Source: a virus
Strand: one strand, 5' to 3'
IMG/VR virus record: IMGVR_UViG_3300042868_002256
Location: 1-42,534 of that record
Length of the DNA: 42,534 nucleotides
Of this stretch, positions 1 through 42,534 are shown one piece after another. The notes below the pieces were generated by a model. The model was given only the letters and a program-made list of their open reading frames with translations. It did no database searches and was not told the DNA's origin. Both the position numbers and the translations under genes were made by a program. How positions within the stretch are numbered: the stretch's first letter is position 1; each line of letters opens with the position of its first letter.

Positions 1-63
1 GGAGAGGAAATGGGACAAGAGATGGAAGGTGAAGAGCAGATGAATGAAGGAATGGCTGAATAG
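1..63 (+). CDS. C-terminus of an upstream gene, probably portal protein
   Basis: An open frame enters the window from the left and ends at the TAG at 61-63, giving 20 residues rich in Glu, Met and Gly. Acidic, low-complexity tails are common at the C-terminus of phage portal proteins, and the next two genes look like scaffold and major capsid protein, the usual order after a portal gene. Only the tail is visible, so the portal call rests on position alone. The next promoter begins 4 nt after its stop. Confidence 0.5.
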   Translation, partial: GEEMGQEMEGEEQMNEGMAE

Positions 64-66
64 TTA

Positions 67-74
67 TACCTTTG
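67..74 (+). promoter_or_regulatory. Bacteroidota-type -7 promoter box (TACCTTTG) for scaffold and capsid genes
   Basis: TACCTTTG matches the Bacteroidota -7 consensus TAnnTTTG and ends 16 nt before the scaffold ATG. The 21 bases at 66-86 recur exactly at 3363-3383 in front of another structural gene. No clear -33 TTG is visible at the expected distance. It would drive the unit ending at the terminator at 2671-2704. Confidence 0.65.
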
Positions 75-90
75 CTAAAACAAAAGTAAC

Positions 91-1236
91 ATGGATAAAA
101 ACATCTTTGACATTGATGGCTATTCTAGTGAGCCTATGTCAGCAGAATCTATGACAGATAATGCTGAAGGTAGTCAAGAAACTAGTGGCACATCACAAGA
201 CCCAACACAAGGCGAAGGAGAAGGAAATCAAACCGCATCAACTGAAGGTCAATCAACTGAAGGTCAAACTTCTGTTGGACAAGAAGGCTCTACGAGCACA
301 GAAGGAAACTCAGGAAGTTCGGTTGATTTTGAAACTAAGTCTTTTGAATTTGAATGGGATAATGAAGAATCTAAAACTATTTATGAAAACCTCATAAGTG
401 GAGATTACGCTTCAGTATCCGATATGCTTTATGAGCAGAAGCTGCTATCTAATCTATCAGAAATGAATGATTCAGATGCAGTGATGATGGCTCTAGCATA
501 TCAGTATCCAGATTTAACTCCAGAAGAAATTCATGAGGAGTTTGAATCTAGATATGCTGTACCTAAAGAGGATACGGAATATATGAGCGAAGACGAACTT
601 TCTGTATATAATAAAAAAGTAGAGAAGGAGTCTAAGCGAATAGAAAGAGAACTTAAAAAAGATGCTAGAGTTGCTAAAGAAACGCTTTCTTCATATAAGA
701 AAGAAATTAGCTTCCCTGACATTCTATCGAAGGCAAAAGAGTTTGCTTCGGTAGTAGACCCAAAGGAGTATGTAAATCAATATATTCAATCTGAGCAAAC
801 TAAGTCAGAACAGACTGCGAAAGCTGAGAGAGAAAAGTACCTATCACAAGTTGATAAAGGGCTAAACGAGTTTAATGGATTTGAAGTCAAGTACAAAGAC
901 GAGGAAGTCTCTATTGACGCCAAATTCTCTATCCCTGATGAGGATAAGACTGCATTAAAGCAGGAGTTAAACGACTTTGACCTTGTTGACTATTTTGGTA
1001 ACAGATACGTCAAGGATGACCAATATGATACCAGACAGATTGCAGAAGATAAATACTTCTTGCAAAACAGAGATAAGATAATTAACTCTCTTGTAACACA
1101 GGCTGTATCTAAAGCTAAGTTAGATTGGTTAAAATCAATTAAAGGAATAGACTTATCATCTAAACCTAGTATTGGAGCTAACCCTGCAGCGAATGATGAA
1201 GTAAGAGGCGCATCTCAAAAAATCTTTAATTTTTAA
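91..1236 (+). CDS. Putative capsid scaffold / head-assembly protein
   Basis: 381 residues. Residues 1-80 are a disordered tract rich in Gln, Ser, Thr, Glu and Gly; residues 85-260 are highly charged, with many Lys/Glu helices suited to coiled coils; the C-terminal 120 residues look more compact. There are no catalytic motifs. A charged, partly disordered protein encoded between a probable portal and the major capsid gene is the usual profile of a scaffold that fills the procapsid and is later lost. The ATG lies 16 nt after the -7 box, and 18 nt separate its stop from the capsid ATG, so the two share a transcript. The role is inferred from position and composition; a minor head protein is the main alternative. 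Confidence 0.55.
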   Translation: MDKNIFDIDGYSSEPMSAESMTDNAEGSQETSGTSQDPTQGEGEGNQTASTEGQSTEGQTSVGQEGSTSTEGNSGSSVDFETKSFEFEWDNEESKTIYENLISGDYASVSDMLYEQKLLSNLSEMNDSDAVMMALAYQYPDLTPEEIHEEFESRYAVPKEDTEYMSEDELSVYNKKVEKESKRIERELKKDARVAKETLSSYKKEISFPDILSKAKEFASVVDPKEYVNQYIQSEQTKSEQTAKAEREKYLSQVDKGLNEFNGFEVKYKDEEVSIDAKFSIPDEDKTALKQELNDFDLVDYFGNRYVKDDQYDTRQIAEDKYFLQNRDKIINSLVTQAVSKAKLDWLKSIKGIDLSSKPSIGANPAANDEVRGASQKIFNF

Positions 1237-1254
1237 TAAATAAAATAATTTAAA

Positions 1255-2643
1255 ATGCCAGTTTTACAACCAGGTGGAGTAGTTCCAGCAGGTGGAGCAG
1301 TATCGCAAGCGTTCGTAACCGCATTGTCTTTATTGAAGCCACAGAACTATGACCAATTTATTGAGGCTTATGGCGCTCAATCTTACACTCAAATCCTAGA
1401 AATGCTAGGTAACAAACAAGTAGTACAAGCTACAGAATTCGGTCACTACGAAAGCCGCGGTAAGCGTCATTTCGCAGTACAGACTACAGGTGCTCCAGCA
1501 GAAACTGCAGCATTCTCTGATGCAGATACTACTATCGAAGCAGGTGAAGGTGTTACAATCACCATTACTGCAGCTTCTCACTTCCCTAACACATCAGGTG
1601 GAGAATCTCCAATCCGTGTAGGTGAAGTTTATGAAATCGCAGCAACAGGTATTTTAGTAAAATGCGTAGCTGTAAACAAAGCAACTGCAGGTGCTCACAC
1701 TATGACAGTTGTTCCTTTACAAAGCACTTACGTTCTTAACTCAACTAACTTACCTTCAGGTAGCTGGTTATTAGGCCGTGGCGCATCTCTTTCTGGTGAG
1801 GCTTCAACTAAAGTTGATTCTCAAACAGAATTAGTGAATCGTTACACTAACACGACTACTATGATTCGTGAAGATTTCGAAATCACTGACAAAGCTATGA
1901 TGCAAGAGCTTTGGGTTAGCTTTGATGGCGAAGCGAAATATACTCGTAAAGGTGCTAAAGAAGCGGTTAATCGTTTCTTAAACAACAAAGAGTTTACTTT
2001 ACTTTTCGGTGTTCAAGCAACTAACAGCCGTGCAGGTGACAACGGTACTGCAGGTCTTATCCCTACTATCGAGTCTCGTGGTCAAACCCATCAGTGGAAT
2101 TCTGATAGCGTATTCGATATTGAAGATTTCCACGCAATTAGCCGTTTAGTAGACTTCAACGGTGGTGCTTCTGAGTATCACTTCTTGATGGATAGCTACT
2201 TACGTAGCAAGATTGACGATGCATTATTCGCTAAATACCAAAATGGTGCAATCCAGTGGGCTGCAGTAGGTGGTAGCAATGATGTAGCTGTTAAGTATGG
2301 TTTTGATAGCATCAAGATTGATGGTATTACTTACCACCTTAAGAAGTTCTTAGGATTCAACGCTGAAGCTGTATACGGTGTAGCTCCTGCTACAGAGAAG
2401 TACAAGAACTTCGGTATCTTGGCTCCTATGAAATCTAACAGAGATGCTCGTACAGGCGACAACATCCCTAGCTTACAAGTTGTTTACAACGAAATCGAGC
2501 CAGGTAAAGAGTTGAAAGTATGGGAAACTGGTGGTCTTGCTAAAGTTCCAACTTCTGATAAGTTGAACTTAGTTATCAGCCACGCTTGCTCTGCAGGTCT
2601 TCGTACATTCGCAGCTAACCAATTCGTAGTTGTGAAGCCATAA
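1255..2643 (+). CDS. Probable major capsid protein
   Basis: 462 residues, the usual size of an HK97-fold major capsid protein. It is the gene most clearly adapted for high expression: Arg is almost always CGT/CGC here (about 13 CGN to 1 AGA by eye), whereas neighbouring genes use AGA. It follows a scaffold-like gene and is followed at once by the strongest terminator in the window. The N-terminus is Gly/Ala/Val-rich and hydrophobic, followed by a helical stretch, then Thr/Gly-rich beta segments (residues 80-190). There is no signal peptide, and the ATG follows an A-rich leader. I did not recognise a family signature in the residues, so the call rests on size, place and codon use. Confidence 0.7.
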   Translation: MPVLQPGGVVPAGGAVSQAFVTALSLLKPQNYDQFIEAYGAQSYTQILEMLGNKQVVQATEFGHYESRGKRHFAVQTTGAPAETAAFSDADTTIEAGEGVTITITAASHFPNTSGGESPIRVGEVYEIAATGILVKCVAVNKATAGAHTMTVVPLQSTYVLNSTNLPSGSWLLGRGASLSGEASTKVDSQTELVNRYTNTTTMIREDFEITDKAMMQELWVSFDGEAKYTRKGAKEAVNRFLNNKEFTLLFGVQATNSRAGDNGTAGLIPTIESRGQTHQWNSDSVFDIEDFHAISRLVDFNGGASEYHFLMDSYLRSKIDDALFAKYQNGAIQWAAVGGSNDVAVKYGFDSIKIDGITYHLKKFLGFNAEAVYGVAPATEKYKNFGILAPMKSNRDARTGDNIPSLQVVYNEIEPGKELKVWETGGLAKVPTSDKLNLVISHACSAGLRTFAANQFVVVKP

Positions 2644-2659
2644 TTGATTACTAATCAAT
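2643..2659. repeat. Near-perfect palindrome at the capsid gene stop
   Basis: ATTGATTA and TAATCAAT, 8-bp complementary arms around a single C, begin at the last base of the capsid stop codon. It lies 11 nt before the terminator stem. It could be a binding site or an RNA 3'-end structure; it is too tight to form a good hairpin by itself. Confidence 0.45.
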
Positions 2660-2670
2660 AGGTTAAATAT

Positions 2671-2704
2671 AAGGGCTCTAGTTAATACTAGGGCCCTTTT
2701 TTTT
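2671..2704 (+). terminator. Strong rho-independent terminator after the capsid gene
   Basis: An 11-bp stem (2671-2681 with 2688-2698, one T-G wobble) closes a TTAATA loop, and a run of T follows to 2704. It ends the scaffold-capsid transcript and insulates the next gene, which starts from its own promoter at 2710. Confidence 0.9.
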
Positions 2705-2709
2705 GTTCA

Positions 2710-2717
2710 TAAATTTG
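2710..2717 (+). promoter_or_regulatory. -7 promoter box (TAAATTTG) for the metallopeptidase-like gene
   Basis: TAAATTTG fits TAnnTTTG. It begins 5 nt after the T-run of the preceding terminator and ends 14 nt before the ATG at 2732. No convincing -33 element. Confidence 0.55.
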
Positions 2718-2731
2718 CTGAAATAGTAGCT

Positions 2732-3352
2732 ATGAGAAAAGTGTTCAGTAGATTCAAGGATAAGAATAGTATAAATTTCATAGAAGAAGTTATAGCTACT
2801 TGTAATATGTATGGAGTAAAGTGTAGTATAAGAGATGTATCATACGTAAAACTTGGTAGTTTTAAATGCGGAGGCTGGTTTGACGGAGAAGACAGAGAAT
2901 TAGTATGTAGTGTAAAGCACGATAAAGGATTAGCATTATTGGCTCATGAATTTTCGCACTTTCATCAGTGGGCAGAGAATAGCGATATATGGGATTTAGC
3001 TACAAGAAAGAACTCTCATTCAGCAATGCACGAATGGATAGAAGGGAAGCAAATTAGAGACATTAAAAAGCATATAGCAATATGTAGAGACCTAGAGGTA
3101 GATGCCGAAAAAAGGGCTGTTAAAATGATAAAGAAGTACAATCTACCTATCGACATAGAAGAGTACATTAGAGGAGCAAATGCTTATATATACTTTTACA
3201 ATTACATATTGAATATTAGAAGATGGAGTGCACCAAAGAATAGTCCGTATAGAAACAAGGTATTAATAGCTAGTATGCCAAAGACCTTTATGAAAGACTA
3301 TTCTGTTCTACCTGATAGGCTACTTAAGATATACCAAGAACAAGGTATATAG
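2732..3352 (+). CDS. HExxH zinc metallopeptidase-like protein
   Basis: 206 residues. HEFSH at residues 72-76 is a zincin HExxH motif inside a hydrophobic helix (LALLAHEFSHFHQW). A downstream helix carries E122 and E126 (LEVDAEKRA), placed like the third zinc ligand of ImmA/IrrE-type or SprT-type peptidases. The N-terminal part contains four Cys (24, 31, 46 and 59). No signal peptide or membrane segment, so it should act in the cytoplasm or virion. It sits between the capsid terminator and the next structural promoter, with its own -7 box, a moron-like layout. Prohead protease, cleavage of a host regulator, or a non-catalytic zincin are all possible; the substrate is unknown. Confidence 0.6.
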   Translation: MRKVFSRFKDKNSINFIEEVIATCNMYGVKCSIRDVSYVKLGSFKCGGWFDGEDRELVCSVKHDKGLALLAHEFSHFHQWAENSDIWDLATRKNSHSAMHEWIEGKQIRDIKKHIAICRDLEVDAEKRAVKMIKKYNLPIDIEEYIRGANAYIYFYNYILNIRRWSAPKNSPYRNKVLIASMPKTFMKDYSVLPDRLLKIYQEQGI

Positions 3353-3363
3353 TACAAAATACA

Positions 3364-3371
3364 TACCTTTG
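3364..3371 (+). promoter_or_regulatory. -7 promoter box (TACCTTTG), second copy of a repeated promoter
   Basis: TACCTTTG, 19 nt before the ATG at 3391. The 21 bases at 3363-3383 are identical to 66-86, extending through the start region into the leader, so the two structural units probably share promoter strength and leader properties. Confidence 0.65.
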
Positions 3372-3390
3372 CTAAAACAAAAGAAATAAA

Positions 3391-4269
3391 ATGGCAAAAG
3401 CTAAAAGTATTCTATCTGAAGATGGGGAACTCATCGAAGTAGAGCAACCTATTGTTAAGCAAGAGGTTAAGAAAAAAAGACAACCTTCGGAGTATGTATT
3501 CCAGTTGTTGGTAAATTTCAGAAATCAAGACGGAACCTTATCATTCCCTCCAACATTTGCTCTTAGAAATAAAAGCGTAGTGTTTGACGAGGAAACAGGT
3601 AGAGAAAGAGCCACAAGATACCTTGAGGGTATTTCTACTATCTGGCAAGATGAGCAGGATTCTTTACCTGAAAGCATTCAAAACAGAAGACCTAACATTC
3701 AGTTTAAAGACGGATTCTTAAGAGTTCCTTCTACAAAGCCTACATTGGTAGAGTTCTTATTAAAGAATGACCAATACGACAAGAAGAAGAACAAAATGGA
3801 TAAGTATGCTCCTGCAACCTACACAATGATTAATTATGAGGAAGCGGAAGAAGAGCAACTTAAGAAGTCTGAAAACAAGCTAGAAGCAATGAAGATTGCC
3901 ATGAACGCTAGCGAACAAGAAATGTTAGCTCATGCTAAATTCTTGAATGTTAGGTTTAGTTATGAAACAGGAGAACCAAGGTCTGAAAGCGCAATTAGGT
4001 CTGATTATGTGACTAAAGCACAGAACAATCCCGACTTATTCTTAAAGACTGTAAATAACCCTGTGGTAAAAGCTAAGTACATGGTAACTAAGGCTATGGA
4101 GAATAACCTTATTACTATTGCACATATCAAGGGTCAGGCACATTGGAGACAAACAAAACTCCTTATTGCTCAGATTCCTGACGGAGCAGATGCAGCTAAA
4201 TTCCTATCAGAATTTGCCCTTACAGAAAAGGGAGCAGAGTTCTATAACAAATTGAAAGAGTTATCTTAA
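3391..4269 (+). CDS. Putative virion structural protein
   Basis: 292 residues, soluble, with no signal peptide or membrane segment. Residues 1-30 are basic and charged; residues 35-130 look like a mixed alpha/beta domain; residues 150-185 form a Glu/Lys-rich helix; and the C-terminal 100 residues are helical. I recognise no family. It shares its promoter sequence with the scaffold-capsid unit and ends at a terminator, so it is a single-gene unit inside the head region. A minor head protein or a completion protein would fit; this is inference from place only. Confidence 0.5.
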   Translation: MAKAKSILSEDGELIEVEQPIVKQEVKKKRQPSEYVFQLLVNFRNQDGTLSFPPTFALRNKSVVFDEETGRERATRYLEGISTIWQDEQDSLPESIQNRRPNIQFKDGFLRVPSTKPTLVEFLLKNDQYDKKKNKMDKYAPATYTMINYEEAEEEQLKKSENKLEAMKIAMNASEQEMLAHAKFLNVRFSYETGEPRSESAIRSDYVTKAQNNPDLFLKTVNNPVVKAKYMVTKAMENNLITIAHIKGQAHWRQTKLLIAQIPDGADAAKFLSEFALTEKGAEFYNKLKELS

Positions 4270-4284
4270 AATAGGTTTTTGTTT

Positions 4285-4302
4285 CATTTGCTTTTGGTTT
4301 AC
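4285..4302. repeat. 18-bp repeat shared with the SSB-like gene leader
   Basis: CATTTGCTTTTGGTTTAC occurs here and exactly at 37211-37228, where its reverse complement is the leader and ATG of the SSB-like gene. Here the reverse strand would give only an 8-codon open frame. It lies between a gene stop and a terminator, and its last two bases overlap the stem. Confidence 0.6.
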
Positions 4303-4337
4303 CCCTCTACTATTCTTAGTTGGAGGGGTTTCTTTTT
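4301..4337 (+). terminator. Rho-independent terminator
   Basis: ACCCCTCTA (4301-4309) pairs with TGGAGGGGT (4321-4329), with one T-G wobble; the loop is about 11 nt and TTTCTTTTT follows. It ends the transcript of the 292-residue gene just before the next promoter. Confidence 0.8.
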
Positions 4338-4344
4338 ATATGCT

Positions 4345-4352
4345 TAACTTTG
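4345..4352 (+). promoter_or_regulatory. -7 promoter box (TAACTTTG) for the neck and tail unit
   Basis: TAACTTTG ends 14 nt before the GTG start at 4367. A TTG occurs at 4320-4322, 22 nt upstream, slightly longer than ideal for a -33 element. It is the only promoter seen before 12.4 kb, so it probably serves six genes. Confidence 0.55.
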
Positions 4353-4366
4353 TACAAATTTGACAC

Positions 4367-5029
4367 GTGAATATAAATGACTGCTTTAAAATTGTAGCCT
4401 ATCTAGTAGATAAGTATCAAGGAACAGGCGTATCTCCAGATGACTTTAATAGGATATTTCCTATGGCAGAAAGGTCTTACTTTGATATGCTTGCAGGCGG
4501 TGTTGAAGATTTTCAACCCGGAAGACCAATATCTAGAATAGGCATAGGAATGGGCAATAACGTAAATGAGGCATTAGCTGCGTTTATGCAAACGTCTACA
4601 TTAACTATAACTTCAGGAAGCGCTACTGTTCCAGCTAATCTATTTAAAGCTATTTCAATGAGAACGGCAAGTAACGTAGATATACCTAGAGTAGACCACG
4701 CAAAACTTGCTAGTAAATTAAATAGTCCAATAGACGCACCAACTTTAACAAAGCCATGCTACAATGAGATTGGGTCTACTTATAGATTTTACCCTACAGC
4801 ATTAACGACAGCTAATCTAACATTCATTAGATTGCCAATTCCTCCTGTTTGGGGATACACAACAGTTAGTGGAAGACCTGTTTATGATGCTGGAACTAGT
4901 ACACAATCAGAGTGGAATGACGCAGATTTAAACAAGATAATAATGAGAGCTGTTGGTCTAATTGGCGTAAGCATTAATGACCAGTTAATCATACAGGCCG
5001 CAAATCAAGTTAAAGAGAAAGGAGAATAA
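4367..5029 (+). CDS. Putative neck / head-tail connector protein
   Basis: 220 residues from a GTG start. GTG is preferred because it lies 14 nt after the promoter box and gives a complete first helix (VNINDCFKIVAYLVDKYQG); the next in-frame ATG would remove over 30 residues. The protein is soluble and mixed alpha/beta, with helices at both ends around a beta-rich Thr/Ser/Pro middle, the general design of ring proteins that dock on a portal. It is first in a run of three similar-size genes between the head and tail-hub genes. The role is inferred from order and size. Confidence 0.5.
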   Translation: MNINDCFKIVAYLVDKYQGTGVSPDDFNRIFPMAERSYFDMLAGGVEDFQPGRPISRIGIGMGNNVNEALAAFMQTSTLTITSGSATVPANLFKAISMRTASNVDIPRVDHAKLASKLNSPIDAPTLTKPCYNEIGSTYRFYPTALTTANLTFIRLPIPPVWGYTTVSGRPVYDAGTSTQSEWNDADLNKIIMRAVGLIGVSINDQLIIQAANQVKEKGE

Positions 5030-5032
5030 CGC

Positions 5033-5638
5033 ATGAATAGAATTCAATTTATAGAATTAGTAAGAAGGAATTACTACAATGGCATTCCTAGTTCTGATGC
5101 AGAATTAACAACAGAAGAAGTTGATTTGTATGTAGACGCTGCAGTGGGTAGAGCGGTTACAATAAACTACAGAGAAGCTATTGAGCTAGATGGTATTGAA
5201 ACTATTGGAGATGTATTCTATTCTACATTCAAAGGTTTTACAATAGCTAAAGATAACGATACAGGGTATTATTACTTTGATTTACCTCAAGCACCATTGG
5301 CGTCAAAAAGAGGATACAATATAGCAACATTAACTTTTCCTGTTAGTTCAGGATTAGCTAAAGCTCCAATCCAGGTATCTGTTAAAGAGCTTGATTATAT
5401 GGACCAATTACCTACACCTCCAAGTAAGATATTCTTCTGGCCTGAAGGTAAAAGATTATACATGAAGAGCTACATTAATTTAATAGGTAAAGCTCCTATT
5501 GTAAGAATGGTTAGCCCTAAGATAGATGAGATACCTGAAGATTATATTGCTTCAGCTATGGATTGGATTATGGGTCAATTAAGAATTAAAAAACAAACAC
5601 CTCAAGACTTATCTAATGATGGTCTTGATAAAGCATAA
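5033..5638 (+). CDS. Putative neck / head-tail connector protein
   Basis: 201 residues, starting 3 nt after the previous stop. AAGGAG about 10 nt upstream of the ATG is one of few Shine-Dalgarno-like sites in the window, though it also encodes the end of the upstream protein. An N-terminal helix (residues 1-45) is followed by a Tyr-, Pro- and beta-rich core (60-160) and a final helix (DYIASAMDWIMGQLRIKK). No family recognised. Its place among three tandem small structural genes before the large tail protein suggests a ring or adaptor of the short tail. Confidence 0.5.
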   Translation: MNRIQFIELVRRNYYNGIPSSDAELTTEEVDLYVDAAVGRAVTINYREAIELDGIETIGDVFYSTFKGFTIAKDNDTGYYYFDLPQAPLASKRGYNIATLTFPVSSGLAKAPIQVSVKELDYMDQLPTPPSKIFFWPEGKRLYMKSYINLIGKAPIVRMVSPKIDEIPEDYIASAMDWIMGQLRIKKQTPQDLSNDGLDKA

Positions 5639-5644
5639 TAAATT

Positions 5645-6415
5645 ATGAGTAAAGCAACAGCACAATGGGTTCCGTTAGCAGAGGTTATATACAACTATAT
5701 AGACCAGGCTCATCTAACTAGTGCAGAGTTTAGAAGACTTTGGGCTCTAGGAATTAGAGGTGTTAATGAGTTAGGAATGGATGTGTTCTATACTCCTAAA
5801 ACAGAGAAGTTAGTAGTTAAGCCAAACAAGACTGTTGAGTTACCTGCTGATTATTTAGCATATACTAAAATAGGAGTTTTAAATGCAGATGGCGAAGTTG
5901 CTACCTTAAAAAGAAATCCAAGTAAAACAGCTTATAAGATAGCTGATGCAGATAGAACTAGCAATAATACAGACGATGGAATAGGCGATGCGTACGATAG
6001 TAGATTCTGGAGTTATGTAAACTATTACAGTGGAGCAGGTTATGTTAACCTGTTCGGTAATGGCTCTATGCTAAATGATGCAGGAGAATTCAATATAGAT
6101 GAAGAGCAGGGTTTTATCTACCTAGATAATGACTTTGCTTATGATTATATTATATTAGAGTATCTATCAGATGCTTCTAATGACCAAGATTTTAAAATAC
6201 CAATTCAGATAGTAGAAGCTACTATTGCTTTTTTAGCATGGAAAGATATAGAGTTTCTTGCTTCTTCTAGAAAAGTTAATATGGGAGAAAAGCAGCTTAG
6301 AAAGAGTAACTACTATAATCAAAAGAGATTAGCTAAACAAAGAGTTAATCCAATAAGACTTTGGGAAGCTAATAGTACTATAAGAGAAGGACAGAAATTG
6401 GTTGTTAAAGGATAA
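5645..6415 (+). CDS. Putative neck / tail adaptor protein
   Basis: 256 residues. It begins with a helix (PLAEVIYNYIDQAHLTSAEF), a pattern seen in adaptor proteins of Bacteroidota phages, then a beta-rich middle with many Tyr, Asn and Gly (residues 60-180), and a helical C-terminus with a basic stretch (KQLRKSNYYNQKRLAKQRVN). Third of three connector-size genes; 12 nt separate it from the 1328-residue tail gene. No enzymatic motif. The precise role is inferred. Confidence 0.5.
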   Translation: MSKATAQWVPLAEVIYNYIDQAHLTSAEFRRLWALGIRGVNELGMDVFYTPKTEKLVVKPNKTVELPADYLAYTKIGVLNADGEVATLKRNPSKTAYKIADADRTSNNTDDGIGDAYDSRFWSYVNYYSGAGYVNLFGNGSMLNDAGEFNIDEEQGFIYLDNDFAYDYIILEYLSDASNDQDFKIPIQIVEATIAFLAWKDIEFLASSRKVNMGEKQLRKSNYYNQKRLAKQRVNPIRLWEANSTIREGQKLVVKG

Positions 6416-6427
6416 AAAAAATAATAA

Positions 6428-9400
6428 ATGCCTCAAGAGAAAAAGCAGTTTCAAGGTATACTAAATCTTCAGGATTCAGAAGATATAATACAGCCAGGTC
6501 ATCACATTGATGCCATGAATATAACATTCAGAAATGGCATAGCTGAAAATATACTTGGTAATAGAGAATTAGGTAGTTTATCATTACTACTTCCTAGTAC
6601 AGGAACTAACGTATGTATATGTGCTTATAATGATGAATTAAGAGGTAAGTTGATTATATTCAACGCTAACTCTTTAGGGTTTGATGGGATATATAAAATG
6701 TCTACATTAGATTCCGCAGCAGCAACTAGAATATATCAAGCAGGAACTGCGTCTTATCCAAACATATTAAACTTCAATACAGCTAATAAAATACATTCTG
6801 TAAATATTCTTTACGGAGAAACAGAGGCTGAAGATATTCTATTATTCGTAGATAGCTTAGGAAGACCAACAAAAATGAAGATGTCTAGATTCATTGCTAA
6901 TGAATACTCTGCATCTGAAATAAACAGAACATACATTGATGTTCATGTTAATCCTCCGCTATCTCCTATTAAATGCACTTATGAGCATGACAATGCTGTT
7001 ACTGCAAATAACGTAAGAGACTCATTATTCCAATTTAGATATAGATTCGTTTACGATGACAACGAGAGAAGTACATGGTCTCAGGCTAGTATAACTCCTC
7101 TTCCTTTTGATTACCTAAGACAACAGGGTACAAAGAATAACTCAAGAATAGCGTTGTTCATGTCATCAGGTGGAAGTAATGTAAAGAAGATAGAAATTGC
7201 AGCAAAAGAAACTAAAGGAGAATCTACTTCAGATTACTTCTTAGTTGATTCAATAGATAAGTCAATATCTTCAGTTCCGGATAATTCAATATATAGATAT
7301 AACTTCTATAATAATGGAGTTTATGAATTCTTAGACCAGAGAGAAATAGACTTAATATTTGATATGGTTCCGGATGAGGCTAATACCCAAGAACTATTAA
7401 ATGGTAATGTTATTATATATGGCGGTATCAAAGAAGGGTACGATAATCCAACTGTTACAGGTTCATTATCTACTTTTTCCATAGACTACCTTACGCAGCC
7501 AAATGGACTACTATTCGTAGCTTCTGCAAGAGGAGAAGATACTTCAAATGTTGCCTCTGATATTGTTTTAACAATAGCTGGAACAGGAACATTAGACGGA
7601 AATAATAGAACATCTGTATTAGATTCTGTAAATGCTACGGGTCACACATATGTTATAAATATGGTAGACGCAGCAGGTACTGCTATTAATATCAACTATA
7701 ATGCTGCATCGCAAACAATAGATACAATACTTGCAGGAATTGGTTCTGCAGCTACGGGTCTTGGCTTTACTGTTTCAGCAGTTGCAAACCGTTCAATTAC
7801 AATATCTAAAGCAGGTGTTAAATTATTAGGTTCTTCATTTAGAACAAATAATCAAAATATATTATCATCTAGCTCTAGTGTTTATAGCGAACTAGCTAAG
7901 AACTCATTCTACTCATTTGGATTGGTTTACTTTGATGTGAAGGGTAAGACAAATGGAGCAGTATATCCTATTCAAGCATTTGATAAGAGTACTAGCGAAT
8001 ACGTTTCAGTACCAACAGCTAATACAGAATACATTAGTTTATCAATAACTAGTAGACCTCCATCATGGGCAGTAAAGTATTCAGTGGTAAGAAGTGAAAA
8101 TAAAACAATAGATACTCAGATAGCATGGGTTACAAACAATGTGGCTACTGGTTCTTCTGATACTACTATTGCATCAGATGCGTTAGTAACCTATGTTGGA
8201 ATTCAAAACATGACAACATATAATGAGATTCTAAATTCAGAAAGGGGGATAAACTACGACTTTGTAGAGGGGGATAGAATTAAGTTTATATCAAGATATC
8301 AATCAGGAAACTTTAATGACCTAAAAGCTACATTAGTTACAGGTACATATGATTATGAGATTATAGGAACAGAGATAAATCCTAAGATAGGCGGTAATGC
8401 TAAAGAAGGTAAGTATATCAAATTAAGATACTCTGATTTGTCGGGAGACTTATCTACTGAATTCAAGGTTGACGGAAGTATGTTTTTCGGTAATTATCTA
8501 GTTGTAATCTATAGACAAAAGAAAAGGTCAGCAGATGATAAGACATTCTTTTACGAATTCGGTCCTAGTTTAGGAATAGGTGATGCAGGATTAGCAACTA
8601 GATATCATCTAGGTAATACAGATTCTGCTTATACAAATAATGGGAATCAGTCAACAGACCTAGTTACCCCTGCAAAAATTAATTTTCATACGGGAGATTG
8701 TTATACAAAATTCAGAAAGAATTTGCCAATCGTACTTGGAAGATACGAAGGCTCATTAAATTCATATAGTCATTCTGTAAGTGCTGGAAATATATACTCT
8801 ACAATGAAGATAGGCCTTCCTAGCCAAGACAATGCATCATTTAGAGTTAGCTCTCAAACAGAGCAATTATCTAACGGATATGGATTAGGAGATTATCCAT
8901 TATACGCAAATGATGCAGGATTTTTCTTCTTCAACAAATCAACAACAGAAGAACTTAAGATAAGAATCACAGGTTCTTTTAGGGCATATGGAACTAAGAC
9001 ATCTTATATGAAACTTGTTCTTAAAAAAGTTCCTTCGCTTGCTCCTCTTACTGTTACTACAACAGACTTGACAGGAGTTGTTGATATATCAAATGCGCCT
9101 GTTGCATCCGGAAGTCCAGGAACACCGGTTGATGTTCAGTTCGACAAAGTAATATCTGTTAGACAAACTGATAAGATTTCGCTGATGGCAGAGGGTACAC
9201 CATTTGCTCAGTCAGTTGTTTTATTTTCAGAATTCAATATTGAAGTTTATAGAAACGTGGATAGAATACCTGTTACAGAAGAGATTGTATCAGATTCAAG
9301 TAGGCTTTATTTTAACGGTAACGGAAGGCCGTTTGTTTTTGATAGAACAGCTAAGAGAGGATATTATGGAAATCTAGTTAGATATGGTCAAAATTACATA

Positions 9401-10414
9401 GCAGGTAGCTCAATAAATGACACTAATAGATTCTACGATAGCAACCAAGATGAATACGACCTTCAGCACGGGGATATTGAAAGATTTAAATCTAGAGACA
9501 AGTCTCTTAGAGTTTTCCAACAAAGAAACACAGGAACGGTTCCTATATTCCAATCATTGATTCAAGATACATCAGGCTCTAGCCTAATAGCTCAAAGTGA
9601 TAAAATCTTAAATAAAATTCAGTACTATTCAGGTAACTATGGGATAGGTAATCAGCCATGCTCATTAGCATCATCATCTTTTGTTGACTATTTTGTTGAT
9701 ACTGTAAATGGAGCTATAGTAAGAGTTAGTTTAGATGGAATTACCGCATTAAGTAAGACATATAAGCTAGATGATTGGGCTGTTAGTAAGCTATCTAAAT
9801 ACTATAAGTTTGGATATAAAGATGTGATATTCGGGGAATACGACAAGTTAAATAACAACTATGTAGTACACCTTCAAGCTGTGCCTAATATAGAACCTGA
9901 TTTAGCTATTACAGAGACATATACACTTGCTTTCAATGAGCAGTCTAACTCGTTTGTTAGTTTTTACAGCTACTACCCTGAAGCAATGGTTTTCTCTAAT
10001 GGAGGATTTTATAGCATGAAATCAGGTAAGGCGTATTTACACGATGTAGTTACCGCAGGCTCAAGAGCTAGGTTCTATGGGGTTTCAGGAGCATGTTATA
10101 TACAATGCGTATTCAACTCTTCAAGAGATGCTAAAAAGAGATTTAATGCATTAACCTACCTTGGAGATGGAGTTTGGGAAGTAGTATCTAATACTTCTAT
10201 GGGGCAAGATAGCAACTTGATAGAAGCTGACTTTAGTACCGTAGAAGACAAGAAACACGCAACAATGCTAAGGGATTCAAATAGTCCAGGAGGATTGATT
10301 AATGGTGATGTATTAAAGGGTGATTGGATTAAGATAAAACTATCAGCGAAATCACCACAAAATAAAGTAAATTTGCATTTAGTAGAAGTAAACTTGTTAA
10401 TACAAAATAGATAA
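6428..10414 (+). CDS. Large tail hub / stabilisation-type structural protein
   Basis: 1328 residues. The N-terminus (QFQGILNLQDSEDIIQPGHH, then IDAMNITFRNGIAENILGNR) matches a pattern I associate with tail stabilisation or tubular proteins of short-tailed phages: an FxGxLN start, then ALN/AMN and a repeated GN. The rest is mostly beta-strand with Ser, Thr, Asn and Tyr, without membrane segments or a protease motif. Length and place, between connector-size genes and the ejection-type proteins, fit a beta-propeller-rich hub forming the body of a short tail. The podovirus assignment of the whole window leans on this gene and the three after it. Exact homology was not searched. Confidence 0.6.
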   Translation: MPQEKKQFQGILNLQDSEDIIQPGHHIDAMNITFRNGIAENILGNRELGSLSLLLPSTGTNVCICAYNDELRGKLIIFNANSLGFDGIYKMSTLDSAAATRIYQAGTASYPNILNFNTANKIHSVNILYGETEAEDILLFVDSLGRPTKMKMSRFIANEYSASEINRTYIDVHVNPPLSPIKCTYEHDNAVTANNVRDSLFQFRYRFVYDDNERSTWSQASITPLPFDYLRQQGTKNNSRIALFMSSGGSNVKKIEIAAKETKGESTSDYFLVDSIDKSISSVPDNSIYRYNFYNNGVYEFLDQREIDLIFDMVPDEANTQELLNGNVIIYGGIKEGYDNPTVTGSLSTFSIDYLTQPNGLLFVASARGEDTSNVASDIVLTIAGTGTLDGNNRTSVLDSVNATGHTYVINMVDAAGTAININYNAASQTIDTILAGIGSAATGLGFTVSAVANRSITISKAGVKLLGSSFRTNNQNILSSSSSVYSELAKNSFYSFGLVYFDVKGKTNGAVYPIQAFDKSTSEYVSVPTANTEYISLSITSRPPSWAVKYSVVRSENKTIDTQIAWVTNNVATGSSDTTIASDALVTYVGIQNMTTYNEILNSERGINYDFVEGDRIKFISRYQSGNFNDLKATLVTGTYDYEIIGTEINPKIGGNAKEGKYIKLRYSDLSGDLSTEFKVDGSMFFGNYLVVIYRQKKRSADDKTFFYEFGPSLGIGDAGLATRYHLGNTDSAYTNNGNQSTDLVTPAKINFHTGDCYTKFRKNLPIVLGRYEGSLNSYSHSVSAGNIYSTMKIGLPSQDNASFRVSSQTEQLSNGYGLGDYPLYANDAGFFFFNKSTTEELKIRITGSFRAYGTKTSYMKLVLKKVPSLAPLTVTTTDLTGVVDISNAPVASGSPGTPVDVQFDKVISVRQTDKISLMAEGTPFAQSVVLFSEFNIEVYRNVDRIPVTEEIVSDSSRLYFNGNGRPFVFDRTAKRGYYGNLVRYGQNYIAGSSINDTNRFYDSNQDEYDLQHGDIERFKSRDKSLRVFQQRNTGTVPIFQSLIQDTSGSSLIAQSDKILNKIQYYSGNYGIGNQPCSLASSSFVDYFVDTVNGAIVRVSLDGITALSKTYKLDDWAVSKLSKYYKFGYKDVIFGEYDKLNNNYVVHLQAVPNIEPDLAITETYTLAFNEQSNSFVSFYSYYPEAMVFSNGGFYSMKSGKAYLHDVVTAGSRARFYGVSGACYIQCVFNSSRDAKKRFNALTYLGDGVWEVVSNTSMGQDSNLIEADFSTVEDKKHATMLRDSNSPGGLINGDVLKGDWIKIKLSAKSPQNKVNLHLVEVNLLIQNR

Positions 10415-10416
10415 TT

Positions 10417-11040
10417 ATGGCAGCAGGAGCAGGAATAGGAGCAGCAATAGGCTTAGGTACAGCATTAGTAGGCGGTATTAAAGCTAGAAAAGTAAGAAAA
10501 GATATTGAAGGCCAAATGGCTAACAGACCCGGATTATCAACTCCGGCTGCATTATCTAAACTAGTGGCAACAGCAGAATCTAGAGAAGGTATGGGTATAT
10601 CTGATGCCGCTAAGAATCTAGCTCAAACAAGTGCTGCTCAAGGAATGTCTACAGGTATATCTGCCTTAACAAAAGCAGGTAGAGGAGCTTTGGCTTCAGG
10701 TGCAACAAGTCTAGTTAGAGGTCAACAAGATGCCGCAAATCAGATGGCTCTACAAGACGAAGCTGCTAGGCAAAGAAATCTAGGAGCAGCTCAACAAGCA
10801 AGAGGAATGATGGCTCAAAACCAAATGGCAATACAGAAAGATAGACAAGATGCATATCAAGAAAAACTTTCTTTCTTAAATCAGAGATACAATCAGATGC
10901 AAGGATTAGCTAGTCAAGGACTAGGTATAGCTGGAGCGCAGGCTGCTAAAATGGAAACTAACCCATTAGCAGGAGTTGGTAAAAAAATAAGTGGATTATT
11001 AAAGAAAAAACCAGCAGCAACTACTGTTGAAGATATATAA
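10417..11040 (+). CDS. Putative internal virion (ejection) protein, small
   Basis: 207 residues. Residues 1-22 form a Gly/Ala-rich hydrophobic helix (GAGIGAAIGLGTALVGG) that could insert in a membrane. The rest is almost entirely Ala/Gln/Gly-rich helix (residues 40-170) with a basic C-terminal patch (KKISGLLKKK). Small, Ala/Gln-rich, amphipathic proteins encoded just before two larger helical proteins are the usual pattern of podovirus ejection proteins such as T7 gp14, which leave the virion to help build a DNA channel. It begins 2 nt after the hub gene. Function is inferred from composition and order. Confidence 0.55.
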   Translation: MAAGAGIGAAIGLGTALVGGIKARKVRKDIEGQMANRPGLSTPAALSKLVATAESREGMGISDAAKNLAQTSAAQGMSTGISALTKAGRGALASGATSLVRGQQDAANQMALQDEAARQRNLGAAQQARGMMAQNQMAIQKDRQDAYQEKLSFLNQRYNQMQGLASQGLGIAGAQAAKMETNPLAGVGKKISGLLKKKPAATTVEDI

Positions 11041-11055
11041 AACCAAATAGAAACA

Positions 11056-12369
11056 ATGGCAGCATTTAAATTTAATTTACAACAGCTTGATGTTCTTGGA
11101 GCCTATGATAGGTATACTAAAGAACTAGAAGAAAGAAAGAAAGAAGAGTTGTATGAAAACAAGCTAATAGACCAACAGGTAGATGACTTTAATAGATATT
11201 ATAATCCTAAGTCTATTAGAGAGAATGATTTGCCATTATTGCAAGGTTCTTTTAAAAACTACGAAACAGCTGCTAAACAATTAAATAAAGCTAGAAGACT
11301 TGGCAATGTAGACGAGATAAACAAGAATAGAGATGTAATGCAGAAGGCTATTGCTGACATGGGTGATGTGTATAATAAGTCTGTTATCGCTAAAAAGGTT
11401 GCAGCAGATATGTCTGTATTAAAAGACCAAGAAAGAAAAGGTCTAATTGTTATAGACGATAATAACTACAAGAATTACTTCAATTTGTTTACAGCAGGAA
11501 AATTGAATGATATAGAAAATACTGAGATAAATGGTGTAAAGCTTGGAAAGCCTGATACATGGGGTAATGTAATGACAGGAATAGAATATAATAATAATAA
11601 ATTTAACGAAAGTCTAGGTAAAACAATAACAGCGTTTAATTCAAATAAGAATAATTATACAACAAGTACTGCTCCTGTAGAGTTTCAAACACAGAAACTA
11701 GCAACAGGAGATGAATTTAAGATTCCTGTTTTCGAGAAGACTCCAGATTATAATAAAGCACTTCAGCTTGCTATGGTTCAAAATGAGTCAATGAAGAAAA
11801 AAATACTTCAACAATTCAATACGGAATTAGCTCAAGGCGGAACAATTGGAGATATAGCTAGAGTAAAGCAAACTAAAATAGCTAACATATTCGGCAAAAC
11901 ACCTGACCAATTAACAGCAGATGATTTACTTGCATACTCTATAGCCGGAGATTCTAGAAGAGAAGCTGACTTTAAGCAAGGAAAGGCTACATGGGAAATG
12001 GCAATGGATGAAAGGAAGTTTGCTTATAAGCAAAAACTAGACGAAGAAAGAGCAAAAATAGCAAAACTAAAAGCCGCTAACAAGGCTTCTGGAGCAGGTG
12101 GTAAGGTTAATAGCATGGAAATAACTCTCCTTACAAACTATTACAAAGAATCAAAGAAGGATTTCGCAAACGATTCCGGTGACTTAACTAATCAAGATAA
12201 GTTTAAATATTGGCTAAATTCTTTAACTGAAGATGGAAAAGAGAATAAGGTCGTTGATTTTATACATAGGACTGTTCCGAAAACTAAAACAGACCTAAAA
12301 GAGATGCATAAGGTTCTTCAGGGTTATATGAAAAATCCTCAGAGCCTATATACGGCAATACCTCAATAA
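11056..12369 (+). CDS. Putative internal virion (ejection) protein, medium
   Basis: 437 residues, highly charged and helical, with long Lys/Glu/Gln segments (residues 20-130 and 290-345) interrupted by a more mixed region around 150-230. There are no membrane segments, Cys clusters or enzyme motifs. Second of three consecutive genes arranged like T7 gp14-gp15-gp16; a helical middle member fits. An internal core protein that is not ejected cannot be excluded. Its stop is followed by a terminator-like hairpin and promoter before the third member. Confidence 0.5.
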   Translation: MAAFKFNLQQLDVLGAYDRYTKELEERKKEELYENKLIDQQVDDFNRYYNPKSIRENDLPLLQGSFKNYETAAKQLNKARRLGNVDEINKNRDVMQKAIADMGDVYNKSVIAKKVAADMSVLKDQERKGLIVIDDNNYKNYFNLFTAGKLNDIENTEINGVKLGKPDTWGNVMTGIEYNNNKFNESLGKTITAFNSNKNNYTTSTAPVEFQTQKLATGDEFKIPVFEKTPDYNKALQLAMVQNESMKKKILQQFNTELAQGGTIGDIARVKQTKIANIFGKTPDQLTADDLLAYSIAGDSRREADFKQGKATWEMAMDERKFAYKQKLDEERAKIAKLKAANKASGAGGKVNSMEITLLTNYYKESKKDFANDSGDLTNQDKFKYWLNSLTEDGKENKVVDFIHRTVPKTKTDLKEMHKVLQGYMKNPQSLYTAIPQ

Positions 12370-12393
12370 TACATTTCCTTAGAATAAAATTGG

Positions 12394-12427
12394 TTAGCTT
12401 TGCATATTACTGTAAAGCTAATTTTTT
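12394..12427 (+). terminator. Terminator-like hairpin with promoter in its left arm
   Basis: TTAGCTTT (12394-12401) pairs with AAAGCTAA (12414-12421) across a 12-nt loop, and six T follow directly before the ATG at 12428. The left arm contains most of the -7 box TAGCTTTG, so only transcripts reading in from upstream could form the hairpin; transcripts started here would lack the left arm. The stem is AT-rich, so termination is probably partial. Confidence 0.5.
12395..12402 (+). promoter_or_regulatory. -7 promoter box (TAGCTTTG) for the 1902-residue gene
   Basis: TAGCTTTG fits TAnnTTTG and ends 25 nt before the ATG at 12428. It overlaps the left arm of the hairpin at 12394-12421. No clear -33 TTG at the usual distance. 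Confidence 0.5.
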
Positions 12428-15400
12428 ATGGCAGATACCCAGAACGACAATCAACAGCAGCCACCTAGAGGAGGATTATTGAGAGCTATTTTTGATAGAG
12501 GAGTACAAGATGGAACTATTCAAGCTAGACCTATTAGTCCTGCTAGAAGGGTACAACCTTTATTAACAGGTGTTACATCTGAAGCTCAACCTAAGCCACT
12601 TTCTCTACAGGGGGCAGGAATGGAAAAACCAAGAAAAGCAATAGTTCAACCAAAACCAAAATTAGTTGGTAAAGTAGAGAAGGGTGCTCCGGTTCAGCCA
12701 ATAGCTGTTCCTGAAGTTAGTGATATACAATCACTTGCTCCTCAAAGACAAATAACAGAAGCTGAGATTGAACAGAATAGAACAAAGTATGTTCCTGAAG
12801 CTATAGAAAATACAATAATCACAGCTAGAAATAGTTCGTCAGACAAGACATATTTCGACAATTTTATTGCTCCTAATTTAAGAAAAACATTATCTGAAGA
12901 TATTAAATCAGGTGAGCTTGATGCTGGCTTAAATAAAGATAGGTATCCTATTGTAATAAGAAGGGTAGACGGCATATTTGAAAATACATTACAAGGTGCA
13001 ATCGATAGGGGTAATACTTTAATAGGTCTAGATGAGTATGATAGGTTAGATAAACAAGGTAAAATACAATTCCTTTCAGGTAAAAGCACATTAAGAGTGC
13101 CTACCCTCTCTCAAGTTGGTTCGCCAACAAGAGATTTATATTCAGGTCAAACAACTCAAGAATACCAAGGCGCTGTACCAATAGAAAGAGGAACAGCAGG
13201 AGAAATAGCTTATGGTGTAGGCGGTGTCCTTCCGGACATTGCTACAGGTATTGTAACAGCCCCATTAAATTTGGTAGTTCCTGGAGCTAGCTTATCTTCA
13301 GTTGCTGCCATACAAGGTAGGACAGGAAGAATTAATGCGGCTCAACAAGCGTTTCAAGTAGCAAAGACCAATGGTCTAAATGATGAAGAAGCGTTACAGG
13401 TTGCAGAAAATGCAGAAAAAACAGGAGCTGTAACAGGTGCATTAGAAGGTGCCGCTAGTCAGTTCTTTGGTACTAAAATCCTTAAGGCATTCGCTGAACC
13501 TACTGCTAAAACGGCTTTAACAGGTTTTGTTAAGCAAGCTAAACAATTTGCTAAAGGAGCTATTACTACCACGGGTAAGGCAGCACTTCCATTAACTGCT
13601 GATATGGGCGTTGCTGGTACAATGGAGATAGTTAGACAAGAAGCTCTTGCAGACCAGAATTTAGAAAATCCAAATAGAAATAAAGAGATTTTAGATAACG
13701 TGAAAATGGAAGGTGCTGTTGGTTTAGCATTTGCTATTGTTGGTAAGCTAACTAAGGTTCCTAAATATCTTCAATCTTATGCAACTAGTGCATTAGCCAC
13801 ATTAGACCCTAATGATTTAGTTGATTACGCAACAGAAATGGAATTAAGAGGAGAGGCTCCAGCAGGTTTTACCGATACTGTTAGAGAAGAGGTAAAGAAA
13901 TACAATGAAGCAAAAAGTGCAGCAGGAGATGTTGTAGATGCAGAAATAGAGCCAACGATTGTTGGATTGATAATGAAGAAGAAGAATCTTCAAGAAAAAC
14001 TTAAAGAGGCAGATGATACAATAAAGCCTCAGATACAAGCACAAATAGACGAATTAAATACAAGAATTACTACTACACTTGATACGAAAGTTCCTCAAGA
14101 AGTAGATGATAAAACACAATCTAAAATAGAACAAGATGCCACTAAAGAAAGCGAGCAAATCTCTACCGTACAAGAAGGCGGTACAGCAGAACCTACGGGA
14201 GTTATTCCTGGACAACAAGAAATCGGGCAAAGAGAAGGGAGCCAACGGCAAGCCACGGAGCAGGGCGCAAATATTGGCGATAGCAATATCAGCCGCCAAG
14301 CGGAAGTAACTCCTACTCAAGAGAAGACAAAAAGAGCAGGAGATTCTATTAGAGCATTCAAGATAGAACAAGCTGCTAATACATTAGATACCAACATATT
14401 TGGTATACCTATTGCAATATATAATGGAGTTCTAGAAGCAGCAGCAACAGCTACTGATTTAGGAACTGATGTAGTAACAGCTGTTAGGAAGTATTTAGCA
14501 GAACAGAACCCTGATGATATAGCAGGCATAGATGAGAATGCATTAATAGATGATGTTACTTCTAAGCTACCTAAAAAAGAAAATCCGACTGTCACAGAAG
14601 ATGATGTAGTTAATTATGAAGCAACTTCAGAAGAAAGAAGTAAGCAAGAGAAGAAGGCATCTAGAGCTGTAAATAAAACAGCATGGAGAAGGATATTAAA
14701 GGCTGTTGATGACAATCAAGTCAATGTAATAAAAGAGCTTAGAAAGACGGGTAAGTTTTCAGACTTATTGGTTTCTGCACTAGAAGCTATTAGACACACC
14801 TCAGCAGATTCTAACGAAAGAATAAATGCATTCAATAAAAATGTATATGATGGATTGAGCGATAAGCCTACAATTCAATTAGGCAACTCTCAGTTTAGCG
14901 AGAAAGGATTACTAGAGGCTGTTATTAAAGCAAAAAGATTAATAGAAATTCAAAGAATGTTAAGCGATAAATTCGCTAGATTCCAACAATTTGATGCTGA
15001 GTATAATACTGCTTTAGCAGAGTATGAGGCAATAGATGAAGCTACGGCAAAGAATAAAAAGAAGCTAGATAAGGTCTCTGAAAAGATAAATGAATTAAAT
15101 AAGAGAATCGTATCAGCTAACTTAGATGAAGCTAATCAAGAAGAGTTTGACAAGTTAGTTGAACTTGTTAGAGACCAGCACGATAAAGCTGACGCTATAA
15201 TGGCTGAGATTGAATCTATCTCTGAGAAAAATAAGGTAGCTATTGCAAAAGTAAGAGAGACTAGAAATAGAAGACAGACAGCTTTAGAGTATATAGCTAA
15301 CAGAGGAGTATTGTTACAGAACGAAGATGGGACATACGCTTTAGGTAACTATAAAATGGGAGCCATAAGAGATGGGATTCCGTATACCGCAAATGAAGCT

Positions 15401-18136
15401 CAAGCATTTTTAAATGCAGCTTCTAAATCAGATAAATTTGCTGATATTGATGCTAGGTCGGAAGAAGCGTTCTCTGCATTTAAATCAATATTAGATGAAC
15501 AATACGACGCAGGATTAATATCTCAAGAAGTATATGATGATTTATCTCAATACAAGTATGTTCCAATTAAATATATATCAAGTGTATTAATGGATGGCAA
15601 TAGTGCTTTCATGAAAAGTAGAGGTGGTGCTAATATAAAATCATTAACAGGCGGTTCTGATGGCTCTCAAATAACAGACTACTCTACATTATTCAATATA
15701 TATGCTACAACTGCTCTTAAGAATATAGCAACTAATAAAACGCTTCAATTACTAGAGAAGGCAATTAAGTCAGACCTTCCTACAATGAGTGCTACTAATA
15801 TGTATAATCAAGATATAGTTGTAAAATTAGCAGAAACTGAAAAGAAAAAAGACGGAACAGATAAGATAGACAAGTTTGGTAATAAGGTATACGTAAAACC
15901 TAAAGACGGTTTTAGTAATATTAAGGTTTATAATAAAGATGGCATAACAATGCTAACCGCACCTACTTGGTTCGTAGATGAGTTTTATGGCAACTCTGAA
16001 TATAATAAGGGATTAAGTATGTTATCTTCAGTACTTGGAGTTAACTTACTCAGAAAGGCTGTTACTATTGCAAACCCAGCTTTTGGTGTAGCCCAGTTAG
16101 TAACACTAGACCCTATACAAGCTATACTAACAGCCAAAGGATTCAATCCTATACTTCCTATTGCTTATGCTGAAATAGTAACAGAATGGCCATTAGCTGC
16201 AATAAGTATTCTAAAGAAAAAACCTATTTATAACGAGGCTGTTAAGAATGGTGTATTTGGCGATATGGCAGCAAGGTCCGGTATAGATAAGTTCTATGAT
16301 AATGCAATATTTACAGGAGTAAAAGATATAGATGATAAGATTGCTGATAAAAACATATTTGAGAAGGTTTTATTTGGAGCAGATATATCTAGAATACCAG
16401 GAATAAAACAAGCTATTTCTTTTGGAGAATCAACAGTAGGTGCATCAGAAAAAATGACAAGACTTATAGTCTACAAGAAGTCTAAAAAGTATTTCATGGA
16501 TAAAGGTTTCTCTTCAGAAGAAGCAGGTCAACTAGCGGCATCTGAAGCTAGAAATACTGCAAACTTTTCTAGAGCAGGTGACATTATAAAGCAGGCTAAC
16601 CATTTAATTCCATACCTATCTGCAGCGTATGCTACAAAAAGAGCAGTTGTTAAATCAATAAAGAGAGACCCAGCTAAAGCAACTTTCGTAATTTCTCAAA
16701 TGGCATTAGGAGGTATGGCTCTTACCTTATGGTCTATTGGTGCACTTTCAGATGACGAAAAAGAAAAAGAGTATTGGGGTGAAATGTACAAGGCGCTTCC
16801 TGATTATTACAAGAAGAATTACGTAGTAATAAGACACCCTAAGCACAATATAGGAGATGATATTACGAATGCATTTATTAGAGTTCCTTTGCCATTTGGA
16901 GCAAAAGAAATGTACAAGGGAGTTATAAGCGCTAAAATGGGCGAGTATATGGATGAAGCTACAACTCCAACAGAAGCTGCTATATCTTCAATACTATCAA
17001 CTCTTGATATGGTCGGATTAGAAGATGTTTCACTTCCTCCTCTTGTAAATGCATTAGTTAAGTATCAATTAAACCTAGACCCGTACACTGGAAATAAGAT
17101 AGTTTACGATGAATCTACGGGAGAGTATAGCTTCCTTGAAGAAAAGCAGGGAACACTACCTATGATTCAAGCTGCTGCACAAAAGAGTAGAGCATTCTCT
17201 GCTCCTAGATTGCAAGCTGCTATAGAATCATATACAGGTAAGTTTGAAAGAAACCCTTTAACTCAAATAACAGTTAATTCATTGAACTCTATGTATGAAT
17301 TTGCTGCAGGAAAAGAGAACTCTGTATTGAAGGCTATCAAAGATGACCCTAATAAACTTATAGAAAGCCCATTAGCATCTGTATCAGGAAGATTCTTCGC
17401 AACTCCTACCAAGTACTATAAAAACAAGTTTAATACAATCCTTACTGATTATATATACTCTAAACTTAATAGCGATTTTAATGGAGCGCTAGTAGATTTG
17501 GCAGGTAAAAGAATGGAAAAGATTGGCATATCAAGCATGACATCCAATGAACAAATGGACTTTTTTGTTAAGGATGCTGAAAAATTCCTAAAAGATGTTG
17601 AGAGAGATTTAGGAAAGCAAGAAGCTTTAAAATATGAGAAAAAATTAAGAGATGCTAGAGTTGGAGAAATAAAGGATATACTTAAATTAAAGATAATCGA
17701 GGATGATTCTTTGAAAAAACTAGCAACAGAGACTAATCCTGCTATTAAAGGAAGGGCTGCTTATGAGATACTAAAGAATGCTTCAGATAATCCAAATAGA
17801 AAGACACTTATAGCAACAGCACTACAGGCTACCGAGTTCTTTAGAGACCCTGCAATAGTAGGTTCTTACGTGGAGATGATGCTAGAAGACAAGTTTGGTA
17901 CAGAATACAGGGATAAGTTCAAAGCAACCTTGAAAGGGAATAGAGCTACTGCTATAGAAAAAATGTATAGAGAATCAAAGCAGTTTAGCTCGGATTCAGA
18001 AGAGGTAAGAAACGAGAAGATTGGTATGATAGATGTAATGAAGTTCTATATAGATAGTAAGAATTACGATAGAATGACAAGAAAGGGAGACACTATAACT
18101 GAAAGGTTATTTGGGTTCGACTACCCTAGGAAGTAA
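12428..18136 (+). CDS. Very large internal virion / ejection-type protein
   Basis: 1902 residues, the largest product here. Visible regions: a disordered Pro/Gln/Lys N-terminus (1-110); a Gly/Ala-rich, partly hydrophobic helical region (about 255-450); a low-complexity linker (about 560-640); a coiled-coil segment (about 835-955); and a hydrophobic C-terminal half with possible membrane helices near 1185-1260 and at about 1415-1440 (FVISQMALGGMALTLWSIGA). I see no clear transglycosylase or protease motif. The C-terminal region loosely resembles large polyvalent-protein-associated (LPD38-like) domains, a recollection rather than a search. Size, membrane-active segments and place third after two helical proteins suggest a T7 gp16-like ejection or cargo protein. 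An odd GC-rich patch lies in the linker. Confidence 0.55.
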   Translation: MADTQNDNQQQPPRGGLLRAIFDRGVQDGTIQARPISPARRVQPLLTGVTSEAQPKPLSLQGAGMEKPRKAIVQPKPKLVGKVEKGAPVQPIAVPEVSDIQSLAPQRQITEAEIEQNRTKYVPEAIENTIITARNSSSDKTYFDNFIAPNLRKTLSEDIKSGELDAGLNKDRYPIVIRRVDGIFENTLQGAIDRGNTLIGLDEYDRLDKQGKIQFLSGKSTLRVPTLSQVGSPTRDLYSGQTTQEYQGAVPIERGTAGEIAYGVGGVLPDIATGIVTAPLNLVVPGASLSSVAAIQGRTGRINAAQQAFQVAKTNGLNDEEALQVAENAEKTGAVTGALEGAASQFFGTKILKAFAEPTAKTALTGFVKQAKQFAKGAITTTGKAALPLTADMGVAGTMEIVRQEALADQNLENPNRNKEILDNVKMEGAVGLAFAIVGKLTKVPKYLQSYATSALATLDPNDLVDYATEMELRGEAPAGFTDTVREEVKKYNEAKSAAGDVVDAEIEPTIVGLIMKKKNLQEKLKEADDTIKPQIQAQIDELNTRITTTLDTKVPQEVDDKTQSKIEQDATKESEQISTVQEGGTAEPTGVIPGQQEIGQREGSQRQATEQGANIGDSNISRQAEVTPTQEKTKRAGDSIRAFKIEQAANTLDTNIFGIPIAIYNGVLEAAATATDLGTDVVTAVRKYLAEQNPDDIAGIDENALIDDVTSKLPKKENPTVTEDDVVNYEATSEERSKQEKKASRAVNKTAWRRILKAVDDNQVNVIKELRKTGKFSDLLVSALEAIRHTSADSNERINAFNKNVYDGLSDKPTIQLGNSQFSEKGLLEAVIKAKRLIEIQRMLSDKFARFQQFDAEYNTALAEYEAIDEATAKNKKKLDKVSEKINELNKRIVSANLDEANQEEFDKLVELVRDQHDKADAIMAEIESISEKNKVAIAKVRETRNRRQTALEYIANRGVLLQNEDGTYALGNYKMGAIRDGIPYTANEAQAFLNAASKSDKFADIDARSEEAFSAFKSILDEQYDAGLISQEVYDDLSQYKYVPIKYISSVLMDGNSAFMKSRGGANIKSLTGGSDGSQITDYSTLFNIYATTALKNIATNKTLQLLEKAIKSDLPTMSATNMYNQDIVVKLAETEKKKDGTDKIDKFGNKVYVKPKDGFSNIKVYNKDGITMLTAPTWFVDEFYGNSEYNKGLSMLSSVLGVNLLRKAVTIANPAFGVAQLVTLDPIQAILTAKGFNPILPIAYAEIVTEWPLAAISILKKKPIYNEAVKNGVFGDMAARSGIDKFYDNAIFTGVKDIDDKIADKNIFEKVLFGADISRIPGIKQAISFGESTVGASEKMTRLIVYKKSKKYFMDKGFSSEEAGQLAASEARNTANFSRAGDIIKQANHLIPYLSAAYATKRAVVKSIKRDPAKATFVISQMALGGMALTLWSIGALSDDEKEKEYWGEMYKALPDYYKKNYVVIRHPKHNIGDDITNAFIRVPLPFGAKEMYKGVISAKMGEYMDEATTPTEAAISSILSTLDMVGLEDVSLPPLVNALVKYQLNLDPYTGNKIVYDESTGEYSFLEEKQGTLPMIQAAAQKSRAFSAPRLQAAIESYTGKFERNPLTQITVNSLNSMYEFAAGKENSVLKAIKDDPNKLIESPLASVSGRFFATPTKYYKNKFNTILTDYIYSKLNSDFNGALVDLAGKRMEKIGISSMTSNEQMDFFVKDAEKFLKDVERDLGKQEALKYEKKLRDARVGEIKDILKLKIIEDDSLKKLATETNPAIKGRAAYEILKNASDNPNRKTLIATALQATEFFRDPAIVGSYVEMMLEDKFGTEYRDKFKATLKGNRATAIEKMYRESKQFSSDSEEVRNEKIGMIDVMKFYIDSKNYDRMTRKGDTITERLFGFDYPRK
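14215..14312 (+). other. GC-rich patch inside the 1902-residue gene
   Basis: About 100 bp clearly richer in G and C than the surrounding gene, with codons rare elsewhere here (CGG, GCC, GCG, GGG, CGC). It encodes a polar Gln/Arg/Glu/Ser stretch (roughly residues 597-628) inside a disordered linker and keeps the frame open. A short inverted pattern (GGCGATA then TATCAGCC) lies within it. Possibly a small in-frame insertion from other DNA. Confidence 0.5.
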
Positions 18137-18144
18137 AAATAGCT

Positions 18145-18152
18145 TAAATTTG
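18145..18152 (+). promoter_or_regulatory. -7 promoter box (TAAATTTG) for the tail-fibre unit
   Basis: TAAATTTG ends 16 nt before the ATG at 18169 and lies in the short gap after the 1902-residue gene. Probably drives the 176-residue gene, the fibre and the endonuclease. Confidence 0.6.
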
Positions 18153-18168
18153 CATAAAATAATAACTT

Positions 18169-18699
18169 ATGCCTTTTGAAGCAATAATAACACCATCTCA
18201 GGGCTCAAACTGTTCTAGATTTACTATTACAGATGGCTCTACATATACGGTTGAAGCTAAGGGTACTTTTACGTCTAGAAAACTAACCTTGCAGAAGTCT
18301 GACGGCTCTTACGTAACTATAGGTACTACTGTTTATAATGAATACGTATGGCCTTTTGCTGCCGGAGATTCTATTGAGATTACAGGACTTACTTGGGACT
18401 TAGCTATTACAGCGGTAATGACACTAGTATCTAGTGCTCCTCAAACAGGAAGCGTGTACGCAGATACTCAGATTTTCAGTTTAACATGTTTTACTAATTC
18501 AGCATACTTTACTAATACTAGTCTAATGTCTACAAATCAGTCATTAGAAAAGAATCCTAAGTTTGTAAGAGATGTGATTAGGCTTTTCATAGAGCAATCT
18601 GCTGCCGTAAAAGCTGCTGCAGAGGGTAATATGTCTAGTGCACAAGCGTCTTTAGATAGAGCAGAATACATAACAAATGACCTTAAAACAGGGTACTAA
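18169..18699 (+). CDS. Putative tail-associated structural protein
   Basis: 176 residues. Residues 1-130 are Thr/Ser/Gly-rich and beta-type; the last 45 residues form an Ala-rich helix (AAVKAAAEGNMSSAQASLDR). No enzyme motif or signal peptide. Its TAA shares one base with the ATG of the large fibre (TAATG), indicating translational coupling. A beta domain with a C-terminal helix next to the fibre gene suggests a fibre adaptor or assembly partner; not recognised by family. Confidence 0.5.
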   Translation: MPFEAIITPSQGSNCSRFTITDGSTYTVEAKGTFTSRKLTLQKSDGSYVTIGTTVYNEYVWPFAAGDSIEITGLTWDLAITAVMTLVSSAPQTGSVYADTQIFSLTCFTNSAYFTNTSLMSTNQSLEKNPKFVRDVIRLFIEQSAAVKAAAEGNMSSAQASLDRAEYITNDLKTGY

Positions 18700-21600
18700 T
18701 GGGGTATACTTTAACTCAAATCAATACAATTCTATCAAAAGCTGATAGGGCAATTCACATATTAGGGAGCGTAGCTTATAACAAGAAGTTTGCTGAACTA
18801 GATGAGACCTATTGGTACGATAGAGACATCATATTTTTATATAAGTACGCAGCAGAGTGGGGCAAGGTAAATGACAGGGTTGGAACTGCTCGTATGGATT
18901 CTGTTGTGGAGAGATTAGAGGCAATGATGGAGATATACGACTATGGAAGTTTAACTCCTATTTACAGCCAGGTAGCTCAGGTTACAGGAATAAACACCGT
19001 TAATTTCTTGACAGAGGAGACGGACCCAACAGTTCCGGCATGGGTAAAACTAATAACAGAATCAGATATAGATAATTGGGATGAGTCATACACAGATAGA
19101 ATCAATAGCTTAACTACTATCGGCTCTTCAGGAACAGCTACCTTAGTTTCAAATGTATTGAATATCCCTGCTTATACTTTAAGTGGGTTAGGAGGTGTTC
19201 CAACATCAAGACAGTTAACTATAAATGGTACTACGTTTGACCTTTCCGCTAACAGAAGTTGGTCTGTAGGAACACATACAGGAAATTTAACTTCAGGATA
19301 TATTCCAAAAGCTACAGGTGCTACAACATTGACAGATGGTTTATTGTATGATACCGGCTCTGCTGTTCTATTAGGAACACAAACTGCTGGGTCTGCTAAA
19401 TTTATGGTGTATTCTGCTACGGCTGATAATCATTATCAAGCTATTGGTACTGCGCCATCTTTTAGATTTGCGGATACAATAGTTTCTCCTACATACACAG
19501 GTATAATTGGTTTAGCTACTGCAACTAATAATTTTATTATTGGAGCTGCGGCAGGCGATATGGTGCTTGCAAACAATACTACTTCATCGGTAGGTAACTT
19601 TTTATTTGGTACAGGCGCAACGGAAAGGATGAGAATAACTCCTACTGGAAACGTATCAATAAATAATACTAACAATACTTATAGACTAGACGTAAACGGT
19701 ACGGGAAGATTTACAGGTCAATTAAGACTAGAATCAACAATCACTAACGGAACGTATACTTATACTTTGCCGGGAGCGACAGGAACACTAGCTCTTACAA
19801 GTCAGTTGACAAGCGGAACTGTTACTTCGGTAGCTGCTTCTATTACAGGAAATTCGATAGGAATAACAGGAAGTCCAATAACATCAAGTGGAACTTTAGC
19901 GTTTGCGTTTGCAGGTAATGCCACCCAGTATGTAAGAGGCGATGGTGCTTTAGCTACCTTACCTACAAGCGGTGGTGGTGGTGGTGCTTCTGTTTCTTAC
20001 TATTTAAACGGCTCTATCAATCAAGGTACAATAGGCGGTGTTACTTATTACGAAATGAATAAGACACCTATTATTGGTGCAGGTACAGATTTTTCAAGAA
20101 GTTCTAACGGATATATAGCTTCGTTCTTAACTGATGCTAATGACCCTGCTTTATTAAATATCCCTGCAGGTAATTGGAATTTTGAAACATATTTTCAGGC
20201 TTCAAGCGGTGGCGGTAGTCCAACTTTTTACATTGAGTTGTATAAATACGATGGCACTACTTTTACGCTTATTGCTTCTAATAGTGGAAGTCCTAAGTTA
20301 ATTAATGACGGAACAAATATTGAGGCTTATTTTAGTGCCTTAGCAGTTCCGCAAACAACTTTAACTTTAACGGATAGATTAGCTATTCGCATATATGTTA
20401 CTACGGCAGGTAGAACAATTACAATGCACACTGAGAATGGACACCTTTGCCAAGTTATTACTACGTTCACAACAGGCTTAACGGCTCTTAATGGTTTGAC
20501 TGCACAAGTACAATATTTTGCAACAGGAACAAGCGGAACGGATTTTAACATCTCAAGTGCAACGGCTACACATACCTTCAATCTACCTACTGCTTCGGCA
20601 ACTAATCGTGGTGCTTTGTCAAGTGCAGATTGGACTACTTTTAACAATAAGCAAAACGCTTTAACTAACCCAATAACAGGAACAGGTACAAGTGGACAGG
20701 TAGCTTACTTTAATGGTACTTCAAGTTTAACAAGTTCTGCAACATTTGCCTTTACTCCTACATCACAACTTTTAGTTAATAATAGCGTAACGGCTGCATC
20801 TGCAATAGCAATAGGTACTAACCTTACTCCTACATTAACGGCTGCTGCTAATAATGATGTTCTTGTGGGATTGGATATTAATCCAACTTTTACAAATGGT
20901 GCTTTTACGGGGGTAAGAAATTATGGATTATTAGTTAGAAATGGTAGAGTTGGATTTGGCACATCAACACCATTATACAATTTAGATATTAGGGGTTCAG
21001 GTTCAGGTCCTGCTAATCCTATTTCAGTAAATATACAAAATTCAAATTCAGGTGGAGAAAGTTATATTGGTATTAGAAATGATTTAAACTATTATGCTGC
21101 ATTTGAGGTTTTTGGAAGCACTTGGGCTGATAATACTCTTTTAAGAAATACAGCATTATTATCTTCAGGAAGTGGAATAACAAATTTGGCTTTTATAACT
21201 CTTTCTACTGCTAATATTTCATTTAGAACCAATTCAACAGGAACTACAAATGAACGCTTAACAATTTTTGGTTCAAGTGGTAATGTAGGAATTAATCAAA
21301 CCACAGACGCAGGTTTCCGTCTTGACGTTAATGGTACTGCAAGAGTACAGGATAACTTGACTATTAGTAAAAATCAGAATGGTATAACAAGAACAGATAT
21401 AATTAATACAACGGCTGGAAATTCTGCTTATACAGAATATAGATTATCTCCGAGTGTTTCTTCAGGAACTGCAAGTTTTGGTAAGTATAGTACAAGCACG
21501 ACTGCATTTAAAATGATTTCCGCAAATGACAGTTATATTTATAATGGAGCATTAGGTGACATAAATATTTTGAATGACAATGCTTCAGGTATTATTAAAT

Positions 21601-24266
21601 TTGCAGCAGGAGCAAGTTCTACTGCACAAATGACATTAGGCTCAACAGGTAATCTTACTTTAAATACAAATCAAAATGCATCAACTTCTTTAGAAGTAAT
21701 AAATACGACAAGTGGAACAGGTGCATTGGCTAGATTAGTTGTTACATCAACTCTTGGAAGTTTAACATTTGGTAAATTTTCAACCGCTACAACTGTTTAT
21801 AAAAATGTATCAGGAAATGATGGTTATATCTATCTTAATGGAACAGGAAATATTTCAATCCTTAACGACTACGGAACAGGCAATATAAACTTTGCAGCAG
21901 GTGGTTCATCTACTGCTCAATTAACTTTAAGTTCAGGTGGTGATTTAGCATTAGGTACTACTACTTTTGGAACTGCAACTAAGTTTACATTAGGAGGCTC
22001 TGAAACTGCATCAAGTGCAATAGCAAGAGGTGGATTAATAAACACTACCTTAGTAGCAGCAGCAAACAATGATGTATTAGTAGGATTAGATATTAACCCT
22101 ACGTTTACTAATGGAGCGTTTACGGGGGTAAGTAATGTTGGGTTAAGAACACAATCCATATTAGTTGGCACTTCAATAATTACAGGGGTTACTGATGCTA
22201 TTCAAGTTAAATTATCGAATGCAACAGTATCACTACAAAATACAACAGCTACAAATTATGCAGGTGTTAATATGTATGACGATAGTAATACATTAACAGG
22301 AAGTTTTGCAATAGGCGGAACTGCAGCATCAGTACCTTCGCTTGCAGGTAATTTTTTATTTGGTGCAAGAAAATCAACTGGTAAAACAATAATTGTAGGT
22401 GGTGTAAGTGCTACTCAATTAGCTACAATGTTTTCTACAGGTAACTTCCTTATTCAAAATGCAGGTACACACACAGACGCAGGTTTCCGTCTTGACGTTA
22501 ATGGTACTGCAAGGATACAGGGAAACACAAATATAATTGGTAACTTATCATTTAATTCTTCTACAAGTCAATTTATTATTAATACAGGTGCTTCAGGTAA
22601 TGTTGGCAGACCATCTATTTGGAATCAAGGCGTTTATAGTACACTTGGTCTTTTAGGTAGTTCACAGGGGATTATTCAAGATATTTTTTTATTTGGATTT
22701 GCATATACAGCAGATGGTCTAGGTGGTCAAAGGTCATGGTTTAGTGATAATGCTTCCATTGTTAACATTAACATGGGTTGGGGTAATAAGAGCGGTGGCA
22801 CAGGTAATAATGCTTCTACATTATTAATAAGCAACACAATTAATTTTACCACAACTAATACCTACACTTTAAGAGGTATTTACTACAATCCAACAGTAAC
22901 TGCACTTAATGGTGCTAACCACATAGCTATTCAAACAGTAAGTGGAGATGTCTTACTTGGAACAACAAGTGGTAACGTAGCAATAGGAACATCTACTTTA
23001 GCAACTGCAACAGAACTTACTTTAGGTGGTAGTCAAACTGCATCAAGTGCAATAGCAAGAGGTGGATTAATAAACACTACCTTAGTAGCATCTGCTAATA
23101 ATGACGTTCTTGTTGGTCTTGATATTAACCCTACATTTACTAATGGAGCGTTTACAGGTGTAACGAACTTAGCTGCAAGAATAATACAAGTAACAGGAGC
23201 AACCGGTAATAATACTCTTAGATTGGCTAATAATAGTGGGAATGCGAATGTTATTCAATTTTGGAGTACAAATACTGCTTCACAACAATCTTACATAATA
23301 TCAACAAATTCAACATTTGGTTATGGAACTTATGTTGGAAATCAATTAAATCTTGGTGGTGGAACAGGTGGTGTTGCTTTAAGAACAAATAATTCAGCTC
23401 CAATAAGATTTTATGCAACAAATTCTGATGCTGATTTTTCTACTGTTCAAATGCAAATGTTTGGTGCAACAGGAAATGTTTTATTACAAAATGGTGGCAC
23501 ATTCACAGACGCAGGCTTTAGGTTAGATGTAAATGGTACTGCAAGAGTGCAAAGTTTCACAACAATAAATGCTGCACCTGCGGTAAATGGTGAATCTGCT
23601 TTATTAGTTCAACCTACAACAAATAATAGTACATCTTCTGCTTTAGTTTTTGGTATATATAACAATGCTACAATCAATACAATAACTTCTACAAGTAGTT
23701 ATACAGGTATTTATTCAAGAAATTCAGTAGGAGCAACATTAGTTCAAGCTGTTGCAGTTCAAGGCGATGTAAACATTTCTGCAGGAACAACAAGTACTGC
23801 ATTAGGTTTTACTTGTAATAGTGCAGTATTAGGAACAGGAACAGCATCAACATTTGTTGGATATAATTTTACTGATGTATTTAAGGCAGGTAGTGGTGCA
23901 GTAGGTAGACAAATTGGTATAAGAATAATGAACTTAACGGCAGGTAGTACTGCAAATGTTGGTTTACTATTTAATAATGCTTTAAATACAAGTGTTAGTG
24001 GAACTTGGGATATATATTCTCAATCAGGTAATAACTCATATTTAGCAGGAAGCATAGGTATAGGTGCATCAACAATAAATGCATCAGCTAAAGTACAAAT
24101 AGATAGCACAACTCAAGGATTCTTACCACCTCGCCAAAATCAAACACAAAGAACAGCAATTAGTAGCCCAGCAGAAGGTTTAATAGTTTATCAAACCGAT
24201 GGAGTAGCAGGTCTGTATGTATATAGTGGAGGCTCTTGGAAATCACTCACAATGACTACCATATGA
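18699..24266 (+). CDS. Large repetitive tail fibre / receptor-binding protein
   Basis: 1855 residues. Residues 1-100 are helical and charged, a likely anchor to the tail. The rest is Thr/Ser/Asn/Gly-rich beta repeats, including RLDVNGT-type motifs (near residues 328, 873, 1264 and 1609) and three copies of a 41-residue unit containing VGLDINPTFTNGAFTGV. A Gly run near residue 428 begins a different beta-sandwich-like segment (about 430-590) that may be a separate receptor-binding domain. The end (GFLPPRQNQTQRTAISSPAE, then GLIVYQT and SGGSWKSL) is a C-terminus I associate with Bacteroidota phage fibres. Its TGA overlaps the start codon of the endonuclease. Host-range determinant by inference. 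Confidence 0.8.
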   Translation: MGYTLTQINTILSKADRAIHILGSVAYNKKFAELDETYWYDRDIIFLYKYAAEWGKVNDRVGTARMDSVVERLEAMMEIYDYGSLTPIYSQVAQVTGINTVNFLTEETDPTVPAWVKLITESDIDNWDESYTDRINSLTTIGSSGTATLVSNVLNIPAYTLSGLGGVPTSRQLTINGTTFDLSANRSWSVGTHTGNLTSGYIPKATGATTLTDGLLYDTGSAVLLGTQTAGSAKFMVYSATADNHYQAIGTAPSFRFADTIVSPTYTGIIGLATATNNFIIGAAAGDMVLANNTTSSVGNFLFGTGATERMRITPTGNVSINNTNNTYRLDVNGTGRFTGQLRLESTITNGTYTYTLPGATGTLALTSQLTSGTVTSVAASITGNSIGITGSPITSSGTLAFAFAGNATQYVRGDGALATLPTSGGGGGASVSYYLNGSINQGTIGGVTYYEMNKTPIIGAGTDFSRSSNGYIASFLTDANDPALLNIPAGNWNFETYFQASSGGGSPTFYIELYKYDGTTFTLIASNSGSPKLINDGTNIEAYFSALAVPQTTLTLTDRLAIRIYVTTAGRTITMHTENGHLCQVITTFTTGLTALNGLTAQVQYFATGTSGTDFNISSATATHTFNLPTASATNRGALSSADWTTFNNKQNALTNPITGTGTSGQVAYFNGTSSLTSSATFAFTPTSQLLVNNSVTAASAIAIGTNLTPTLTAAANNDVLVGLDINPTFTNGAFTGVRNYGLLVRNGRVGFGTSTPLYNLDIRGSGSGPANPISVNIQNSNSGGESYIGIRNDLNYYAAFEVFGSTWADNTLLRNTALLSSGSGITNLAFITLSTANISFRTNSTGTTNERLTIFGSSGNVGINQTTDAGFRLDVNGTARVQDNLTISKNQNGITRTDIINTTAGNSAYTEYRLSPSVSSGTASFGKYSTSTTAFKMISANDSYIYNGALGDINILNDNASGIIKFAAGASSTAQMTLGSTGNLTLNTNQNASTSLEVINTTSGTGALARLVVTSTLGSLTFGKFSTATTVYKNVSGNDGYIYLNGTGNISILNDYGTGNINFAAGGSSTAQLTLSSGGDLALGTTTFGTATKFTLGGSETASSAIARGGLINTTLVAAANNDVLVGLDINPTFTNGAFTGVSNVGLRTQSILVGTSIITGVTDAIQVKLSNATVSLQNTTATNYAGVNMYDDSNTLTGSFAIGGTAASVPSLAGNFLFGARKSTGKTIIVGGVSATQLATMFSTGNFLIQNAGTHTDAGFRLDVNGTARIQGNTNIIGNLSFNSSTSQFIINTGASGNVGRPSIWNQGVYSTLGLLGSSQGIIQDIFLFGFAYTADGLGGQRSWFSDNASIVNINMGWGNKSGGTGNNASTLLISNTINFTTTNTYTLRGIYYNPTVTALNGANHIAIQTVSGDVLLGTTSGNVAIGTSTLATATELTLGGSQTASSAIARGGLINTTLVASANNDVLVGLDINPTFTNGAFTGVTNLAARIIQVTGATGNNTLRLANNSGNANVIQFWSTNTASQQSYIISTNSTFGYGTYVGNQLNLGGGTGGVALRTNNSAPIRFYATNSDADFSTVQMQMFGATGNVLLQNGGTFTDAGFRLDVNGTARVQSFTTINAAPAVNGESALLVQPTTNNSTSSALVFGIYNNATINTITSTSSYTGIYSRNSVGATLVQAVAVQGDVNISAGTTSTALGFTCNSAVLGTGTASTFVGYNFTDVFKAGSGAVGRQIGIRIMNLTAGSTANVGLLFNNALNTSVSGTWDIYSQSGNNSYLAGSIGIGASTINASAKVQIDSTTQGFLPPRQNQTQRTAISSPAEGLIVYQTDGVAGLYVYSGGSWKSLTMTTI
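20793..23162 (+). repeat. Three copies of a 123-bp coding repeat in the tail fibre
   Basis: Copies at 20793-20915, 22008-22130 and 23040-23162 encode near-identical 41-residue units. Copies 2 and 3 are almost identical in their first 55 bases and differ mainly at synonymous sites later; copy 1 has a different first third. This points to internal duplication with partial later divergence. Confidence 0.85.
21303..22513 (+). repeat. 41-bp exact repeat in the tail fibre (DAGFRLDVNGTAR unit)
   Basis: Bases 21303-21343 and 22473-22513 are identical and encode TDAGFRLDVNGTAR. A third copy from 23505 encodes the same peptide with different codons. Related LDVNGTGRF or LDVTGTGRF motifs occur near 19685 and in the second fibre near 26195. 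Confidence 0.85.
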
Positions 24267-24820
24267 TAGGAGTATATAAAATAACATTTCCGAATGGAGT
24301 CTACTACTTCGGTCAAGCAGTTGATTTAAGAAGAAGGGAGTACCAGCATAATAGAGAAGTCAAAAAAGGTAGACATAGTAATCCTAGGATTCAGCATTGT
24401 TGGAATAAGTATGGAGAGTTTAAGTTTGAAATACTAGAAGAATGTGAAAAAGATGACTTAAATAGAATTGAAAGCGACTATATAATAAAGCACATAGATG
24501 ACAAACTGTGTTGTAATATATGCAGAGAAGGTAGCTCAAGAAAAGGATTAGTAATGCCTGAAGAACAGAAAGAGAATCTTAGAAATTACAATAAAATAAT
24601 TGGAAAATCTAAGCCTGTCTATATGTTTACTAAAGATTTTGATTTACTTGGAAGATATGAGTCTATTGTAGAGGCTGAAAAATCTGTTAATGCTAATCCT
24701 AAAGATGTACAAAAATCCTGTAAAAACAGAGGTAAGTATAATGTTAAAGGGTATAAGTTTTTATTTGCAGCAGAAGTAGATATATTTCTAAACTACGCAA
24801 AAGAAATGGTAAAATTATAA
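24263..24820 (+). CDS. GIY-YIG homing endonuclease
   Basis: 185 residues from the ATG at 24263, chosen because it overlaps the fibre stop (ATGA) and puts GVY at residues 3-5; an upstream ATG at 24236 would add 9 residues inside the fibre gene. The GIY-YIG core is seen as GVY(3-5) and YFG(15-17), followed by the expected Arg cluster (DLRRREYQH) and an acidic helix (IESDYIIKH). The C-terminal part (FDLLGRYESIVEAEKSVN, then VKGYKFLF) resembles a NUMOD1-type DNA-recognition module. These are selfish enzymes that nick a cognate site and spread by recombination. It lies exactly between two fibre-region genes. Confidence 0.85.
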   Translation: MIGVYKITFPNGVYYFGQAVDLRRREYQHNREVKKGRHSNPRIQHCWNKYGEFKFEILEECEKDDLNRIESDYIIKHIDDKLCCNICREGSSRKGLVMPEEQKENLRNYNKIIGKSKPVYMFTKDFDLLGRYESIVEAEKSVNANPKDVQKSCKNRGKYNVKGYKFLFAAEVDIFLNYAKEMVKL

Positions 24821-24831
24821 AAATAAATAAT

Positions 24832-25098
24832 ATGGCACAAATTCAACCGATTACATTCCCAATACTAGGGGAAGCAACACAACTAATGGTAAGAGTATTA
24901 CCTTTTGAAACAAACGCAATAACTTGCGGAACTTATTATGAACTACAAACAAGCGAAGGTAAAAGCCTAGCTAATGGTAATTATGATTTAAGTGAAGAAG
25001 AGTTTGCATTATGGGGGACAAATAATGGATATGTAGACCAATTAGTTGCAAATTATCTTGGAGTTACAATCATAGAAGACATTACAGAAGCTGAATAA
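24832..25098 (+). CDS. Small conserved-type tail-region protein
   Basis: 88 residues, acidic, mixed beta then alpha (FPILGEATQLMVRVLPFE, then LSEEEFALWGTNNGYVDQLV). No signal peptide, membrane segment or Cys cluster. It starts 11 nt after the endonuclease, behind an A-rich leader. Small proteins of this type accompany fibre genes in Bacteroidota phages, and a fibre chaperone or minor tail protein is possible, but nothing in the residues proves a role. Confidence 0.5.
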   Translation: MAQIQPITFPILGEATQLMVRVLPFETNAITCGTYYELQTSEGKSLANGNYDLSEEEFALWGTNNGYVDQLVANYLGVTIIEDITEAE

Positions 25099-25106
25099 TA
25101 AATAAG

Positions 25107-25114
25107 TAAATTTG
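25107..25114 (+). promoter_or_regulatory. -7 promoter box (TAAATTTG) almost touching the start codon
   Basis: TAAATTTG ends only 4 nt before the ATG at 25119. With the usual distance to +1, the mRNA would start at or next to the A of the ATG, so it would be leaderless or nearly so. Confidence 0.5.
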
Positions 25115-25118
25115 CACC

Positions 25119-27266
25119 ATGGCATTAGCTAATATAACGAATAATATTTTAACAGATAGTGGGATACTTGTAGGTAGTTTATTAACCACAAGTTCTGCTG
25201 CCTCTACCTATGTACCATATACGGGAGCTACAGCTGATTTAGTTTTAGGAAATAGGCTTTCAAAAGCTAATAGTTTTTACGCAGATGGTGATGGCTCTTT
25301 TACAAGTGGAGGGTTGTTTTTAAAGCAATACGCTTCAGGAGCTACAAATATTACAGGATATAATATAATTACAACACAAACAAGTGGATTTTTATTTTCT
25401 GCTTCAGTAGCAAGTAGCTTTAAAAACTTTATATTAGATGTAAGTTCGCTTACAGATGTAACTCAAAGAACATACACCCTTCCTGATGCTTCTGGAACAC
25501 TTGCTTTAACAAGCTCTTTAAGTGGTATGGTAACGGGTACAGGTACTAATAACTATATTCCTAAATTTACTACAACAGGAAGTACAATAGGGAATAGCAT
25601 TATTAGTGAGAGCGGAAGTGTAATAACTGTTGCAGGAACAATAGTTGCAAGTAATAGAATTACTATTAATGGTAATAATGACCTTGCTTTTTATGGAGCA
25701 AGTTCATCTACAGGATATATGCATTTGCAATTATCGAATACAGGTAATACTACACGACTTGCACAAGAAGGTTCAACAGGTGGTAATATGGCAGTTGGTT
25801 CGTCTGCTTATGCAACAATATTAAATTCAACAGGAGCATATTCATTACAATTAGCAACTAATAATACTGTTCGTGCAACTCTTGACGCTTCCGGCAATTT
25901 AGGATTAGGAGTTACACCGAGTGCGTGGAGTGGAGTAACAACATTACAAATTGGTAATTCAAGTTTAGGTGATGCTTCAACAAATTTGCAATTAACACAT
26001 AATGCATATTATGATGGTGGTAATTGGAGATATATTACATCTGCTGCTGCTTCAAACTATTATCAAGCAGGTGGTTTTCATTTTTGGAGAACCGCCCCTT
26101 CAGGAACGGCAGGTAACGCTATATCCTTTACCCAAGCAATGACGTTAAACGCTTCAGGTAATTTATCTTTAGGAAACACTAATGATACATATAAGTTAGA
26201 TGTAACAGGTACGGGCAGGTTTACAGATTCTTTTGAATTAAATACAACAGGCACTGGAGCATTAGGTTTTTTTGGGGCTAACAATACCACTGATAAATAC
26301 TTTAGGATTAGAAATTCAAGTGGTAATTTTGAAATGGGTACATCATCTACTGAGCATTATTTAATTGGAAATGGTGCAATCCCTTTAAAATTTTTTACAA
26401 GTGGAACTACTCGTCTTACAATAGCCTCTACAGGAGCAGCTACATTCTCAAGTAGTGTAACTGTTGGTACAGATATATTTCTTAATTATGATTATGCAAT
26501 AAGATTTAAAAATTCAGGGGGTACTTATAGACAAATCTTAGCTTATGCAGATGATACTTATTTAGATGCTCGTGATGGTGGAATTATATTTAGAACAGGA
26601 ACAGGGGGTACAGCTACCGAGCGTATGCTCATAACAAGTGGTGGGGATTTATATGTAAAAGGAAATGGCAGTGATATTACTTTATCAACAAGGATATATT
26701 CTGATGATACCTATTCGGATTTTTTAGCTTCAGCTACAAGTGCAACTGCAAAAACAATGAGATTTTTTGCTAAAAATACTTTAGAAACAATGCGCATAAC
26801 AAGTGGGGGTTCAGTATTAATCGGAACAACAACAGAAGGATTTTTAGGAAAACTACAAGTAGCAGGAAGTGTTGCAATCACAGGTCAATATAATACAGTA
26901 TTGCCTTCAAGTAGCTTTTCTTACTTTGATGGTTCAGGTCAAGTAGTTTCATCTTCATCAAATGCAAGTGCATTATACCTTGATACAACTTGGAACACAA
27001 CAGGCAACCCTGATGGTATTTACTTAAACGTAACTAACACGGCAAGTGGAGCATCTTCTAAATTATTAAACTTAAAAGTAGGTAGCGTTTCTCAGTTCAG
27101 CGTAAGTAAAGGTGGGGCAATACAAACAAGCGACCCAACAAACGGAACTGCAAGACCTTGGAAATTAGGAGATGCACGTTCAGGCACTATATCAACAGAT
27201 AGTTACATAATAGTAGAAGTAAATGGAGTTACTTATTCAATACCGGCATTAAACGGTTTACCTTAA
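25119..27266 (+). CDS. Second tail fibre / receptor-binding-type protein
   Basis: 715 residues, Thr/Ser/Asn/Gly-rich and beta-type throughout. It contains a YKLDVTGTGRFTD motif (about residue 355) related to the repeats of the larger fibre, several TERM(L/R)I-type stretches before beta turns, and a C-terminal segment (ARPWKLGDARSGTISTDSYI, then VEVNGVTYSIPALNG) that looks like a small conserved terminal domain. No intramolecular-chaperone protease motif seen. The first 60 residues lack the charged helical anchor of the larger fibre, so it may bind elsewhere on the tail or on the first fibre. Confidence 0.7.
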   Translation: MALANITNNILTDSGILVGSLLTTSSAASTYVPYTGATADLVLGNRLSKANSFYADGDGSFTSGGLFLKQYASGATNITGYNIITTQTSGFLFSASVASSFKNFILDVSSLTDVTQRTYTLPDASGTLALTSSLSGMVTGTGTNNYIPKFTTTGSTIGNSIISESGSVITVAGTIVASNRITINGNNDLAFYGASSSTGYMHLQLSNTGNTTRLAQEGSTGGNMAVGSSAYATILNSTGAYSLQLATNNTVRATLDASGNLGLGVTPSAWSGVTTLQIGNSSLGDASTNLQLTHNAYYDGGNWRYITSAAASNYYQAGGFHFWRTAPSGTAGNAISFTQAMTLNASGNLSLGNTNDTYKLDVTGTGRFTDSFELNTTGTGALGFFGANNTTDKYFRIRNSSGNFEMGTSSTEHYLIGNGAIPLKFFTSGTTRLTIASTGAATFSSSVTVGTDIFLNYDYAIRFKNSGGTYRQILAYADDTYLDARDGGIIFRTGTGGTATERMLITSGGDLYVKGNGSDITLSTRIYSDDTYSDFLASATSATAKTMRFFAKNTLETMRITSGGSVLIGTTTEGFLGKLQVAGSVAITGQYNTVLPSSSFSYFDGSGQVVSSSSNASALYLDTTWNTTGNPDGIYLNVTNTASGASSKLLNLKVGSVSQFSVSKGGAIQTSDPTNGTARPWKLGDARSGTISTDSYIIVEVNGVTYSIPALNGLP

Positions 27267-27288
27267 AAACAAATAAAAAATAGATAAA

Positions 27289-27681
27289 ATGAGTACAAAA
27301 AATTGGGTCATCAGCGCCCTTGATTGCCTTCCAGAAGGCGGAGATTTAAACAAATTCGTAGTTGTTTGTCACTGGCGCAGACAAGCAACAGAATTAGTAG
27401 ACGGAAAAGAGTACAATGCAGATGTGTATGGTGCTCAGTCATTCAGCTTTGAAAACGTAACAGAATTTACTCCTTACGAGGACCTGACTTTTGAAATCGT
27501 ATGTGGATGGTTGGAAAATTCACTAGAAATGGAGTCGTTGGATGCTAATTTAGATTCTCAAATTGCTAATCTAATTAATCCTCCGATTATTTCTCCAAAG
27601 TTACCTTGGGTATCTACACCAACAGAAGCACCTGTATTTGAAGAACCAACTACAACTTTAGAAAATGAAGAAACTGTTTAA
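27289..27681 (+). CDS. Small phage protein of a family common in aquatic phages
   Basis: 130 residues. The pattern NWVISAL...VVVCHWRR...YGAQSF...FTPYEDLT...GWLE...LDANLDSQIANLINPP...LPW resembles a small protein family frequent in aquatic tailed phages near tail and lysis genes (I recall it as DUF7936-like; not searched). No membrane segment. The C-terminus is acidic and Pro-rich. Its last 17 bases overlap the next gene, which suggests translational coupling to the membrane-protein cassette. Function unknown. Confidence 0.6.
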   Translation: MSTKNWVISALDCLPEGGDLNKFVVVCHWRRQATELVDGKEYNADVYGAQSFSFENVTEFTPYEDLTFEIVCGWLENSLEMESLDANLDSQIANLINPPIISPKLPWVSTPTEAPVFEEPTTTLENEETV

Positions 27682-27925
27682 TTGGATGGGGGGATTTTTC
27701 TCCTCAGAAAGCAATAACTCTAGCAAGAGATTAGTAGGCATAATAGGGGCCGGTTTTCTTTATTGGACCCTTTATACCAATTCTATGTCAGAGGCTCATG
27801 TAGCCCCTGCAGAATCGCTTGTATGGGCAACTACTGCGTTAGTAATGGTTTCTCTTGGACTTACAACTGTTGAATCGGTTACGGGTCTTATAAAAGGTTT
27901 TAAACAAGGTAAAACAGAAGAGTAA
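27665..27925 (+). CDS. Small two-helix membrane protein, holin-like
   Basis: 86 residues with two probable membrane segments (RLVGIIGAGFLYWTLYT, about 22-38, and LVWATTALVMVSLGLTTVES, about 53-72) and a basic C-terminus (KGFKQGKTEE). Small size, two segments and a place at the head of a cassette that includes an endolysin suggest a holin or antiholin. Its stop directly abuts the TTG of the next membrane gene. Which of the two acts as holin cannot be told from sequence. Confidence 0.55.
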   Translation: MKKLFNWMGGFFSSESNNSSKRLVGIIGAGFLYWTLYTNSMSEAHVAPAESLVWATTALVMVSLGLTTVESVTGLIKGFKQGKTEE

Positions 27926-28264
27926 TTGGATAATTTTATAGCTCATTTTTTAGATGGAGGGTGGGTAGTACTATTGATTGGGGCGGCAGGCATGGTGGCT
28001 AGACTCGTAACTACTAATGAAGAACAATCTAGTTCTGATGTGGTTAAGAAGATGATTAGCTCTATGATTGCCTCCCTAATTGCATGGTTTGTTATGGAAC
28101 AGTTTGAAGTTGATTCTATGTATAAGGCTATTGCTTATGGGCTAGTAGGACTAAACAGTCCTGAAATAATACAAGGAGTACTTAAAATAAGTGGGCAATT
28201 TGCCTCAGACCCAATGTCATTTATGAAACAACAAAATAAACCAAAACCAAAAAGAAAACGATGA
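27926..28264 (+). CDS. Holin-like membrane protein
   Basis: 112 residues from a TTG codon directly after the previous stop (TAA-TTG), chosen because the frame has no earlier start and the first hydrophobic segment begins at residue 12. Membrane segments: WVVLLIGAAGMVARLV (about 13-28) and MIASLIAWFVM (about 49-60), then an amphipathic segment (AIAYGLVGLNSPEIIQGVLK) resembling the end of superfamily III (LydA-like) holins. The tail is very basic (KPKPKRKR), as expected for a cytoplasmic holin end. It overlaps the next gene by ATGA. Likely makes the inner-membrane lesions that start lysis. Confidence 0.6.
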   Translation: MDNFIAHFLDGGWVVLLIGAAGMVARLVTTNEEQSSSDVVKKMISSMIASLIAWFVMEQFEVDSMYKAIAYGLVGLNSPEIIQGVLKISGQFASDPMSFMKQQNKPKPKRKR

Positions 28265-28917
28265 AAAACATTTTATTAATCATACTAACAGCGATTATCC
28301 TGTCTGTTGCTGGGTTCGGTAAGTATGTAGAATATACTATTAAAAAAACAGCTACAAGTGTATATGAAGATAGACTAGTGCCTCAACCTTATTTGAGTCG
28401 AAAGTTTGATTATTACGGCTCAACCATACAAGACCAAATTAAAGTTATTAAAGGAGGGAAAATAGACCTAGTTGCTATCCAAAAGGAGAAAGATATAACA
28501 GATACAATGTGGGCAGCTTACCTAAAGACTTACCAGACTGGAGAAGAGAAGGAAGTAAGTAGTAAAGCTCAGATGTATATTGATACGGCAGACGCTTATT
28601 TTGAAAAGATTTCAGCAGATGGTATCGTTACAGATGAGGAAGCTAAGGAGATGGATAAAAAGATTTATCCTGTTTTAGAGTATGTAAATGACCTAATAGA
28701 CATTCAAACCACAATTGGAGCTAAAGACACTAAAGGAATGATAAGCCTACTTAACAAGTTTTCTAATTTTATGATAGGTGCTATAGCTTTGGCTATCGCT
28801 CTTTTAGGTTCTATCATCTATGATATGTTTAAAAATAGAAAACAAGTTGTAAAAAAGGTTGTTAAAAAAGCGGCAAAAAAGCCAATTAAAAAAGCAGCTA
28901 CTAAAAAGAAAAAGTAA
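28261..28917 (+). CDS. Membrane protein with Lys-rich tail in the lysis cassette
   Basis: 218 residues. An N-terminal hydrophobic segment (ILLIILTAIILSVAGFG, 4-20), a charged middle of about 140 residues, a second membrane segment (FMIGAIALAIALLGSIIYDMF, about 170-190) and then a tail of about 25 residues that is mostly Lys, Ala and Val (KKVVKKAAKKPIKK). Two segments put the middle outside and the Lys tail in the cytoplasm. The tail looks like histone-H1-type DNA-binding repeats. No family recognised; lysis control or membrane anchoring of DNA are both possible. It overlaps both neighbours (ATGA and TAATG). Confidence 0.5.
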   Translation: MKNILLIILTAIILSVAGFGKYVEYTIKKTATSVYEDRLVPQPYLSRKFDYYGSTIQDQIKVIKGGKIDLVAIQKEKDITDTMWAAYLKTYQTGEEKEVSSKAQMYIDTADAYFEKISADGIVTDEEAKEMDKKIYPVLEYVNDLIDIQTTIGAKDTKGMISLLNKFSNFMIGAIALAIALLGSIIYDMFKNRKQVVKKVVKKAAKKPIKKAATKKKK

Positions 28918-29351
28918 TGAAATTTATAGCAGTTATATGTTTGTTATTTGCATTAAAAGGAAACGCTCAGTATTATATTGCGGCAGCTCCAAATGTGGCA
29001 TTTAATACCCCGTTAAGCGATACTAAAAATTTATTAGGTGCAACAGTTGAGATAGGAAAGTATTTTGGTAAAACAGCAGTAGGGATTAATAGTGGTTGGT
29101 GGACTTTGGATAAGAAGGACTTCTATCAGGAAGTTATGGCTACGTTTCCAATTTATGAAAACTTTAGTGTAAGTGCAGCGATAGGATATTTCTACCACCA
29201 TAAAGACATAACTATGGAATATGATTTTAACTATACTATTCCGTTAAAAAAAGAATATTCATTTGTATTAAGTTATGGTGCTCAAAGTGCCTTTGGCGGA
29301 ACTTTTGGAGCATATTCATTAGGTATTAATAAAGACTTTAAAATAAAATAA
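28917..29351 (+). CDS. Secreted beta-barrel-like (outer-membrane type) protein
   Basis: 144 residues. A clear signal peptide (MKFIAVICLLFALKGNA, cleaved before Q18) is of the NA|Q type usual in Bacteroidota. The mature part alternates polar and hydrophobic/aromatic residues in short strands (YYIAAAPNVAF, LLGATVEIGKYFG, TAVGINSGWWTL, FSVSAAIGYFYHH, SFVLSYGAQSAF, FGAYSLGINKDFKI), as in small outer-membrane beta-barrels of about 8 strands. It sits between a holin-like pair and the endolysin. It may help disrupt the outer membrane, block the receptor, or have been captured from a host porin-like gene. Confidence 0.65.
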   Translation: MKFIAVICLLFALKGNAQYYIAAAPNVAFNTPLSDTKNLLGATVEIGKYFGKTAVGINSGWWTLDKKDFYQEVMATFPIYENFSVSAAIGYFYHHKDITMEYDFNYTIPLKKEYSFVLSYGAQSAFGGTFGAYSLGINKDFKIK

Positions 29352-29352
29352 C

Positions 29353-29952
29353 ATGAAACTAGACGCATTAGCTACGAAGATTCCAGCTCAGGTATTATCA
29401 GAAATACCATCAGTAATAGAGAAGTTCTCTATAGATAGCCCACTTAGGTTGGCTCATTTCTTGTCTCAATGTGCTCACGAGAGCGGTAACTTTAAGGCTG
29501 TTACTGAAAACCTTAATTATGGTGCAGCAGGACTGCGTTCTATATTTGGAAAATACTTTAAAGATGATGTGTCAGCTAAGGCTTACGAAAGAAAGCCTGA
29601 AAAAATAGCTAATAAAGTATATGCTTCTAGAATGGGGAACGGGGATGAAGCTAGTGGAGATGGGTGGAAGTTTAGAGGAAGAGGATACATTCAATTAACC
29701 GGTAAGGATAATTACAGCCAATTCGACAAGGTTGTAGAAGATGATATCCTGGCTAACCCTGATTTGATAGCTACAAAGTATCCATTAATGTCTGCAGCTT
29801 TCTTCTTTGAGAAGAATAATCTATGGAAAATCTGTGATGGGGGAGCTGATAAAGAAGATGTAATAGCTCTTACAAAGCGTATAAATGGTGGTACACATGG
29901 GCTTGAGGACAGATTAGCTAAGTTCAGCTTATTCAACTCACTGCTCAGTTAA
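29353..29952 (+). CDS. Endolysin, GH19 chitinase-like lysozyme
   Basis: 199 residues, the full length of a single GH19 catalytic domain. AHESGNF (41-47) carries the expected catalytic Glu43, and DEASGDGWKFRGRGYIQLTG (98-117) carries the second Glu99 and the family's RGRGYIQLTG signature. The NYGAAGLRSIFGKYF segment is also typical. There is no signal peptide or membrane segment, so release should need a holin, and two candidates lie upstream. It hydrolyses peptidoglycan beta-1,4 bonds by family knowledge. A start at 29353 follows the barrel gene's stop by one base. Confidence 0.92.
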   Translation: MKLDALATKIPAQVLSEIPSVIEKFSIDSPLRLAHFLSQCAHESGNFKAVTENLNYGAAGLRSIFGKYFKDDVSAKAYERKPEKIANKVYASRMGNGDEASGDGWKFRGRGYIQLTGKDNYSQFDKVVEDDILANPDLIATKYPLMSAAFFFEKNNLWKICDGGADKEDVIALTKRINGGTHGLEDRLAKFSLFNSLLS

Positions 29953-29972
29953 TATATATCCGTATACCTTCA

Positions 29973-29980
29973 TATATTTG
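29973..29980 (+). promoter_or_regulatory. -7 promoter box (TATATTTG) 5 nt before a start codon
   Basis: TATATTTG ends 5 nt before the ATG at 29986, in the 33-nt gap after the endolysin. The transcript would be leaderless or have a leader of only one or two bases. It would drive three overlapping membrane-protein genes. Confidence 0.5.
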
Positions 29981-29985
29981 CACTA

Positions 29986-30243
29986 ATGAAAGACAACGTA
30001 GTAGATAAAGTTAAAGCGTGGCTGATGCCACTTTTATTAAGCGGATTCTGCTATATATTTTATAGTGATATAAGAGAAATGAAGTCTGACATCAAGACGC
30101 TACTAGGTCAGAGCAGAGAATACTCTGTTAGGATAACAACAACAGAAAGAGATATAATAGAATTAAAAGGCAAAATAGCATTATATGAAAGATACCCTGC
30201 AAAGCATGAGGAAATTTATGACACCAAAAAGAATCTTAGGTAG
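29986..30243 (+). CDS. Small membrane protein with coiled coil
   Basis: 85 residues. One membrane segment (WLMPLLLSGFCYIFYS, about 12-27) then a charged amphipathic helix (REMKSDIKTLLGQSREYSVR, then TTTERDIIELKGKIALYERY). An N-in topology would put the helix in the periplasm, as in inner-membrane spanins, but small membrane proteins of other kinds look the same. Its last 59 bases overlap the next gene if that gene starts at 30185, or 38 if at 30206. Confidence 0.55.
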   Translation: MKDNVVDKVKAWLMPLLLSGFCYIFYSDIREMKSDIKTLLGQSREYSVRITTTERDIIELKGKIALYERYPAKHEEIYDTKKNLR

Positions 30244-30517
30244 TCTAATTGCAGTTGTATTTATCTTAATGGTCATTTTTGTGAAAAAATCACAAAAAGA
30301 ACTCAAATTAGACCTTTCAAAGTACGATTCAACCATAAATATTGCTAAAATAGAGATAAAATCCCTAGAAAAAGAGTCTAAAGAGATAGAGAAGCAAGTA
30401 TTATCTAAAGAATATTCAGTTAAAGAAATATACATTCAGTATGAAAAAGATACTACTTATGTCAATAGTATGTCTATTGACTCTATCCAAAGCTGGTTCA
30501 CAGACCGTTACAAATAA
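30185..30517 (+). CDS. i-spanin-like membrane protein with periplasmic coiled coil
   Basis: 110 residues from 30185; ATGs at 30206 and 30218 are also possible and still keep the membrane segment. Membrane segment RILGSLIAVVFILMVIFV (about 16-33), then a charged coiled coil (SKYDSTINIAKIEIKSLEKE, then SKEIEKQVLSKEYSVKEIYI) and a short polar end. This is the layout of Rz-type inner-membrane spanins that link inner and outer membranes at the last step of lysis. It overlaps the next gene by 77 nt in another frame, reminiscent of Rz/Rz1. No sequence family recognised. Confidence 0.55.
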   Translation: MKDTLQSMRKFMTPKRILGSLIAVVFILMVIFVKKSQKELKLDLSKYDSTINIAKIEIKSLEKESKEIEKQVLSKEYSVKEIYIQYEKDTTYVNSMSIDSIQSWFTDRYK

Positions 30518-30839
30518 CGATACAGTAAAAATCCACGTAGACGTGGCAAAGAAGGTCATTAAAGACCTTTTATTATTAGATGCTACCAAGAAGCACAATG
30601 ACACCTTAGTGTCAATTTTGAGCCTTAAAAACGATATTATTACTAATAAGGACTTACAGATAGAAAACTACAAGAAAATAGGCTTAAATCAAGAGATGAA
30701 AGAGGCTATCTATGATAGTGAACTATCTAGGAAGAGCATGGAGTTAAAAAAGACCAATAAGAAACTAGCCATTCAGCAAAAAGTGAAGTGGGTTTATTTA
30801 ATTTTTGGTATTTTAGCAACATCATTTGTATTAAAATAG
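30441..30839 (+). CDS. Signal-peptide protein with coiled coil and C-terminal membrane segment
   Basis: 132 residues. A signal peptide (MKKILLMSIVCLLTLSKAGS) with possible cleavage before Q21; no lipobox Cys follows, so it is not a typical o-spanin lipoprotein. The middle (about 28-108) is charged coiled coil and the C-terminus has a membrane segment (WVYLIFGILATSFVL, about 116-130). A secreted coiled coil anchored by its C-terminus next to an i-spanin-like gene suggests a spanin partner or a unimolecular type. Its first 77 bases lie within the previous gene; its last base is the T of the next promoter box. Confidence 0.55.
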   Translation: MKKILLMSIVCLLTLSKAGSQTVTNNDTVKIHVDVAKKVIKDLLLLDATKKHNDTLVSILSLKNDIITNKDLQIENYKKIGLNQEMKEAIYDSELSRKSMELKKTNKKLAIQQKVKWVYLIFGILATSFVLK

Positions 30840-30847
30840 TATATTTG
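30840..30847 (+). promoter_or_regulatory. -7 promoter box (TATATTTG)
   Basis: TATATTTG begins one base after the previous stop and ends 20 nt before the ATG at 30868, behind an A-rich leader. Together with the terminator at 31288 it defines a single-gene unit. Confidence 0.6.
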
Positions 30848-30867
30848 TAATCTAAAATAAAAGCAAA

Positions 30868-31272
30868 ATGACCGTAAAAAAAAGCTACGAAGATTTACTT
30901 AATGTAAATTATGGAGTTTCTCTAGTTATTAAGAACTTATCTGAAGGAACCAAGGCTAGAAAAGCCATCGAAAAATTCAACAAAAGATTAGATAAGCACA
31001 TTGAAGAGTACAATGAGAAGCTAGGAGATATCAACCTAGATTTCGCTGCAACAGACGATAAAGACGTTTTATTGCTAGACGAAAAAGGTGGATATAAGTA
31101 CAAGAAAGAAGACCAAAAGAAAAGAACAGACGCTATCAAGGTTCTATTAAAAGAAGAGTTTGATTTTGAATCTGTTAGAGTTGCAACAGTGGAAGACATT
31201 GCAGATATGCATTTCCTTCACGGATGGGTTGTAGGAGTTAATCCTAAGCCTGAAGAACCTGAAGAAGATTAA
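30868..31272 (+). CDS. Acidic soluble protein of unknown function
   Basis: 134 residues, helical and charged in the first 60 (YEDLLNVNYGVSLVIKNLSE, then KARKAIEKFNKRLDKHIEEY), then a DDKDVLLLDEKGGYKYKKED stretch and a more compact C-terminal part (FDFESVRVATVEDIADMHFL, then HGWVVGV) before a Pro/Glu tail. No membrane segment or known motif. It is the last gene of the + arm and the only one with a private promoter and terminator there, so its expression may be set apart from lysis. Function not recognised. Confidence 0.55.
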   Translation: MTVKKSYEDLLNVNYGVSLVIKNLSEGTKARKAIEKFNKRLDKHIEEYNEKLGDINLDFAATDDKDVLLLDEKGGYKYKKEDQKKRTDAIKVLLKEEFDFESVRVATVEDIADMHFLHGWVVGVNPKPEEPEED

Positions 31273-31287
31273 TATCTTAAAGTATAG

Positions 31288-31317
31288 AGCCTAGCTTTTG
31301 CTAGGCTTTTCTTTTTT
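31288..31317 (+). terminator. Rho-independent terminator closing the + strand arm
   Basis: AGCCTAGC (31288-31295) and GCTAGGCT (31300-31307) form a perfect 8-bp stem with a TTTT loop, followed by a T-rich tract (TTTCTTTTTT). The reverse strand lacks a T-run, so it acts on + transcripts. Its left arm contains the stop codon of the minus-strand gene 31291-31467. Confidence 0.9.
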
Positions 31318-31467
31318 AGAGAAGTCTATCTTCGTGTTATCGTACTTGTATACCAACTTTCTTCTTTCCTTAATTCTAGCTTCTATCATTTCTGTTAGTT
31401 TGTTTATCTCTGAAGTTAGAAGTTCTACTCTTTCATTATCTTGCACTGATTCGTAAAGTGGTATCAT
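31291..31467 (-). CDS. Small coiled-coil protein
   Basis: 58 residues (MIPLYESVQDNERVELLTSE, then INKLTEMIEARIKERRKLVY, then a basic end). The body is one charged amphipathic helix suitable for a coiled coil. The ATG is preceded by an A-rich leader (TTAATAAA) as for other genes here. The TAG lies inside the terminator hairpin of the convergent + arm. It is the last gene in the minus direction and is separated from the rest of that arm by a + gene, so it needs its own promoter or antisense read-through. Moderate certainty. Confidence 0.5.
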   Translation of the reverse strand: MIPLYESVQDNERVELLTSEINKLTEMIEARIKERRKLVYKYDNTKIDFSKKEKPSKS

Positions 31468-31485
31468 TTTATTAAATATTTAGGG

Positions 31486-31692
31486 ATGCAATATAGAACA
31501 TATAATCTAATCATGGAAGGCGAAATTGACAACTCTGAAAAGATTGTTGTTAAGTCTTTTATTATATCTAAATCAGATGACTTAGATGATGTTTTGGATA
31601 TGGCGGAACTAGCCGGCTCAGTGTCTATAACAAAATATGGAACGAGCCCTGAAAATGACCCGTTCCTTATCAAGACTATTTTTATGAATTAA
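31486..31692 (+). CDS. Small acidic protein at the strand switch
   Basis: 68 residues (MQYRTYNLIMEGEIDNSEKI, then VVKSFIISKSDDLDDVLDMA), looking like a small alpha/beta domain with a strand, a second strand and an acidic helix. The antisense frame is also open over most of this stretch but is Ser-rich and looks like a shadow. The ATG has AGGGATG context with a T/A-rich leader and no clear -7 box. It diverges from the 58-residue gene by 18 nt and converges on the phosphoesterase gene with a 4-nt overlap. Function unknown. Confidence 0.5.
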   Translation: MQYRTYNLIMEGEIDNSEKIVVKSFIISKSDDLDDVLDMAELAGSVSITKYGTSPENDPFLIKTIFMN

Positions 31693-32729
31693 AATATATG
31701 GCAAAATCTTGCGATTTGCCCGTGTATTTTATTGTGTAAAAATCCTTCGATAGCCTTCGGGGCATGAACGTAACCATTCCTCGAATGCCAACTATCTGCT
31801 CCTGATGGACTTCTTAAGGTCTCAACATTAACACCCATATAATCTTTAGAGCGTTTATGATGTAAGTGGTGTACGTAGAAATACTTATGCTTACACTCTG
31901 ACCAATCTAATCCTGCCTCATGAGCCATTAGCATAGGCAAATCAGCCTCCTTTGCTCCGTCTCCGTGTGTTGTGCCTATTAGGTTATTATGGTATCTAAA
32001 ATACTTTCTGTGAGCTATAGAGCAGTTGAACATAACAGCCTTATCTTTTGAGAACCAACTGTTTATCGTATCCGCCAGGAAGAAACCATTTGTATAGTCA
32101 TGATTTGATGGGTCATACTGAACATATACGTCAGCAATCTCTCTAAGAACTTCTATTATTTCTATGTGCATTTGCTTTGCAATCAAGAAGTTATCGTACC
32201 ACATACCATCTGTATCTTGTGGAGTACCTGATGTAGTTTGTCTCTTTGGAGTATCTACGTGTAAAATATCATTACCTATTACGTAAAGTATTCTATCTTT
32301 TTTGAAACCACTAGACTTCTCTATGATTCCATAGACACCTTCCATAACTCTTTTTACAGCTATATCTACGTTGTAATCTTCTCCTGTCTCAAATGCACTA
32401 GATAATTTACCTATGTGAATATCTGCTGGGTCAACAACTAACAAATGGTAGTCGTCTTGTTTTAGAACTCTGTCTCTTGTTGGGTATTTATACTGAGGAG
32501 AATACTTGGTCATAGAGTCGATAATCTCGTCTCTAACTTCCATGTATCCCTTACCTCTGTTTGCTACGTTAATAGAGAAGTGGTCTCCCTTGAACCAATA
32601 ATGTTTTACATCTTGTATGGGGATTCCGTTTAACTCGCACTCGTTAGATAGGGCTTCGTGTCTAGTTCTAATGTCTTTTAGAATGTCGAATTCCTCTTGC
32701 GTAATGCGAGGTCTGATTTCTTTGTTCAT
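31689..32729 (-). CDS. Calcineurin-like metallophosphoesterase
   Basis: 346 residues. Metal-binding motifs are in order: D103xH105 (DPADIHIGK), GND 152-154 (IGNDILHVD), NHD 209-211 (SNHDYTNG), H255 (THGDG) and HHLHH 287-291. The N-terminal 95 residues form a separate charged domain. Phage proteins of this type occur next to replication genes in many Bacteroidota phages and are thought to act on nucleic acids or nucleotides; the substrate is unproven. Its promoter was not seen, so it is probably co-transcribed with the genes upstream in the minus direction. Confidence 0.8.
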   Translation of the reverse strand: MNKEIRPRITQEEFDILKDIRTRHEALSNECELNGIPIQDVKHYWFKGDHFSINVANRGKGYMEVRDEIIDSMTKYSPQYKYPTRDRVLKQDDYHLLVVDPADIHIGKLSSAFETGEDYNVDIAVKRVMEGVYGIIEKSSGFKKDRILYVIGNDILHVDTPKRQTTSGTPQDTDGMWYDNFLIAKQMHIEIIEVLREIADVYVQYDPSNHDYTNGFFLADTINSWFSKDKAVMFNCSIAHRKYFRYHNNLIGTTHGDGAKEADLPMLMAHEAGLDWSECKHKYFYVHHLHHKRSKDYMGVNVETLRSPSGADSWHSRNGYVHAPKAIEGFLHNKIHGQIARFCHIF

Positions 32730-32750
32730 TGTTTATTTGCTTTATTGGGT

Positions 32751-33161
32751 TTAGTTTTTTATCCTACCCCTTTTCGCACTTTTCTTTACAGCAGATAGGT
32801 CATTGGCTTTTAACTTGGCTATTAGCTCTATGCATTCTGTTTGAGATGAAGGGAAGAATATCTCCGGAGTGAACTCTTCCCTAGAAGACAAGAAGTATTT
32901 AAATAACTTCCATCTTAATTTATTCTCGGGTCTAAAAAAACCTTTGGTATCAACGATGACTGGAAAGTCTTTTGGATACACTACAAAGTCAACTGTTAAA
33001 GTCATTTTCCTTAACGTCTCACTATTGTATTTTATTTTGTCAAAGAGTACATATTCTACTTGGAACTCGAACCTTAACTTACTTTTAACAAGTAACTCAT
33101 ACATATAGAGCTCTAGTTTAGAGTCGAATTTAAGTCCATGCTTATGTACTTTTTTTATCAT
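32751..33161 (-). CDS. PD-(D/E)xK nuclease, DUF1064-like
   Basis: 136 residues. SKLELYMYELLVK carries an early Glu (E17), LTVDFVVYP carries D58, and VIVDTKGF carries D71-x-K73, the arrangement of small PD-(D/E)xK nucleases of the DUF1064 type found in phages. A basic C-terminus (KKSAKRGR) would bind DNA. It lies two genes from NinG and close to another nuclease-like gene, so a role in processing recombination or replication intermediates is likely. It overlaps the next gene by 4 nt. The residue pattern is seen; the exact activity is inferred. Confidence 0.7.
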   Translation of the reverse strand: MIKKVHKHGLKFDSKLELYMYELLVKSKLRFEFQVEYVLFDKIKYNSETLRKMTLTVDFVVYPKDFPVIVDTKGFFRPENKLRWKLFKYFLSSREEFTPEIFFPSSQTECIELIAKLKANDLSAVKKSAKRGRIKN

Positions 33162-33442
33162 TTCTTACCTCTAGCTCTTTTGTCTCCAGGTTGGTCTGAC
33201 TTTGAGCCACGATTAGCTGATTCTGATTTAACTTTTAAGCCCGACTTGGTATGAGCCATGTCTTTCTTATCTCCGTTACCATAGGTGCCAGCTTTTCTAT
33301 TTGCTTTATTAAGTTCTGTACGCTTCTCTACTTGCTCTTTCTTCTTATTGAAAGCCTTGTCGTAGTCAGCTTTTTTCTTTTTAGCTTCAGGGTTCTTGTC
33401 GTAGAACTCTTGTGTTTTACCTTTCATATTATAATTTTTCAA
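33158..33442 (-). CDS. Small, very basic conserved-type phage protein
   Basis: 94 residues, about one third Lys or Arg. The C-terminal half (KKDMAHTKSGLKVKSESANR, then GSKSDQPGDKRARGKK) has a pattern (DxxHTKSG, then NRG, then PGDxRARG) I recall from small basic proteins in many tailed phages, where no function is settled. Likely disordered and nucleic-acid or protein binding. It overlaps its downstream neighbour by 4 nt and its upstream neighbour by 14 nt, so it is translated as part of the operon. Confidence 0.6.
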   Translation of the reverse strand: MKNYNMKGKTQEFYDKNPEAKKKKADYDKAFNKKKEQVEKRTELNKANRKAGTYGNGDKKDMAHTKSGLKVKSESANRGSKSDQPGDKRARGKK

Positions 33443-33830
33443 TTTCGGTTTTCAAATAAGATAAGATACTCCTAAGTATCTCTACCTGATAGTGCATCTC
33501 TTTGATTAACAGTTCCATTACTTCGTCATAGAAAAGCACATCTCCCATCTCTGCATTGAGTATATACTTCTTCTCGTTTGCATTCTTACCACTCTCTTGG
33601 TCTAACAAAGGTAGCTTTTGTAGTGCATATTTGTTGCATAAATATGTCAAAGATGCTTTTGTATGGGCAGCTAGAGCCTGAACGGACTGAATACTCTCCA
33701 TTTGTCTTAGTACAGCCGCAGGATTATCCATATCCACTTTATTGGATAATACCTTACGAACAGCTTCGTAGTTATTAACAGTTGATTCAAACTTTCTGTT
33801 AAGTACGTCGTCTTTAAAAATCTCTCTCAT
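33429..33830 (-). CDS. Helical protein of unknown function
   Basis: 133 residues, almost all helix, with two long amphipathic stretches (about 1-70 and 95-133), ending in a leucine/isoleucine-rich coiled coil (MHYQVEILRSILSYLKTEIE). No metal site, nucleotide-binding loop or membrane segment. Encoded between NinG and the basic protein with 4- and 14-nt overlaps. It may be a structural or adaptor partner in recombination; nothing in the residues fixes this. Confidence 0.5.
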   Translation of the reverse strand: MREIFKDDVLNRKFESTVNNYEAVRKVLSNKVDMDNPAAVLRQMESIQSVQALAAHTKASLTYLCNKYALQKLPLLDQESGKNANEKKYILNAEMGDVLFYDEVMELLIKEMHYQVEILRSILSYLKTEIEKL

Positions 33831-34351
33831 TTGTTAAATTTTGTTTTAATTAGGTTTAATTTATATCTATACTCATGAATCATTTCTTTCAAGTCTTCTA
33901 CACTAGGTTTATAAATAGACCTAGCTTGCTCTTCTAGATACTCAACGATACCAGGTTGCTCTTCTTCTAGTTTAACTCTATACACATGAATGTTTCCTGA
34001 AAGAAAACAGTTATCGTATTCAGATTGAGGTCTACAATTTTGAGGCAGCCATCTTGTTGCTAAGTGTTTTCTACTTATGAAGTGTCCGCATTGAGCATCT
34101 TGCCACCTCATTAGCTTACCCGAAGTATAACACTCAACCATTCCATCGCTGTTAGCATACTTGCATCTTATGTACTGACTAAATACAGAATCTAAATCCT
34201 CTATAAGATTAGAGGAGCTTGTTTGAGTTTCTTTTTTGCTAACCTTTGGCGTTTTGTTTATATATGCACAACGCTTGCACATCTTTTTAGAGAAGTAATA
34301 GTCTAATGCCCCACACGATACGCATATCTTTTTCTTAGGAGTTATACTCAT
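33827..34351 (-). CDS. ninG: NinG/Rap-like recombination nuclease
   Basis: 174 residues. An N-terminal zinc ribbon (C10-x2-C13 and C25-x2-C28) is followed by a linker and the NinG core: YIRCKYANSDGMVECYTSGK, then AQCGHFISRKHLATRW and NCRPQSEYDNCFLSGN. This is the lambda NinG/Rap pattern, an HNH-related zinc nuclease domain. Rap proteins cut recombination intermediates such as D-loops and Holliday junctions. It is next to a Holliday-junction-type nuclease and overlaps it by 4 nt (ATGA). Strong family match by eye. Confidence 0.85.
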   Translation of the reverse strand: MSITPKKKICVSCGALDYYFSKKMCKRCAYINKTPKVSKKETQTSSSNLIEDLDSVFSQYIRCKYANSDGMVECYTSGKLMRWQDAQCGHFISRKHLATRWLPQNCRPQSEYDNCFLSGNIHVYRVKLEEEQPGIVEYLEEQARSIYKPSVEDLKEMIHEYRYKLNLIKTKFNK

Positions 34352-34710
34352 AGTTTAAAAAATTCTATTATAGGAACTAGAAAACCTTTAGACGTATCAT
34401 TATCTCCTCCATTCATTAAATATCTTCCTTCCTTATGAAACTGTCTTAGTTTGTCTTTAAGGATATTAACATCTAGTATAATGGCTGATTTGGATTCTGA
34501 TATGATATATATCCAGTAGTGAGCATCTGATGTAGATATTCCTGATGGCTTACCTCTTGACTCGTATTCTATAAATACGTTACCTGTCTTGTGAGCTATC
34601 CTGTCAGTCTTTACTTCCACCTTTTTACCGCTAGTAAATATATTATTTACCCAATCCTCTCCAACAGTTCCAAAGTCTATGTCGTGCGTAAAGCTAGATG
34701 AGTATTTCAT
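34348..34710 (-). CDS. PD-(D/E)xK nuclease-like protein
   Basis: 120 residues. The pattern is GEDWVNNIF, then VEVKTDR (E32-x-K34), TGNVFIEYESRGKPSGISTS and AHYWIYI. This matches small phage proteins with a Holliday-junction-resolvase-like PD-(D/E)xK core, in which the ExK and the later IE (E48) bind the metal. A role in cutting branched DNA next to NinG is likely, but restriction-like activity is also possible. It overlaps neighbours on both sides by 4 nt. Confidence 0.65.
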   Translation of the reverse strand: MKYSSSFTHDIDFGTVGEDWVNNIFTSGKKVEVKTDRIAHKTGNVFIEYESRGKPSGISTSDAHYWIYIISESKSAIILDVNILKDKLRQFHKEGRYLMNGGDNDTSKGFLVPIIEFFKL

Positions 34711-34961
34711 TTCTGTTCTTTTAAATACTTTTCATAATCAATGTGCCTTATTGCGTATGGCTTACCATTCCTATCTGTTATCTTACTATTGCCTCTTAAT
34801 TTAGCGTGTGAAAATTTTCCCTGACTAGCTCCTAAAAACTTAAGACAATCAGTTACTCTCTTAAATACTATTTTATTCTTTGCTCTCTCCTCTATTGGAA
34901 GTGTTAAATCGTACAAAGCAATGGGTGTGCTCTCAAAAATACTTTCAATACTTACTCTCAT
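34707..34961 (-). CDS. Small protein with possible DNA-binding module
   Basis: 84 residues. The central part (KIVFKRVTDCLKFLGASQGK, then FSHAKLRGNSKITDRNGKPY) resembles the NUMOD1/helix-turn-helix modules attached to homing endonucleases and some phage regulators: a strand, a helix-turn-helix with a basic recognition helix, and a closing strand. No nuclease domain is attached. It begins 2 nt after the primase-helicase stop. It may be a free-standing DNA-binding protein; this is a weak resemblance. Confidence 0.45.
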   Translation of the reverse strand: MRVSIESIFESTPIALYDLTLPIEERAKNKIVFKRVTDCLKFLGASQGKFSHAKLRGNSKITDRNGKPYAIRHIDYEKYLKEQK

Positions 34962-34963
34962 AA

Positions 34964-36766
34964 TTAGAACGGGATATTTTTTGATGTTGGTTTAGGAAGT
35001 CTTTTAATAGGCGTGTCTCCATACAAGTCAACGAACTCAACTCCACCTCTTAACTTTAAGATGATAGGATTCTTCGACTGCGTAGGATTACCGCCAGTGT
35101 CTTTGTTTCTAATCTTGTGAACATAGATTTCCGTGTTCATCCACGTGGCTGCATCATATATATTTCTATGAATAGTTATGAAGTTGTCCGTCTTATTCAT
35201 TAATACAGAGCCACCTTCAGCATCTGCTGCCCTTGGTGGAAGTTGGTTACCATCTTTGTCAACAGTCCTTTGTGCATTAGTATTAGTATGAACAGATAGG
35301 AATGTGCTGATGTTATGCTTCTTAGTGAATAATAATATTTCAGAGTACGCTCTAACATTGTAATCATATTGTGTTGCTCTACCTAACTCCATACTTAGTG
35401 AGTTGTATGGGTCTATGAGCAATCCTTTTATTGAACGATATTTAGCTGTGGTTATGACGTTATTTAATATGTCTTTATATGTTACCATATCTAGATTATT
35501 CATAATAAAAAATCTATCATTTACCCACTTCATAGCGACTTCAAAAATATCTTGAGGCACATCTTTAATCTTATATCCTGTATAATATTCTATGAGCCTC
35601 ATTTTTATTGATGCCGTCTTGTTCTCTCCCGAGAATATAAACCAACCCCAATCGTATTTGTGTGCAGCAAGAAACGCTAACCATAAGTTGATAGTTGTCT
35701 TGCCGGTATTAGCATGAGAAAGTATTCCATAGAACTCTCCTTCTTTTAGAAGTAAGTGTTCATCTAGGTCTTTATATCCATAAGGCATACCCATTGGAAT
35801 CATGCCATGCTTAAACTTGTAGATATAATCTTCATCAGCTATGTTATCTGAAAGAAACGATAACTCTTGGTCTATAATACCAAGGTCATGCTCTACATTT
35901 AAAAGTTCAGAATTAACCTCTGTTAAAGGTCTTGTCATACCGAACCTTAAACCGTCTTCGATAGTTTTCTTTGCTAACGATATATCGTCTACATTTCTTT
36001 TTGAAATCTCGTGTATCAATGTTTCCCTAGCCACATCATACTCCATGATTCCGGCAGAAACATATCCACCCATAAGATTTGATGCAGACAATAAAACTTT
36101 ATGCTTTTCCCCATCAGGAGCCTTCCTAATCATACGAGCAGCTACATCTAGCTTTCTGTAATCAGTAGATATTTGAGATAGGTTTATTGCATCTCCAAAA
36201 GAAATAGTTTCTTCTTGTTCTAGTTCATAAAAAGGAACTGCAATCTCATTGATGTAAATATCAGGGTCATACGATAGGAATAAAATACGACTCTCGTTTT
36301 GTGCAGTAGTATCCAGGAATGGAAATTTCTTACATAGTGCTCTATAATGCTCTCTATGTTTATTGCCGTCAGATATTCTAACTAGACCATGAAGCCCTCT
36401 GCCTGATGATGATGTCCATAATGCGTATACATAAGGCTCGTGCATTAATGCCTCCTTTAACTCTTCTACATTATCTATGGAATCAACATCAATAGGAACT
36501 AATGAGCTGTGTTTTGTAAGTGACCTATCGTTTCTGTACGACTCTCTTCCAGAGTCAGCTATGGGTCTTCTAAACTCTCCTGAAAAGCATACACATGGTA
36601 ACTCCTTTTTGAGTTCTGTTCTCTCGGATTTGTCTTCCGAGTTCCTAATCTTATTTATAAGTTCTAAATTCTTGCCACCTGTCTTGATGGAATGTAATAC
36701 GTTATCCACGGATGTGTAAATTGGATTACCTACATCCGAGTAATGTTTGAATACTGTGACGTTCAT
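34964..36766 (-). CDS. Primase-helicase fusion (BT4734/PrimPol-like domain plus DnaB-like helicase)
   Basis: 600 residues. The N-terminal about 190 residues match the BT4734-like/VirE-N-type domain: GEFRRPIADSGRES, then VPIDVDSID (D-x-D near 93-95), TSSSGRGLHGLVRI (an S-x-G-H type motif) and RILFLSYDPDIYIN. These follow the three motifs of archaeo-eukaryotic (PrimPol-type) primases. A linker follows to about 320, then a RecA-fold domain: Walker A GILSHANTGKTT (about 347-358), Walker B GLLIDPYNS, and FLSVHTNTN as the DnaB-type sensor motif. It would prime and unwind DNA at the phage fork. Fused primase-helicases replace separate DnaG/DnaB in many phages. The tRNA-like element lies just upstream. 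Confidence 0.8.
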   Translation of the reverse strand: MNVTVFKHYSDVGNPIYTSVDNVLHSIKTGGKNLELINKIRNSEDKSERTELKKELPCVCFSGEFRRPIADSGRESYRNDRSLTKHSSLVPIDVDSIDNVEELKEALMHEPYVYALWTSSSGRGLHGLVRISDGNKHREHYRALCKKFPFLDTTAQNESRILFLSYDPDIYINEIAVPFYELEQEETISFGDAINLSQISTDYRKLDVAARMIRKAPDGEKHKVLLSASNLMGGYVSAGIMEYDVARETLIHEISKRNVDDISLAKKTIEDGLRFGMTRPLTEVNSELLNVEHDLGIIDQELSFLSDNIADEDYIYKFKHGMIPMGMPYGYKDLDEHLLLKEGEFYGILSHANTGKTTINLWLAFLAAHKYDWGWFIFSGENKTASIKMRLIEYYTGYKIKDVPQDIFEVAMKWVNDRFFIMNNLDMVTYKDILNNVITTAKYRSIKGLLIDPYNSLSMELGRATQYDYNVRAYSEILLFTKKHNISTFLSVHTNTNAQRTVDKDGNQLPPRAADAEGGSVLMNKTDNFITIHRNIYDAATWMNTEIYVHKIRNKDTGGNPTQSKNPIILKLRGGVEFVDLYGDTPIKRLPKPTSKNIPF

Positions 36767-36782
36767 AGCTTAAAGTTGAGAG

Positions 36783-36850
36783 AATCCGGTATTGGAATCG
36801 AACCAATATCTTATCCGTACGAATAGTTTTACCAATTAAACTAACCGGAT
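36783..36850 (-). tRNA. tRNA-like element lacking most of the anticodon loop
   Basis: Read on the minus strand it has a 7-bp acceptor stem (ATCCGGT/ACCGGAT), T8, a D-arm with GTTT/AAAC and the canonical A14, GG (18-19) and A21, a T-arm with ATTGG/CCAAT and the loop TTCGATT, and a Levitt pair A15-T48. Between the D-arm and the variable loop only T plus ATTCGTACGGAT remain, about 5 nt too short; the outer anticodon-stem pairs (ATTC/GGAT) persist with a GTAC loop. No U33-anticodon arrangement can be built, so no specificity is assigned. The discriminator is T and no CCA is encoded. Probably a decayed or modified tRNA. Confidence 0.6.
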
Positions 36851-36855
36851 TGCCA

Positions 36856-36931
36856 ACTAGATGCAGTTCCCATTAAATAATTCGCGATTAATAATTTAAT
36901 TAATTTACATTGATTATTTACTGCAACTAGT
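36856..36931. repeat. 12-bp inverted repeat flanking an AT-rich segment
   Basis: ACTAGATGCAGT (36856-36867) and ACTGCAACTAGT (36920-36931) are inverted copies with one mismatch. The 52 bp between them are roughly 18% G+C, with a central TTCGCGA. The element lies in the gap between the SSB-like gene and the tRNA-like element, the longest gap in the minus arm with no protein gene. It could be an operator pair, a processing structure or an origin-like site; no TAnnTTTG box is seen there. Confidence 0.55.
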
Positions 36932-36943
36932 GTGGTCTTTTTT

Positions 36944-37213
36944 CTAGAATGGTAGGTCGTCATCTGCTTCCTTAACAGGAACTCTTTCCTGAGTTGCAGA
37001 CTTTGTTGGAACCCATGTATCTTGAACAGCGAACATGTTAGAGCCGAACTTATCCGGACTCTTTCTATTCTTTAATTCAACTTTTACAGAGCCCTTCTCA
37101 TCTTGAAGCTTAGTTAACTCTTCGGTTAACAACTTAACATCAATAAGGAACTTAACGCCATACTGACTAGACTTGGCAAACTTGATGCCATTTAGGTAAT
37201 TGGTTTGTGACAT
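36944..37213 (-). CDS. SSB-like protein with acidic tip
   Basis: 89 residues ending in DDDLPF, the kind of acidic, aromatic-ended tip that single-stranded DNA-binding proteins use to recruit partners. The body (IKFAKSSQYGVKFLIDVKLL, then GSVKVELKNRKSPDKFGSNM, then FAVQDTWVP) is short for an OB-fold but strand-rich and basic. It lies in the replication block next to the primase-helicase. It could be a minimal SSB or an accessory protein that borrows an SSB tip. The leader carries the 18-mer also found at 4285. Confidence 0.6.
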   Translation of the reverse strand: MSQTNYLNGIKFAKSSQYGVKFLIDVKLLTEELTKLQDEKGSVKVELKNRKSPDKFGSNMFAVQDTWVPTKSATQERVPVKEADDDLPF

Positions 37214-37228
37214 TTGCTTTTGGTTTAC
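37211..37228. repeat. 18-bp repeat, second copy (leader and start of SSB-like gene)
   Basis: Identical to 4285-4302. On the minus strand it reads as the A-rich leader plus the ATG of the SSB-like gene. The TAAACC core recurs in leaders at 41146 (TAAACCAAATG) and, more loosely, 33830 and 32729, suggesting a shared translation-initiation element. Confidence 0.6.
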
Positions 37229-37461
37229 TTTTTTGTTACATTGATTTGAATATCGTATCCTAGTTGGTCGAATACATCTAGTACAGCCCCTATAGATACT
37301 GTTCTTGGTTTACCCTTCACATCTTTATATTTCCCTGAATAGTTGGCAAAGAACCAGTAGAAGTGCGACTTATGGTTTTTAGGTATTTCTTCTAACTGCT
37401 CTGCTAAACTTGGGAATGATTTTTGTAATTTGCTTTTGTTTATATACTTGAGGCGACTCAT
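37225..37461 (-). CDS. Small basic protein of unknown function
   Basis: 78 residues, with a Lys-rich helical start, an aromatic stretch (HKSHFYWFFANYSGKYKDVK) and a C-terminal helix-strand (VSIGAVLDVFDQLGYDIQIN) that resembles the last part of a Cro/XRE-type DNA-binding domain. The full helix-turn-helix is not evident. Overlaps the next upstream gene by 4 nt and lies just before the SSB-like gene in transcription order. DNA or protein binding is possible; not established. Confidence 0.5.
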   Translation of the reverse strand: MSRLKYINKSKLQKSFPSLAEQLEEIPKNHKSHFYWFFANYSGKYKDVKGKPRTVSIGAVLDVFDQLGYDIQINVTKK

Positions 37462-37793
37462 TTAACCCTCCTTACGTGCTTTACTTTACCAAACACTATT
37501 TTTACATCATACACAAATGGTTCATTATTATGGAAAGTATACATTCTAATATCCTTATCCCCGTTGTATCTTTTAGTACCTAAAAGAACAGCCTCCATCT
37601 TCTTAGAAAAGAGGCCATCCTCATCGGTATTATCTACTAATTGGAACTCATAATCTTCGTATGTTACATTGCTATCTCTCACGGTAAACTCTAGCCATTC
37701 TCTGTCTAGGTCGTGAGTTTGGAATATCAGGCCTCTTTGAGTTGTCTCAGGAAGCTCATCCATCCATTTTATTATGTCGAATCTTTTTGACAT
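37458..37793 (-). CDS. Protein of unknown function, first gene of an internal minus unit
   Basis: 111 residues, mostly beta-strand and rich in Asp, Glu and Lys (WLEFTVRDSNVTYEDYEFQL, then VYDVKIVFGKVKHVRRVK). No membrane segment or metal site. The ATG lies 15 nt after a TATATTTG promoter box, so it heads the unit that runs through the SSB-like and primase-helicase genes. Overlaps the next gene by 4 nt. No family recognised. Confidence 0.5.
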   Translation of the reverse strand: MSKRFDIIKWMDELPETTQRGLIFQTHDLDREWLEFTVRDSNVTYEDYEFQLVDNTDEDGLFSKKMEAVLLGTKRYNGDKDIRMYTFHNNEPFVYDVKIVFGKVKHVRRVK

Positions 37794-37808
37794 TTAATAT
37801 ATTTATTG

Positions 37809-37816
37809 CAAATATA
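37809..37816 (-). promoter_or_regulatory. -7 promoter box (TATATTTG, minus strand)
   Basis: Reading the minus strand, TATATTTG ends 15 nt before the ATG at 37793. It lies in the 47-nt gap downstream of the exonuclease gene and would start the second half of the minus operon. No -33 TTG at about 20 nt. Confidence 0.55.
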
Positions 37817-37840
37817 CAATGTTTTTTAGCAATTTATCCA

Positions 37841-38614
37841 CTAGTTATTAACTTTTGTCATCCAACCTGGAAGAGACAAGGTATTTTCATTGTTTACCTT
37901 CCAATCTATGCCCACATTGAATCCGTCTGCTATCATACAGCCCAAGAAGTCATTGGCGGCCTTTTTGATGGCGTATTTGCCTAATTCGATAAACTCTTGG
38001 TCAGGAATCATGAATCCGAAATCAAATACAGAACCTGTCTGAATAATTAAATACAAGCATCTCTTTCCTGTTACTTCACTATATAGACCTGCCTGCCAAT
38101 GATACTTAAGGTCTGAAAATCTCTTTTGTAAGTTGCTATAAGAAGCATCATCAATAGTCTTTACCTCTAAGAAGAAATCATCCGCCTCTCCGTCAATATA
38201 ACCCGTAAACGGAAGTCCTGATAGTTCGTACTCAAACTTTCTTTCCTTATGGGTTAGCTTAGAAATAATGTCAGTAAATTCAGTTGATTGATTCATTACA
38301 TCAATCATTGATTTTGCATTACTCCATTGAGCAGATGTTACAATCTCTTTGCCTTGAGAAATTTCTTCAGCCTCTTTCCATTTAGCCTTTCCTTCTGATG
38401 TTCTTCTATCTACATCTGGCATGGCAAAGAATCTAGATTCAACTGTATCAGGTTCTAAGATGTGAGCGTGCACTAGGCTGCCGAATTTCATAGCATCTGA
38501 TGGCTCTCTTTTAGAGTTGACATAATGGACATAGTGAGCAGGACTTTTGCTAAACTCTTTCATAGAAGAGAAGCTAAGTGGCCTACTCTTTAAAAACTCT
38601 AAATCTACTTGCAT
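37841..38614 (-). CDS. RecE-type PD-(D/E)xK exonuclease
   Basis: 257 residues, a typical length. GSLVH (45-49) is the GxxxH motif, D141 in TGYIDGEADD is the catalytic Asp, E150-x-K152 in FFLEVKTID is the ExK, and WQAGLY (173-178) is the QxxxY motif, together the phage exonuclease signature of the DUF3799/RecE-like group. It should degrade one strand of a duplex end to expose ssDNA for annealing. It overlaps the annealing-protein gene by 10 nt, so the pair forms a two-gene recombination system. Confidence 0.85.
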   Translation of the reverse strand: MQVDLEFLKSRPLSFSSMKEFSKSPAHYVHYVNSKREPSDAMKFGSLVHAHILEPDTVESRFFAMPDVDRRTSEGKAKWKEAEEISQGKEIVTSAQWSNAKSMIDVMNQSTEFTDIISKLTHKERKFEYELSGLPFTGYIDGEADDFFLEVKTIDDASYSNLQKRFSDLKYHWQAGLYSEVTGKRCLYLIIQTGSVFDFGFMIPDQEFIELGKYAIKKAANDFLGCMIADGFNVGIDWKVNNENTLSLPGWMTKVNN

Positions 38615-39195
38615 GATTCTAATTTTTTAGTTACGTATAATCTAAACTCTTTGTTACTCTTTACATCATCGTTCATATTTTTAGATAGTGCTATAACCTC
38701 TTCTTTCGTTTTACATTTATCTATAGAAGACTTGATGTCATTAGTAAAAAGATTGTTAGAGTAATCTACAAGAGCTTTATCATGCTGCCCCTTGAATACG
38801 TCAATACCGATACCTATGTACGAAGCTATCTTAGTGATAGCATCAGTTGCTGCGCCTTTACTAGCGTCTCCGATATCATCATTAACAGATGAAGCAACGC
38901 ACTCGTAGTATATTCCGTACTCCGCAACCTCGAACTTTGTTTTCATTAGTGCCGTGTATTCTGTACGTTCAGCACCTGCCTTTGTTATCTTAATGTTCTT
39001 TACTAGGGCTAATGGATTGTCGATTAAGTCAGTTTTAATTGTCCAACCTCCGATTCCGAAAACATCATTAAATCTTTCTGTTACATAGATAGCTTTAATA
39101 GTAGACAAGTTTTGCTTTGTTGGGTGTGGCATAACGGCTTCTTTAGGAAGAGGTTTTTTAATTAGAGCTATCTGCTCTTGGGATAATGTTTTCAT
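38605..39195 (-). CDS. Rad52-like single-strand annealing protein
   Basis: 196 residues. The core (TIKAIYVTERFNDVFGIGGW, then YYECVASSVNDDIGDASKGA, then ATDAITKIASYIGIG) matches the Rad52/Rad22-type pattern: an N-terminal strand-helix with RFNDVFG, a strand set, and a D-x-x-K-x-A-x-T-D-A helix. These proteins form rings and anneal complementary strands. Its place next to a RecE-type exonuclease strongly supports this. The start overlaps the kinase gene by 38 nt, an unusually long overlap here. Confidence 0.75.
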   Translation of the reverse strand: MKTLSQEQIALIKKPLPKEAVMPHPTKQNLSTIKAIYVTERFNDVFGIGGWTIKTDLIDNPLALVKNIKITKAGAERTEYTALMKTKFEVAEYGIYYECVASSVNDDIGDASKGAATDAITKIASYIGIGIDVFKGQHDKALVDYSNNLFTNDIKSSIDKCKTKEEVIALSKNMNDDVKSNKEFRLYVTKKLESCK

Positions 39196-39796
39196 TTTCT
39201 AGTATGTTTTTAACTTTTGTATATAAATCGTTTAGGTTTCCGTCATTGTTAATCACTGCATCGAAGTTCCATCTATCTAAATCAACCTCAGACGGATGAT
39301 TATTTACAGGGAATACTCCTGGCCTATTAACTCTGATTATAATTCCGCCTCTCTCTTTTATTGAGATAGCTTCATTATTGAATCTACAGTCAGTTATAAG
39401 CCAATTAGGAACATCTTTAAACCACATCTTCATATTGCCATCGTCTAGTATATCTATGCCTTGTTCGGTCTTATAATCGCACATGAGAGCATTTACCCAA
39501 GCGTTTCTATGTAAACCTATTCTAATAGCTTCAGTTCCTAGTATTTGAAGGAATTCCCTTACACTCATTTGCGTATGGCTACCTCTTCTATTTGCCCACT
39601 CGTTACCGAGCATTGTATTTTTGAAATCTTGGTCTTCAAAATTCTTTTCAGGTATCCCCGTCAGAATAGAAGCAACTGTTTTAAGTTTTCCTGCAAACTT
39701 TTTTACTTGCCAATCTTTGTCAGGCTGAATCTTTTGTATCATGCTAGCAACCTCATCTTTCCCTGAGCCAGCATATCCTGATATTCCATATACCAT
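39158..39796 (-). CDS. Deoxynucleoside monophosphate kinase
   Basis: 212 residues. Walker A GYAGSGKD (7-14) opens a P-loop kinase fold; VREFLQILGTEAIRIGLHRN carries the substrate-binding helix pattern seen in phage dNMP kinases, and the end (NHPSEVDLDRWNFDAVINND, then GNLNDLYTKVKNIL) is the characteristic closing segment. It resembles T4 gp1-type kinases that phosphorylate dNMPs for phage DNA synthesis. The ATG follows a leader rich in A and C, with no promoter box. Confidence 0.8.
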   Translation of the reverse strand: MVYGISGYAGSGKDEVASMIQKIQPDKDWQVKKFAGKLKTVASILTGIPEKNFEDQDFKNTMLGNEWANRRGSHTQMSVREFLQILGTEAIRIGLHRNAWVNALMCDYKTEQGIDILDDGNMKMWFKDVPNWLITDCRFNNEAISIKERGGIIIRVNRPGVFPVNNHPSEVDLDRWNFDAVINNDGNLNDLYTKVKNILENENIIPRADSSN

Positions 39797-39814
39797 TTTA
39801 CTTTGTTTTAATTT

Positions 39815-40108
39815 TTAAATACTTTTTACAACGGTCTTCTCTACGAAATCTATCTTAACATCCATAAATTCTGATAACATGATATATAACTGAACAGCCT
39901 CTGCATATCCTAATAAAAGAAGTTTACCGTTGTCGTGCATCTTAATAGCATATCCATTTCCGTTGTCGTCTACTGACATTATTCTTTTGTTTCTAGCAGT
40001 AGTTGTCCATAGTTTATCATCTGATGTCCATAGTTCCTTATCTTCTGAAATATTAAACTCGTGCTCATACGAACCAGTTGATAAGTCTTTAATCATGATT
40101 TCTTTCAT
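39815..40108 (-). CDS. Small protein of unknown function
   Basis: 97 residues, strand-rich with a central repeat-like stretch (LWTSDDKLWTTTARNKRIMS) and a helix near the end (YAEAVQLYIMLSEFMDVKID). No known motif, membrane segment or metal site. Encoded in the nucleotide-metabolism part of the minus operon, 18 nt before the kinase. Nothing in the sequence fixes a role. Confidence 0.5.
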   Translation of the reverse strand: MKEIMIKDLSTGSYEHEFNISEDKELWTSDDKLWTTTARNKRIMSVDDNGNGYAIKMHDNGKLLLLGYAEAVQLYIMLSEFMDVKIDFVEKTVVKSI

Positions 40109-40118
40109 AGCTTATGTT

Positions 40119-40364
40119 TTATTTGTTTTCTAATATCTTTTTAACATCAATAAAGTGTTGAACTCTAGGTGTTACTCCTTCTTGGGATAACTCATCTATA
40201 ATGTTGTCAACCATTAGGATACTTGTTTCTTTAACAGCCCTATCTGAATGTATTTCAGGAACAAGATGTAGGTGTGTTGGAACGCATGCCCATATACCTA
40301 TTCTTACTATCTTGCTAACTTCCATTATAATGTTATTAGCTGTTTGTTCAGGTGTCGATATCAT
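40119..40364 (-). CDS. Small helical protein of unknown function
   Basis: 81 residues, helical with a mildly hydrophobic centre (IVRIGIWACVPTHLHLVPEI). HLHLVPE has two His but no full metal site. It overlaps the DnaA-like gene by 17 nt, suggesting coupled translation and perhaps a joint role; the nature of this is unknown. Confidence 0.5.
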   Translation of the reverse strand: MISTPEQTANNIIMEVSKIVRIGIWACVPTHLHLVPEIHSDRAVKETSILMVDNIIDELSQEGVTPRVQHFIDVKKILENK

Positions 40365-40866
40365 TTTTTGAATATTTTTGTTTGATTCTTTTTATTACGT
40401 CTAAGTATAATTCTTTAAAAGATTCATCTCTAACTACTAGGTTGTCAAATTGCTCAATGCCATATCTAATAGTTGTATGGTCGTATCTAGCACATCTTAA
40501 AGTAGCCATTGTATCTCCGATACTATCTAGTGTGTGTCCTAATAACCTAGCTAACTTGAAGTATATAAACCTCATATTAACTAACTCTATTTTTCTTGAA
40601 CGGTTTCTAAGCCTAGCTACATCATGTATAAACAGCCTATCCCCGTATATTTCTAATAGAATCTCATCTATAGTATCTCTAAGCGTTAGTAACGGAATAT
40701 TTGGTATATCCGAATCGTCATCCATCATTGTTAAAACATGTGGCTCATAACCAATCTTTTCTTTGAATTCTAGCTTAAATTCAGCAATAAGCCTAGCTTC
40801 CAATCTTCTCTTGTAAATAACAGTATCTATACTTAGTTCCGTGTTCTGTAAATAATCATTCTTCAT
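40348..40866 (-). CDS. DnaA domain IV-like DNA-binding protein
   Basis: 172 residues. Residues 88-142 (RSRKIELVNMRFIYFKLARL, then TLDSIGDTM, then ARYDHTTIRYGI) follow the DnaA domain IV pattern: basic loop, helix with RxxxxxLAR, SxxxIG helix, and the DHTT signature (YDHTTI at 128-133) that contacts the DnaA box. The N-terminal 85 residues are helical and lack a Walker motif, so the AAA+ ATPase part of DnaA is absent. It may bind origin repeats, recruit the helicase, or interfere with host initiation. It has its own strong-looking promoter and lies about 330 bp from an iteron-like array. Confidence 0.75.
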   Translation of the reverse strand: MKNDYLQNTELSIDTVIYKRRLEARLIAEFKLEFKEKIGYEPHVLTMMDDDSDIPNIPLLTLRDTIDEILLEIYGDRLFIHDVARLRNRSRKIELVNMRFIYFKLARLLGHTLDSIGDTMATLRCARYDHTTIRYGIEQFDNLVVRDESFKELYLDVIKRIKQKYSKNDIDT

Positions 40867-40879
40867 CTAATCGTTTTAA

Positions 40880-40910
40880 CAAAGGTAATTCTAGTATTGC
40901 TAATTAGCAA
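40880..40910 (-). promoter_or_regulatory. Promoter with -33 and -7 boxes and overlapping palindromic operator
   Basis: On the minus strand, TTG (40910-40908), a 20-nt spacer and TACCTTTG (40887-40880) match the Bacteroidota -33/-7 pattern, the only promoter here with both boxes at the expected spacing. The 14-bp perfect palindrome TTGCTAATTAGCAA (40897-40910) covers the -33 box and part of the spacer, a good repressor site. The ATG of the DnaA-like gene lies 13 nt downstream of the -7 box. Confidence 0.7.
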
Positions 40911-40912
40911 AT

Positions 40913-41146
40913 TTATTTTGATGATAGTGAAACATTCATATACCTATCATTGTAATACTTGTCTATGACTAGTCTCTTCCAGGGGCCGGTGTGCCCGTCT
41001 TCATCGAATGCGTACATCATAGCATCATGAATAAAAGTCTTCTCATCGGCTAGTAACCTTGCGTAGTTGTCTACTAGCCACGAGTCAAAGTCATTCTGAT
41101 TCATGGAAGATTTAGCTGTTAATACAGCTTGTATTGGTGTTATCAT
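40913..41146 (-). CDS. Small protein of unknown function
   Basis: 77 residues, helical and acidic (PIQAVLTAKSSMNQNDFDSW, then LLADEKTFIHDAMMYAFDED) with a DEDGHTGPW turn and a charged end. No recognised motif. It lies between the iteron-like array and the promoter of the DnaA-like gene. Its leader (TAAACCAAATG) is shared in part with the SSB-like gene. A regulator or host-takeover protein is possible but unsupported. Confidence 0.5.
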   Translation of the reverse strand: MITPIQAVLTAKSSMNQNDFDSWLVDNYARLLADEKTFIHDAMMYAFDEDGHTGPWKRLVIDKYYNDRYMNVSLSSK

Positions 41147-41170
41147 TTGGTTTATTTTAGGTTTAATTTA

Positions 41171-41275
41171 GGTAGAAATACTACCGAAAAGTGTCGCATA
41201 ATACACTATTTGTAGTATAAAGTGTCATAAAAGTCGCATAATGTCGCAAAAAGTGCCGTATAATGTGTATTATAC
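41171..41275. repeat. Phased iteron-like array, candidate replication origin
   Basis: Repeats of GTCGCATAA type (TTATGCGAC on the minus strand) begin at 41193, 41212 (GTAGTATAA), 41222 (GTGTCATAA), 41233, 41243 (GTCGCAAAA) and about 41253-41255 (GCCGTATAA), with GTGTATTA at 41265, spaced 10-12 bp with one gap of 19, i.e. on one face of the helix. Two hairpins flank them: GGTAG/CTACC (41171-41185) and GTATAAT/ATTATAC (41258-41275). The array fills the 123-bp gap between the phosphoesterase and the 77-residue gene. Its TTATnCGAC core loosely resembles the TTATCCACA DnaA box. Confidence 0.65.
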
Positions 41276-41965
41276 AATAAGTAATTCGTTTCCATAAGAG
41301 GTTAGTCCTCGGTCAAACCTTCCGTCATGAACACATGCTCCATTTGAGAATGTAGTTATTGTTTTAGAGAACCTAGACACGCCTTGATTGTACACATTTT
41401 CCATATCATGTATGTGTCCAAAGCAAACTAGCTTTAGTGTGTCTTTTAAATCGAAACACCTTCTCATTAAGGCATGGTCTCCACACATCTCTAGCTTACC
41501 ATCTCTATTGAAAGATAGGTCTCTGACGCCCTTTGGAGGCCCATGAACCACTAGTATATCTGTATCATCTGGTATCTGTTTCCATACCTCGTGCGTCTTA
41601 TCTCTAGCCTTCATGAAAGCCCATTCACCAAAAGTAGGAGTAATTGGTGAGCCCCATATCTTAAACCCTTCTATCTCAACTCCATCGTTCTCTAGATATA
41701 TAATACCCCTGTCTCTAATGTCTATGTGTTTTACCTTTCTCCTTTCTATTGATGTATCATGATTTCCGGCTACATAAATCTTATGTTTTACGGGAACCCT
41801 TTCGTACCAATTCATAAAGTTAATTACCTCCTGTTCATTTCTGACTACATTGAAATAGTTTGAACAGTCTCCGCTATGTATTACTATATCTATATCATCG
41901 AATGTATCATCGGGGAATTCATTGTGAAAACCGTGGGTGTCGCTTATGTGAAGTATTCTAGTCAT
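41270..41965 (-). CDS. Calcineurin-like metallophosphoesterase (MPPED-like)
   Basis: 231 residues. All five class motifs are in order: D9-x-H11 (ISDTHG), GD 32-33 (SGDCS), GNHD 67-70, H141 (VVHGPPKG) and GHIH 183-186. The VHGPPKGVRDL and FGHIHD segments are typical of small MPPED/YfcE-like phosphodiesterases. Substrate unknown; cyclic nucleotides or nucleic acid ends are usual for the class. Its final codons lie in the hairpin at 41258-41275, and it overlaps the zinc-ribbon gene by 8 nt. Confidence 0.85.
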   Translation of the reverse strand: MTRILHISDTHGFHNEFPDDTFDDIDIVIHSGDCSNYFNVVRNEQEVINFMNWYERVPVKHKIYVAGNHDTSIERRKVKHIDIRDRGIIYLENDGVEIEGFKIWGSPITPTFGEWAFMKARDKTHEVWKQIPDDTDILVVHGPPKGVRDLSFNRDGKLEMCGDHALMRRCFDLKDTLKLVCFGHIHDMENVYNQGVSRFSKTITTFSNGACVHDGRFDRGLTSYGNELLIV

Positions 41966-42359
41966 TTTGTTTGATTTTAAATATTACGTCAGTGGTCTCG
42001 TTTTCTCCGTTTTTTAGTGTAATGGATTCTACTATAAGGTTTTGGTATTCTCCTCTTGGCCAGAACTTGGCTAGGTTGTCCCCTATGATTATATAGGGTC
42101 CTCCTGATGGGTCTACCATGTCAATGCTAGTATCATCTGCTATGCCATACCGCATCCATGAGCCTCCTTTCATAATAACCTCGTTGCCAATATGCTCAAA
42201 GATTATCTTATCTCTATACCTGTTGTGGTATACAACCTTGTTATCTGCACAGTCCTTACAATAAACATCTTCAGTAAGTCCGGTGTTTATTATGACCCTA
42301 CAATTATTGCATAAGGTTGCACCAATGCCTCCGTTATACTTATGTATTGGTTTTTTCAT
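41958..42359 (-). CDS. Zinc-ribbon protein of unknown function
   Basis: 133 residues. A CxxC pair (C17-x2-C20 and C34-x2-C37) forms a zinc ribbon near the N-terminus (LCNNCRVII, then VYCKDCADN). The remaining 95 residues are strand-rich, with a Gly/Asp patch (DMVDPSGGPYIIIGDN). Zinc ribbons of this type bind nucleic acid or act as protein adaptors. It overlaps its neighbours by 8 nt and 4 nt, so it belongs to the same operon as the phosphoesterase. No specific family recognised. Confidence 0.6.
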   Translation of the reverse strand: MKKPIHKYNGGIGATLCNNCRVIINTGLTEDVYCKDCADNKVVYHNRYRDKIIFEHIGNEVIMKGGSWMRYGIADDTSIDMVDPSGGPYIIIGDNLAKFWPRGEYQNLIVESITLKNGENETTDVIFKIKQND

Positions 42360-42532
42360 TGATTATTTAGTTTTTCTATTTCATTATTAGCCCAATCAAT
42401 AAGGATGGTTAGTGTTTCTAGTTTTTGTTCTTTAGACATGTACCTGAACTCTCCGTATATCTTAACAACTTCTCCATGGTACTCAAGCTCTCCATTATCG
42501 TTTACAAAGAAGTTAATAGGCTCAAAATTCAT
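42356..42532 (-). CDS. Small protein of unknown function, possibly cut by the window edge
   Basis: 58 residues from the ATG at 42532 (MNFEPINFFVNDNGELEYHG, then EVVKIYGEFRYMSKEQKLET, then LTILIDWANNEIEKLNNQ). A short strand region is followed by a helix. Its TGA overlaps the ATG of the zinc-ribbon gene (ATGA), supporting it as a real operon member. Only two bases remain upstream, so a longer start outside the window cannot be excluded. Confidence 0.55.
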   Translation of the reverse strand: MNFEPINFFVNDNGELEYHGEVVKIYGEFRYMSKEQKLETLTILIDWANNEIEKLNNQ

Positions 42533-42534
42533 GT

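What the first reader, a model, noticed from the sequence alone, without database searches (positions are those of the whole stretch)
2705..3363. Moron-like unit encoding an HExxH protease inserted next to the capsid gene
The gene has its own -7 box immediately after the capsid terminator, and the next structural gene restarts from another promoter, the classic layout of a moron. The product has HEFSH and a likely third-ligand helix. Independent expression of a zinc protease-like protein could target a host regulator (ImmA/IrrE-like), a defence protein, or virion maturation.
Basis: partly seen in the sequence, partly recalled or inferred. Interest (0 to 1): 0.6.

Follow-up and report, generated by a model that had tools for sequence, protein, structure and literature searches.

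The report
Phage zinc-protease gene beside capsid gene
A virus of Flavobacterium-like bacteria carries, slotted between two virion genes, a small stand-alone zinc protease of a widespread but uncatalogued phage family, probably used to cut a protein inside the host cell.

Summary
ORF 2732-3352 (206 aa, HEFSH at residues 72-76) lies between the major capsid gene and the 292-aa gene, after a strong terminator (2671-2698) and its own Bacteroidota-type TAnnTTTG box (2710-2717). It is an insertion: 39 relatives have nothing between the two genes; the window and four 98%-MCP-identical relatives carry it. H72, E73, H76, E122, D124 and R128 are invariant in 34 diverse homologues. AlphaFold (pLDDT 96) gives a zincin core whose nearest solved folds are the ArdC protease domain and IrrE/PprI. 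The family has over 350 members in IMG/VR, many on large-phage contigs, but one in 84,980 prokaryote species genomes and none in plasmids, and no Pfam, NCBIfam or PHROG model. Sister phages carry a 30%-identical family member about 10 kb upstream that falls outside the window gene's clade, so the two lineages probably acquired it separately. Best reading: a horizontally shuffled accessory gene for a cytoplasmic zinc metallopeptidase that cuts a host or competitor protein. Head maturation is unlikely because head-bearing relatives lack it. The target is unknown. It is not a perfect moron (no terminator of its own) and not a demonstrable member of M78, ArdC or SprT.

The parts
1255..2643 (+). 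Major capsid protein gene (462 aa), upstream neighbour
   Evidence: phrog_13704 virion structural protein E=6.5e-35, SU10_MCP weak; homologues in Elemovirus and Cellulophaga Pachyviridae phages
2671..2698 (+). Intrinsic terminator of the capsid gene (stem 12 bp, T run)
   Evidence: Terminator scan; a similar stem-loop is seen in the empty-site relatives L011-L013
2710..2717 (+). Bacteroidota-type -7 box TAAATTTG, 14 nt before the start codon
   Evidence: Pattern match; such boxes sit upstream of 11/46 genes vs about 1 expected; identical in four relatives
2732..3352 (+). Zincin-fold metallopeptidase gene, 206 aa (the finding)
   Evidence: ORF; family conservation; AlphaFold pLDDT 96.3, pTM 0.91; nearest folds ArdC and IrrE; dN/dS 0.04-0.05
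2945..2959 (+). HEFSH codons (H72, E73, H76): predicted zinc ligands and general base
   Evidence: Invariant in 46/46 and 34/34 aligned family members
3095..3115 (+). ExDxExR codons (E122, D124, E126, R128): E122 predicted third zinc ligand
   Evidence: E122, D124, R128 invariant, E126 conservative; on helix 111-135 of the model
3364..3371 (+). -7 box TACCTTTG of the next gene
   Evidence: Same 21-base stretch as before the 381-aa gene at 66-86
3391..4269 (+). 292-aa gene, downstream neighbour, conserved next to the capsid gene
   Evidence: phrog_34748 E=3.4e-14; directly follows the capsid gene in 39 relatives

Best explanation
An accessory, horizontally shuffled phage gene encoding a stand-alone cytoplasmic zinc metallopeptidase of the zincin superfamily, with an ArdC/IrrE-type core (N-terminal helix, small beta sheet, HExxH helix, glutamate helix). 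H72 and H76 with E122 hold the metal and E73 activates water. The enzyme is made from its own promoter box during infection and most likely cleaves a specific bacterial (or competing element's) protein, such as a regulator or defence component, to the phage's benefit. Shown by sequence: insertion at this site, family conservation, selection, predicted fold, separate placement in sister phages. Inferred: metal binding, catalysis, promoter activity, cytoplasmic action. Unknown: the substrate.
For: Complete catalytic set kept down to about 26-30% identity: G48, F50, L57, H72, E73, H76, Q79, E122, D124, R128, Y152 invariant in 34 diverse members. Confident models for two divergent members both rank ArdC and IrrE/PprI at the top (Z 5.7-6.9), with many metallopeptidases below. 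Insertion: 39 empty sites vs 5 filled, window included. The sister lineage holds a divergent copy elsewhere, outside the window gene's clade in the tree. Contexts vary between phages: tail sheath/tube, MoxR-vWA pair, prohead protease region, genes of unknown function. dN/dS 0.04-0.05 against close relatives. Viral restriction: 357 relatives in IMG/VR, 1 in genome contigs, none in plasmids. Precedent: phage and plasmid zincins proposed to target host proteins (PMC5512222, PMC7824862).
Against: No substrate evidence and no conserved neighbour that would be a natural target (no adjacent XRE repressor). Structural matches are modest (Z about 6; no Foldseek E below 0.001). Some M78-type proteins act by binding, not cleavage (Rir, described in PMC7907104). 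Its place among late structural genes would also suit a late or virion role.
Confidence: 0.6

Rival explanations
1. Virion maturation protease: it processes capsid, scaffold or an injected cargo protein during head assembly.
For: Sits directly after the capsid gene; in other phages it sits between tail sheath/tube and baseplate genes or near portal and prohead protease. Iyer et al. 2021 suggested maturation for another jumbo-phage zincin. The window encodes a 1902-aa LPD38 polyvalent protein that could need cleavage.
Against: Relatives with homologous capsid and 292-aa genes show no copy: records of 49-73 kb such as G082, G087, G093, G096, plus phi46:3 and an Elemovirus. The genes it sits beside differ between phages.
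Confidence: 0.15
2. DNA-protein crosslink or replication-fork protease of SprT/Spartan type used for phage genome maintenance.
For: SprT-like proteins are common in phages; an entry titled 'Mechanism of protease dependent DPC repair' (6mdw) is among the weak structural matches of the second model (Z 4.8).
Against: No SprT Pfam match; no fused DNA-binding or zinc-ribbon domain in about 200 aa; ArdC and IrrE score higher.
Confidence: 0.1
3. Non-proteolytic binder: a zincin fold kept for zinc-dependent binding and sequestering of a host or phage regulator.
For: Precedent of Rir, which blocks repressor Crh oligomerisation without cleavage despite HEXXH (PMC7907104). Conservation extends well beyond the active site (N150, Y152, Y173).
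Against: The general base E73 is invariant along with the ligands, which binding alone would not require.
Confidence: 0.1

Closest known systems
ArdC metallopeptidase (MPTase) domain, plasmid R388 (PDB 6sna, 6i89)
   Same: Best structural match for both models: Z 6.1 (rmsd 3.7, 112 residues) and Z 6.9 (rmsd 5.3, 116 residues), aligned to the C-terminal peptidase part; HExxH then Glu-helix layout
   Different: No N-terminal ssDNA-binding ArdC-N domain; stand-alone about 200 aa; no Pfam match
IrrE/PprI and ImmA, Peptidase_M78 (PDB 3dti, 8sln)
   Same: Z 5.7-6.4 over about 100 residues; profile alignment in register over the GxF strand and HEFxH
   Different: M78 model does not match; profile-profile probability only 24% (best of 40 unrelated controls 19.5%); no adjacent XRE repressor; no GAF-like domain. 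From general knowledge, the spacing from HExxH to the ligand Glu is shorter in IrrE than the 46 residues here
Zincin-like metallopeptidases of phages: ArdC-like, SprT-like and AMR59696.1 (Iyer et al. 2021, PMC7824862) and polyvalent-protein MPTases (Iyer et al. 2017, PMC5512222)
   Same: Phage-encoded zincins, many of patchy distribution, proposed for host targeting or maturation
   Different: Whether any of these is the same sequence family was not tested (their sequences were not retrieved here); polyvalent MPTases are domains of large proteins, this one stands alone
Phage moron
   Same: Accessory gene with its own promoter-like box between two conserved genes; site empty in most relatives
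   Different: No terminator after the gene; whether the phage is temperate is unknown

Membership tests
Zincin superfamily (gluzincin type: HExxH plus Glu) | HExxH motif with a further invariant Glu on a downstream helix | tested here: met
   H72, E73, H76, E122 invariant in 34/34 and 46/46; helices 66-81 and 111-135
Zincin superfamily (gluzincin type: HExxH plus Glu) | Zincin core fold | tested here: met
   High-confidence models; top structural rows are metallopeptidases for both, though Z is only 6-7
Zincin superfamily (gluzincin type: HExxH plus Glu) | Zinc bound and peptide bond cleaved | not testable with these tools
   Needs purified protein
Peptidase_M78 (ImmA/IrrE) | Match to the Pfam M78 model | tested here: not met
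   No PF06114 match at E up to 1 for the window protein or up to 0.1 for the seven members of A1
Peptidase_M78 (ImmA/IrrE) | Fold of the IrrE peptidase domain | tested here: inconclusive
   Z 5.7-6.4 over about 100 residues; profile-profile 24%
Peptidase_M78 (ImmA/IrrE) | Adjacent XRE-type repressor as substrate | tested here: not met
   Window neighbours are the capsid and 292-aa genes; no repressor family among the 25 most frequent PHROG matches of 126 neighbours scanned
ArdC | N-terminal ArdC-N ssDNA-binding domain | tested here: not met
   206-aa single-domain protein, no ArdC-N match
ArdC | C-terminal MPTase domain fold | tested here: inconclusive
   Best structural match for both models, Z 6.1 and 6.9, but no Pfam match
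SprT/Spartan | Match to the SprT-like model | tested here: not met
   No match in Pfam or NCBIfam
Prohead maturation protease | Conserved part of the head module in relatives | tested here: not met
   39 empty sites; records without any copy
Moron | Inserted between genes that are adjacent in relatives | tested here: met
   Start-to-end distance 13-198 in 39 relatives vs 747
Moron | Own promoter | tested here: inconclusive
   Box present and of an enriched type; transcription not measured
Moron | Own terminator | tested here: not met
   No terminator-like site after 3352 on the + strand up to 6500 in the consensus scan

The most novel reading that the evidence does not exclude
A virus-restricted family of stand-alone zinc metallopeptidases, spread by horizontal transfer among phages from about 60 kb to over 600 kb, cuts a conserved bacterial protein that many phages need to remove; sister phages acquired divergent versions separately at different sites because losing the function is costly.
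Probability: 0.3. Interest if true: 0.7.

Novelty: new member of a known kind. Interest (0 to 1): 0.43.

Why it matters
It defines a sequence family (several hundred viral members, invariant active site, confident fold) that Pfam, NCBIfam and PHROGs lack, so its members are annotated as hypothetical proteins, including in cultured Xanthomonas and Stenotrophomonas jumbo phages. Cultured hosts make the substrate search feasible. Apparent independent gain by sister phages hints at a common host-side target.

Tried and rejected
Pfam, NCBIfam, PHROGs and PADLOC scans gave only chance-level hits. The PDB sequence search gave no relative. Foldseek against the PDB found nothing significant, and against viral models only weak neighbours, several of them SprT/IrrE-type; VIA-align was needed. 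DPC-repair protease, LF, PPEP, YfcM, BlaR1 and selecase rows scored lower than ArdC and IrrE. Simple presence/absence was rejected once the second, upstream copy type was found. Movement of one ancestral copy within the genome was considered: disfavoured because the upstream copies fall far outside the window gene's clade, though their branch is long (about 3 changes per column) and the tree tool warns about such branches, so it is not excluded. Recent allele exchange was considered because dS of the gene (0.6-0.7) exceeds that of its neighbours; left as unproven because identity also dips over the 220-aa gene and capsid genes can have low dS from codon bias. Retrieval of R388 for a direct ArdC profile failed; the M78 comparison used archaeal sequences only, so it is a shallow test. 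Paper searches found no description of this family.

Full report
What is there. The window is a 42,534-base IMG/VR virus record. Its capsid gene (1255-2643) resembles those of Elemovirus and Cellulophaga phages of Bacteroidota, and the 1328-aa protein at 6428 matches the crAss muzzle family, so it is probably a distant relative of crAss-like podoviruses. Between the capsid gene and a 292-aa gene lies ORF 2732-3352, 206 aa, with HEFSH at residues 72-76. It is the only HExxH in any ORF of 60 aa or more in the window.

Signals. The capsid gene ends in a strong terminator at 2671-2698. TAAATTTG at 2710-2717 precedes the start codon by 14 nt. The TAnnTTTG motif is not over-represented in the whole window, but it occurs within 45 nt upstream of 11 of 46 genes, against about one expected and at most 4 in 500 shuffles, so the boxes are likely real promoters (inference; the motif is the known Bacteroidota -7 element, from general knowledge). 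The 292-aa gene has its own box at 3364-3371. No terminator-like site follows the protease gene, so it is not a full promoter-gene-terminator moron.

Insertion. In 39 relatives with capsid proteins 44-59% identical and both genes readable, the capsid and 292-aa genes are at most 198 bases apart, usually with a box and with nothing between (terminators were read by eye in L011-L013); in the window and four relatives with 98-99% capsid identity the distance is about 750 bases and holds the gene. One more distant relative (L176) has two other genes at this site, so the site may accept insertions repeatedly.

A second location. Of the related records, four first-found ones and 22 of 44 further ones carry a divergent family member, 27-32% identical to the window protein in the four compared. 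In those four it directly follows a small gene at the start of the rightward operon; the window clade's version of that small gene matches RepL and is not followed by a protease gene. Across records it lies 9-13 kb upstream of the capsid gene (G073 fits if that record is circular). Records of the window's clade have one copy each, the one beside the capsid gene. In the tree the window gene sits inside a clade of 45 copies, many from large-phage contigs, while the upstream type lies far outside it. The simplest reading is separate acquisitions, but the outside branch is long and movement of one ancestral copy is not fully excluded. Several long records in the same capsid clade show no copy (G082, G087, G093, G096), nor do the complete phi46:3 genome and the Elemovirus tested; apart from phi46:3 these may be incomplete.

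The family. A scan of IMG/VR found 357 stretches encoding relatives and a second scan 45 of the upstream type (overlap between scans not removed). One relative was found in 84,980 prokaryote species genomes, in an archaeal MAG contig, and none in plasmids; the genome scan used short exact patterns and can miss diverged members. Cultured members are Xanthomonas phage XacN1 and Stenotrophomonas phages CM1 and RAS14, hypothetical proteins where annotated. No Pfam, NCBIfam or PHROG family matches meaningfully. Contexts differ: tail sheath and tube (L058, L063, L065, L069, L071), a MoxR AAA+ / vWA pair or its ATPase in about eight of 47 non-redundant loci, the portal/prohead protease region in XacN1 and RAS14. 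Selection against amino-acid change is strong, dN/dS 0.04-0.05.

Fold. AlphaFold2 on 46 sequences gave pLDDT 96.3 and pTM 0.91; the upstream type gave 92.6 and 0.89. Foldseek found no significant PDB match. VIA-align placed ArdC first and IrrE/PprI close behind for both (Z 5.7-6.9), tied within about 1 Z, with other metallopeptidases among the lower rows. Z of this size can be a common arrangement, but the agreement of two models, the class of the hits and the invariant motif together make a zincin core very likely. A profile comparison with archaeal M78 sequences aligned HEFxH in register at 24% probability, against 19.5% for the best of 40 unrelated controls: not evidence of membership.

Mechanism. 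Most likely a soluble zinc peptidase acting inside the infected cell on a host or competitor protein (0.6). Phage and plasmid zincins have been proposed to target host proteins or to process phage proteins (PMC5512222, PMC7824862), and IrrE cleaves repressor DdrO (PMC7907104). Maturation (0.15), crosslink repair (0.1) and non-proteolytic binding (0.1) remain possible.

Verdict. Real feature, reader largely right about layout and fold; a new family of a known kind; substrate unknown.

Noticed in passing
window 66-86 and 3363-3383: Two genes share an identical 21-base promoter-region stretch ATACCTTTGCTAAAACAAAAG, which suggests co-regulated promoters.
   Followed up: partly
window 12428-18136: 1902-aa protein with an LPD38 domain (large polyvalent protein associated), probably an injected cargo protein.
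   Followed up: no
window 6428-10414: 1328-aa protein matches the crAss muzzle family (E=1.5e-16), linking this group to crAss-like viruses.
   Followed up: no
L026 453-3928, also L048, L055, L056, L064, L049, L051, L081: The peptidase gene often lies next to a MoxR-type AAA+ ATPase gene, usually with a vWA protein gene nearby, in several branches of the tree.
   Followed up: partly
L176 4395-6262: A distant relative has two other genes (112 aa and a 501-aa protein that looks like an SGNH hydrolase) between the capsid and 292-aa genes: the same site holds different insertions.
   Followed up: no
window 2801-2803 and 2867-2869 (residues C24 and C46 of the 206-aa protein): C24 is nearly invariant (32/34) and C46 common (26/34) in the family; role unknown.
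   Followed up: no
L101 3992-4600: The only family member found in prokaryote genome records is on a 75-kb contig of an archaeal MAG; it may be a binned virus contig.
   Followed up: no
window 24236-24820: GIY-YIG nuclease gene with a TTG start, overlapping the end of the 1855-aa gene.
   Followed up: no
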